Shown here: positions 1 to 64,000 of the stretch, in pieces | How the letters are laid out: each line of letters begins with the position of its first letter | Position numbering within the stretch: position 1 is the stretch's first letter | Assembly: GCA_030268105.1 (NCBI GenBank) | Contig: BSDZ01000019.1 | Location: 1,962,001-2,026,000, forward strand | Direction of reading: 5' to 3' | Length of the DNA: 64,000 nt | Source of the DNA: Volvox africanus | Taxonomy: Eukaryota; Chlorophyta; Chlorophyceae; Chlamydomonadales; Volvocaceae | Notes under the pieces: generated by a model | The model's input: only the letters and a program-made list of their open reading frames with translations | What the model was told of the DNA's origin: nothing | The model's database searches: none | Translations under genes and position numbers: made by a program

Positions 1-467
1 GCACCAAGCCCAGGGTGCGTGGCCAACCTCCAGACCGGGTCTCGAAGACCCGGTTCTTCGGGCAGCAGACACGGTGGCGAATAGGCTGCTGGGGCGGACC
101 CGTATCCGGCCAACCTTCCAGGTCGCCGGCACCCTGATCCACGGGCTGCGTGCGGACGGCTACAGCCCGGCGAATTGGTACGGGCATACCCTGCTGGCGG
201 GAGCCCTCCCGACCAACATCCAGTGTTGGAGCCATCACGATCGATGGGTCTTGGCACATTACGGCGCAGCACCAGGAGTGGCTCCTGTTCCACGGCCTGG
301 GAAACGTACTTTACGTGGCGCTGCAGAAGTGGGCGTATGCCGTTGGTCGCCAGGATGACCCCGGCCTTCTGTGGGCGACCATCAACGCGGTCGAGATGAT
401 GCAGCAGGGCAACACTCTGCCGACCGGCCCGACGGGCTTTGAGCCGGACTGGGGTTCCCTGCGGTGA
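1..467 (+). CDS. 3' end of a further copy of the array candidate coding region
   Basis: The window opens inside a copy of the candidate. The segments around 74-230 and 235-467 correspond to 3748-4141 of the next unit, and the stop codon is at 465-467. It shows that at least part of another unit lies to the left. Confidence 0.3.
34..54. other. Perfect hairpin in the array unit
   Basis: ACCGGGTC and GACCCGGT form an 8-bp perfect inverted repeat around a TCGAA loop. It recurs unchanged at 3708-3728, 7382-7402 and 11057-11077. Its role is unknown. Confidence 0.7.
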
Positions 468-814
468 AGGCGAGGCTGATGGTCATGCATGCTGTCGCCA
501 ATCAAGCAGGTGGACGGGGCGGAGGAATTTGAGCTTCGTGGAACGGCAGGCTGGGAGAGTGGCCGTGTGGGGTCTGGGGGCTGGACGGCTGCTGCATGGA
601 CGACATGTACCGTAATAATGCATGCAATTGCTAATGACGTGGCACGACGCTGCCACTGGCCGCTTCCCGGCATATGACCCAAGACCCATACGCACACCAG
701 ATGGGCGGCGGTGCGGCCCCACAGACACGGCCGGGCTAATACCCGGTAATTGTTGGAGGTTCGAGTAAGGTTGCTCTGATTTCACAGTGTGTGTATTGAC
801 ACGCCACGATTGAC

Positions 815-936
815 ATGTGTACGACGGCATGAGGGGCGTGAGGTCCCGTTTGAGTGTTTGAAATCTGCGCGCGGGTTCTTGTGTCCGTGGTGATGGGATT
901 AAAATGTGTACGACGGCGTCAGCGGCGTGAGGTCCC
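815..936. repeat. Short internal duplication in the array unit
   Basis: About 33 bp at 815-847 (ATGTGTACGACGGC then GGCGTGAGGTCCC) are repeated with few changes at 904-936, an offset of 89 bp. The pair is present in every unit, shifted by the unit period, upstream of the tRNA. No function can be assigned. Confidence 0.7.
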
Positions 937-1307
937 TGCCCTTGCGTTCGCAGTCGTTTGCCTGCTGAACGTCATGAGCCGGCATCATCGCAAACTCGCA
1001 AACTTCAAACCGTTTCATTGTGAAGTAACCGGCCTTTACGGATTGTGGGGGGCCCCGCCCTTTTTCCGGCTTCGAGGAAGCCGATACCCTACTTGTCCTG
1101 CTGCTGCTCATCTGGATTCCTTGTGTGCTGGCTGGGCTGTCAGGCTCGCTTGGTCTGTCCTGGCGCAGATTCGTTGTTCATTGTTCAGCTCAAAGGCCCG
1201 TGCTCTGCCGTTGCTCGCTGGTGTGCAGGTGCGTGCCTGGTTGATGGGACGGCGAAGAGAGATGGGGATGAAGTGGAATGCACAGCGATGAGCGGCGCAA
1301 CTGTTAT

Positions 1308-1381
1308 GCTGGCATAGCTCAGTTGGATAGAGCACCCGTTTAGTAAGCGGGAGGTCTCCAGTTCAACTCTGGATGTCAGCA
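1308..1381 (+). tRNA. tRNA-Thr (anticodon AGU), array unit 1
   Basis: A full cloverleaf can be folded. The 7-bp acceptor stem pairs GCTGGCA with TGTCAGC and has discriminator A. The D arm is GCTC/GAGC. The anticodon stem CCCGT/GCGGG encloses loop TTAGTAA, giving anticodon AGT (Thr, ACU codons). The T arm is TCCAG-TTCAACT-CTGGA. There is no intron and no encoded CCA, as expected of a eukaryotic nuclear tRNA gene. The A box (TAGCTCAGTTGG) and a B box (GTTCAACTC core) are present, so each copy could be transcribed by RNA polymerase III. Confidence 0.93.
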
Positions 1382-1690
1382 CGCCTGGGCATGTGCACGA
1401 GGACCGTGGGCGCTGTTCTGATCGAGAGTAATTCTGATAGAAGTAGCAGGGGAAAGGGACTTGAGGCTGGGATGGACAATCACGCAGAGAGCCACAGGTA
1501 ATGTGCGATGAACTGAACTGAACACCTGCTGCTTGTGTGACCGTGAATACACAGACAGACAGCATGATGACTGCCGCATACAGCACTCCAGATTCAATAC
1601 GATACATATTTACAGCTGGTGTTTCGCTGCAGCAGCCATCTATCAGCAGCGTTGGTGTTAGCCCATTCAGCCAACACCTATGCTTGTGTT

Positions 1691-1808
1691 ACACATATAT
1701 ACAATTATACTCATCTATTCATATACTCATATATACAATTATATACATATATACATATATACATATATATATATATATACGTACATATATATATATACAT
1801 ATATACAT
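1691..1808. repeat. TA-rich microsatellite, unit 1
   Basis: A 118-bp tract of ACATATAT/(TA)n runs 310 bp downstream of the tRNA. The equivalent tracts are 118, 118, 114 and 110 bp in units 1 to 4, and units 1 and 2 have the same length but a different internal order of TATA and CATA steps. It is the most variable part of the unit. Confidence 0.95.
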
Positions 1809-2274
1809 AAACACGCACATGGTAGTAGGCGTTGTGAAGTGAGATTGGGACGGCACACACGATGCCGTGGATGGCGAATAATCCCCACATACACATGTAT
1901 GTGGCTTGGGTGTGCTTTGGAGTCGGGCGCGGCCAGCAGCAGGTATTTGCATTGTGCTTGTGGTGAGCAGCCTTGCTTTCTCTAATTTAAGCCAATTCTC
2001 GGGGTAGAAGAGTTCCACAGTGCCGACATGGAGCTCCATGCTGTGGGGTGAATTGCTGAAGCCGCAGGCATTTCGGAGATACAGCTTAAAGCTTTCCATC
2101 AGTAGTACTGGCGACACTCTAACACTTGACGTCCTCGCCGTTCGCTTTGGAAAGGATGCAGCATTTGCGGTCTGCCGTACTGGCCATCGATGCGGCATGC
2201 ACCCGGGATCCATGCGATTCGCGCGGGCCCGCAGGCGTTGCTGACGATTCCCCTGGTGCGTGTGTGGCAAATAA

Positions 2275-4141
2275 TCCTGAAATTCCTCAGACATAAAAAT
2301 GTGAGCAGGGTTTGCTCGCTCACTGGCGTGGCGCTGAGCGGCCTCACCGTCGCCAAGCTGCAGTTCGTCAGCAGTGCCGTTCGACCAGAGTACGAGCGGC
2401 TGCGCCAGCACACGGCGCCCTTCCGTGCATGGGCAGCAGGCGCGCAGGGAGCGGCTGCAGGCGACCCAGGCCAGGACGCTGCCTGCAGAGGGTGCTGCCG
2501 TACCGCAGGCGGCCCCTGTCGGCACACCGGAGCCGGGTCCTGCAGGCACGCCCGCCGCCCCGCCCAGTCCTGTGACCATCCTGCTGGAAGCGTACGACCG
2601 CCCGCCCTCCACGGAGACTGCCGCCGCGGTCGATGCTGTGCGCCGCTTCTTCCACCACATCCCTCCTCGGCGTCCCGTGACCGACGGCAACACGGCTGGG
2701 GTCAGGCGCCAGGCGGCTGGACCGGTCGACACGGAGGCTGACGCTGACATTTGTGGCCGAGGCGGCAGGGGGCGCGGGAGCAGGGGGCGTGGGGGCAGGG
2801 GGCAGGGGGGCAGTTGGGCAGGGGCCGTGAGGACAGGGGCCGTGGGGACAGGGCAGGTGCGGTGCCCGAGGTGGTCGCGGCCGTGGTGGTTGAGGAGGAG
2901 GGCGCCAGCAGTGGAGCTGGACGCGGCGGGGGTCACCCCGGGCGCGGGCGAGGTGCTGCTGCCCGGGGGCGGCGCGGGCGAGGGCGCGCAGCAGCCCTCG
3001 TATGGGCGGCTGCCCATACAGAGCAGCCTGTGCACGAGACAGCGGCGGCGCAGGCGACGGTCACAGAGGAGACGGTGCAGGCCGGCGACCGAGGTGGCCG
3101 GGGAGGCCGCAGAGGCCGGGGAGGTCGGGGAGGCCACAGTGGTCGCAGCGGTGGCCGCCCTACCGCCGATGGGCAGGCGGGGAATGCCAGACCGGCACCC
3201 TGTGGTGGCCGCAGGCGACCCCTCGAGCCAGAGACGGCCGCCGAAGCTGATGGGGGTGTCAGGCGGACGCGCCAACGCACTGGCGAAGGGGCGGCGGCTC
3301 ATGTCAACGACCATTCGGCGAACCAGGGTGTTGCCGGTGTTGGCGGCACCGTCACTGCGCCACGGCAGGTGCACACGGCAGGAGGGGGCGGGGAGCTGAC
3401 AGAGGCCGGAGGACCACAGGGGATGCACGAGCAGCTCGAGGAGCACCAGGAGCAGGAGCAGCAGCAGCACCGGGAGCAGCGGCACCGGGAGCAGCGGCAC
3501 AGGGGCCAGCGGAACAGGGAGCAGCGGAACAGGGAGCAGCGACACAGGGAGCAGCGACACAGGGAGCAGCAACGGGAGCATCGGGAGCGGAATGCCGCAC
3601 CATCAGGATCTGGGCCGCAACCCGGGGCCCAGACAACGGCGACGGTGGCAGGGCGTACCGGTGTAGCTGGCCCAGCACCAAGCCCAGGGTGCGTGGCCAA
3701 CCTCCAGACCGGGTCTCGAAGACCCGGTTCTTCGGGCAGCAGACACGGTGGCGAATAGGCTGCTGGGGCGGACCCGTATCCGGCCAACCTTCCAGGTCGC
3801 CGGCACCCTGATCCACGGGCTGCGTGCGGACGGCTACAGCCCGGCGAATTGGTACGGGCATACCCTGCTGGCGGGAGCCCTCCCGACCAACATCCAGTGT
3901 TGGAGCCATCACGATCGATGGGTCTTGGCACATTACGGCGCAGCACCAGGAGTGGCTCCTGTTCCACGGCCTGGGAAACGTACTTTACGTGGCGCTGCAG
4001 AAGTGGGCGTATGCCGTTGGTCGCCAGGATGACCCCGGCCTTCTGTGGGCGACCATCAACGCGGTCGAGATGATGCAGCAGGGCAACACTCTGCCGACCG
4101 GCCCGACGGGCTTTGAGCCGGACTGGGGTTCCCTGCGGTGA
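2275..4141 (+). CDS. Candidate coding region of the array unit, frame interrupted (copy 1)
   Basis: I do not recognise this family. The stretch is GC-rich, with codon use like the real genes of the window, but no single frame runs through it. Successive segments in different plus frames look protein-like: about 2275-2480 (a stretch including SLTGVALSGLTVAKLQF), 2480-2800 (Ala/Pro-rich), 2830-3690 (RGG/RGRG-rich, then the REQRH repeats), 3750-3900 (TLIHGLRADGYSPANWYGH) and 3905-4141 (EWLLFHGLGNVLYVALQKW, stop at 4139). RGG boxes are typical of RNA-binding proteins and of Gag-like proteins. The frame changes could be introns or frameshifts; I found no clean splice solution. It may be a decayed mobile-element or host gene. 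Confidence 0.3.
3469..3573. repeat. 15-bp minisatellite inside the array unit (unit 1)
   Basis: About seven imperfect copies of a 15-bp motif (consensus GGGAGCAGCGGCACA) run in tandem. In the plus frame open at 2751-3758 they encode the pentapeptide Arg-Glu-Gln-Arg-His/Asn. Read on the other strand they give a Leu/Pro-rich stretch, which produces a long but probably meaningless minus-strand open frame. Confidence 0.9.
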
Positions 4142-4981
4142 AGGCGAGGCTGATGGTCATGCATGCTGTCGCCAATCAAGCAGGTGGACGGGGCGGAGGA
4201 ATTTGAGCTTCGTGGAACGGCAGGCTGGGAGAGTGGCCGTGTGGGGTCTGGGGGCTGGACGGCTGCTGCATGGACGACATGTACCGTAATAATGCATGCA
4301 ATTGCTAATGACGCGGCACGACGCTGCCACTGGCCGCTTCCCGGCATATGACCCAAGACCCATACGCACACCAGATGGGCGGCGGTGCGGCCCCACAGAC
4401 ACGGCCGGGCTAATACCCGGTAATTGTTGGAGGTTCGAGTAAGGTTGCTCTGATTTCACAGTGTGTGTATTGACACGCCACGATTGACATGTGTACGACG
4501 GCATGAGGGGCGTGAGGTCCCGTTTGAGTGTTTGAAATCTGCGCGCGGGTTCTTGTGTCCGTGGTGATGGGATTAAAATGTGTACGACGGCGTCAGCGGC
4601 GTGAGGTCCCTGCCCTTGCGTTCGCAGTCGTTTGCCTGCTGAACGTCATGAGCCGGCATCATCGCAAACTCGCAAACTTCAAACCGTTTCATTGTGAAGT
4701 AACCGGCCTTTACGGATTGTGGGGGGCCCCGCCCTTTTTCCGGCTTCGAGGAAGCCGATACCCTACTTGTCCTGCTGCTGCTCATCTGGATTCCTTGTGT
4801 GCTGGCTGGGCTGTCAGGCTCGCTTGGTCTGTCCTGGCGCAGATTCGTTGTTCATTGTTCAGCTCAAAGGCCCGTGCTCTGCCGTTGCTCGCTGGTGTGC
4901 AGGTGCGTGCCTGGTTGATGGGACGGCGAAGAGAGATGGGGATGAAGCGCAATGCACAGCGATGAGCGGCGCAACTGTTAT

Positions 4982-5055
4982 GCTGGCATAGCTCAGTTGG
5001 ATAGAGCACCCGTTTAGTAAGCGGGAGGTCTCCAGTTCAACTCTGGATGTCAGCA
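4982..5055 (+). tRNA. tRNA-Thr (anticodon AGU), array unit 2
   Basis: This copy is identical in sequence to the unit 1 gene, 3674 bp upstream. The flank 25-35 bp upstream differs slightly from units 1 and 3 (AAGCGCAATG instead of AAGTGGAATG), but the tRNA itself is unchanged and should fold and function the same way. Confidence 0.93.
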
Positions 5056-5364
5056 CGCCTGGGCATGTGCACGAGGACCGTGGGCGCTGTTCTGATCGAG
5101 AGTAATTCTGATAGAAGTAGCAGGGGAAAGGGACTTGAGGCTGGGATGGACAATCACGCAGAGAGCCACAGGTAATGTGCGATGAACTGAACTGAACACC
5201 TGCTGCTTGTGTGACCGTGAATACACAGACAGACAGCATGATGACTGCCGCATACAGCACTCCAGATTCAATACGATACATATTTACAGCTGGTGTTTCG
5301 CTGCAGCAGCCATCTATCAGCAGCGTTGGTGTTAGCCCATTCAGCCAACACCTATGCTTGTGTT

Positions 5365-5416
5365 ACACATATATACAATTATACTCATCTATTCATATAC
5401 TCATATATACAATTAT

Positions 5417-5447
<31 letters not shown>

Positions 5448-5482
5448 TACGTACATATATATATATATATACATATATACAT
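5365..5482. repeat. TA-rich microsatellite, unit 2
   Basis: This is the unit 2 counterpart of the tract at 1691. It has the same total length but longer uninterrupted (TA)n runs on both sides of the central ACGTAC. Confidence 0.95.
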
Positions 5483-5948
5483 AAACACGCACATGGTAGT
5501 AGGCGTTGTGAAGTGAGATTGGGACGGCACACACGATGCCGTGGATGGCGAATAATCCCCACATACACATGTATGTGGCTTGGGTGTGCTTTGGAGTCGG
5601 GCGCGGCCAGCAGCAGCTATTTGCATTGTGCTTGTGGTGAGCAGCCTTGCTTTCTCTAATTTAAGCCAATTCTCGGGGTAGAAGAGTTCCACAGTGCCGA
5701 CATGGAGCTCCATGCTGTGGGGTGAATTGCTGAAGCCGCAGGCATTTCGGAGATACAGCTTAAAGCTTTCCATCAGTAGTACTGGCGACACTCTAACACT
5801 TGACGTCCTCGCCGTTCGCTTTGGAAAGGATGCAGCATTTGCGGTCTGCCGTACTGGCCATCGATGCGGCATGCACCCGGGATCCATGCGATTCGCGCGG
5901 GCCCGCAGGCGTTGCTGACGATTCCCCTGGTGCGTGTGTGGCAAATAA

Positions 5949-7815
5949 TCCTGAAATTCCTCAGACATAAAAATGTGAGCAGGGTTTGCTCGCTCACTGG
6001 CGTGGCGCTGAGCGGCCTCACCGTCGCCAAGCTGCAGTTCGTCAGCAGTGCCGTTCGACCAGAGTACGAGCGGCTGCGCCAGCACACGGCGCCCTTCCGT
6101 GCATGGGCAGCAGGCGCGCAGGGAGCGGCTGCAGGCGACCCAGGCCAGGACGCTGCCTGCAGAGGGTGCTGCCGTACCGCAGGCGGCCCCTGTCGGCACA
6201 CCGGAGCCGGGTCCTGCAGGCACGCCCGCCGCCCCGCCCAGTCCTGTGACCATCCTGCTGGAAGCGTACGACCGCCCGCCCTCCACGGAGACTGCCGCCG
6301 CGGTCGATGCTGTGCGCCGCTTCTTCCACCACATCCCTCCTCGGCGTCCCGTGACCGACGGCAACACGGCTGGGGTCAGGCGCCAGGCGGCTGGACCGGT
6401 CGACACGGAGGCTGACGCTGACATTTGTGGCCGAGGCGGCAGGGGGCGCGGGAGCAGGGGGCGTGGGGGCAGGGGGCAGGGGGGCAGTTGGGCAGGGGCC
6501 GTGAGGACAGGGGCCGTGGGGACAGGGCAGGTGCGGTGCCCGAGGTGGTCGCGGCCGTGGTGGTTGAGGAGGAGGGCGCCAGCAGTGGAGCTGGACGCGG
6601 CGGGGGTCACCCCGGGCGCGGGCGAGGTGCTGCTGCCCGGGGGCGGCGCGGGCGAGGGCGCGCAGCAGCCCTCGTATGGGCGGCTGCCCATACAGAGCAG
6701 CCTGTGCACGAGACGGCGGCGGCGCAGGCGACGGTCACAGAGGAGACGGTGCAGGCCGGCGACCGAGGTGGCCGGGGAGGCCGCAGAGGCCGGGGAGGTC
6801 GGGGAGGCCACAGTGGTCGCAGCGGTGGCCGCCCTACCGCCGATGGGCAGGCGGGGAATGCCAGACCGGCACCCTGTGGTGGCCGCAGGCGACCCCTCGA
6901 GCCAGAGACGGCCGCCGAAGCTGATGGGGGTGTCAGGCGGACGCGCCAACGCACTGGCGAAGGGGCGGCGGCTCATGTCAACGACCATTCGGCGAACCAG
7001 GGTGTTGCCGGTGTTGGCGGCACCGTCACTGCGCCACGGCAGGTGCACACGGCAGGAGGGGGCGGGGAGCTGACAGAGGCCGGAGGACCACAGGGGATGC
7101 ACGAGCAGCTCGAGGAGCACCAGGAGCAGGAGCAGCAGCAGCACCGGGAGCAGCGGCACCGGGAGCAGCGGCACAGGGGCCAGCGGAACAGGGAGCAGCG
7201 GAACAGGGAGCAGCGACACAGGGAGCAGCGACACAGGGAGCAGCAACGGGAGCATCGGGAGCGGAATGCCGCACCATCAGGATCTGGGCCGCAACCCGGG
7301 GCCCAGACAACGGCGACGGTGGCAGGGCGTACCGGTGTAGCTGGCCCAGCACCAAGCCCAGGGTGCGTGGCCAACCTCCAGACCGGGTCTCGAAGACCCG
7401 GTTCTTCGGGCAGCAGACACGGTGGCGAATAGGCTGCTGGGGCGGACCCGTATCCGGCCAACCTTCCAGGTCGCCGGCACCCTGATCCACGGGCTGCGTG
7501 CGGACGGCTACAGCCCGGCGAATTGGTACGGGCATACCCTGCTGGCGGGAGCCCTCCCGACCAACATCCAGTGTTGGAGCCATCACGATCGATGGGTCTT
7601 GGCACATTACGGCGCAGCACCAGGAGTGGCTCCTGTTCCACGGCCTGGGAAACGTACTTTACGTGGCGCTGCAGAAGTGGGCGTATGCCGTTGGTCGCCA
7701 GGATGACCCCGGCCTTCTGTGGGCGACCATCAACGCGGTCGAGATGATGCAGCAGGGCAACACTCTGCCGACCGGCCCGACGGGCTTTGAGCCGGACTGG
7801 GGTTCCCTGCGGTGA
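5949..7815 (+). CDS. Candidate coding region of the array unit (copy 2)
   Basis: This is the second copy of the candidate at 2275-4141, with the same frame changes at the same places. Shared interruptions mean either that they are introns or that the defect predates amplification of the unit. The function is unknown. Confidence 0.3.
7143..7247. repeat. 15-bp minisatellite inside the array unit (unit 2)
   Basis: This is the unit 2 copy of the minisatellite, with the same number and order of 15-bp repeats as unit 1. The minisatellite is therefore older than the amplification of the unit. Confidence 0.9.
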
Positions 7816-8655
7816 AGGCGAGGCTGATGGTCATGCATGCTGTCGCCAATCAAGCAGGTGGACGGGGCGGAGGAATTTGAGCTTCGTGGAACGGCAGGCT
7901 GGGAGAGTGGCCGTGTGGGGTCTGGGGGCTGGACGGCTGCTGCATGGACGACATGTACCGTAATAATGCATGCAATTGCTAATGACGCGGCACGACGCTG
8001 CCACTGGCCGCTTCCCGGCATATGACCCAAGACCCATACGCACACCAGATGGGCGGCGGTGCGGCCCCACAGACACGGCCGGGCTAATACCCGGTAATTG
8101 TTGGAGGTTCGAGTAAGGTTGCTCTGATTTCACAGTGTGTGTATTGACACGCCACGATTGACATGTGTACGACGGCATGAGGGGCGTGAGGTCCCGTTTG
8201 AGTGTTTGAAATCTGCGCGCGGGTTCTTGTGTCCGTGGTGATGGGATTAAAATGTGTACGACGGCGTCAGCGGCGTGAGGTCCCTGCCCTTGCGTTCGCA
8301 GTCGTTTGCCTGCTGAACGTCATGAGCCGGCATCATCGCAAACTCGCAAACTTCAAACCGTTTCATTGTGAAGTAACCGGCCTTTACGGATTGTGGGGGG
8401 CCCCGCCCTTTTTCCGGCTTCGAGGAAGCCGATACCCTACTTGTCCTGCTGCTGCTCATCTGGATTCCTTGTGTGCTGGCTGGGCTGTCAGGCTCGCTTG
8501 GTCTGTCCTGGCGCAGATTCGTTGTTCATTGTTCAGCTCAAAGGCCCGTGCTCTGCCGTTGCTCGCTGGTGTGCAGGTGCGTGCCTGGTTGATGGGACGG
8601 CGAAGAGAGATGGGGATGAAGTGGAATGCACAGCGATGAGCGGCGCAACTGTTAT

Positions 8656-8729
8656 GCTGGCATAGCTCAGTTGGATAGAGCACCCGTTTAGTAAGCGGGA
8701 GGTCTCCAGTTCAACTCTGGATGTCAGCA
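8656..8729 (+). tRNA. tRNA-Thr (anticodon AGU), array unit 3
   Basis: The third copy is again identical over all 74 nt, including the AGT anticodon and both internal promoter boxes. Substitutions in this unit lie just downstream, around 8751-8761, outside the tRNA. Confidence 0.93.
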
Positions 8730-9043
8730 CGCCTGGGCATGTGCACGAGGTCCGTGGGCCCTGTTCTGATCGAGAGTAATTCTGATAGAAGTAGCAGGGG
8801 AAAGGGACTTGAGGCTGGGATGGACAATCACGCAGAGAGCCACAGGTAATGTGCGATGAACTGAACTGAACACCTGCTGCTTGTGTGACCGTGAATACAC
8901 AGACAGACAGCATGATGACTGCCGCATACAGCACTCCAGATTCAATACGATACTGGTGTTATATACAGCTGGTGTTTCGCTGCAGCAGCCATCTATCAGC
9001 AGCGTTGGTGTTAGCCCATTCAGCCAACACCTATGCTTGTGTT

Positions 9044-9095
9044 ACACATATATACAATTATACTCATCTATTCATATACTCATATATACAATTAT

Positions 9096-9127
<32 letters not shown>

Positions 9128-9157
9128 GTACATATATATATATATACATATATACAT
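9044..9157. repeat. TA-rich microsatellite, unit 3
   Basis: This is the unit 3 counterpart, 4 bp shorter than in units 1 and 2. About 80 bp upstream, this unit alone carries GATACTGGTGTTATATACAG where the others read GATACATATTTACAG. Confidence 0.95.
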
Positions 9158-9623
9158 AAACACGCACATGGTAGTAGGCGTTGTGAAGTGAGATTGGGAC
9201 GGCACACACGATGCCGTGGATGGCGAATAATCCCCACATACACATGTATGTGGCTTGGGTGTGCTTTGGAGTCGGGCGCGGCCAGCAGCAGCTATTTGCA
9301 TTGTGCTTGTGGTGAGCAGCCTTGCTTTCTCTAATTTAAGCCAATTCTCGGGGTAGAAGAGTTCCACAGTGCCGACATGGAGCTCCATGCTGTGGGGTGA
9401 ATTGCTGAAGCCGCAGGCATTTCGGAGATACAGCTTAAAGCTTTCCATCAGTAGTACTGGCGACACTCTAACACTTGACGTCCTCGCCGTTCGCTTTGGA
9501 AAGGATGCAGCATTTGCGGTCTGCCGTACTGGCCATCGATGCGGCATGCACCCGGGATCCATGCGATTCGCGCGGGCCCGCAGGCGTTGCTGACGATTCC
9601 CCTGGTGCGTGTGTGGCAAATAA

Positions 9624-11490
9624 TCCTGAAATTCCTCAGACATAAAAATGTGAGCAGGGTTTGCTCGCTCACTGGCGTGGCGCTGAGCGGCCTCACCGTC
9701 GCCAAGCTGCAGTTCGTCAGCAGTGCCGTTCGACCAGAGTACGAGCGGCTGCGCCAGCACACGGCGCCCTTCCGTGCATGGGCAGCAGGCGCGCAGGGAG
9801 CGGCTGCAGGCGACCCAGGCCAGGACGCTGCCTGCAGAGGGTGCTGCCGTACCGCAGGCGGCCCCTGTCGGCACACCGGAGCCGGGTCCTGCAGGCACGC
9901 CCGCCGCCCCGCCCAGTCCTGTGACCATCCTGCTGGAAGCGTACGACCGCCCGCCCTCCACGGAGACTGCCGCCGCGGTCGATGCTGTGCGCCGCTTCTT
10001 CCACCACATCCCTCCTCGGCGTCCCGTGACCGACGGCAACACGGCTGGGGTCAGGCGCCAGGCGGCTGGACCGGTCGACACGGAGGCTGACGCTGACATT
10101 TGTGGCCGAGGCGGCAGGGGGCGCGGGAGCAGGGGGCGTGGGGGCAGGGGGCAGGGGGGCAGTTGGGCAGGGGCCGTGAGGACAGGGGCCGTGGGGACAG
10201 GGCAGGTGCGGTGCCCGAGGTGGTCGCGGCCGTGGTGGTTGAGGAGGAGGGCGCCAGCAGTGGAGCTGGACGCGGCGGGGGTCACCCCGGGCGCGGGCGA
10301 GGTGCTGCTGCCCGGGGGCGGCGCGGGCGAGGGCGCGCAGCAGCCCTCGTATGGGCGGCTGCCCATACAGAGCAGCCTGTGCACGAGACGGCGGCGGCGC
10401 AGGCGACGGTCACAGAGGAGACGGTGCAGGCCGGCGACCGAGGTGGCCGGGGAGGCCGCAGAGGCCGGGGAGGTCGGGGAGGCCACAGTGGTCGCAGCGG
10501 TGGCCGCCCTACCGCCGATGGGCAGGCGGGGAATGCCAGACCGGCACCCTGTGGTGGCCGCAGGCGACCCCTCGAGCCAGAGACGGCCGCCGAAGCTGAT
10601 GGGGGTGTCAGGCGGACGCGCCAACGCACTGGCGAAGGGGCGGCGGCTCATGTCAACGACCATTCGGCGAACCAGGGTGTTGCCGGTGTTGGCGGCACCG
10701 TCACTGCGCCACGGCAGGTGCACACGGCAGGAGGGGGCGGGGAGCTGACAGAGGCCGGAGGACCACAGGGGATGCACGAGCAGCTCGAGGAGCACCAGGA
10801 GCAGGAGCAGCAGCAGCACCGGGAGCAGCGGCACCGGGAGCAGCGGCACAGGGGCCAGCGGAACAGGGAGCAGCGGAACAGGGAGCAGCGACACAGGGAG
10901 CAGCGACACAGGGAGCAGCAACGGGAGCATCGGGAGCGGAATGCCGCACCATCAGGATCTGGGCCGCAACCCGGGGCCCAGACAACGGCGACGGTGGCAG
11001 GGCGTACCGGTGTAGCTGGCCCAGCACCAAGCCCAGGGTGCGTGGCCAACCTCCAGACCGGGTCTCGAAGACCCGGTTCTTCGGGCAGCAGACACGGTGG
11101 CGAATAGGCTGCTGGGGCGGACCCGTATCCGGCCAACCTTCCAGGTCGCCGGCACCCTGATCCACGGGCTGCGTGCGGACGGCTACAGCCCGGCGAATTG
11201 GTACGGGCATACCCTGCTGGCGGGAGCCCTCCCGACCAACATCCAGTGTTGGAGCCATCACGATCGATGGGTCTTGGCACATTACGGCGCAGCACCAGGA
11301 GTGGCTCCTGTTCCACGGCCTGGGAAACGTACTTTACGTGGCGCTGCAGAAGTGGGCGTATGCCGTTGGTCGCCAGGATGACCCCGGCCTTCTGTGGGCG
11401 ACCATCAACGCGGTCGAGATGATGCAGCAGGGCAACACTCTGCCGACCGGCCCGACGGGCTTTGAGCCGGACTGGGGTTCCCTGCGGTGA
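9624..11490 (+). CDS. Candidate coding region of the array unit (copy 3)
   Basis: This is the third copy, with the same structure as copies 1 and 2 and the stop codon at 11488-11490. It is the last complete copy, because unit 4 ends before the region recurs. Confidence 0.3.
10818..10922. repeat. 15-bp minisatellite inside the array unit (unit 3)
   Basis: This is the unit 3 copy, again with the same repeat count. Unit 4 ends before this part of the unit. Confidence 0.9.
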
Positions 11491-12297
11491 AGGCGAGGCT
11501 GATGGTCATGCATGCTGTCGCCAATCAAGCAGGTGGACGGGGCGGAGGAATTTGAGCTTCGTGGAACGGCAGGCTGGGAGAGTGGCCGTGTGGGGTCTGG
11601 GGGCTGGACGGCTGCTGCATGGACGACATGTACCGTAATAATGCATGCAATTGCTAATGACGCGGCACGACGCTGCCACTGGCCGCTTCCCGGCATATGA
11701 CCCAAGACCCATACGCACACCAGATGGGCGGCGGTGCGGCCCCACAGACACGGCCGGGCTAATACCCGGTAATTGTTGGAGGTTCGAGTAAGGTTGCTCT
11801 GATTTCACAGTGTGTGTATTGACACGCCACGATTGACATGTGTACGACGGCATGAGGGGCGTGAGGTCCCGTTTGAGTGTTTGAAATCTGCGCGCGGGTT
11901 CTTGTGTCCGTGGTGATGGGATTAAAATGTGTACGACGGCGTCAGCGGCGTGAGGTCCCTGCCCTTGCGTTCGCAGTCGTTTGCCTGCTGAACGTCATGA
12001 GCCGGCATCATCGCAAACTCGCAAACTTCAAACCGTTTCATTGTGAAGTAACCGGCCTTTACGGATTGTGGGGGGCCCCGCCCTTTTTCCGGCTTCGAGG
12101 AAGCCGATACCCTACTTGTCCTGCTGCTGCTCATCTGGATTCCTTGTGTGCTGGCTGGGCTGTCAGGCTCGCTTGGTCTGTCCTGGCCCAGATTCGTTGT
12201 TCATTGTTCAGCTCAAAGGCCCGTGCTCTGCCGTTGCTCGCTGGTGTGCAGGTGCGTGCCTGGTTGATGGGACGGCGAAGAGAGATGGGGATGAAGA

Positions 12298-12311
12298 TCT
12301 GGATGTCAGCA
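12298..12311 (+). pseudogene. Remnant of tRNA-Thr in array unit 4 (3' 14 nt only)
   Basis: Relative to unit 1, positions equivalent to 1274-1367 (94 bp) are replaced by a single A. This removes the upstream flank and the first 60 nt of the tRNA. Only the 3' side of the T and acceptor stems (TCTGGATGTCAGCA) remains. Both internal promoter boxes are gone, so this copy cannot make a tRNA. Confidence 0.93.
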
Positions 12312-12620
12312 CGCCTGGGCATGTGCACGAGGACCGTGGGCCCTGTCCTGATCGAGAGTAATTCTGATAGAAGTAGCAGGGGAAAGGGACTTGAGGCTGG
12401 GATGGACAATCACGCAGAGAGCCACAGGTAATGTGCGATGAACTGAACTGAACACCTGCTGCTTGTGTGACCGTGAATACACAGACAGGCAGCATGATGA
12501 CTGCCGCATACAGCACTCCAGATTCAATACGATACATATTTACAGCTGGTGTTTCGCTGCAGCAGCCATCTATCAGCAGCGTTGGTGTTAGCCCATTCAG
12601 CCAACACCTATGCTTGTGTT

Positions 12621-12730
12621 ACACATATATACAAGTATACTCATCTATTCATATACTCATATATACAATTATATACATATATACATATATATATATATAT
12701 ACGTACATATATATATATACATATATACAT
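12621..12730. repeat. TA-rich microsatellite, unit 4
   Basis: This is the unit 4 counterpart and the shortest tract (110 bp). The array sequence ends about 170 bp further on. Confidence 0.95.
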
Positions 12731-12901
12731 AAACACGCACATGGTAGTAGGCGTTGTGAAGTGAGATTGGGACGGCACACACGATGCCGTGGATGGCGAA
12801 TAATCCCCACATACACATGTATGTGGCTTGGGTGTGCTTTGGAGTCGGGCGCGGCCAGCAGCAGCTATTTGCATTGTGCTTGTGGTGGGCAGCCTTGCTT
12901 T

Positions 12902-13956
12902 ATTCCTGCAGCCAAGCATGTATGGTCCTGGTAGGTTGCCATTATCACTTGTGCATACAGCATGTTTGTGTATGTCTTTTCGTATGTGCGTGTGAATGGT
13001 GCGTGTGTGCCTCCGCTGTTACTACTTTCTGCAGGATGTTTAGGATTAGCAGGCAACAGGATGTCTGGCTAATTCAGCATTCTACGTTATGTTTGTATTT
13101 GTGCACATGTATGTGCCAATTGTGTGCTTCTCCAGTGAACGCTGGCTTCCCTATCGCTTCTGCTTGATGTGGGACCTCTGAAAGAAGCAAGCCCTTGCCC
13201 AATACCCTGTACGTGATCCAACATATTACGAACATGATGCATTACATGCTGCGAATTAGCAATATGTCGCCTTGTTGATACATCTTCAATCGCGCAGTTT
13301 AGTTAGGTCCGTTCCTATTGAATGAGCAAACATCTTCAGGACGTAGGGGGTAAGCGATGTTTGCCTTTACAGGAATGGTTACCAAATCCTACTACACCAA
13401 AGCAGTTGTAGGTAATTAGTATAGTGACAGAAGATACCATACCAAAGCTGTACTGGTTGGCATGGTGGCGCGTTCGTTCTTCACGAAATCACAATCCTGC
13501 TCTGAACGACACAAGGGCATTCGTGTTTGAAATTCAACCAAAACGCAACATAAACATGACATAGACACGTGCATGAGAGTCTTATGTAGCGTTATACTCG
13601 AGCATAGCTTATGGACCTTATATTTTTGCCTTCCTTATCAATAGCTAACAACGCCTGAATGGAATGCGCCGCTTAGATCAGCATTGTCCTCCAAAACCCT
13701 GCATGCCGTGGGATAACAATCGTCTTCGTTCTGCAAAAAGGCAATCTCAGCCCCCAGAACTTACGTGCAAGTTATATCCACACAGCTAAAGCAGTGTCTC
13801 AATAAAGTGCCACCGGATTACGTGTCTGCGTGAGCCACAGCCTGATTGAAGGCGAAGTCCCAAAATTTCCGTTTTCAGTAATCTTCCATCCATTTATCCG
13901 CACTAGCAGAGCCCGCATCGCACATGATACTAGTACCTGGCTACCTCTTGTAGTCC
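12902..13956. other. Spacer between the array and the CSK gene
   Basis: This is unique sequence with no recognisable gene on either strand. It begins exactly where similarity to the array unit ends. I see no target-site duplication, terminal repeat or tRNA at the junction. Part of it may be the 3' untranslated region of the minus-strand gene ending at 13957. Confidence 0.6.
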
Positions 13957-16900
13957 CTAGTTCAATGTACCCGGACCCGGCAGCCAAATCTCCACACTGG
14001 TCCCTACGTCCAGGCGGCCACTTTGGGCGTTGACCATGTTGAACGGATGCGACACCGTTAGATGGCCGCCCGCCTGCTGAACTATTTCTTGCGCCATCTC
14101 CACGCTCAGCACCCCCGATCCCACATGCGTGCCACCACCGCTGCTGCTTCCTGATCTCACACCCTTCTTCCCCATTCCGACTGCGGGCCGTGGCATCACT
14201 GCGACGGCAGGCCTTGCCAGAGCCGGGGCCCCTGCGTCCCTTGGGTCGTGCGCTGTCAGGAGACGCGGCATATGACTAGAGCGCACGTGCAGTCTCTGCA
14301 AATCCATGCGACCGCTGTGGAGAACCTGGACCTGCACCCCCGCCCCATCCTGCCGTGCAGAGACGCACACCTGGCCTCCGCGTGGGGTGCACTGCAACGC
14401 AATATCCAGCATATAGCCTACCACCTTTTGCATTACCGCCGCGGAAACGCCCACCAACAGGGGCCGGGCTGGCCGCGGGATCAGGCGCGGTCCGGACGCC
14501 GCTGGTGTTGAGTGATCGCCACATGGGCTGACTACACTGGACGCCCGCACTTGGCAACCATTGCTGAGTAAAGCTGATCTACTGGTGCTCATAATTGGAC
14601 TGCTGCCAGCGTCCTTAATTGATGATGGATGCGGACGGGGCTTGCCGCTCTTTGGAGGCGCACTAGAGCGCCGCGGTAGCACAGCGGAGAGTGGCGAATT
14701 GACGATGAAGCCAATGCCGCTCACGGCTGCGAGCCTACAGGCTGCCGTCAGGACGCCAGCCAACGCAGTCGCTAGGTTGGTGCTGACGACAGCAGCCACC
14801 ATGTACCCGCCAGCGCCCTGATGATGCGTGGGACCCCAACCACACGCCGCGTCGACGGCACCGACCGCTTCTCCCGCGCGCTGTGCACTGCCCGGCGAAT
14901 ATTCGGACCGCAACAAACCCGTTTTGCTGCTGCTACATCTAGCACCGCTCCCGTTGGCATCGCAGCCGTCCATCTCCACATCAATCGTGGCGGTGCTCGC
15001 CGACCTGTTGCTCCCCAGCCGACCACCTGGCCTCATGCCTGGCGTGGACTGCCCTACCCCCTCCGTTGAGCTTTGACCATTCGACGTGTACAGAGGTGAC
15101 TGGCGTATCGCAAGCACGCCGGTCATGGGGACGCGAGTTGAAGAGCTGCTCGCCGCATCTGCAGGCGAAGATAACAATGATCGATCGACGAATGTCACTC
15201 GCCCGGGCGACACTGCCGCCGATCCCCTGCTGCTAACAAATCGCGGGGAAGCGCTCTCTAGCTCAGCGGGTCCGATGGCTGCGTCTATGCTCCGATACTG
15301 CAACGAACCTTTGACGGGCGAATCCTGTACCCATGGCGAGGGTCCCTCCAATCGCTGCTGCTGTCGCTGCGAGCTGCTGGCTGCTAGCAAGGCCGCAGGC
15401 CGTGGCTGCGGCAGCGACAACAGCTCTTGCACGGCAGGGTTGGGGTCGCGCGGCAAGGCACTGGGGCTGCGGAACGGCGGCGCTGACAGAGAAGTCGTCA
15501 GGGAGCCCGGCATACCCGGCAAGGCAGCTGGCGTAAACTGAGAATGAGCAGCGGAGGGCCCCAAGCCAGCCGATCCAGCGACAGTGGGGCCGTGCAACGC
15601 ATCCTCCAATTGCCACATCAAGTCCTGAAGACGTTTGCCCTGCGGCAGAAGATGTGGCAAGACAGATCGCGGGAGGACCTCACCGGTACTAATTCCTTCT
15701 AACGCGAAAACAATATGCAACTAGAAACGCGCTGTAAAGGACGCCGACAACTAACTGGATTGGGGGACAGGATTGGATTCTGCCTTCCAGATGCAGACCA
15801 GCTGCCTTCCTTAGGTGGGCCCTAAATGCACAAACTTGGATAACAGCTCTCGGGCATGTAAGGGGAGAAGCGGTTGCTCCCAAGGGCGCAATTACCATGG
15901 GCACCGATGCCAAGAGCTTGTTCCATGCTCACCTGAACCAAGATGCCATTCGCCATATCCTTATCGGGGTCGCCGTCTTTAAGCCGTGGCACGAGCATCT
16001 TGCCAAAGGTATTCAACGTGGACAGCGGCCGCTGCACCTCCCGCAGCAGGCCCCTAGCCGTTGCAGCAGTTGCAGAGCTCTGTGCCAGCTGCCAACTGGC
16101 ACGTGCGTCCATGCCGCAAGCCTTGGCCAGCAGCGGCACTGCCAGCCGCAGACACTGCAGCTCCTCATCTGTCAATCAACAGCGACAAGGCCGCCAGGCA
16201 TCCTCAGGACTCAATACAAATAGTAATGCAACACGACTGCAGGCAGGGAGATAACAAGAGAGCATGTGCCACGAAAATAACACCACACCTACGGGCCCGA
16301 TTGCGACTTACGCCTCGCACCTGTGAGACCCCTAAGCAGGTTTGTCGGCAAGGGGCATGTTCCCCGCTCTTGAGGGGCAGTTGCCAGGGCAGCACTTGGG
16401 CCATTCTGATCAGGAAATCCCACAGACCCCTCCGCTCCTCCGTTGCTCCCACCGCTGCTCCCGTCAGTGCCATTCATTCGGTCTGTTTCCAGCTCCACCA
16501 CGAGCAGGCCTACCAGCACTCCGCGATCAACCAGGGGAAACACTAAGGACGAGGAGCTGGGGAGGGCGACCACTTCGCGATGTAGCAGGCACTCTTCGAT
16601 CATGGCACTAGGATCGACAGCTGCCGACCCACCCTGAAGCGCCCACGATTGTTCCTGAAGAGAAAGCAGGCGCATTGGTAGGTGAGCCCTAAGAAAAGGC
16701 ATCGAGTAGCGTCTACCCTTACCGTGTGAAGCAGCAGTTGTTGTTGAACCTGAAACTCTTCACCTTGGCCTGCTTAAATGGACCGGTTGAATAGGTAATT
16801 CAATAGGTGCTAGTTTTACAGCATCTGAGCATCTTAGTGCCGGCAATCGGGATGTGTATTAAAATGCAACTCAGGACATATTATCCTCGGGAGAAAAAAC

Positions 16901-17516
16901 CAGACCCGTACCATGTTGGTTGCGTACGCCTTCATCCTACCTGGTTCAACGGGGAATTGCGCTACCCGCACCAATTTGACTTGCCCCGGTCCCACGGACG
17001 TAAAGTTGCGCGCATACATAATGCAGCGCATTGAGCTGTAACTCGTCCCTGGCGTAGCGTTTCCAACGGACAGGTTGGTATCCAGGCGTATGGGCATCAA
17101 CCTCAACTAATAGCTATGGTAACAAGAATATTGACGACACACCTGCCCGAGACAGCAGCTGGTACAACATACCGAGCTGCAAGGTGCACATATCGTTGAG
17201 GTCAGCAGAAACTGATTCAGCAGCTGGAATTGCTGCGGTATCGGAAGTAAGAGCATATGCCTTCCTTTCAAATGATGGTGAGGCATGTAGACCACCTGCA
17301 TCCCCGAAACGTAGCCTCGCCAGTCCTCGTTTACCCGCCAATAGCAAAATTCGGAGGCGGTTGATGCTTACCGCCAAATATACGACTGTGAGTTTTCTTT
17401 CTACTCCCAAAAACTCGTAGTAACACAACCTGAAACGGCCAAGTCCAGTCCTGTTGTGCGCAGGGAGGACTTGCACACGGCTGAGGTGTGCGTATCCTAA
17501 AGCCTGCTACCACCAT
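13957..17516 (-). CDS. CSK: Chloroplast sensor kinase (CSK) homologue, 6 exons, ~930 aa
   Basis: Proposed exons: 17372-17516, 17143-17295, 16912-17048, 16312-16654, 15896-16168, 13957-15698. All phases agree. In plants CSK is a stromal modified histidine kinase linking plastoquinone redox state to chloroplast transcription. The N-terminus (about 48 residues, Arg-rich, few acids) suits a transit peptide. A GAF-like domain covers about residues 80-210 (LVFPLVDRGVLVGLLVVE). A dimerisation-like segment near 303 reads LREVQRPLSTL, where the phospho-accepting His of HisKA (HExxxPL) is Arg. A HATPase-like part follows, with YMLDIALQCTPRGGQV near 775 (the N-box Asn is Asp) and a C-terminal GTSVEIWLPG. 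About 400 residues of Ser/Ala-rich sequence separate the two halves. Family order and end motifs match plant CSK; exon 1 is the least certain part. Confidence 0.82.
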
Positions 17517-18405
17517 TAGCGAGAGACAAGAATGCCTTCCTGATCAAAGCGAAATTAGCGACGGCAAATAAAAATGACGCAAGCCAAGTCTAGAACCACA
17601 GAGATGGTGAAGCCCCTGTAGATGCTATGACTCTAAACTTATCATACAAGTCGCGTCAATCGAGAATATAGAATTCATCGCACGTGTTCAGCGACTGGTT
17701 GCTGGCAGAGTAGTAGGCTTGACTTTGCGCACTTTGAGAGGCAGTACAGTTACGCCTGGGCCTTTTAGGGAGAGTGGTAATCTTCACCCGATGTGTCAAT
17801 GCAGAAGCTATGAATCATGACACTGACAAGTGAAAGCGCACCTGCCATGTACGGAAGCAGTGTGTTCCCTCCGTAATCCACAAGTGTGAAAAAAGCGTAC
17901 CCGAGAGTACAAGGTACCGCGTGTTAATTATGTAACCAATGTAAGCAGAGCGGTATTAGGCTGTATTTATCGGGATATCGGTAATACACGTGTGCGGTGC
18001 ATGCTCCGGAACGGCGTTGCAGCGTCTAAGTGCGTGTCATCGTCCACACCTCTGTCGGCAATATCCACCCACAAATAATCACTAACACTAACACCTTTAT
18101 GTGATCCGCGACCGCGAACCAGTGGTGGATGCTCAAAAACTTCTCCCGTGCGCCTCGCCCGCCTCATGCACCTTCCACTCATATCGCAACCATGTGCATC
18201 CACAAACCCCGCTTAGTAGGCGTTCGTAAAACTTCCAACAATTCAAAGTTCTTTGCCATACCGTTGCAATTGGCCTTGCCGCTAGCTGCGCAACCTCTGA
18301 TCCATCTTTCCATCCTTTTCCATGCGTTCATTCTTGCCATACAGTTCCCTGCGCTTCCTTAACAGTTCGCTTCGTTTGCAAATGCATCTTCATGTGCACA
18401 GGGAC
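17517..18405. other. Intergenic region between CSK and ClpP
   Basis: About 890 bp of AT-richer sequence lies between two minus-strand genes. It should contain the CSK promoter and the ClpP 3' untranslated region. No further gene, RNA or repeat was recognised. Confidence 0.5.
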
Positions 18406-20253
<1,848 letters not shown>

Positions 20254-20646
20254 CTTACCGATAATGGGACAAAATCACGATTTCAATTCAAGAGATAAGT
20301 CTAGACAAGTAACCTTGACCAATATGCTGTACACCATCTCTCTCCAATAACGGAGATAACGGTCATAGTTCCCAACATGATGTCTAGTCGCATGTATAAG
20401 CAGCGAAGGAGAGAAGGTCTACCAACTACAATAATGATAGTCGCTTATGTCAATTGTTACCGCGTCTCCTCCTACAGCGTGATCACCAAGTCAGCTTCAG
20501 GAAAGAGTAACAGTCGCCTTCCTGCAAGTTTGCTGTGTCCACAAGCAACTACCTGCCGCCAGCATATAGCCTTCGAACCGCCTTCCCAATCGCTCTACGG
20601 TTGCAATTACAACGGAATGTAAACACAAGTCCGCCCTACGTCCACT
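20254..20646. other. ClpP upstream region
   Basis: This 393-bp spacer lies between the ClpP start and the stop codon of the next minus-strand gene. It should hold the ClpP promoter. A TGTAA-type polyadenylation signal for the upstream gene is possible at 20607-20611 on the minus strand (TTACA on the plus strand). Nothing else was recognised. Confidence 0.4.
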
Positions 20647-23600
20647 TCAGGGGAATGCAACCGGCATAAAATAGCTCGGCAGCAGCGTTGCCCTACAGCG
20701 TTGCCCTGCCGCCAACGACAGTCGCATTACCGCGCCAGGCGGCACCTTACGGCTACTGTTGTAATGCCCTGGCATAAGTAGCCGTGCCAGCAATTCAACA
20801 CCGTCAACCAGCCGTGGCCCTGGCCGCACGCAGTAAGTCGACTGCATCAGGTATACCTGGCTATCGCGCACCGCCGGAAGGCACCACCAGCCCGGTTGGG
20901 TCGCCAGCGCCGCAAGTCTATCCTGCATAACGCTGGGGGACCCATGGGTGGCTCCGCGTCTGCCTCCGGAACCACCCTGCGAGGTGAGGATGATGAGGAC
21001 GTCGGGAGCGGCCCGCTCACGTATGTCATGCCAGCTAAGCACCACATCAGTGCCGCCCGGCTGTGCCAGGCAGGACGTGGCGCCGGCCAATGCCAGCATC
21101 TCTGGTACCCACCTGCGTACGTGGGACGCGGGAAGCCCGGGTCAACACAAACTTTCAGCTCATACAAACCAAAAGGCCAAGCCAGCGATGCCAAGGCAAA
21201 ACCGTTCTTTTCCCAGTCGACTCTCGTCCAAAGCTAGCTACACTAAAAATAAGATACACGCAGTAGGCCATCAGATTGTTGAGAGGTTGCATTCCCGGAC
21301 ATTGGGGCCCGAACATTAAGCAGCTCGCTTGCAGACCATTTTCCAAGCAAGTATCCCTCACGCCCAGTCCTCACCTGCCCGGCTCAACCAGCGGCTGCAG
21401 AGATTGCAGTATCAGAACTCGGGGGCGCTTAGGGGCTGGGGTAGCTATCGGTGCAGCGCCGGCCATAGGCGAGGCAGAGGGAAGTAGCCGTGAGAGAGGT
21501 CCCCCCATTGCAGCGGCGGCCACTACGCGGCGGATCCTCGACTGCAGCCTCTCCAGCAACATCAATGCTGCCTGCGTCTCATGCACTGCCGCCCCTAGCT
21601 CTAGGATTAGGTCCATGACGTCCACAAGCGTACAACAGTTTGCGTGCATCAAGCAACAGGGGCTGCTGGATCCGCCACTCAAGTTCAGCAGGCCCGTCTC
21701 GACAAGGCCCTGGTAAGCAGTTTTGAAGACGGACGGACAGGAAATCAGCTAGTTTCAGGCTGCCAATGTTCAAGACAGCCGGCTACCGCTCCGATGGAGC
21801 CGATGACCTTAGCTTCAACGCTTACCAGGAGGAAGCACACGCACGAACCATCCCTTACTCATCCCTTTCCCTAACCACCTGTTCCAGCTGCGCCAGCTCC
21901 CCATCTCGTAGCTCTGCCGAGTCCGGAAGCACAAGGACTCCGGGTGACTGCCGCCGCAGCTCCAGCTCGTCCACGATTAGCGCCCGGCCGCCCCGTACCG
22001 TGCAACGTTCCACGGATGTCCGCCCACCACCGCAGAGGCCGCCGCTGCCCCCGCTGCTGAGGACTAGGGACACTGCTCCGCCGGCCGGCCCCGTCGCGTT
22101 TCCATGTGCCCCAGGCATTACGACCCGAATGCCACGTGCGGCCGCACCCTGCGGCGCCTCCTCCTGCGGAACCCAGTTCAGAACTACGCGACGGCTAGTG
22201 CACACATCGGCCGGGTGGTCGCAATCTGAGCCGATTCCGGTCAGCCTGTTCACGAGGCCCATCGCCACTAGCGCTTCACATGCTCCGGGCGCACAGCACA
22301 CCACGCCACCGTTAACGGTCGCATGCGCGGCACCCAGTGTCCCCACCAGAATTTGGGGGCCATGGTGCGGCCCTGGGGCCACAATACCGGGTAACCAGCC
22401 CTGAGCGGTGCTCATGCCAGCGGACGCTCCCACCGTCTTAATGTTGGGGGCCTGGCGCGCGGCCGCGTAATCAAAGCCAAAGGATGGTCCAATTATGGAC
22501 ACTTGTTCCCCTGGTCGGCTGTTGTAATGGTAATGCTGGTGGCGCAGATCCGTCAGACTGCAGCTTGAGCCCACCGGGGCGTATCTTGTGACTGAGCCCG
22601 CGATGATAATAGGGTTCATTATGCCTGCTGGCAGCTCCTCTGACGTGTTGGAGGGCGCACAATATACTTCGCGCTGCGCGGCTATACACTTCTGGGCGCC
22701 ACCACACACACACACTTCCGCGCACATGTTCTCATCCACTCGTACATGCGAGCTGGAATCCAAAGATACCGCGCTCACCAGTGCTTCGTGGTCTTTACCT
22801 GTGATGCCAAATTCACACGGCACAGCGTCCTGGCCGGCAGATGCTGAGGCAGTAGCGTAGGACAAAGTTGTCATCCCCCTGCCACAAGGCTGCAACCAGT
22901 CAACTTTATTTTGTCGCATCTCCTGTTGCACCGACAAAGGGTCATCCTGGAGAAATACTTGTGATTCCGTCGTAGCGCAGTCCTGCCGTCCTGCCGGTGC
23001 AAGGGCCGAGTGGTGCTTTTCAACCAGCGTATGGCCGTGTAGATTTGGGTTGCGGCTGGTCATGTAACCATGGCCGGTGTCGTTCAAGGCCCCTACGGTC
23101 ACGCGGCCTTCCTGGCGGCTAAGGGGCTGGGGCGCCGGATCCAGGAGCGAAGCTCCGGTGGCACTGTTACTTTGGGACAAGGTCGAAGGTGTTCGTCCGG
23201 TAATCGTGCATATCCCAGCACATTCATTTCCGATACATGCGGCACTCTGGGGATAGCCCGTGGAACACGAACCCCGAGACGGGTTGACGTGGTCGTGGCA
23301 TTGGTGCTGTTGCTGTTGTTGGTGCATCTGACCATGCAGCTGTTGCTGTTGTTGTTGATTTGTGTTGGGGTGAGCGCTATATCCCGCAAGGCCCACCAGC
23401 ATTCCACACGAGCTGCCGGCGCTGATGCTGCCGTTGCTGGCGTAGGTCGCCGCCAGAGCCGACACGTCCTGTATGCTTTGGCGCCGCGACCCCACGCAAT
23501 TGCACGCAGTGGCGGCCAGCATTGAATGGTAGTGCATCTTACCAACTGTGGAGGCGGTCGCCGCCGCTGTAATTGAGCCGCCCAGGTGCTGCGCCATGCT

Positions 23601-25351
23601 TGTTGCCAACACTGCCGGATCTAGACAGGCACAGCGGTGAAGTAAGTGTCCTACCATACCAGGATCCGACGGGAAGAACAGGAGGCAGCTGCTCGCCAAA
23701 ACGTTATGCAGTGTGTAGCCCTCGGCCGAGGGCAGCGGCGCAGGAGCTCCACCGTCCCCTCCCAGCTCGTGTGCGGCACATGACTGCGGGAGCTGCTGTA
23801 CCACGGTGACCTCGTACGTCGTACTGAGACGCTGGCTGGTAACTTCGGCATTGCTGACCGCGGACTGCTGACCGCGGACAAAGATGTGCAGCTGGCGCTC
23901 CTCCACCATAACGATGCTCGCCTGAGCGCTCAGATAACCGCGCAGTCGGCTACCCGCGGGCATAAGCGGGTTCCCGGTCGTCACAAGTACGTCCACTGAT
24001 GCGGTTTGCGGCTCTACCAGCAGGCGCGTCTTGAAGGGCAGCACGCCCGCTGCAGGAAGACATGCAGGAAGGTAATCAGGCATACGCATATGCATGCAGG
24101 GACGACCACGCATTCGTAGCTAGGAACAAAGCAGTGGCCTTGCCGCACAGGCCCAAAAGTCCTAACCGGGCACACACATGGAAGATACCCGCGCGTCATC
24201 CCCGGCCTCACCCATATCGTGCACGCATTTTGTGTTCCCGTCCCCATCTTCGTCGAGATCCACTGTTCGCGCGAGGTACAAAATTCCAGCACCCTCTGCA
24301 AGCACTAAGCCTCCCGCCTCGCAGAATGCCCGAACGGCCGTCAGCAAGGGTTTGTTAGCTGCCAGTTGCTGCCAGCGCTCCGGCTCCAAGGGACCGCTGG
24401 ACAAGTACAGACATGTAGCTCCAGCCGGCAAGGCTGTATCGTAAAGAGGCGAGAAAAACAGCAAGGTAGCCCCACTCTGGTGCAGGAGTGTCAGGTTTTC
24501 ATGGAAGCAAGGGCCGAAAGCATCGTCTCGCGCAATTGCTATGCGCACACCTCCAGAGGCCGATAACAGCATTGGCATCGCTGTTATAGGGGAAAGTGTC
24601 TCCGCAAGTTGCTGCAAAGCCTGCACTGCAGCATGAGGAGCTTGCACCGTGCGGGTCGCCAAAACGGTGGGTTTTCGAGCAAGGGCGCACAACCCTGCGC
24701 CCTCAAGCGCCTTATGCGTCACCGACAAAGTGAGGCTCGGAGAGGCATCCACGAGGAGGAGGCCCCTGACGCTGCCGCCATCTATCAGGCGAGGAAGCAG
24801 CACAGAGCACGCCTGGACAATATCCTGAGGCACTTGAGGTTGCCATACCAGAAGGACAACGCCTGAACGTGGGAGGGTCTGTGAGCAAGTCTCCAACGAA
24901 ATTAGCAGGAGGCCCTCGCCGCTGAAGTACTGTGCTAGATGAGACTCCAGAGTTGTGCCTGGGCCTAGCAGGTACGCGTCCACGTTGCACGCGCTGCTAT
25001 TTTGTCGGCGGCCAAGGTCACCTACAGAGTCAAAGATTATAAAAAGCTTTGCAATGCTCTTAAGGGAACTGTGCCAGAGACTTCGCCTCAAGTTTTGCAT
25101 CGTCTGCTGCAAGCACCACCTAACCCCAACGCACCTGCTCCAAACCAAGCTGTGACATGTCTCACGGATGCTACAGAGTTCCTGCAGGGCCGCAGATTAG
25201 GTTTTGCGCTTCCTTACTCCGACCGAAGAGTCATTAAGGTTTTGGCAAGACCGCGACGGTAGCTTTTGGTATGTATTACTTACTGCAGTGAGGCTGCCCA
25301 TTTTGCCACAGCATTTGCAGGTTTCGTGGAAGCAAGGAAGACTGCACGCAT
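20647..25351 (-). CDS. CbiA/CobB-like pseudoenzyme fused to a BtuF/TroA-like binding-protein domain, 6 exons, ~1313 aa
   Basis: Proposed exons: 25284-25351, 25135-25181, 24167-25021, 21879-24049, 21375-21709, 20647-21112; phases agree throughout. Residues 1-400 follow cobyrinic acid a,c-diamide synthase (CbiA/CobB). The strand that carries the P-loop is RAVFLASTKPANAV, the amide-transfer core is RIAIARDDAFGPCFHENL near 190, and AEGAGILYL near 281 stands where the family has AECGGLMYL. Both the GxGKTT P-loop and the nucleophilic Cys are therefore missing. About 480 residues of Gln/His/Ser/Gly-rich linker follow. Residues ~905-1313 match a class III periplasmic-binding domain of the BtuF type (CAPGACEALVAMGL, LLPDSAEL-like segment, RPRVLILQSL, YCVRPGPRLVDGVELLARLL). 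In bacteria these domains make and bind corrinoids. No eukaryote is known to synthesise cobalamin, so a binding or regulatory role is more likely than synthesis. It has no obvious membrane segment. Confidence 0.8.
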
Positions 25352-25761
25352 TTTTATGCGGCATGTAAAAACGCCATACTTGATATTCCAACGCTTTTCA
25401 TTAAGGTACAAAGAGGCTTTTTGGCTCACAAGGATATTGGTTCGGCTAGATGTACACCCGTAGTACACTCTGGACTTTGCTTTCTTGCCAGGCTGTTACC
25501 CGTTATAGTGCCAAACAGTTGCTGTGAACCTTACCCTGCTTTTGTTGATTGGATGTTAAATCTTATTTTTCTAACCTCTATTTGACATAAGGAGCAATCT
25601 GAAACTGTGTAACTCATACCCAACCACGGTATCAGCTTGGCAAGATGTTAAAGCAAAGCTCTCCAACTTAGAAACGGATCATTCTGTTGCTGCTGTAATA
25701 GTCGCTTGTCACTGCAATAAGAACGATTTGGAACGGGCCTGATCAGCCCGCTGCGCTCGAC
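25352..25761. promoter_or_regulatory. Divergent intergenic region between the CbiA-like gene and SLY1
   Basis: The ATG of the minus-strand CbiA-like gene (25351) and the ATG of SLY1 (25762) are about 410 bp apart and diverge. Both promoters and 5' untranslated regions must fit here unless upstream non-coding exons exist. I see no clear TATA box or repeated motif. Confidence 0.45.
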
Positions 25762-28700
25762 ATGAACATTCGACAAAAGCAAACAGGTGTGTTATATCAA
25801 ACAAGCGAACCGTTTTATGGAGTTTCCTATTGGAGTCGCTTTTGATCGCAGAGGTTGTCCTCCGTGCACTGAACTTTAACGGGGCCCTTGGCAAGGATTC
25901 TTCGGGGGAGTCTTATAAGGTCATCGTTTTGGATCGGTTTACAAAGGATATAATTGCGCCTCTGCTGCGCTTGAACGACCTGCGGAAGCATGGGGTCACA
26001 CTCCACCTCATGCTTGAGAACGAGCGCCAGCCCATCCCAGATGTGCCGGCAGTGTATTTGGTACAGCCTTCGCCATCGAACATTGAGCGCATTACAGCTG
26101 ATGCCGTGGCCGGGCTGTACGACTCTATGCACCTAAACTTCACCGTGCCCATACCCAGCAAGTTAATGGAACAACTCGCGGCAGGCGTGGTGAAGGCAGG
26201 TTGCCTCAGCCGGATTAGCAAGCTATACGATCAGTACCTGGCTTTCATTGCGCTTGAGCCCACGTTATTCTCACTAGGCCAACCTGAGGCATACCTGGAG
26301 CTGAACGATCCGCAAGCAAGGGATTACCAAATAGAGGTAAGGCGATAGGGGAACGGAGTTTGGTATCAGTTTGTTGCGAAAGGAACGCATGAGGTAGGGC
26401 CCTACAGATGTAATGCTTGTGCCATGTACATATGTACACATCACAACCACACACACGCATACCCTCCCCAACATCGTTCCTGTTCTTGTCGGCGAATTCC
26501 ATTGGCGGTTAGCTGTTTGCCTTAGTACAAACGCCCGAGTGTGGGCAGGCGCAGAGGATCATATCGATCTTAGCATGTCAGTTTCCTTCCGATATCCTGC
26601 AATGCACCATGCTGTATTTGCTCGACCCCGACAAGGTTCGGGGTTAGATCACTAGTAACAAATGTGCAAATACGAGTACCAGGCGTATTTGAGCGAGCGA
26701 ACTATTTGCGTTATCGGACAGGCTAAGTGATGCCGTCTTTCAGAGCGGCATATGTTTCGTAACGTCTGTGGGCATCACCATGGACCGCGGGGCTGGCAAC
26801 CGGATTCCTGAAACAATGCGAACCTCGTCCGCGGATGGGTTTCTCTGCTCGCAGGCAGCCGTATTGAATATTGTTGACGGCCTTTTCTCGGTCTGCGTAT
26901 CATTGGGCGTTGTGCCCATCATCCGCTGCCCTCGAGGGGGTGCGGCTGAGCATATTGCTGGAGCGTTGGACGCCAAGTTGCGGGACTCACTGAAGAGTCG
27001 CACCAATTTGTTCAGCGAGGGTGTGCTAGGGCTCTCTGCCTCGCTGTCGAGGCCGCTGCTCTGCCTATTCGACCGCAACTTTGACCTGACAACCGTGGTG
27101 CAGCACGCCTGGACCTACAAGCCCTTGGTGCACGACATCCTGGGGCTGAAGCTGAACCGAATTGCACTGCAGAGCGAGGCGTCAGTTCCGGGGCCACCTG
27201 GGATTCATGCCGGCGCCGGTAAGGATTTAAGAGCAATTTGATGGTGGACAAATCAGTGTTTGGTGCTTCTTGCAGGGTTGTTCTAAAGCGAATGGCAGAC
27301 ACTGCTTAACAAGCACATGTTACACATGGCGCGGCAACAAAAACAGGTTGTCCTATTGATTTATCTGCCTGTTGCAGCTTATCGACTGGGCAACTTGCTC
27401 GGTAGCCTGATTTGCAACATCACGTAGCATATGCTGTGACCATACTTGAAGTCCATGCATGCGACGATTATTTGTTTATGGGAAAGAACGTGAACGTTGA
27501 TATGAACGTTGTATGTTGTTTAATGTGAACGTTGTATGGCGAGTTGAGCGAGTAGCTGAGTCTAGATGCTGTTGTGATAACTGTCTGCCCTGCCTACTGA
27601 ATGCCACTTTCATCACTTATGTCCACCAATAAGTATATGCTGGCGCATGTGCACTGCTGCGATATCTGGCTTTTGTGCATCCGTAAATGCCCCTTTTTTG
27701 ATAGGCAAGAAGCATTACGATGTGGACGACAAGGATTTCTTTTGGGAGGCCTGCGGGTCGCACGCATTTCCTAAGGTGGGTGGTGCTACCGAAGCGCTAG
27801 GACACTTTCTTGGTTTAGCGTGACTTGTTGTGAAGATCAGTAGATGCGCGTGTAGGTAATCTAGCTGAGCACGTAGTTTGGGATGGCGTCTACTCTTATG
27901 TGTGACGTTTGGGATGGACGGGGATGGGAATTCAACACAAGTCCTGTGTGTGGCCTTTATCTAGTCCTTGATGCTCGTTGGAAAAGGTGCGCCGTCCCCC
28001 TGTGTGTTTATGGCGCAGCACTACTGTACCTTCTCATTTGCGCTTGCCCCCTGGCCTGTTTGGCGGTTAAGTAGGTGGCAGAGGAGGTCGAGACCCAGCT
28101 GCAACGTTACCGCGCAGCAGTCGACGAAATCAACAAGAAGACCGCTGCCGGTGCGGGGCAGGACGGCGCTTTCGATCCAGACGAGCTGCTTCGGCGAAGT
28201 ACGCAAAACCTTATGCAGGCGGTATCTTCACTGCCGGAGCTGCAAGAACAAAAAAAGGCATGATGGGAACACTACTTGTGCAAGCGAGTTATTTGGCCGT
28301 TAACACTCGGAAATTAAAATGAGGGGATTATTACGCTTGATCCTAAGTCTTGATCGGAACATGGTACAAGAGGCGACTCATGCTCCCGGCACCTAGCCCC
28401 TACTTACACGTCGCTTCCCTTCTGCTAGGTGCTGGATAAGCACACGAACATTGCCACTAGCCTCCTGGGGGCCATCAAGATGCGCGCTCTGGACCAATAC
28501 TACAATGTGGCAGAGGACCTCCTGGTGGGCAAGGGCGATTTGCAGGCTGTCCTGAAGCTGCTGCAGAGCGGCAAAGGGGCGCCAATGGATAAGCTGCGTC
28601 TAGCACTGATCTACGTCCTCGCCCAGGACGGTGAGCATGCGCGCGCCTGTCCATGTTTAATCCCTCATATGCCGTTGACAGACTTCAGGCCGCGGCATCC

Positions 28701-29884
28701 TCGAAGGTTCGGTTCTCCTTGCTTGGGCATGTTGGCATATCCTGGGGTTCACGTGGTTGTAAATGGCGCTGGTGTGGGCCATGATGCACTGGCGCTTAAG
28801 TGTGAGGATGCAGTGCGGCAGTCACTTCCCGTCTTCCAGTTCACAGCCCTTTCGATTTTGCGTCCCCAGGCCTACCGAGTGACCAGGAGCTGTTAGAGCT
28901 GGAGGCGATTATGCGCAGCGGAGGTGCAGACGTAACGCCGCTGCAGTACGTGCGGACCCTGAAGCGCAACAACCTGACCGGTAGCGGTAAGATGGGCGCA
29001 GAGGTTCTGGGCCACCACGGCGGCACAGCCATGGCGTCGCAGAACAATTTGTTGGACTGGGCGGACAAGACGTTTGGACAGGGTCTCAGCCAAGTCGCGA
29101 AGGGAGTCAAGACACTTCTTTCAAGTGAGGTTCAGGGCCGGGTGCTGTTAACGAACGCAGGTATCGATAATGAGGTGCCCCTCGATTCATTTGCTGCCAA
29201 CAGCAGATTAGGGGCATGGGCCGCCCAAGGAAGGGATATGTCCTCAGCTCCAATCTTCTGTTGCCCATTCGCACATATAGTAACGCGGCCGGACGGATTC
29301 TCTCCTTCTCGGGTTGCCACAAGTTGCGGCGAAAGGGCTGGTTAAGTACCTGCATTGGATTGCATTTGTTGCCGGTATGGTATGGCGAGGAGCTCTTTTG
29401 GATTATGATATTAAAACTGTTTATTTCGCATAGCAGCTGCATGCTAGGTACAGGGATGCCCATCGCCCAAGCCGGAGACAGTCGTCCTAGAATTTCCCAG
29501 TAAGCAATGGTGCTTCTCGGTAAGCACTTGTTCCGTTTTGTACATGATATGATCCCCGCAGGTGCACGGCAGGCACCCTTGGCAGGGTGTGTGGAGGCGC
29601 TGATGGAGGGGAAGGCCGGCAGCGTGGAGTTCGAGTCTTACGCCGTGTTCGACCCAAAGTTGGCGCCTGGGCGTTCCAGCATAGAGCGCGCGAAAGGCCC
29701 CTTCCGTGAAGGCATTATCTTCATGATTGGGGGTGGGAATTACTTTGAGCGCGAAACGCTGCTTTCATGGGCACAGCGCTGCACGCCACCACGACATGTG
29801 GTTTACGGCGCCACGGAATTGCTGTCAGGTGAAGAGTTCGTACAGCAGCTGAGCGAGCTGGGCCGGCGAAGCGGTGGACGATGA
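25762..29884 (+). CDS. SLY1: SLY1, Sec1/Munc18-family SNARE regulator, 8 exons, 635 aa
   Basis: Proposed exons: 25762-25786, 25852-26336, 26855-27218, 27705-27775, 28075-28257, 28429-28630, 28870-29124, 29562-29884; phases close exactly. SLY1 binds the Golgi/ER syntaxin (Sed5 type) and is needed for ER-Golgi vesicle fusion. The reading matches the family from end to end: start MNIRQKQTEVVLRALNFNG, VIVLDRFTKDIIAPLL, NERQPIPDVPAVYLV, GVVPIIRCPRGGAAE, RPLLCLFDRNFDLTT, HAWTYKPLVHDIL, AVSSLPELQEQKK, GIIFMIGGGNYFE and HVVYGATELL near the end. The length (635) is close to the ~640 of animal and yeast SLY1. The intron after 28257 seems to use a GC donor. A TGTAA polyadenylation signal may lie at 30192. 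The protein should be cytosolic and peripheral on membranes. Confidence 0.95.
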
Positions 29885-31738
29885 GGCTCCCTCGCGAGCA
29901 CTCAGTGCAAGGCGGATGGCTCCGTACCATATCATGATCGTTGATAAAGCTGTGGTTAGGTATGTACACAAATGGAATTGCTGGCGGCAGCTGCAAGTGA
30001 AGGAGGCTTACCCCTCAACCGTTGCAAGGACCAAAGCAACTCTTTAAAGCCTTCAAGTTACGGGTTTTTCAGGACCACGTAGCCGGGTTTCTAAACCCAT
30101 CAAGGATTGGCAGTTCATAGCCCGACAGGGCACCTGCAACGTCGCAACTGCTAAGATTCCAACAGAGAAGCTTTGGCGCGAGGTGGCCGGCTGTAAACTT
30201 TAGATGAGGGCATGCAAATGGGACCTGGAAGCGCTCCCAGTGCTTGTTAAACAAGCCAATATGCTGTGGACACCGTCTTCATCGCAAGGTCCCTGCTGTC
30301 CATGGTTGACTAGGGTTTTGAGACGTCAATATTATGCATGATGGCGGTGGCAGTGGAGATGGCTAAGTCTATCCAATGTCGGAGATGCAAAGTGCGCACC
30401 AGAAGAAGCAGAGATCGTGTTAAGGCAGTGGGGCAGAGAGGAAGGAAAGACGGTGCGTAAGGCAAGACGTCGGAGTGAAGTGGAAACCACTACGACAGGG
30501 GGATGCTGAAAAGAGGAAAGTAGCTAAGACGGGACGGTAATCCAGCTTTATCGACCCACACCCACAAATTTTCAGGACGAATGAGTTGTGACAGCTTTAT
30601 GGGGGCGATTGATTACAAAATGTGGAGTGAACTGTGGTTAGGTTCAATGGTACGGATGTCAGTGAACTGGCGGAAATTGTAAAGGGGCCCAGAGTCTCAA
30701 CAATAGTAGTGTTAGTGTTCATGCATAACACATTTCCACATTTGAGTGTTCATGCATAAAAGCTTGGCTGGTAGATTATGTAGAGCAGCTCTGGGCAGCA
30801 CAGTTGTTTCACTACGAAACGAAGGTAACAATTTGACGAAAGGTTTGCGTATGAAGTGGCCATCTCCATGTCACATTGTCAATCCCAAGGGTAAATCTTT
30901 GCGGTAGTTTTTGTTGCACCTTAACAACAAAGTACTGTGCTAGGCTGGCACCTACCCCAGGACAGGGCAGGCTACCCTAGCCTAACGACATTTGGCAACA
31001 AGACTTTTAATGAAGAAAATGCTCATAATCCACACCTTTACAACATCTGCAAACAAACACCCGGGCCAAAGATTTTCATGGCCAAATACAACAGAAATAC
31101 GTACATTGCAAATATTCAAGCAACACAGCCGATCAGATCAATACCCCCAAAAACTTGTACAAAAAACGGCAAGTGTACATCCGCCCGCACCCCATTTTGT
31201 GACAGCGAGGACTACACTACGTCCTATGAAGATCACCACGCAAATCTCAGCGCATTCGTTACCAACAGCAAAGTACATGCAACGACACGGGCCCGAAAAT
31301 ATATCGGTACAAGGCAGCATACAGACAGAGTACACAGGGGCACCAGTATCTGAAACAATCGGTATTTTTCGTTTTGGCGATCTGCAAAATTATGCTGCCT
31401 GTACCTGCCCGTTTGCATCACATCGATGCACCAGGAGCAGCGGTATATGTTCAGAGTAAAAATTAAGGCAGCAGAACCGATGACAAAAAACAGCAGCGGT
31501 CTGACAACCAACCTAATGTCCAGCAGGACGTCTTTGAAAGCACACGAAAAACGTAGGTTACAAGATACGACAACACTGTAGTTACGCAGCAGAAAGTTTC
31601 TTGTAGAATCGCCATTCCATTATGTGCAAAGTGACCGTGTGGCTTCGGGATTAAGAGAACATCCAGCAGCGAAGATGTGGATGGGTGCCCCGAACATACA
31701 GAGGGTTCCCCCCCTTAAAGAGAGCTGGTGCGTCCAGG
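29885..31738. other. Gene-free region after SLY1
   Basis: About 1.85 kb holds the SLY1 3' untranslated region and AT-richer spacer. GTGTTCATGCATAA occurs twice within about 30 bp near 30715-30757. Open frames between 30930 and 31460 do not resemble any family I know and have non-coding-like composition. A TTACA at 31558-31562 could be the polyadenylation signal of the next minus-strand gene. Confidence 0.5.
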
Positions 31739-32392
31739 TCAGTGCTTGCCCTTTCGCTTAGACTCTGCCTTGCGTTTTCCAGACGCTGCAGTGTCCAGAG
31801 CCAGAGCCCGCATTTCCACCTCCAGAATCTGAGACGGCTCCGCCTCCCTGTGCAAGAGATCAACCACGGATATGCAAGTCATCACAGCTGTCACAAGAGT
31901 GGGCCCAGAACAACGTTATAAAATTCCTCACCAACGCATTCATGCCAATGCTGCAAAGTAAAGCAAATGCCAGGGTACAAGCATACATGAAGGCCGATGA
32001 GCAAGACGACTTACGAAAGCGCTGTTGCAATCAGATGCTCGCGTTCCATTTCGTCGAGCTCCGCCATCTGACGGACCCAATCTTCGGCAGCCTCTAGTTC
32101 CTCTAGTTCCTCCGAGGTGACAGCCTCCTGCAGAACGTCAGGACAAAGGAAAAATATGCAAGCATTAGTACAGCGAAAGTCGGCAGAGATCAAGCCGGGA
32201 TGCCAATGCAACCTTAAAATGCTGTCCTCCACGTCAGAGTCCTCAATAAGTCAAAGAACACCCTCGCACCTCAACAGCAGTATCTGCGTAATAGTAGAAA
32301 TTGTTCTTGCCATTATACAGTTGGCTGGTGTGCGACTTCCAGGAGCCGGGGATGAACTCCGGTGCGTTCACGTTCAGCTGTTTAGATGCCAT
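31739..32392 (-). CDS. Small PAM2-motif protein (CID/ERD15-like), 3 exons, 114 aa
   Basis: Proposed exons: 32270-32392, 32015-32127, 31739-31847; phases agree. Residues 6-18 read LNVNAPEFIPGSW, a good match to the PAM2 motif (LNxxAxxFxP) that docks on the MLLE domain of cytoplasmic poly(A)-binding protein. The rest is a Tyr-rich segment (NNFYYYADT), an acidic helix (SEELEELEAAEDWVRQMAEL) and a Lys/Arg-rich C-terminus (GKRKAESKRKGKH). Plant proteins with an N-terminal PAM2 and little else include the CID/ERD15 group, so a role in mRNA translation or stress response is a reasonable guess. Apart from PAM2 I recognise no domain. A possible polyadenylation signal is TGTAA at 31562-31558. Confidence 0.8.
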
Positions 32393-33806
32393 CAGCTTCC
32401 AATGTTAACGTTGAATGTAAAGAGTATAAGATGGATGCGAAAGTATACTTATTTTTAAGAGCATAAAATGTTCTCACATTATCCAGGATTTTGTAGGTCT
32501 CGAGCTTTGGCTTACATGTCGTACTGTTCTTAGTGTGATCGCCTGGTGTGAGTTCAGCACTTCAGCTTTCCAGCTAAACTTATGTCTTCGAACCTGTCCA
32601 AGCATATCAAACTTTAATATGCCTTACGCTAAATAGAAATGCATGGATGATTTACACACCCCAGTTAGTCAACATAAAATATCATGCCCAGCCCATTCAA
32701 TATCTGCATAAATACATGTAAGTATTACAGGTCATCTTTACTCAGTGCATCAATGAAGTTGGTGCTTCTACGATCACCTGTAACCAACCGTTTAGGCGCC
32801 GTACCTGGTCATAACGGAAACCGGCGGAAAACAGCTGAAGTTGTACAGATCTCATTATCTCCCTAATTACCCTGGTTCTGCAAGCCCGAAATTAATGCTA
32901 CGGAGTTCTAACGCCGTTGCTCGTCCTGAGGTCGTCCAAGGAACTTTGCTATCCGCCCTTTGACAGGCTAGGGATTCCTAAGCCGAAGTATGGAACTAGT
33001 GGAGCTAGTAGAGCCTCTTCATTCATTGAATTATCCAATGTGTTTCTTAATTTGCAAACGGGAGGCTCGGCCTTCTCTGTTTTAGAGATAGCCAACAAAG
33101 AGCGCTTGCAACGCAATTCCACGACATTCCTGGGACATGTTGTAGATTTGATGGGATAAAGTTATCAATTCATTGTCCGACAAGAATTCCCTTAAGCAAG
33201 GTCACTCAGGATCGCTGAAGCACACGATAACCGCCACGGCATCCAAAATCAAATGCCGTCGTTGCTGTCATAACAAACAACATAATACAATTGGTAAATA
33301 TGCATAGCCGTTAAAAAACAGAATAACATCGCGTGCGAGATCCATTTCAATCCGACGCCTGAACAACCACGTATGACCGACTGCCGCCGTTTATTAAGTA
33401 TCCTGATAACCAGGTAAAATTATTATAACAATCAAGTATTATTTCGTTGGTTTCAGCCTGGTCCCGTCGTATTGCAGAAACGAGCTCCTAACTTTGGAAA
33501 TGTACGGTGTAGATCCCGCCCGAAACCAAAGCATAAAGAAACAGGGCAAATACCGGCCGCAAGCCACCGTTGCACGAGGCAAGTGGTTGCATGAGCATAG
33601 CGTCTCGGACCCTGCTTCAGAGCTTACATCCATAAATAATTGCAGAACAAATAAAACGACGCACATGGGAATCCAACAAGCAAAAGACCTTTCAAGACAC
33701 AGGTGCCGCAGGCCGCTTAGCTGGACTGACAAAATCGCAACCTGCACAATAATGCCAATGACCTCCTACCATGAGATGCCATGCCACAGGCACAAGCAGG
33801 GACAAT
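32393..33806. other. Gene-free region between the PAM2 gene and PPME1
   Basis: This 1.4 kb of AT-rich spacer has no supported gene. It should contain the promoter of the PAM2-motif gene and the 3' untranslated region of PPME1. A TTACA at 33624-33628 (TGTAA on the minus strand) lies about 180 bp past the PPME1 stop. No RNA gene or repeat was recognised. Confidence 0.5.
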
Positions 33807-36800
33807 TTATCTCGGCCCTCCAGATTCCCCAAGGACTGGGCCCGCGACCACGGGCACAACCGGCCGAACCCCTGTTGGTGCACGAGGGAACTGCAAGGGC
33901 GGCTCGCCAACCCTAAAGCGACGCAAGAAACCCATCAAATGTTCTGAAGCACGTTCTGGCTCGTCCTCATGAATTGCATGGCCCGCAGTGGGCATCAGAA
34001 TAAGCTGGAACTTGCCCTGCATTTGGCCTATTGTGAGAATCCGGTCCAGACGATCTGTCCCAGCCAGAAGCAGCGCTTTCGGGCAAGGCAGCTGCAGCAA
34101 ACAGACAATGGCCAAGGGGTGGAAAGGGAAGTTCTGGTACTGAAGATCTGAGGTACGCTGTAAAGTTCCGATGGTGCGTGTCAGTGGCTACACCGAAGTG
34201 GCCGCATATGAGTGCTCTTGCATCGTGACTTCCTAAATGAACAGAAGAACTGTGGTCTTCATATATGCGAAGCAGCTCACAAATCTGCCATGGAGCAACC
34301 TTTAATAGAGGGGGAATCTTAGTCGCAGTGCATGGCAGAGCACGGCTATTCCTTCCCACCTGCAGGAACGCGTCCGATAAGCCGGTGTACCAGCCCTCCC
34401 AATACGGCCGGCTCAGCTCCAGAGGTGTGCGCCAGGTCCAGTGTTGTTGGATCCTCTCACTGTCCGCTACCTCTGCACCGTTGGGCTGTGGCACCAGCTG
34501 GCTTGGCATGGACACCGCGGCGGCCTCCTTATTGCGGGACATGCCGCTGCGGACCGCCCATGCCACGGCCTCCTCCAGTGATGGGAAAGACGAGGGCCGG
34601 CCCGCCAGGACGTTCATCATATGCGGTAACGCAGCTGCACCTCACAAAGGCGTAAGGGGGAGAAACATATTCATTACATTTTCACAGGAACATGGGTCCC
34701 GTTTGCTAGTCTTAAAGCCAGGCGTTGGTGCAGACTGCTGCGGGTGTAAGAATATGACTCACCAAGCGCCGCGCCTTCGACCACATCAATTACCACTACT
34801 CCCTCAAGCCGCTTTATGCGCTTTGTAGCGGCTGCCCAGACCGCCAGGCCACCGCCCATGCTGTGCCCAACAAGGATTCCGGCAGGTGGCCCCTCAGCCG
34901 GTACAGCACTTGACCGCTGAACGAAAGTAGGTGCAGCAGTGACGGTCCCCAACTTCCCCTCCGCGTGTGCAATGGGCCCCGTGCTAGAGCTTCTGGGGTC
35001 GGCATCGCACGCAGCATCATCACTCAAGCCCTCCTGTGTTGCCGTCCGTTGTCCAACACCAGCCACATCGTCACCTTTCCTGCTGTCGCTGCTGCCACCG
35101 AACATGTGTTCCCAGATGGCAATAATGTCCTCCGACATCGCCTATTGGAAAGCGTCAAAGGATATTGGGCCCAACGCTTAACGTTAATTATAGCCGAAGA
35201 GCAGGAGAGCACTCTACGCACCTGACGAGTTCTCTCGTGCATTGTGTCAAGTCTGCACACTGACCGTGTACAGTTAACAGCCCATGCTCGTATGCTGCAT
35301 GTGCAAATATTGCAGTGCTTACCTCCTTCGAAAAGTCCGTGTCGTTGTCCGTGGCAGTCAGGCCATGGCTCCGCATGTCGGGAGCCACGACACGATACCT
35401 GCGAACACATTACCTCTGATCAGTGCAGGTGACGACGACTAACGATATCAGAACACGACTTTCCCGGCTGTCAGCCTACCACGGCGACAGTTCTGCATAG
35501 GGGCTCAATGATTTGAGGGCCAATTAAATGGAGGAAACATGATTTCAAAACAAAGAAACGATAAAATGGAGGATCCAAAGGCTGGCTTGCAGCACAAAAG
35601 GCGCCCAAACCGGTGGGTTGCCATAGATTCAGCCAAAGATCTTGCTCTTGGTCTATATTTCTTAAATCCTAAAGACATGAACGCAAGGCCATATAATGTA
35701 ACAATCGGATGTTCAAAGAACACCAGCATGGAACACCAAGAATACCCGCATGCTTCTTCAAATGGAGGCCGCTATCTCAAAACATGTTAAGGGTTCCGGA
35801 CTTAATTGCACATAGCGGTATCTTAGGTTATGGATGTTCCTAATATTGCACGTAGGCGCACTTGTGTTTCAGCTGCTTGGCCACCAAAGACCAGGTGAGT
35901 CCGCTGTAGCCACCCCCATGTATACACATCACGACAGGCCCTTCGGTGCCCGCCACGTAGACATTAAAGGTACCTGCCCTGCGGCCAGTACGCGCAACAC
36001 ACAGGGTTGTTGGATTGGCCAGGGAACTAGTGCTGATGAGGTGCCGGTGATGGCCGGTGGTGGCCGCATCCGCATGCCGCTCACATCTATCCGCCAAGGA
36101 TGGTACATGTGCCTGATGGACAAGCCTAAGAGGCGCACGACAGGTCCTGTGCACGATCTCTCGTACATAATTGACGCGGCATTCATGGTGCCAGTAACGA
36201 ATTTATAGAGGAGGTCTTATAGCAGCAACCTTGTGACTGCAGCCGTAGCCATACCAGCATAGCGGTATTACGCCATGGATTGCTCATTGCATAAAAAATG
36301 TTCCAACCAACAGCTTAAGTACGGAAGAATTGTGGCATGGTACCAAAACCTTTCTGGGTGGACAACGAGGTGGATGTCGCCATCAATCGTGGGAGCATCG
36401 GTATTTGTACCGGCAGACGCCACCGTGACCTCAATATATTTATCCTAGTAACGAACACCTTTTCCCACAACACGCCGCATTTAGCACACGCAGCTTACAG
36501 GACTGGTGCCCGACTACCCGCAACTACCATCGCACCTGCTAGGCAAGTTTATGCTCAATCTCTTATCCCAGTAGGAGTCCCAGCTCCCCAGCGCTACAGG
36601 CGCCCGCGTCTTCGGCTTAGCGAACACGCCAACAGGTACGGCCCCAAAAGATACCGGGGGTGTACCGCTAGAACTTTCGTCAACCTCGTCCAGTGTTCCG
36701 AGACCAACGGACGCTGGCGGGGCAAGGGGCGGTGGTGCACCGGCCGTGTGCACGCCCAGAGCCTTCTTCCGGAGAAGGTCTGCAGGTCTTAGCTGTCCGC

Positions 36801-36840
36801 CAGATCCTTTTCGACCGGCGTCTGAAGGGAATTCGTCCAT
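33807..36840 (-). CDS. PPME1: Protein phosphatase methylesterase 1, 6 exons, 478 aa
   Basis: Proposed exons: 36536-36840, 35862-35978, 35323-35398, 34763-35141, 34360-34634, 33807-34091; all phases fit. PPME1 is an alpha/beta hydrolase that removes the methyl ester from the C-terminal Leu of the PP2A catalytic subunit and can hold PP2A inactive. Visible markers: YVAGTEGPVVMCIHGGGYSG (oxyanion strand), APDMRSHG, the nucleophile elbow LVGHSMGGGLAV (Ser260), VVVIDVVEG (Asp285) and MPTAGHAIHED (His422), with LTIGQMQGKFQ before it. RPYWEGWYTGLSDAFLQ also matches. About 75 extra Ser/Gly/Asp-rich residues sit just before the elbow, and the N-terminus has a ~100-residue extension ending in SWDSYWDKRLSINLPSR. 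The ATG at 36840 is the first in frame. Confidence 0.94.
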
Positions 36841-37097
36841 AAATTCTTTTAACAGTCTCGCTACTTGCTGCCACAAAACGAGGTTGCCCGATACATTAAC
36901 ATATGGTCATAGTGCAGAGTCGTCTGGTAAAAATACAGTTAAACGAAATAGAGATTACCATGTACTAATGGGATAATTGAAGCCCATAGGTTTAATTGCC
37001 TTCCGAAATGTGCCGTATTGTGTATGGCGCGCGTGCTGCGCTTCGCTTTACACCCACCGATGCAGTTGATAAAAGACCGAAAGCGATACACATTCTC
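36841..37097. promoter_or_regulatory. Divergent promoter region of PPME1 and RFC1
   Basis: The start codons of PPME1 (minus, 36840) and the proposed RFC1 start (plus, 37098) are only about 257 bp apart. This short AT-rich stretch probably serves both genes. No specific element was identified. Confidence 0.45.
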
Positions 37098-40000
37098 ATG
37101 GTTAGTTTAGCTCTACGTTTAGGTTGAAATAACGCTCCGTCTCGCAACGCAAACACCCTTCTGCCAAAGTTGCCTCTTCTTGCTCGTGATACCTGCTCAT
37201 CCCCTGGGTTGCGGTGATACAAAAATTGGAAAAGGCTTTGGACCTGAGCAAAATTATGGTAGGGATAACCTAAAATCCTTCTGTGGGCATCTTATGAATT
37301 TTTATGCAAACTACCTATGTAGGATAAGTCCAAGCAGAAGACACCAACTAAAACTCAGGCCAAGGACATTCGTAGCTTTTTTACAAAGCCCGGTGGCTCC
37401 CTAGGTGCGTTGGGCCACTGCCTGCTGCTTGGGAAAAGACAATGCACGTTGGTATTCTGAAAATGTCTGTAAATACGGCTCTCTACAGGTGCTGCCAAAG
37501 ATACACCCGTGATCGCAAAGGTGGGTATTTGCCATAACATTATTGCGAGTAGGTCGCGGGCCTTGCCTCACGATGGAACGCACCCGCACGTTTCGCAGGA
37601 TGAAAATCCCCCCAAGGGGGAACCAGTGGTAGCGTCTCCGGTGGCCCTCAAGCCGGTCGCCGTCCCGCAGGTAGCCCAGCAAATTTCGAAACCAGCCGCG
37701 ACAGCTAAGGTTAAACCTCTCGCCAAGAACAGTAAAGCCGCGACCCTAGACGACGATGATGAGGATGTCGTAGTTGTGCGTCGGCCTCCAAAACGCAAAG
37801 AAATGCAGAGGTGAGTGCTGGGTTCTGGTACAGCAGAGGTTGGGGGAGGCCATTAGATTGCAAGTGCAACAGAAGAGGCCATTTATCCAGCTGGCCTACA
37901 CAGTTGTAAGGGAACTGGGGCTGATAAGGAAGCTAAATCCAAGCCCCCCATGCCTCATATATAGGTAGGCCCAGGGTGGATGGTGCATATTGGTGGGTGC
38001 CCGCAGAGGAAACCTCTGCTATTGATGTCACAGGGACATGGAGATTCCTGATGGATTTCTAATCGAAAGTGGCTTGCCTAAATTCTTTACTTGCCACTTG
38101 TGTTCTTGCTCTCGCTGGTTGCCATGAATGTTATGCATGACGCTGCATGCTACGATAGGGCCTCTCCAGGTGCTGGACGCAGTGAGTTGGGCGACGGCAA
38201 TGGCAGTGGGGGCCCTTCGTCTGCAGTCCCCCGCGGCGATGGAGCACCTGTGGCCAAGAGGCGCCGCGTTGTTGTTGACGAGGAGGAGTACGTCGCTTTA
38301 GTGGAGTCGTCATCCGACGATGATGAATTCAGTGTAAGAGCCGTAAGGGCTCTCCCAGGCCGTTCAACTTCAGAGACATCTCAGGCGAGAAAGCAAGGGC
38401 CCGGCTTCGGTAGCTGGCCTGGCTGCCTTGCAATCCTTTGGGATGCTGCGTTGCCAGGACTTCTGCTGCCATCCATAACTGAGTTCTCCACAATATGACG
38501 TCCTTTGTTGTCACAGCAATGGGGATTAGTAGTTGGATCGCGTGTATCCGCACTATGACTTAATGGTTGTGCACAGATGTTCGGGTCGGAGGCTTCAGCA
38601 GACGTTCTGGGCGCTACCTGATGTCCGATTCCTACAGGACCTTGAGGACGAGCAGAGCAGTGACAGCGGGAACGTGTTCATGGAGACTGAAGATGAGCGT
38701 GCCGCCAGCAAGCGCAAAATGGCTGCGGCCAAGGCAGCGAAGCCCGCTACAAAGCTAGCGGGTACAAAACACGCGCGGTCACCGCCGGCTGCTAAAGCAT
38801 TGACATCCACTCCCAGGGTGCGGAATCGGCATACAATAAGCTGTCTTGAGCACTCGGGCATGTTCACATCTTGTGCTTTGGCTGTCAAACCAAACGCGAG
38901 GGCAACGAAAGGTTCGCGTTTGTTTATGGGTATCAGGAATGTCAGCCAAAACTATATCTATATTAATTACGTGACGCCTATATATTCCGCACTCGCCAGG
39001 CCAAAGCCGATGTCAAGGCTGCAGATGCAGAAGCAGGATCCAAAAAGATAGCCCGTGCAAACGGTATTAGTGCGGGTGGCAGTGCTCGCAAGCCCGCGGC
39101 CTCCAAGAAAGCGGCGCCTTTCACCCTGAATGCCGATGCGGAGGCCGCTGTTGAGGCCGTGAATAAGGCGATTGAGCATCTGCCTTCCGAAGAGCAGGTC
39201 AACTTCAGCCTCATGCCGGAAGGCGGAGAAGCCGCAGGCAACGACAGCACGGAGCCACCGAACTACCGGAAAAAGGCACGGATTGTGGGTTGCCTTCAAT
39301 GGGAACACAAGACTGCAAAAATAACGGGCATTGCCCGGGGGTTCATAATTCCAGAAATCTTAGGGCACTGTGTTTGAATATATTGGGTGCATTGGAGCAC
39401 CCATAACACGCTGTGAGACCCGGATGAGGTATCGACTGATCATCTGAGGATGGGCAATGCATTATGGTCCTTACAGCATCTGTATGCACACCTCTTTTGT
39501 CTTGCGTGGTTGTCCCCTGTGCACTTATACAGGAGGCTCCGCGTGGCCATCCCGACTGCCTGACGGGCCGCACGTTTGTGATCACGGGCGTGCTGGACAG
39601 CCTGATGCGCCCCGACGCGGAGGACCTTATCAAGCGTCACGGCGGCAAGGTGACCCAGAACGTGTCTGGCAAGACATCATTCTTGCTGGTGGGCCACAAC
39701 TGCGGACGCAGCAAGTATCGCATGGTAAGGATGGCGACATTGCACAGTGGTCATCTGGGGCTGCCGCCGCTCTTTCACAATACGTTTTGGCGCTGCTTGT
39801 CACGGGAAATCCTTATCCTTATTCCTATAAGTGCCGATTAGCGTCAAGGACTACTGCATATATGCTGCAGCATTTGAAGGGTTCTTCAATGGCGTAGCTG
39901 TTTCTTCCAGGGGTTCACGGAGGCCTCAAAACGTCTTTCCGGGAGTCCCCCCGCAACCCTACCTAGGTAGGCCCTAAGATGTTCCGGGGCTATCCGGTAC

Positions 40001-43000
40001 CTAGGAAAAACGTTTTCCGGGGCACAAAATGCGTCAATATTCGTCCTTTTCGTTTGTTTTATATCAAATTATTTTTAGACAAAAACATGTTAACTATGTT
40101 GAGGTTTCCTGAGCGCCAAGCTGTCAAGCGTACGTCAAATCATAATGGTTCTGAAGCCAGTCGTCTCCGGAACTTGATCTTGCTTTTAACAGGAGTTTTC
40201 CCAGTACACCCGAAGGAAACGGTTCTTTCCAAGGGGCAGGTTTTCTCTGCCTCCGGAAGGTTGGTCTCCTTACGACTGAAAATTCTCGGTGGCCCCCGGA
40301 GCAAACCCAACACTTTTACGGAGATTTTCCTAAATGCCAATTCTCTTCGGGTCCCGTCTGGGATGAAATACGCAGATTTTAAGGCAGGGTCCTTAGAAAG
40401 GATTAAAGATTCTGCGAATGCTGCCGCTTCGCTCGCATGCACACCGCTAGCATATATTGATGCTGGTTGACGCAGGCAAAATGCTGGTTACGCACTGAAA
40501 CTCAGGCCTGTTCCCTTACCGCAAAATGGTGGGACACGGCAGGCTAAGCACCACAAGACCAAGGTGCTTGATGAGGACGGCCTCTTTGCACTCCTCCGAG
40601 CCAGTGCACCTTTTGCACCGCCGGAGCGTCCTACAGCAGGCCCCATACCCGGTACAGCCGAGCCCGCCAGTATACCTACGTCGAAATTCTTCGGCTCCAC
40701 AGTGGCGGGCGCAGGGGGAGGTGGCGCTCTGCGCAAGCCGGGAGACCCCGTGGCGCTCTACAATGCCGGAGTACGTATCCAGCCGCCCATTACAGGCGCC
40801 AGTAGCGGAGGGGGGTCGCTGAACCAGCTTTGGGTGGACAAGTACAAGCCAGCCAATAGCTTTGAGCTGGTTGGCAACAACACGCTGGTTGCCAACTTGA
40901 AGCAGTGGCTGGAATGTTGGGAGCAGGTGTGGCAATGGATGGTGGGTGTATGGCTTGCTGATGGGAACCTGACGGGGGCAGTCTGGTGGTGAAAGTCCTG
41001 TCGTTCCTAGCGCGTCAGGCAGCCAATACATCCCAGGCTGGGCGTGCCAAGTCCTGGTCTATGTCATTATGAACGGAAGACGCATGTTCCTCTGTTCATA
41101 GGAGTAAGGGAGCTGCATGCGTACCCCGCTGAGCAGTTGGGCTTTGCTATTCTCACTCCACCCCTGCTGCAGGTCCACCAGCGCGGTGCTGCAGCCCCGA
41201 CTGCAAAGGGAGGAGGCTCAAAACCCAAGGATATGTCCAAGAAGGCCGCGCTGCTGAGTGGACCGCCAGGCATTGGCAAGACCAGCGCAGCGCATATCAT
41301 AGCGCGAGAGACTGGGTAAGATACTGCCTTAGGATTCACTTCAGCAGTACAGACCAGAACGTGGATACGACGGTGCCCAGCGTGGTGATGTCATTTGCAG
41401 TGCGGCACACCCTGAACCTGTGTATGCTGCCAAGGGCAAACCTACCATAGGTAGCTGCTTAGATTTGAGGACAAAAGTTGTCCGCAGATGCAGATTTGAT
41501 GCTGTAAAGAGTGTCATGGTCAGGAAGGAATGACTTAGGGTTTCTTTTCGGGGCTGCTGTGGCTTATCCAGGAAGCTGTGGTGCACTGCAGTGTGGGCCT
41601 TGTCTGAGTTTAGATTTTTTCCTATCCCACTGCGGGCGTTTTTGGGTCAGGTACGAGGTGGTGGAAATGAACGCCAGCGACGTGCGTAATAAGAGCAGCA
41701 AGGTTTCGGAGGGCATTGCTGGCAAGCAGTCCAACGTGATTAAGGAGATGGTGTCCAACACCACGTTGTTGGGGCCTCTTGGCGGCAAGATCCGCAAGCA
41801 ATTGCTCGTCATGGACGAGGTAGACGGCATGTCGGGTAAGGCACAGGGGGATGAAGAGCTGGAGGGAGAGAATGAGAGATATGGGCGAGGGGCCCAGGAT
41901 CCTTGTGAGCTAGGGTTTGTATAAACAGTGATGTAAGTAGGGCATTCGATGTCAGTGGCTGCGAAATGGGGGATCCATGCGTTTTACAGCGCATGGTATG
42001 CGACAGGGGCACGGTAAAGCCTAGTGCTTTGTCATTCTTGGGTTGCCTCGCAAGAATGTGTCGTCGTTCCATTGCTGTAACATAAGAAGACATGAGCATT
42101 GAAGGGAGAACGTGTGTTCGGTCTTTACGGTATGGCCGTTTAGTACAGTGCGATCTAGGTTTCTTCTGGGTTCTCTATGGCAACGCTTGAACTCCACCTT
42201 TCTCACCTCTGCCAGCTGGCGATCGCGGTGGTATCCAGGACCTAATTGAGACGATCAAACGATCAAAGATCCCCATCATCTGCATCTGCAATGACAAGTA
42301 CAACCAGAAGCTACGCTCTCTGCGTAATTACTGCATGGAGCTTGAGTTCCGCAAGCCTACCGCACAGCAGATTTCCAAGCGTATGAGCGAGATCTGCCAG
42401 AAGGAGGGTCTCCAAGTTAACCAGGTATGCAACCCACTTGTGGGGTACAGGTAGGAGTAGGAGGACGCACACTACCGGCGGACCTTGTATATATCCGTCG
42501 TTTTGAGTGCCAGCATGAAAGCTGCGAAATATTATGTTGGCTGGCAATGAGCAATGATGGCCCCAAACGTCTTATTGTGGCAACGCGAACACTTCTCACA
42601 GCGTTGTCTTGTGGTGTACTGTATTTGAAGCATGTATTTCGTATTATAATTAAGCATACATGTTGTATCAAGGCTAGCGGCAGTATGTAATACCGCCCGC
42701 GTTCATGGGTTTGGCATCGAGTTGCCGTGAGTGTCAGGCATCATCCTCAGCCTTGACCTGCGACATAGGCGTCCCGCAAATTCGTTCGTCTTTTGGCTCC
42801 TTCCTTTCATTTAACGATGTGCTGCCTGGCGCGTGACCTCTTTGCATTCACCTTTCCTTCTCTGTCCTATGCAGGCCACCATGGAGGCGCTGGTCACGGG
42901 AGCGGGAGGGGATTTGCGTCTCATCCTGGGGCAGCTGCAGATGGTGCGGTTGCGGGCGCAAGCCCTCACCTACGACGAGGTGCGTCTAAGAAGCGTACGC

Positions 43001-46000
43001 CGAGCTCAAGGGAAGGTGATCCGGCCGATTGTATATGAATATCAGCCTGAATAACTTGTAACATACACACGTCTTAGTTGATGGAGGTCGCAATGCTAAG
43101 GCCAGTGGCGCGTCAGTATTGAACAGTGGCAAGGTTGACGGCTCCCCAGACCGCTCCGTGCTACATGTTGTGCCTTGTTCGCTGCGTTCTTTGTGCATAC
43201 CACCCTTTCGTCCCATTTAACGCTTTGGCTTTGCACGGTTATTTGGTCCGTGCGCTACACGTGCACAACAAATCCGTGATACATGTTTTCCCCAACGAAT
43301 GTTCATTACGCCATGGGTTGTCGCTCTCTTTCGGCTCTTGGGTTGGTTGCTCATTGGCAGGTTCGCGGTAAGATGGGCGCCAGCAAGGATACGGACATGA
43401 GCCCCTTCGAGTGCGCGCGGCGTCTGTTGGAGCCCTCATGCTCGCTGCTGCCCATGAGTGAGCGTATGGACCTGGTCTTCGCGGACATGGACCTGGTGCC
43501 TTTGTTGGTGCAAGAAAATTACCTCAACCATAGGCCCACCATCGCACGTGAGTTGCATCGGAAGGGAGCCAAGGGCGTGCAGTAGAGGGCGGCCCACATG
43601 TAGGTGCTGTTAATTCATCAGGCGGCATCTAGGAAATGGGCCGGTTCTGACGAAGCTACTGCCCGCAGGACTGTCGTTGGGATGCCAGCACCGATGCGAC
43701 GGTGTGTTTCGCGTCAGCCCAAGCTTACCAAGAATTTATGACGGTCCTGGCAATGTGAATGTTTGGTCTCTCCTGCCCTTCTGTGCAATCTCGACTTGAT
43801 TCTTTCCCGGTTTCCCAATTTACGTCGTTAGCGGACATCTCGTCACGTCTCCGCGCCATAGCCAAGGCGTCTGATTCCATTTCCTTTGGCGACGTGGTCA
43901 ACAACACGCTGCGACGCACCCAGAACTGGGGGCTTATGCCCTTCGCGGCTGTCATGAGCAGCCTTCTGCCGGCGACCTACATGCGCGGCACGCGGGAGAT
44001 TTTTGGTCTCTACCCCACGGAGATGAACTTTCCCAGGTAGGAAATTGAACGGATGTGGGGTATGAGCGCAAGAATATGGATAATCGTTTCCATGCGGACT
44101 GGCAGCCTGCGCTGAATTATAGTGCTGCTCTTGGGAGTGCGGTGAGACGCGGGAGCATCTGTATGCGATCATGTTTTGTCAATAAATACTGCGTCGTAGC
44201 TGTCGGCACATGAGCAGAATCTCCGAAGGCTCTTGTTGCGACAGTTCTTTAATCCCGAATGAAGGGCCCGGTTTTGCTTTAGTTCAATCTAGAACCTACA
44301 ATAATTGTTTCACGGCATATCCTGCATCCGGTGCAGCCATACGTCCGCATTATACAATGCCCATCGTTGGCCATTACTAGCATGGCTGAACTTCTGTTGA
44401 ATTCACCGCTTGGTAACACTTTCTCCTGTATCCGCCTGGTGAAATTGCGCGCTCAAGGTTCACAGCCTGGCTTGGCAATTACTCGAGCGGCAACAAGCAG
44501 CGGCGCCTGCTTGGGGAGCTATCTACCACCATGGCCGCCTCGGGCCGCATATCGTCATCTCGCAGTGCCGTGCGCCTCGAGTACGCATCCGCATTGCGAC
44601 ACCTGCTAGTGCAGCCGTTGGTACGGGAGCAGGAGGCTGCCGTACCGTCCATTGTAGAGCTTATGCATGGCTACTGCATTGACAGGTAGTATCCATGTCT
44701 GCATCGCCGTTCGTGAATCAACTGCAGTAGCAGATGGTTCCGTGCTGCAGAGTGTTGCGTCACATCGCGCCAGGCCTGAGGATATGGCATGGATGGGCAC
44801 CATAAGTGCACCGGGTTGTTCAGCGATCAGCAGCACCTCACATCAACTTTGACCTGCTGATATGAGCCGCAGCCTGAGCTGCCCTAAAAACACTAAAACC
44901 CTTAAAAACCTAAAATCCTTCGAGCTGATAATCTTGATGTTGTTGTCTTTCATCAGTTTTGTAACCCGACCAACTCATCGCAGGGAGCAGTTTGATTTCA
45001 TTCTTGACGTTACGTCGTTTAAGAGCAAAGCCACGTGGGCCGAGGACACGTTTAAGGAAGTGCCCACAAAGGTTAAGTCGGCATTTACCAGGTAGAGTCC
45101 GGGCTGAATGTGCAATATGGAGGTTTGCAAGGTTGCGTAGGATAGCTTATTAGGCACGGATGGGCATGCTATCTTGTACTCTCCTACCTTGACGAGTAGC
45201 GGCCATACTGAATTCGCGTAAATTAAATCCGCCCGAGTGCAGGTCTCGCATAGGAAAACAATTAGGTCCAGGCCGCAAATCGCTGCTGAAGAACCTCTAT
45301 GGGTATTTATCGCCCTTGAGGGATCATGGATTCTATTTGTGCTGCATCTGCAGGAACCTTAACTCCTCTATGCCCACGGCCCGATGCCTCGCGCAAGTGG
45401 AGGAGGTGAAGCTCGGCCGCGGGGCTGGCAAGGGCAAGGGTCGGAAGGCAGCCCCTGAGGACAACGATGAGGAGGGACCGCTCGGGGAAGGGGAGGGGGA
45501 TGAGGTGCGCAGAGCGGTTGTGGCGACATCGGCTGCATGAAGATAGGAGTGATAGATACAGCAGATCCGATCACGCGTAAACATAGATATATTTTATGTA
45601 TATTTGCTCCACGCTGAAGGACGATAAGGTGTGTAGGTCAAGCATTAGTAAGCGTGGACGTTCATGACACTAGAAATGTTTCGCCCGCAAAAGCCAATTC
45701 CAAAGTCTTAAACTAGCACCTCGGATTATGGGTCCCCTCATGACCTTCCGCTTCCTCGCAACACTGTGGACTGTGTTAATGACTCAGGATGCGAATCCGA
45801 TGGAGAAGGAGACGGCTGAAGCCGCGCAGGGTGAGCAAGAGGAGGACGAGGTGGACCCGGCCACACTGGCGCGGCGCCTGGCAAAGGGAGGCCTAGTCGT
45901 ACAGCTTCAGGATGACAGCAAGGCCAAAGGAAAAAGGGGGAATGCCGGTGCAGGTCGCGGTGGTGGTACGGCGAAGGCGGCAGTTGCCGGCAAAGCGAGC

Positions 46001-46054
46001 ACCATGGGACGTGGAGGCGGCCGAGGTGCCGTGAAGGCCAGTGCAAAGAAGTGA
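37098..46054 (+). CDS. RFC1: Replication factor C large subunit (RFC1), ~18 exons, ~1128 aa
   Basis: Proposed exons: 37098-37100 (ATG only, tentative), 37323-37404, 37489-37810, 38183-38333, 38638-38817, 39000-39284, 39533-39724, 40543-40926, 41173-41315, 41651-41835, 42216-42424, 42875-42979, 43361-43547, 43832-44036, 44458-44685, 44984-45091, 45354-45504, 45788-46054. RFC1 is the large subunit of the clamp loader that opens PCNA at primer ends. Seen in order: N-terminal AKDIRSFFTKP (PCNA-binding-like), acidic/basic linker with KRRR, BRCT domain (GRTFVITGVLDSLMRPDAED), WVDKYKP box, Walker A SGPPGIGKTSAAH (~563-571), Walker B LLVMDEVDGM (~634-639), sensor 1 IPIICICNDKYN, the RFC1-specific collar (DMDLVPLLVQENYLN, TQNWGLMP, VPTKVKSAFTR) and a Lys/Gly-rich nuclear tail. 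Its length matches human RFC1 (about 1150). Confidence 0.93.
39900..40500 (+). repeat. Dispersed repeat inside an RFC1 intron
   Basis: The intron 39725-40542 is much larger than its neighbours. Its interior shares diverged, collinear words with 46690-47110 on the same strand: AGGCCCTAA followed by a TCCGG-rich tract, CAAGCTGTCAAG versus CAAGCTATCAAG, and CCGGAACT followed within a few bases by CTTGCTTTT. It has no coding capacity that I recognise, so it looks like a non-autonomous mobile element. A 14-bp palindrome, CCTACCTAGGTAGG, lies at 39958-39971. Confidence 0.65.
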
Positions 46055-46689
46055 GGGTTTGCAGGATAGCAGCAACTCTTAATGGCAGGCCGCTGAGTGA
46101 CGGCAGCGTTGTGGATCTTTGGGTCGTTGGATTGTGAAGTGCAGACCGCAGGCCACAACATCAAGCACGGAGTCATATGTTAAATATAGTTGGAGTTGTG
46201 GTTGGTTTGCCACACGCGTATTAATGAACACGGCCACAGAAGCCGTAGGCATTGTTGGACACTGCCTGAAGCCGCACGTTTGCTCATGGGCTCGTGGTAT
46301 ATATGCCTGGTACAAGGTATGACATATCCGTTTGGTATGCGTTCCGCCTATGTTTTTCCCTCAGCGCATTGCAGCAGGCAGCTGCCGTCTTGGCCTGAGA
46401 GAGAAGTTGTTTATTGCGCCTCAAAGTTCGGTACAAGTACTTGGGTTACTTTATACAAACCCAGCGCAGCATCAATTAGCCTGTGGCGAAGTTCATGGCG
46501 GAGCTCTGAATGAGTGTATAGCACATGGCATCGCTTTAAAGTAAGCATATGAAATGGGCAACAATCTCAACAACACAACAGGTCCCATAATTTACGCTAG
46601 CACTTTCCCTATCCTTAACAAGTGTATTCAGCTATAATGACATCTGCATGGAGCCATTGTTCCCACCTGATTCTAAGTGGGGCTCTTCA

Positions 46690-47115
46690 AGGGGGTAGCT
46701 TTTTGCTCCGGGCCGGGGTCCCCGGAGCCCCCCGAACTCCTTTCTAGTAACACCCTCCGAATCCTAACTGGGCAGGCCCTAAAACGGTCCGGAGTGCCCT
46801 GGAAACTACACGGACGATTTCTTGGCACAGCATGTCATATTGTGAATTTCATATAAGAAACACTGTGAAAACAAACTATAATGATTTCCCTTGGTGTCAA
46901 GCTATCAAGTCGTAAGGCTCTGGGGCCAGTAGCTGTCCCCGGAACTGGACCTTGCTTTTGCCAAAACGAGTTTCAGGTAAACCTGTTGGACACGAGGATA
47001 CGAAGTAATAACCAGTTCCCTGCCAAGCTCATTGTTAGGAAGCTGCTAAGGCCGTCCGCATCTGAACCATGTCAGGGTACCAACAGCTTCTGCCCACCAC
47101 TCTATCTGTAGCATA
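46690..47115 (+). repeat. Second copy of the dispersed repeat, downstream of RFC1
   Basis: This is the counterpart of the RFC1 intronic repeat at 39900-40500, in the same orientation and roughly collinear but clearly diverged. The start is rich in CCGG/CCCC (GGGCCGGGGTCCCCGGAGCCCC). No terminal inverted repeats or target-site duplications could be fixed by eye. Confidence 0.6.
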
Positions 47116-47172
47116 GCTAGGTACAGCAAAGGTCTGATCGGAAGATGTCCAGACAACTGATCATCATCGTTC

Positions 47173-47345
47173 ATGGTGGTGAACGCAGTGTTGGCGGTAT
47201 CAACACCAGCGGTTTTGGAGGTCGCACTGGTCGTAGAGTAGGAGATGGTGGGCATGACAGTGTCAGTAGTATCAACACCATTGGCTTTGGAGATTGCGCC
47301 AGTCATGGGTTCGGAGATGGTGGCACCGCAGTGTCAACGCGGTGT
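47173..47345 (+). pseudogene. Degenerate inverted fragment of the 24-residue-repeat gene
   Basis: The plus-strand reading gives MVVNAVLAVSTPAVLEVALV, then an in-frame TAG, then MTVSVVSTPLALEIAPVMGS and another stop. This clearly resembles the minus-strand reading of 50200-50550 (for example VVSKPTVLEIAPVVGSEVVE). The two are in opposite orientation and about 3 kb apart. The internal stops and short length mark it as a relic. Confidence 0.7.
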
Positions 47346-48704
47346 CAATGCCAGCGTTTTTTGAGATTACATTGATCGTGAATTCACCCCAGGATGCCAC
47401 ACTTACCCGCCAATACATGAAAACCTTAGGACTGCGAAGTGAGCATAACGTCGTCGAGGTGTGCACCGTATATACACGGTGGAATGTATCTGGAGCGGAG
47501 GTCCATGCCACAGAGCCAGCACGTTATGTATCGGGGATATCCTCTATCCAATGGCCTGTGTTTTAAGTACTGCATCACACACAGGAAGTTTGATGCAGGT
47601 CGTGGCATGTAGTATTTTGTCGGGGAATACATAACAATTGCTTGACTGTACCTGAACCTGCCACCATGTCATAGATTCACAGCCTTTACTTGCTGAAAGC
47701 ACAAGCTATTGGCTTGGGCCTCCTCATTGGCACCATCATAAATGGCGAGGGGACCCCTATATGGAGTATAGCAGGGCTGCAGTACAGTAGGGCTGTTAAT
47801 CACAGGACACTAAGTAAGACCTCAATGAAACCAGTGCTGCACCCCAGTGAACAACTTGACAGAACAACGGTTTTCCTACCCAACACGTGGCCCGACTGAT
47901 GCATACGGGGCAGCAGCCGTCCTCCTCAGTCACTCTCTCCCCCTCTCCTTCAAGCAGCTTGATAGTGTAATGAAGGAAGTCACCATCCTCGTGTATATGT
48001 TGGAATTGGGGGATTTACACTGACTGCCATGTCTTTGTTTCTATTAATTCATATAGCCTCTCTCTTACATTAGAGGCCTGTGCCTGCATCTGCGCTGCTA
48101 ATCACCTGACTAAGGGGTCTTTTGTTACCCGCATCTGCCCCGCCTCCATACACCCACCTAACGAATAGTATACCCATAAAAGGTGACACAGACTCGCTTC
48201 ACAACCGCCTTCATGAAAGAAACAAGGTCCGCCATTAAAGAAGAGGACTTCTCATTAGTACCATTATTATTACCCAGTAGGTTACGTTCAACTGTGTCCT
48301 TCAAGCTAGCTAGGGATAATAAGCGAATAAAAATGTACCATTCGGTTACTGTGAGAGGGATAAATTGATCACCACGCTGCAGCTGCAGCAAGATGCTGAA
48401 TTGTGACACAGCTCAAAAAAACCGTACTTGGGAACGCACGCATTCAAACAGAATTGCGCACCATGGAGCACTTAGGCTCCACAATCCTTTCGCACCATCC
48501 CTCTATCTGCTCCTTGTTATTGGAAATAGAGCACAGCACATCATGCTAGCTCGAGGTCCTGAATTGTCAACAACAATAATTCACCTTGCCAACAACGTAT
48601 ATACAAACACACAGCCAAGGAATAAAACTTCAACAAAGCTGATGAAGGAAGTGAAACGGATCAGATCAAAGGACAAGCCAACGTGTTGCAGGCTACATAT
48701 CTTG

Positions 48705-49045
48705 TATCTCTGTTGTGTCCGCCTACAAAGGCCCAATCAGAAGATGACCGTCTGCGGTCCAATCCTGGACACTATCCGTAGATACCCCAGGATACTACAA
48801 TTATCCCCCATCTCAAGGATGTGTCCTCACTTCCCAGGGGCAGGGTGAATCACCACCCTGTAAGGAAAGATCCCTGCAAGGTCATTCCTCATGCGGACAG
48901 GCGTCCTGCATCCAGCTATCACCATTGGGATTCAAACCCGGATCAATTCTTGCACGTCTCGATACCATTGTTGTATCTCTGTTGTGTCATCTGCGGTCCA
49001 ATCCTGGACACTACCCGCCGTGGATACCCCAGGATACTACAGCAT
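48705..49045 (+). repeat. Direct duplication of an ~80-bp segment
   Basis: A segment containing TTGTATCTCTGTTGTGTC, CTGCGGTCCAATCCTGGACA and GATACCCCAGGATACTACA occurs at about 48705-48800 and again at about 48972-49045, in the same orientation with small indels. It is probably part of a decayed repeat family. Confidence 0.75.
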
Positions 49046-49385
49046 ACCCTGCGGTATGTGAGTTTTGCTGAATCAAGAAAAATAAATGAAGCGCTAAAAG
49101 CAGGGTAGGGGTGTAATTGCCCTGTCATGATGGCCCATCTACAAAAAACCAGTCATACTAACATTGCATCTGCAGTACGCAGTTCACCTGCCTGAAGTCT
49201 CACCCGACCTGCCCCCAATACAGAGGTGGCATACAAAGAGCCCTGGCAGAGGTCCACCATAAGCGGATTAGCAATCAAACCAGATACTGCTGAAGATGCA
49301 GTTGGCGTCTCCCATCTATACATAAACCTATAAACCTATAAACCTATATTCCTATAAACCAATAAGCTATCATACGGAAATCTAA

Positions 49386-49619
49386 TCAGAAGTTAAGCGG
49401 TTGCTGCGCAACAAGCCGTTCATGTGTGTGCCATTTACGGCACTGAGCTGCCACATCACCATCACCATCATCATCATCATCATCCTCACCATTGGCCAAT
49501 GAAGACCTCTCGTTTCTGTTTCTGTTGCTCGTCTCTTGCATGTAACCTGCTTTCCTTCCAAACCTACCCAGAGCCTCCACCCGTGTCTCTATAATTAGTA
49601 TTTTATCACCGCCTGTCAC
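49386..49619 (-). CDS. Possible C-terminal exon with a poly-Asp tract
   Basis: The minus-strand frame ending at 49386 reads through YMQETSNRNRNERSSLANGE, an Asp-rich run encoded by a (ATC)n-type microsatellite at 49453-49490, and ends with RLVAQQPLNF. It lies downstream of, and on the same strand as, the coiled-coil gene at 50-51.4 kb and could be its last exon. I found no homologue, and the linking splice sites are not resolved. Confidence 0.25.
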   Translation of the reverse strand: MTGGDKILIIETRVEALGRFGRKAGYMQETSNRNRNERSSLANGEDDDDDDGDGDVAAQCRKWHTHERLVAQQPLNF

Positions 49620-50091
49620 AACCCTCTATCTATCTCCTCCCTCAGTTACAAGTTCGCCTCATTCCTGATCGTGGGGCCTGCCTGCTGGTGCGTGGGAGAC
49701 CCTTTTCCTCCAGATACCCCCAAACCCCAAACATGCTTTAGTTGCACAGCCACTAGTGCGCATCAGCCAGGCATGCCCGCCTGTGCAGCCTGCTGCTGCC
49801 CACTCTGCTGCTCTGAAGAGTGAACCCTCCCACACCCCGCCCAGGTTCTCCTCCAGTAAGTTGTTCTAATCCTGCAACCAGCGCAAGCACACAAGGTTAT
49901 CATGAGCCCCCACTACGGCATACATATCCGGTCCCTGCACGGCACTACGACAAAGCCACCAAGCCTGCCTCTCCTGTACGCACAAAGGGATTCAGGCGGG
50001 GATCCAATCTCAGATGCCTCATCACTCTACGTCTGCAGCAGCCACTGCTGCTGCAGCAGTTGCAAGTTTGCAACCAGAGCCCAGAGGTAAG

Positions 50092-50550
50092 GCTGTACTG
50101 CAGGATACATCCCTGTCGCATCAGGGACATCTTGCAGGCACACAGGCACTGCATCTCCTCGTGTGAAAAGTCCATTGCTGCTTCCAACACTGCCGTCTCC
50201 ACCACCTCCAAATCAACAACCGGTGCAGTCTCAAGAACTGCCGGCATTGACACCCCCGACACTGCCGTCTCCACCACCTCCGAACCCACGACCGGCGCAA
50301 TCTCAAGAACCGTCGGCTTTGACACCACCGACACTTCATTCGCCACCATCTTCAAATCCACGACCGACACAATCTCCAAAACTGTCGGCGTTGAAACCGC
50401 CGACACTGCCGTCTCCACCATCTCTGAACCCACGTTCGGCGCAATCTCCATATCTGTCGGCTTTGACACCGCCGACACTTCATTCGCCACCATCTCTAAA
50501 TCCGCTGGCGTTGTCACTGACGACATTACCAGAGGCACCACTTCTGACAT
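50092..50550 (-). CDS. Repeat-rich exon of the putative coiled-coil gene
   Basis: The minus frame encodes about four copies of a 24-residue repeat alternating the themes VETAVSxVSTPTVLEI and VANEVSVVSKPTVLEIAPVV, followed by a unique part (MDFSHEEMQCLCACKMSLM) that ends before a possible donor near 50093. Valine/Thr/Glu-rich and without Cys inside the repeats, it could be an extended or beta-solenoid-like domain. The frame stays open on the other strands as well, so the coding strand is inferred from the in-frame relic at 47.2 kb and the upstream helical exons. Confidence 0.4.
50195..50520. repeat. 72-bp tandem repeat
   Basis: About four and a half imperfect copies of a 72-bp unit lie in tandem, visible as repeated blocks such as CTTTGACACC(A/G)CCGACACT and GACACTGCCGTCTCCACCA. 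The unit length is a multiple of three, so a reading frame is kept across copies. Neighbouring copies alternate between two subtypes, suggesting an underlying 144-bp higher-order unit. Confidence 0.85.
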
Positions 50551-50670
50551 CGCGTTATAACCAACGACCCCTTCTGTGACGCCATCTCTGACACCACCGG
50601 TGTTGCCAGCCTCAAACTTGCGCCTGAGCTTGCGTGGTCCTGCATCTCAGCCAGCTGCCGCTCCAGTTAC

Positions 50671-51365
50671 CTCTTGCCATCACGCAAATACTCCGTCTCG
50701 TTGCATAAGTACTCCACCTCATCCTCCAGTTCACATTTCTTCCTTGTCAACGCATACTGCTGCAGCCAGGGCATGAATCCCAGTTGACACACTTCAACGT
50801 CCACAGGGTGCAGACAAAAAGCAACTCTGCCATCTGTCAGAATGCTATATGTGATCAGATACATGTTACCTATCACATGGCACCACATACACTTGACGAA
50901 TGTGCACACCAAACAGAGACTACATGAAGTATGCCTATAGTATGCCAGGACGTGATACTTCGATGCATGCATGTGCACTCAGACCAGTCTGGAGTACATA
51001 TACGCGTGTGTGCCTGCATGCACCCCACAGCAACCGAGGTGACCAATGGCCACGACCTTGCCTACCTGCCACTTGGCCTTCTCACTGTGGACCGCCCACA
51101 GGTCCTTCTTGTAATAGTAAACAAGGTCTCTGAGAGCCTTGACCATCTCCTCGTTCTTGGCCATGCGGCAATCCAACTCCCGCACGTTCGCCTGGGCCCG
51201 AGCTGCAGCGGCATGGCTGGTGGCCGCCTCCTCTGTCAATACCCGCAGCTGCCGCTGTAATGCCGCTACCTGCTGCCGGAGCTTCTCCTCATCAGCAGTC
51301 ATGAGCACATCCGCCTCCTGCTCTGCTGACTTCTGTGCAGCAGCGATGAACCTCTTTTGACACAT
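50671..51365 (-). CDS. Putative coiled-coil protein, first two exons
   Basis: Exon 51066-51365 opens with the ATG at 51365 (MCQKRFIAAAQKSAEQEADV) and is a regular heptad-like helix rich in Glu, Gln, Ala and Leu (KLRQQVAALQRQLRVLTEEA), ending at a GTAGGC donor. It splices in phase 0 to 50671-50756 (YALTRKKCELEDEVEYL), again helical, ending at GTAACT. I do not recognise the family. Downstream exons probably include the 24-residue repeats at 50.1-50.55 kb, but I could not make the phases join cleanly. Confidence 0.5.
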
Positions 51366-53067
51366 CCTGAGGACTGAGGATCCTGACACATTTTGAGGAT
51401 TGGAACAAGTGTGATGAAGGAAAGGGAGGGCTGCAGTGAATAGCAGGTTGCTCACTAAATAATAGATACTATATTGCGACTACTACGAGTAATTAATGTG
51501 GGGAGCTACGTGCTGAGGCAGGCGTGAGGAAGAAGCTGACTTGTAAGTGAACGGACCAACATCCAGATATATAACCAAGCAAGTAGCGATACAAGCAAGA
51601 CAGGTACCTGCGTGTCCATACCAACTTCACCAACACAACCAGCAATTACGCAGCACAACCATCGCTCATTTATTTCCTGTCTTCCTCACACTCTTTCCCC
51701 TCCCCCAGCTGCATCCAGGATGGTTGTCTCCCATTCTGTATAGGATTCATGCAGCTCCTAATAATCCCATGCATAACTTCCTGGAAAAAAGGTGCACGAA
51801 ATGACGATTGAGCTGGCTAGCGGTTTAGAGCTCATGCCAATACATCGATTCCCAGCCACACTGCTGCGCCCTTCCCTTAATATCTGTGTATGTGCGTATG
51901 TGTGTATGTGCGTATATGTATGCAGGAGGGGGCGCTCTCTTGCTGGTTTTGGATTGCGTTCGCTGTCCTCGCTCGTATCTCTCGATCCTCCCTCCCCCTC
52001 TTCGCACTGAACACCCCTGCCTGATCATGACACGTCCATCACTGGGACTGTCATGAGTTGGGGTCCCCCGTTGGCGCACTGGTCGGTTGGTCTCATTATT
52101 ATATTTCGTCTCTGGGTCATTCACTTTGATGTTGTTGCTGCTGCCGCTGTTGCTCTTCTGCGGAGCAGGCCGCTAGCTCGGAGAACCTTAGGTAGAAGGA
52201 CACGATTGTGCAATTTCCTTCCATCGGCGCGAATAAGGTAACCACGATAAAGCTTAATTTACAAATATGATTGTACAAGGGCGTTGAAATACCCTTGTAA
52301 CCTCGCAGGGCTAGAAACCCGCATGGGGCGAAGTGACTGGCCGTGCAGAGTGCGAAGTTTCCATCCGTCAAGTATTCATAAACCATGGAATAATATCTGT
52401 ATTTTAATTAGCTCAGTTTAATGATTGTTACAGTTTGTATCGTAATTGATTGTGATGGCTCAATGTCGGAGCCCTATTCTGCCGGGGCAGGGGGTAAGGC
52501 CCCCGCAAGGACAGACGCCTGACAATGTAATGCCTTTTTGTTTGATAAGACACATTCCATTTTATGAAATATAATCGGGTAAGCCATCAGCATTCGCACT
52601 CACCGAAGACAGAACAGGTAGGCCCTCGAGTGCGCTTAGTATCACAGGAAGATGTAAGAGGATTTATAATAACCTTGTTTTTGTTCCTGGTAAGCACTTT
52701 GTTGTTAGAATGCCAAATATATAGTGAACGAGTGCGAAGTTGCTGGGTGCAACGAGGAATAATAGAGAACACAGCGAAAATCTATTCTGCAAATTTGAAC
52801 ATAATTTTGCAAAACCTTACAGATCATGAAGATAAAGGCTGGCGAGAGGAAAACAATCCCCATTCCGCCATTGCACCCAAAATATGCCGTACTCTATTGA
52901 TCAAATGCCAGCGAATGTCTAAGATACAGTTCCTTGAGCGGAATGTTAATTATTGACACCTTACAAAACATTAAGGCATGTTAATGTGAAGGGTATTGCA
53001 ATATTATTAAGTGAATACTTGTGCAGCTTACAATTGCAGTGCACACTGCGTAGCAAATCGTTTAATC
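51366..53067. other. Gene-free region with short microsatellites
   Basis: This spacer has no supported gene. A (TGTATGTGCG)-type tract lies at about 51885-51926. GCCGGGGCAGGGGGTAAGGCCCCCGC near 52480 can form a GC-rich hairpin. The region should include promoters of the coiled-coil gene (left side) and of the DUF212 gene (right side). Confidence 0.45.
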
Positions 53068-55044
53068 ATGCAGACGTGTGGAATGCAACTAAAAGCTACT
53101 CGATCTGTTGGATCAGGGAAGCGACGGGTTGGCCAAGCAAGCGCAGGTCGCCGTACTGAGCCAACACTAGCACACTGTTGTAACGCTCGCCAGGCAGCAA
53201 GCTTCGGGACATCTACTTCCTGCAGCACAGTGCAACTTCCTATTGGGCATGCCTTAGGCCTACTGGAAGGAGCGCGGCGCGCAGTCATCTTGAAAGCACT
53301 GAAAGCCCATCGTGCAATTCGGCGGGAGCTTAAAACGTATGCCACGTCTATGCTTAAGCGTTAAGTTCCTACGGCATAGAATGGTATTTGCGGGTAACGC
53401 CCTCGTAACGCCATCACTTCGTGCAGTGACAAACCAAGTGGCAGCGCTACGGGGCCTCACCCAGGACTGTTGATGCTTTCTGCTCTAGCCATTCCGCCGA
53501 TTCCTGGTAACGGTATGATCGACCTCGTCACCAACCGTGTATTCTTGGTTGGCTTTTGGTCCTGGTTCACTGCGCAATTCATGAAGGTGTGCTCCCACGT
53601 GCTTTCCAGCACGAACCATGAATCAATCTTACCACTTTTTAATGTACACCGTTGACCAGCAAAGTTCCCCATACGTACTGACGCACTTTGCAGATCTTTA
53701 CTAAGCGGTTTAAGAAGGGCGTATGGGACCTGGGGGCCGTGCTGGAGTCTGGCGGCATGCCCTCGTCGCATTCGTCGCTGTGCGCGGTGAGAACTCGTCG
53801 TTACTCCCCGCACCGCAAAGCTCAGTGATCTCTGGCTCTTGGCACTGATCAGGGGGCTCCGTGACGGGGCGCTATTGTGTGTTGTGGCTCCTAAGTTGCG
53901 TATTTGCCATGTAAACAAAGTCAAGTAATTCACGTATGGCGGCTGGGGTCCTGTGACACGGTCCCTGAAGACGAGCGATCCTATTACCAAGGCTGCACAG
54001 ACAGCGGTATACAGACAAACTTTGGTTTCCTATCAGTAACCCCTTCTGTGGCCATATGACCTGCAGGGCATCACCACAGCGATCGCTATTCAGCAAGGTT
54101 TCGGAAGCCCTCTGTTCGCAGCATGCCTTTGCTTCAGTGTTATCGTCATGTACGACGCTATGGGCGTACGACGGCATGCAGGTGCGCCATTGCCAGCTGG
54201 CTATGAGTTGCGAGGGGTTCTGGTACGATAGTGTGTATTGGAGATATCCGGGGGTCAAGAAGGCCCGCAGGCCTGCGGCTACAAAGTCCGTTGGGGGCTG
54301 ACGGGGTTGGCCCGGTTGGAGGATTGTCGATGGGAGTTTGATGTCGTGAGTTGCAGGACGTGGTTCCGCTTACTTTGGGGTGCAAGTACAGCTTTGCTTA
54401 TGGGCAGTTGTACATGCAGTCAGTGCACCATGTTTTCGGCATCCGACCGAATAAGTCGGAGCTTCTTCCTCTAGTATGTGCACTGAATGAACGCCATTAC
54501 AGCACAGTCTGGCATGCACGAAAAACAGATGACATCGTGCCGTATTTTCTATTGGATTATGGTGAGAGCATCGGACAGCTCCCAGCTGCGCTTACCTGAA
54601 CGCACTGTCCACCGGGCTGCAGGAAAACAAGCGGAGGTGCTGAACAAGGTGATTGATGAGCTGCTCGATGACGATCACCCCATGGGCGAGGTCAAGCTCA
54701 AGGAGGTGCTCGGACACACACCGCGGCAGGTGCGGGCTGAGGCCGGGCGGCAGGAAGGGGGTGCAGAAGGGAGAGGGAAAGGAACGCCCCAACAGCCTAT
54801 GCCCTGGGCACATTCTATTTAATGGCCTATTTGCCATGCTGTGTACCCAAGTCTGTCGGCAATTCGTTTCTTATCACTCAATAATGTAGCTTGTGTGACG
54901 AGTGTCCTGGAAGCATGAATGCATTATGAGCGTATGTAAATATTCCAACCGCCTACTGTCAACTGCCGCTCCTGCACACTGCACTTGCAGGTCATTTGCG
55001 GAGGTCTGCTGGGGCTGGCCGTCGGGCTCTTCTTCCCAGCCTGA
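53068..55044 (+). CDS. Divergent PAP2 family (DUF212) membrane protein, 6 exons, 260 aa
   Basis: Proposed exons: 53068-53359, 53465-53586, 53694-53786, 54067-54181, 54623-54729, 54991-55044; phases close exactly. This family, also labelled acid phosphatase/vanadium-dependent haloperoxidase-related, is a set of small membrane proteins common in bacteria and in plants; the reaction is not established. Markers: a hydrophobic first helix containing VFLVGFWSWFTAQF, the conserved SGGMPSSHSSL (residues 157-167), FSVIVMYDAMGVRRHAGKQA, VLNKVIDEL, VKLKEVLGHTPRQ and the short last helix GGLLGLAVGLFFPA. The first ~98 residues are Ser/Arg/Ala-rich and poor in acids, so they may be a chloroplast transit peptide. 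The ATG at 53068 is the first in that frame. Confidence 0.9.
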
Positions 55045-56743
55045 GCTTTCACGTTCTCTTGCAGTTGCAGGACCTTGGAGAAGGCAGGCATATGTGGCAC
55101 ATATGGCGGTCTCGGGAGCTGGGGTGTCTGACTGGGGCCATTTTAGCTGACATGCGGCTGCAAGGGGGCGGACACTCCATGTCGGGATTTCACTTCAAAT
55201 GCGGTAGCATCGTCCCGTAGAGATCAAGATTGCGCCTGGTTCGTCATTCGAATCACTTTGGCAAGAGCGCTTTCGCTGTGCTGAGGCTGGGGAGCCCTGT
55301 GTTGCTTGTCGAATATTACCGAAGCCAGGAAAGCTGCGATCGCTTTAATGATGCAGGGCGGAGGCGTCCGCTATCATCGATAGACGGGGGCGCAGATTTG
55401 GGAAAGGATGTGCGGGCTCACTCAGCTGCAATGTGAAAAAGTATCGGGATGCGTTGGCACATAGAAGATATGTATGTGGGCGCTTGGAGCCGCACTTTCA
55501 TCTGGGTGAGCCACTAGCACGTCCGAAGAGGTTGCGGTCGGGGAGGCAAGGAATGCGGCTTGTGAGAGTAATAAAGAGCGGGCGTCTGGTGCTGCGAAAG
55601 TGATCTGTCACGTGTAGGATGGGAGATGGGGGCCGTGTTTTGCGGAATGACTCCCGACTAAGTGTGAATGCTCAGCGTCCGCTCGGCGTATGGAGAATCG
55701 GGAGCTTATGAGTCAATACATTGAAGGTTCACGTTGTGGTTGCTGTCCAAGTTCTCTTTGCCACGCCGCTAGGGCAGCGGGGAGCGGAAAAGAGGTTAGC
55801 GTGATGGCCTCTGCACGCAAGGGGATTTCGCCTCAATATGAGCATCGAGCGTCCAAAGGAGCTGTCTCTACGAAGAATGATCAAATTTGTTTATGTGAGA
55901 GCGGCAGTATGACCACGATGAGCCCAGAGCAGGATCAGACAGTGCCCGTTGAGGTACCGAACACTTCAATCCAATTACTGTTTTCTTCCTTTCATGGTCG
56001 CGATGCACATTCCTCAAACTGTATTTCGAGGCAATATATTCGCTACTTTATCAAGAAGTATCGATTTGAGTGCGCCAGCGGGTCAGCATCGGTCGGGTCT
56101 AAAGCTTGCTTAGCACCCCTTGCACCGTGCCGCTTGGCTCATTACGTGATGGTCCGGCGTGCGGGTGCCGGCTGATACGGGCCGGGGCTCTCGCACATGG
56201 CATATGGTGATATCGGGTGATATATCTCTTCAGCCAAAAGGAATTGCAAGTGTTAGGCAAAGGCTGAGATGGGTTGTGGGTTAAGTCACAGAGGTCGGCG
56301 CTTGCCGCCTTCTGTTGGATTTATCGGTTTAAAAAACGCTGAATGGCTTTTTCCGCGGACTTCCAATTAGTCGGTGGATGCTGGTGACGGATGGAGGAGG
56401 CTAGAAGAAGCACGCTGAGGTCTGGAGGGATCTGGAAGAAAGAACACCTCCGCACCTGCTGAGTGCGCGTAAGTGCGGGGCTTCCTCTTCTTATAGCTGC
56501 TCAGTGCAGAGGCATTCCTGCTGACGGGAATGGCCGACTAGATCAGTGCGACTTGGAAGCAACTGCTTGACGCCTCGCAAGGAAAGCTTACGGTCTTGGG
56601 CGGTGGGTCTTGGAGGTGTCTAGATCGAGGACCTGCGAGCAGACTAGCGAGCTGTTTCACCTGCGATCAGCGACTTTTACTGCGGTCGTATCCGCACGGC
56701 TCCTTCCCCGACACAGCACATCCTCAGGGCAAATAGTTTTGTT
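55045..56743. other. Gene-free region after the DUF212 gene
   Basis: About 1.7 kb probably contains the 3' untranslated regions of the converging DUF212 and AASDH-like genes. The longest open frame with an ATG (55690-56175, 161 codons) has no motif I recognise and unbiased composition, so I do not call it a gene. No RNA gene or repeat was found. Confidence 0.45.
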
Positions 56744-59700
56744 TCATGCACACACGCCACTACCACGCCGCTTTCGAATGGCGGCATCCACCTCCACATC
56801 GACTGCGTAAACGCAATCATCCCGGCAGCCGATAAACAATGAAAGAGTTATCGCTGTGTGCTTCTCCACAGCTCCGCAACAGCCACCACCGGTGCTGCCA
56901 GGTTCATCATTCCCAAACTTCATCCTGCCACAACCCCGCGCTCCCGATATTTCATCACACCCCGCGTCCACAGACGTATCGGGAAAAGGATACACTGCGG
57001 TGTCCGCAGCGGTATGCTTGTACTGCTGGACGCCGAGCAGCAGACTCGTGTGCCCCGGCGCTGGTTGCTGCAGCGGGCTGGGCTTCAATGGTGCCGCTTG
57101 CCTGGCCGATCGGGGCTCCGTGTCTGGGCAATCTCTGACCGGCAATTGAGGCTTCCTGAGGAGCAGGACTGGAGATGAGAAGACCTCCCCTGCAGAGCGA
57201 CGTGGCGGGAGGGCACATACAGTGCACTTTAGCGTTCAACTCTTCAGTAATACCATAGTGATGAGTGCGTGCACGCACGTCACCTGGCGGGCAGTATAGG
57301 ATGGAGGTGTTTCGGCCTATTACGAAGGTTGCGGTACACCACCACCACCGCATCTACCGAGCTGTTCCCGTTCCCGATGAAGAGCACCCGCTTCTGCGTG
57401 TGATTCCACTCTGTGGATCCAGAGAGCATACAACTCCATGCAGGATTCCGCTGGATGCTGGTGGTGGGTGCTGAACCTGGGAAAACCACTGATTTCGGAG
57501 AAGTCGGCATGGGAGACTGGATGAGGGTGCCCCGAAACACCGGGGAAGGTAGGGACTGCCAGGTTAGTGGCCACGGGTAATGTACCCCCCTATCCTACAC
57601 ACAAACTCCATGCAGGAGTTAACCAACGAACAAGTACACCAGTGTATTGCTTGTGAATGGACGAAGGAATAAAAGTGTGAACGGAATTTTTATGTAAGGA
57701 ACTTAACACTTACAACTCATCAGCACCGCACACACTACACACATACACAGCTCCAGACCCTAGCTGTCCGAAATCCTCCCTCCCTTTTTCTCTTCCCTCC
57801 CCTCTTCCCTCCCCTGCACTCATCACTCACCCGGAAAATGGCTCTGAGCCACCATAGTTGCCTCCATCGAAGCGCCAACACCACTGCCGCCGGATGCAGG
57901 ACCCGCTCCAGTGGTCGAGCAGTCCAGCCGAACCAGACACAGCGTACCGTTACTGGCGCACACCGCCATAATCGCGCAAGCTTCGCCGTCTTCCTCTTTC
58001 CCCAGGTACCTGGAGCTTGCCTTCGCCGCAGGCCCCGCCAGTGCAGGGATGAACCAGGTAGGAATTCGGACCAGCGCCGGTGCTGCCGAGATGGGCCCGC
58101 TGGCCAAATCCAGGGTCCAGATTATATTACCATACGCAGCGTCCATACCGTACATCAGGCCCGCGTGCGTGGCTGCAAGGATGAACCCCGCGTGGCTGGT
58201 CCGCGGCGCCGGCAAGAACACGAGGTCAGCGAAGAGGTTCCCTTGAAGCTGAGTGCCCCATCGAAGTGATGGAGGTGCCGCTTCCCGGTCCGACTATGGT
58301 CCTCAGGTCAGGGGGAGCGAGAGGACGGGGAAAGTGAGGGAAGAGGAGGGAGGACGAAGAGGAGGGATAGAAAAAGGGAGGGGGAGGGAAGGAAACAGGG
58401 CAGGCCCCGAATAGGGCAAGGGGTTTCCGGCACACGCGGCGGCCGCGAGGTGATTTGGGCAGCTGGTATCAAGAAGGGTGTCGTCGCCGTTGACAATCTG
58501 TTTGAAACCTAGAGCAAGCCAAACGGGATCAACTCAACGGCCGTCAGGGAGCCACGTCAGCCCTGGACAGTACCTGGACAGCCCGCACGAAAGGGCTGCA
58601 CACCTAGCGGACCGTACCAGGTGCTCCCCCTGCCGCTGACCGTGGTTTCATTAAAATTGAGCCCCCTGGCTTATGATGCCGTCAACGAGGCATTAGCCAT
58701 GCGCGGCCATGGACGCATTTTCCTGCCGACAAGCCACATCTGCATATCCATGTGCATATCCATCGCACTCGCACTTGCACGCCGCGATCACACCTCCCTC
58801 TTCAGTTAAAGTGCCCATCTGAAGGGGCCCATCACCGAATGGAACCCGTCCTCCATCCCCGCCCGCCGAAGCCCTTTTCCAAATCCAGATCTAGCAACCC
58901 ACGGGATGTAGTCCTGACTCCAGCTGAAAAGCCCTCACGGAGCCGATCACGTGCCCCACGATGACAGTGGCACCTCCATCCATGTGCGGGTCCTGACCTC
59001 GCTGGTCCCGGAGCGGCGGCGCCCCGGGCAGAACCAGCAGTGCGCTGAATACGGGCGCGGGGCCGTCCAGCGACCACAGCCGGCTAAGGCGCAGCTGCAG
59101 CGGACCCTGAGGAGTAGTGGAGTTATTCCCGCTGGGGCATGAGATATGGCCGCTGTGTTCGCGACCGCGCGGGCCGGGGCTCGGCGGCAGCGGCTGCGGC
59201 GGCTGCGGCGGCTGTGAGGAAGTTATCCGCGTCTCAATGATATCAACTCGGATGGCGTGTGTGCGGCCATCCAATGTCGCTATCAGTGCCATGCGCAGGA
59301 GCGGCGCTGCCGAAGAATGGCGTACAAGTTGCTCTTGTTGTTGTTTCTCCTGTTGGCACTGTTCTCGTTGTTGCCGCTGTTGCCGCTGCTGTCGCGCATG
59401 GTGGATTGCACCACCATGGCCTATAGGTAGGTAGCCACAAGCCGGCTCTTGCCAACGATTGGGGGTTGCAGTTACAGTTGCATCTCCATGAGGTGATGCT
59501 GTCCCATCTTGCTGTACGGAGGTCGGCTCCAGGGTGGTGGCGACTTTGGGGCCGTCATGGGTCGCGGGCGATTGGCGGATGGAGGCGAATGCCGCTGAGA
59601 TGGACATGGCCGCGCCCAAGGGAATCCTTGGCATGGTTTTGAAGGGTGAGGTTGAGGCGGGTGAGGTTGGCCCCGCGGGGGAAGGGGAGGGAGACAGGGT

Positions 59701-62700
59701 GGAACAAAATAAATCGCACATATTTAGGAACGCGCACATTGCTAACTGTGGACGTTTGATTCCCCATCGCTGACTTTACAACTCGATCCCTACAGTCCCT
59801 ACATAGTATTAGGTAAACAACATACGCCAGCTGCGTAAAACAGGCGCTCATACTTGCATGCGATACGATTGATTCTACTCCTCAAATCCCCTCCCTCTAA
59901 ACCGAGCGAGCGGAGGAGAATCCACCTGCCGAGTTCCAAATCTGGAGGCCGCATGACGACCAGCTGGCGACTGTGACCGGTCGCCCAAATTGCACCGACC
60001 CAAGGGTCGCACACTGGCGGACTCTTGAACTCCCCGCCACAATCCACTGAACCCCTCTCGAACCCATCCGCCAGATCCAGGCTGTATAGCACACCGTTGC
60101 CACAAGCCGCGATGACGTACGGTATCATGTACGGCTGCTGCTGTGGCAGCGGCGCCCGTACAGTGTCTGAAGAGTGGCGACGGGTATCAGGGTCAGTGAT
60201 GCAATCTGTTGCGAACCTCACATGACCGCCATCATCCCGCCTGGTATACGCATCTTGTCCCGCTTTGATACCTACAGCGGCCTCACCCGCGGGGGAGACC
60301 GAGAGGATAGCGGTGCCGCCGACTGCGGCCACGTCAAGGACGGTGCTAAATGCGGAAGAGGTGATAAGGCGGGCATCAACGCCCGTGTCACCGCAGCCGC
60401 CGCCTCTGTTGGAACCCCATGCAATCGCCAAGCCCGCCTCAACCCTAGCAGGCAGGCGCACCTGCCAATACGGCACGCCAGTTGCTTCGTCCAGGCATGC
60501 CACGTCGCCGTCATGTGAGCACGCTACGATGGCACGCACGCAGCAGCGGGATAGGTTCGATCCTCTTGCCAGCCCCAATCGTGGGGCCGCAGGACCAGAG
60601 GCCGCAGCCGGCTGTTGTTGTTGATGGTGGTGGTTGTGCCGATCGCTCTCGCGTTTGCTGATTTTCTTGTGACAATCGTGCTTTTGGCAAAGATCCGGAG
60701 CGAAATCAGAATCCAAGCTGACGTGAAGTACCGGTGCGTCCACGCAGCGGCCCAGGCGGTAGCGCCACCGTCCCCAAAGTCCCCCGCGGTCACTGCGAGC
60801 CTCGGATATTGGAACTGCAGGCACCGTAGTGTTGTCCTCCGCCTCCTCCTCCTCCTCCGTCACCCCCGCCGCTGCATGAAAGCCTCCTTCGCCGCCGGCG
60901 TTGCTTTCGTCGTCGATGGCCTCATCCCTGCCATGCCCGCAGTCTCCGCCTCCACCTCCGTCGCCTCCACGTTGCCACCTCAGCTTACGACATGCGCGAA
61001 CGGCATCCTTGAACCTGGAATCTGCCTGCCCATCGCCGCCAAGGATCCCCGTTGCATCCGCCGACAAAATGGCGGCGACTGACGTATCACCACCAGGCGC
61101 ATTTGTTTCATGAGTCCGCAGTGCCACTTCGGCGGCGGCAAACGAGCCCCCGGGGGACCCGACCACGCTCTTATTCATGGAGGCAGCACTGAAGGGCTTT
61201 GGCAGGGCGGAAGGTACCAGAGGGGCAGTCAATGCCTGCAGGCAGGTCCGTTCCAGTCGAGGCCTCTTCGCTGGCGGACCCGCTGACCCGGCGCCGCGGC
61301 CGCTGACAACACTGTCGTCAGCCCCGTTAGCGCTGCTACTGCCTGCACGGCTACTGCCAGCATTTCCCACCGCGGCACGCAGAGCTGCCGCTAGCGTCCG
61401 CGGCGTCCTATATGACAACACGAGTCGTACATCCGTGCACAATAGAGCCGCCACTTGTACGGCCTCCAGGGAGGACATACCTGCGGAAAACATGTCAGTG
61501 GTGGCTTCCAGCCCTGTGAGCCCGGTGGCCGTTACGATAGCCCACATCACCGCCATCTCGCTGAACGGATCAACGCCAATAGAGGGCGGTTGTCTCTGAT
61601 GCCTGGAAGTAGCATTCAACTGCAGCTGTGTATCGGGTGGCCGCAAGCCCCAATGCTCCTCCGGGGCCGGTTGCCGCGACATCAGCGGCGGAGGCCGCGG
61701 CAGTTGACGGCGCATGAGTTTGCCGGCGGGGTTTCGGGGCAGCTGCGTCAGGGACAGAAAGTGCAGTCGCAGGCCACCCCGCAGCGCCAGGTGTTGAGAC
61801 AGCCAATTGCGCAGGCCCGCCGCGACGGCCTCGGACACTGGGGCTGGGAGATACGAATCAGAGGTGATGCTGCCGCTGGCGGAGGCTCCCGCCGATGCCG
61901 CCGCCGCAACAGCCACGTTCTCCGGTGGCGGCGCCAACACCAAATACGCCAACAGCTCCGGGCTTTCATTTGCGCGAGCTGGTGGCTCAAGTTGCTGTGA
62001 CCGGATCGGGAACAGTTTCGTCCCCTTCATTCCAGCTTCGCCAGCTTCCCTTGGATCTCGTTCGACTTGCTTATTTCCTAAATCCATTCCCTCAAACTCC
62101 TCCATTGCAGTGACCTCCGCCGCAGCCAACGCCGCATCCACGAGCGGGATGCCCGATCCACCATGATGATCTAATGCCCGGCGGCTCACCTGCGTCATCG
62201 CCTGCGCCCACCTGACCACCGCTACCTCATGCACAAGGGGGTGCGAGGCTAACAGCGCTTCAACCTCCCCCAAGTCCAGGCGGACGCCCGCCACCTTGAT
62301 TTGGCGATCCACACGCCCCAAGAGCTGTAGATAGCCTGACGGCGCCGCCGCCGTCGCCACCGCCGCCGCCACCATTTTACCACCACCCGTGACCGTCGAA
62401 CAGAATTGAGTTGGGTAGGGTCACGGTGAGCGGTGCAGTGAGAGTAGGCGCTAAGGGTAATGTGACGGCTGCAGCAGCGTACCAGGCGCACATCGGCGCC
62501 CCGACCGCAACCGGGGTCAGATGAGATGTGGCCCCACTGCTAAGACTCCCTTCCGCCAAAACATCGGATCAGCGACGTGATGGCCTCTGGGTTGTTTGAT
62601 CCCCGTATCGCTGAACAAGTCCACTGGATGGTGACATCCATTCATTCATTTGCTAATATTCCGTCAGCAAAGCCGACACATGAACCTGGCAGCACTGCAG

Positions 62701-63742
62701 CGTGTGGGCGGCCACCCCAACCCCTAAGATTACGCGCCCTGAGATCTTCGGAGCGTAGCTGCCGCCCGGGGGCCCACTTTCTGAGACAGCAAGACGCGAC
62801 CCTAAAGACGTGACTATTCGTGACGACCCACCGGACGATGAGAGGCGGCCCAGGTCGCCGGTGCGGAAGTAAGTCGTATCCCGAAACGGTGTCAGGCCGT
62901 CCGCTGTCGCAACGCGGGTTGCCTGATCAGCCGTCAGTCGCAACCTCCGAAACCGATTTGTCGGCACCGGCCAGTGAGCACACGCTCCCTTCTCTATTAC
63001 CTGATCAACACGCGCAGGGCCGGCATCACCTTCAGGACGGGCATTGGTATCGCCGTCGCCATCACATACCCCGGCCGATGCAGGGGGTATGTAATACCCC
63101 GCCGACAGGCAGCTGCCTCCCACCCACACTTCGCCCACCGAACCCAGCGGCAGCGGTGTGACCGCGGCGGCCGTGACGACGCCGTTGCCGGCTGTCGGAA
63201 CCAAGCCGGTGCCGTCAGGCCCTTCCTTGCCAGCGTCGCCGCCGCCGCTCCCGCCAGCTTCGTCGTCAAGGCTGGTGTCGCTATCCATATCGTCCTGAGG
63301 TGGCGCTATAAGGATTTGCGTATCGTTAATAGGCCAACCCGCGGGCACCCAGGCGGAGGCTGCGGCTGAGGCGCCCGCCCTCTCCACGACCCACTCTCCA
63401 CCGCTAGTGCTCTGACTTGCGGCAGCGGCGGCGCCGCCGCCGCTTCCTGCAGTATCGGCAGCGCCTGCAGGACGCGCCGGCAGGTTACGCAGCAAACATG
63501 ATCTCACCTTCATTCAAGGTTAGCGACCGGCTGACTCTTGTTGGACCCCTTAACTTTGGAGGCAACCCACTCCCATCGACTCCTACCTTCGTCGGTGTCT
63601 CGGTCCAATGCCTCCTTCCCCACCTGCTGCAGCCCCTTCCGGCCTCCAGCTTTTCCAGTGGCCTGAAGGACACCGGGGCCGGCCTCCGCAGCGCCGCATT
63701 CCACCTCAAACCAGGTGCAGTCCGCTGTCACCTCAGTGCAGC
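56744..63742 (-). CDS. AASDH: AASDH/ACSF4-type acyl-activating enzyme with PQQ beta-propeller (5' part outside window)
   Basis: Proposed exons in the window: 63587-63742, 62832-63464, 59926-62335, 58903-59626 (end uncertain), 57831-58248, 56744-57189; phases agree. The N-terminal part of the AMP-binding domain lies beyond 64000. Seen in order: the CTEVTADCTWFEVE segment (the YGSTE motif region), GEVWVGGSCLSAGYY, YFRTGDLGRL, LLGRVDRQIKVAGVRLDLGE (A8), RNPAGKLMRRQL with the A10 lysine, a carrier domain with DMFSAGMSSLEAVQ (phosphopantetheine Ser), then propeller blades: VACSHDGDVACLDEATG, VIAACGNGVLYSLDLADG, GHVIGSVRAFQLESG, LAATHAGLMYGMDA, GEVFSSPVLL and LFIGCRDDCVYAVDVE. Animal AASDH activates beta-alanine; the substrate here is unknown. 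Long Gln, Ser and Gly-rich inserts interrupt the domains. More exons may exist between 58250 and 58900. Confidence 0.85.
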
Positions 63743-64000
63743 CTGCGGTACTCCGAAACCAGGCGGATTAGGGTTTGGGAGCAAGTTTAGGTGACCTAAG
63801 GTTTGGGTTCAGGTGACCTACAAATCCTTACCGTTTACCGCCGATGATGATGCGTTCTGAGCGGCACGTTCGGGGACTGACATCATCTACCGACATCACA
63901 ACCCGGCATGTATCGTCAACCCGGCGACGCGGTTTCATCTGCTTTCATCCGCAGGGCCCGTTATGCGAGCTCTTCCTAACGGAGGTCGATGAAGGGGGGT
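63743..64000. other. Right edge, probably intron and upstream exon of the AASDH-like gene
   Basis: The acceptor for the exon at 63742 lies here (CGGAGTACCGCAG on the minus strand). The palindrome TTAGGTGACCTAA sits at 63787-63799 and AGGTGACCTA is repeated at 63811-63820. I could not identify the next upstream exon with confidence. Confidence 0.4.

What the first reader, a model, noticed from the sequence alone, without database searches (positions are those of the whole stretch)
20647..25351. CbiA-like pseudoenzyme fused to a BtuF-like binding domain in a eukaryote
The spliced protein joins a cobyrinate a,c-diamide synthase fold to a corrinoid/siderophore-type periplasmic-binding domain through a long Gln/His/Ser-rich linker. 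Direct reading shows the P-loop replaced (ASTKPANAVAKWA where the family has AGTxSGxGKTTxA) and the amidotransferase Cys replaced by Gly (AEGAGILYL). Eukaryotes are not known to make cobalamin, while many green algae take it up or use it. A catalytically dead synthase fold tied to a ligand-binding domain suggests a corrinoid or tetrapyrrole sensor, carrier or scavenging factor. I am not aware of a described function for such a fusion.
Basis: partly seen in the sequence, partly recalled or inferred. Interest (0 to 1): 0.8.

Follow-up and report, generated by a model that had tools for sequence, protein, structure and literature searches.

The report
Dead B12-enzyme fold fused to BtuF
A Volvox gene joins a B12-pathway enzyme that has lost its catalytic residues to a domain shaped like bacterial vitamin B12 and heme binding proteins; relatives in other algae, a moss and a dinoflagellate still look like working enzymes, although eukaryotes are not known to make B12.

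Summary
The minus-strand gene 25351-20647 has six exons and encodes 1298 aa, identical to Volvox africanus VaNZ11_007703. It joins a CobB/CbiA-type amidotransferase half to a BtuF-like (PF01497) half through a ~415-aa fast-evolving linker.

All nine rows from the Chlamydomonas-Volvox group have Gly for the catalytic Cys; the triad His and P-loop are gone too. The dead amidotransferase domain is nevertheless among the best-kept parts: a retained pseudoenzyme, not a relic.

Both halves are monophyletic in the sampled eukaryotes. Mesotaenium, the moss Ceratodon, Prototheca, Prorocentrum and one unnamed source keep Cys and His and score above NCBI's cobyrinate a,c-diamide synthase cut-off. Two transcriptome forms show partial decay.

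Best reading: an old cytosolic tetrapyrrole-handling (most likely corrinoid) enzyme-plus-binder that became a pure binder or sensor in this lineage. This genome has METH and no METE match, so it should need B12. Against a B12 ligand: mosses are reported to lack B12 metabolism, and the BtuF-like fold matches heme and siderophore binders equally well. The ligand is untested.

The parts
20647..25351 (-). whole gene, six exons: 25351-25284, 25181-25135, 25021-24212, 24049-21879, 21709-21375, 21112-20647 (stop included); 1298 aa
   Evidence: exact spliced match to VaNZ11_007703, GT-AG introns
24567..25351 (-). residues 1-190, eroded ATPase-like segment (three exons, two introns in between)
   Evidence: position ahead of the GATase domain; not recognisable alone by profile comparison; residues 123-190 align with P0010 by BLASTP
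25295..25333 (-). ASTKPANAVAKWA, where intact relatives have the P-loop (e.g. GTxSGVGKT)
   Evidence: P-loop absent in 8 of 8 rows of the group with a usable N-terminus
23934..24545 (-). GATase_3-type domain, about residues 191-347 (one intron inside)
24291..24293 (-). Gly282 codon (GGT) at the nucleophilic Cys position
   Evidence: Gly in 9 of 9 rows of the group and in P0010, Ala in P0013, Cys in P0014-P0019
23673..23696 (-). ASSCLLFF (427-434), where intact relatives have ASxxHLHF/W with the triad His
22320..23564 (-). linker, residues 471-885, with Gln/His runs; fast evolving
   Evidence: 37% identity to V. carteri; 7% of positions identical in at least 6 of 7 rows
23463..23492 (-). GSRRQSIQDV (495-504), the only linker stretch of 5 or more positions identical in at least 6 of 7 rows
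   Evidence: RRxS resembles a basophilic kinase site (recalled, untested)
20647..22319 (-). BtuF-like class III binding half, residues 886-1298 (three exons)
20794..20826 (-). RPGPRLVDGVE motif (1240-1250) of the BtuF-like half
   Evidence: aligned with NRPTPRTLDAVE of V. cholerae BtuF

Best explanation
[quoted passage not shown] Supported here: the fusion is ancient, relatives outside the group keep the catalytic residues, and in this lineage the amidotransferase Cys, the triad His, the GGGYPE loop and the P-loop were lost, after which the sequence became conserved again. Inferred: the protein is cytosolic (in the model residues 2-7 already form the first strand, leaving no room for a targeting peptide). 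The BtuF-like clamshell captures a tetrapyrrole, most likely a corrinoid. The dead CbiA half no longer amidates but still holds or senses that ligand, or closes on the clamshell, so the protein acts as a cytosolic corrinoid carrier or sensor in an alga that depends on B12-dependent methionine synthase. The one conserved linker island may be a phospho-switch.
Confidence: 0.45

Rival explanations
1. Same architecture, other ligand: the ancestral enzyme amidates a non-corrinoid tetrapyrrole that plants and algae make themselves (sirohydrochlorin, siroheme or another) and the BtuF-like half binds it; the Volvox form is then a binder of that compound.
For: Intact-looking enzyme half in a moss (P0016: Cys, His, 306 bits) although mosses are reported to have lost B12-dependent metabolism and CBA1 (PMC11439496, passages). 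Heme-binding proteins are as near in fold as BtuF. CbiA-type enzymes acting on other tetrapyrroles are known: CfbB on Ni-sirohydrochlorin (NCBIfam model); siroheme amidation by DsrN (recalled, only paper listings seen).
Against: No eukaryotic row reaches the CfbB cut-off of 560 bits (best 404.5, P0018), while five exceed the cobyrinate model. BtuF is the best sequence match among solved structures.
Confidence: 0.27
2. The Chlamydomonas-Volvox form has left tetrapyrroles altogether and is a protein scaffold or regulator whose two folded halves bind proteins and whose linker is phosphorylated.
For: Loss of the ATP and glutamine chemistry; erosion of the ATPase segment beyond recognition; one conserved RRxS-type linker island.
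Against: The BtuF-like half keeps its motifs (RPGPRLVDGVE, GRWVPEM) and a confident clamshell model, which a mere scaffold would not need.
Confidence: 0.15
3. A decaying relic without function.
For: Several catalytic motifs lost; long stem branch of the N half.
Against: Open in 9 rows from eight species, dead domain 71-79% identical from V. africanus to the more distant species while the linker is 18-37% (P0004, P0005, P0006, P0008, P0009), single copy retained.
Confidence: 0.05
4. Gene-model or assembly artefact: two neighbouring genes wrongly joined.
For: The Tetrabaena model P0007 is itself a chimera with a ClpP gene, so such errors occur.
Against: Same fusion in separate assemblies, some on megabase contigs (moss contig 18.3 Mb), and across single MMETSP transcripts that hold both halves in part (P0010, P0013); GT-AG introns.
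Confidence: 0.02

Closest known systems
[quoted passage not shown] Pfam PF01656 + PF07685)
   Same: GATase_3 domain recognised; intact relatives in other eukaryotes exceed the curated cut-off (P0015-P0019, 306-480 bits against 254)
   Different: the Volvox protein scores 86.5 bits, lacks Cys, His and P-loop, and carries a linker and a BtuF-like half
BtuF and other class III substrate-binding proteins (Pfam PF01497)
   Different: part of a large fusion with no evident signal peptide; ligand unknown; heme and siderophore binders match equally well
CBA1, the algal B12 uptake protein (PMC10828217, passages seen)
   Same: BtuF-like structure in green algae, there linked to B12 uptake
   Different: CBA1 is described with a signal peptide, one C-terminal membrane helix and ER/membrane location, and without a CbiA half; its sequence was not compared here
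Bifunctional CobBC (NF053748)
   Same: CbiA fused to another B12-pathway domain (P0011, 1182 bits, cut-off 950)
   Different: the partner is an aminotransferase, not a binding protein. In the plasmid collection 0 of 244 records with a match to the moss fusion hold 80% or more of it
CobB-like protein of Chrysochromulina brevifilum (PMC4057078, passages)
   Same: earlier sighting of a cobyrinate a,c-diamide synthase-like protein in an alga
   Different: one sentence in a transcriptome survey; no fusion or residue analysis in the passages seen

Membership tests
CbiA/CobB cobyrinate a,c-diamide synthase | score above the curated cut-off of PRK01077 (254 bits) | tested here: not met
   Volvox protein 86.5 bits; relatives P0015 480, P0016 306, P0017 429, P0018 436, P0019 440 met; P0010 252 and P0014 235 just below
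CbiA/CobB cobyrinate a,c-diamide synthase | GATase_3 fold | tested here: met
CbiA/CobB cobyrinate a,c-diamide synthase | nucleophilic Cys of the amidotransferase | tested here: not met
   Gly282; Gly in 9 of 9 rows of the group
CbiA/CobB cobyrinate a,c-diamide synthase | triad His (ASxxHLHF) | tested here: not met
   ASSCLLFF and variants
CbiA/CobB cobyrinate a,c-diamide synthase | P-loop GxxSGxGKT of the ATPase domain | tested here: not met
   absent in 8 of 8 rows of the group with a usable N-terminus; the domain itself is not recognisable
CbiA/CobB cobyrinate a,c-diamide synthase | amidation of cobyrinate a and c side chains | not testable with these tools
   needs an enzyme assay
CfbB Ni-sirohydrochlorin a,c-diamide synthase | score above cut-off 560 bits | tested here: not met
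   63.4 bits for the Volvox protein; best eukaryotic row 404.5, P0018
Class III substrate-binding protein (Peripla_BP_2) | PF01497 above cut-off and class III fold | tested here: met
BtuF vitamin B12-binding protein | NCBI equivalog model PRK03379 | tested here: not met
   no match at E <= 0.01 in any of 10 rows
BtuF vitamin B12-binding protein | B12 binding | not testable with these tools
   needs a binding assay
BtuF vitamin B12-binding protein | signal peptide and periplasmic or lipoprotein location | not tested
   no predictor at hand; the fusion begins with residues that form strand 1 of the N domain
CBA1 | homology to Chlamydomonas Cre02.g081050 | not tested
   CBA1 sequence not fetched; described features differ

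The most novel reading that the evidence does not exclude
Eukaryotes own an undescribed tetrapyrrole a,c-diamide synthase physically coupled to its own BtuF-like capture domain. It is active in charophytes, mosses, trebouxiophytes and dinoflagellates (finishing or repairing scavenged incomplete corrinoids, or amidating a home-made tetrapyrrole), and it was turned into a pseudoenzyme corrinoid/tetrapyrrole sensor in Chlamydomonas and Volvox.
Probability: 0.35. Interest if true: 0.82.

Novelty: new variant of a known kind. Interest (0 to 1): 0.63.

Why it matters
Eukaryotes are not known to make B12 (standard knowledge), yet a charophyte, a moss, a trebouxiophyte and a dinoflagellate carry what a curated model would name a cobyrinate a,c-diamide synthase, fused to a B12/heme-type binding domain. 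Finding its substrate would reveal either a eukaryotic corrinoid-finishing step or an unknown amidated tetrapyrrole in plants. The green-algal branch gives a graded series (intact; Cys lost; Cys, His and ATP site lost) for how an enzyme becomes a pseudoenzyme. Chlamydomonas reinhardtii, a tractable model for B12 uptake, carries a homologue (P0012), so the question can be tested directly.

Tried and rejected
First gene model of 1315 aa had the wrong second exon; replaced by the exact spliced match. The 93% identity shown for P0001 comes from that error.

The other GATase_3 match in this genome (C77, L001) looks like a PdxT-type glutaminase by eye, not a CbiA (not tested with a model).

A first HHalign run seemed to show the N segment of the group as CbiA (97.5%), but two rows shared a name, one was dropped, and the intact P0010 slipped into the set. 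With the set corrected the probability is 1.5%, within shuffles. I therefore do not claim detectable ATPase homology for residues 1-122.

Whether bacteria carry the same fusion: none seen in plasmids (0 of 244 records with a match hold 80% or more of the moss protein), and a BtuF-half profile over the 15 prokaryotic loci then held found one weak hit. Chromosomes at large were not searched for the fusion. Trees sample 24 and 5 prokaryote rows, chosen by my own searches, so no donor is named.

Ligand from gene neighbourhood: four annotated plasmid neighbourhoods of BtuF-like genes have no B12 genes (one search has no annotation); one haloarchaeal cbiA lies beside a substrate-binding protein gene. 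Inconclusive.

The fold of the N-terminal segment was barely tested by VIA-align: inconclusive.

Distribution in eukaryotes is a lower bound: the three protein searches scored capped candidate sets, so absence from a lineage cannot be read from them.

Papers: searches listed no paper that describes this fusion in title or abstract start; PMC4057078 mentions one CobB-like algal protein. Passages only were read of PMC11439496, PMC10828217, PMC4057078 and PMC8123684; all other papers were seen as listings.
Full report
What is there. The minus-strand gene spans exactly the reported coordinates. Spliced alignment gives six exons and 1298 codons identical to VaNZ11_007703 of Volvox africanus, so the window is from that species or a near-identical strain; it is part of a 141-Mb, 126-contig assembly. 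The protein has a CobB/CobQ-type amidotransferase domain (41.3 bits, cut-off 27) and a Peripla_BP_2 domain (28.4 bits, cut-off 27.5), separated by about 415 residues of linker. Neighbours are ClpP-matching reading frames on the same strand at 18.4-18.9 kb and a Sec1-family gene on the plus strand from 25.7 kb. The Tetrabaena model P0007 fuses this gene to a ClpP, which fits the same gene order there.

Is the loss real? All nine rows of the Chlamydomonas-Volvox group (P0001-P0009; eight named species; P0001 is the window's own protein) have Gly at the nucleophile position. The His-containing ASxxHLHF motif and the GGGYPE loop are changed in the rows aligned. The P-loop is absent in the eight rows with a usable N-terminus; the V. 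carteri model P0004 has an aberrant start. These are shared states, not sequencing errors. Caution: residues 1-190 as such cannot be recognised as an ATPase domain by profile comparison (1.5%, shuffles up to 3.1%), and BLASTP to the intact relative P0010 begins at residue 123. The GATase half (99.9%) and the BtuF half (99.7%) are recognised without doubt. An earlier run was flawed and is discarded.

Is it still used? Between V. africanus and V. carteri identity is 79% in the dead GATase domain, 72% in the BtuF half, 66% in residues 1-190, 55% in the GATase tail and 37% in the linker. The GATase domain is first in six of eight comparisons with P0001; residues 1-190 are ahead in P0003 (90 against 88%) and level in P0006. 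Over seven rows, 69% of GATase positions are identical in at least six, against 59% of BtuF, 54% of residues 1-190, 33% of the tail and 7% of the linker. A relic would not keep its dead domain so well. The N half has a long stem (1.81 changes per column; BtuF half 0.67) and then short tips (0.15-0.26; BtuF half 0.12-0.19): a burst of change followed by renewed constraint. dN/dS could not be computed because no algal coding DNA other than the window is held.

How old is it? A search with the BtuF half (18 proteins of 7986 scored candidates) found the same architecture, or parts of it, in Chlamydomonas reinhardtii (P0012, N-terminally incomplete), an MMETSP transcriptome (P0013), unnamed JGI and other sources (P0014, P0018), Mesotaenium (P0015, whose BtuF middle is missing in the gene model), the moss Ceratodon purpureus (P0016, contig 18.3 Mb, N-terminus missing in the model), the dinoflagellate Prorocentrum (P0017) and Prototheca (P0019); a second MMETSP form (P0010) came. 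P0017 and P0018 add Kelch repeats and DUF5522; P0020 is BtuF plus Kelch. Cys and His are intact in P0014-P0019 (6 of 6); the P-loop is intact in P0010, P0014, P0015, P0017, P0018 and P0019. Against NCBI's cobyrinate a,c-diamide synthase model (cut-off 254 bits) P0015, P0016, P0017, P0018 and P0019 score 480, 306, 429, 436 and 440, P0010 252 and P0014 235; the Volvox protein 86.5. Trees put the eukaryotic rows on one side of a branch in both halves (99/97 and 98/96), with 24 and 5 prokaryotic rows; that sampling is small and biased to what my searches returned. Decay looks graded: Cys changed with His kept (P0013; P-loop not covered), Cys and His changed with P-loop kept (P0010), then all of these (Chlamydomonas-Volvox group). 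Green-lineage rows with a complete C-terminus share a tail around GQRC that the dinoflagellate row lacks and P0018 shows at most a trace of.

Mechanism. Shown or well supported: fusion, ancient origin, loss of catalytic residues, later constraint. Inferred: cytosolic location, tetrapyrrole binding, corrinoid as the likely ligand, carrier or sensor role, possible phospho-switch at GSRRQSIQDV. The strongest objection is the moss. PMC11439496 (passages) reports loss of B12-dependent metabolism in mosses and no CBA1 there, yet Ceratodon keeps an intact-looking enzyme half. Either mosses do something with corrinoids, or the substrate is another tetrapyrrole. I keep the corrinoid reading first (0.45) and the other-tetrapyrrole reading second (0.27).

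Relation to known things. It works like a BtuF-type binder tied to a CbiA fold. It is not a CbiA/CobB by membership (four defining features tested and not met, one met). It is a class III binding-protein domain by fold and Pfam, but not shown to be a BtuF. CBA1 (PMC10828217, passages) is a different, described algal B12 protein with a signal peptide and a membrane helix. The only earlier mention of an algal CobB-like protein I found is one sentence in PMC4057078. Ten paper searches listed no description of the fusion; the library holds open-licence papers only, and one search listed 10 of 109 and 10 of 19 matching papers.

Noticed in passing
window 1-12965: Tandem array of a ~3,674-bp unit, copies starting at 1, 3675, 7349 and 11024, 99.6-99.8% identical over most of their length; the first three each hold a tRNA-Thr (AGT) gene at 1308, 4982 and 8656, and the fourth, diverging copy lacks that stretch. 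A 15-nt-period stretch recurs in the unit.
   Followed up: partly
P0017, P0018, P0020: Dinoflagellate and unnamed homologues carry C-terminal Kelch repeats, two of them also DUF5522; one (P0020) is BtuF-like plus Kelch without the CbiA half.
   Followed up: no
window 18406-18889 (-): ClpP-matching reading frames lie downstream on the same strand; a Tetrabaena gene model merges the homologous gene with ClpP, which suggests kept gene order and a mis-merged public model.
   Followed up: partly
P0004 (Volvox carteri VOLCADRAFT_107975): The public V. carteri model has an N-terminus unlike that of all other rows of the group, probably a wrong first exon.
   Followed up: no
L027 3989-4924: In Alicyclobacillus dauci a BtuF-like gene related to the eukaryotic binding half directly follows ribonucleotide reductase genes on a plasmid.
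   Followed up: no
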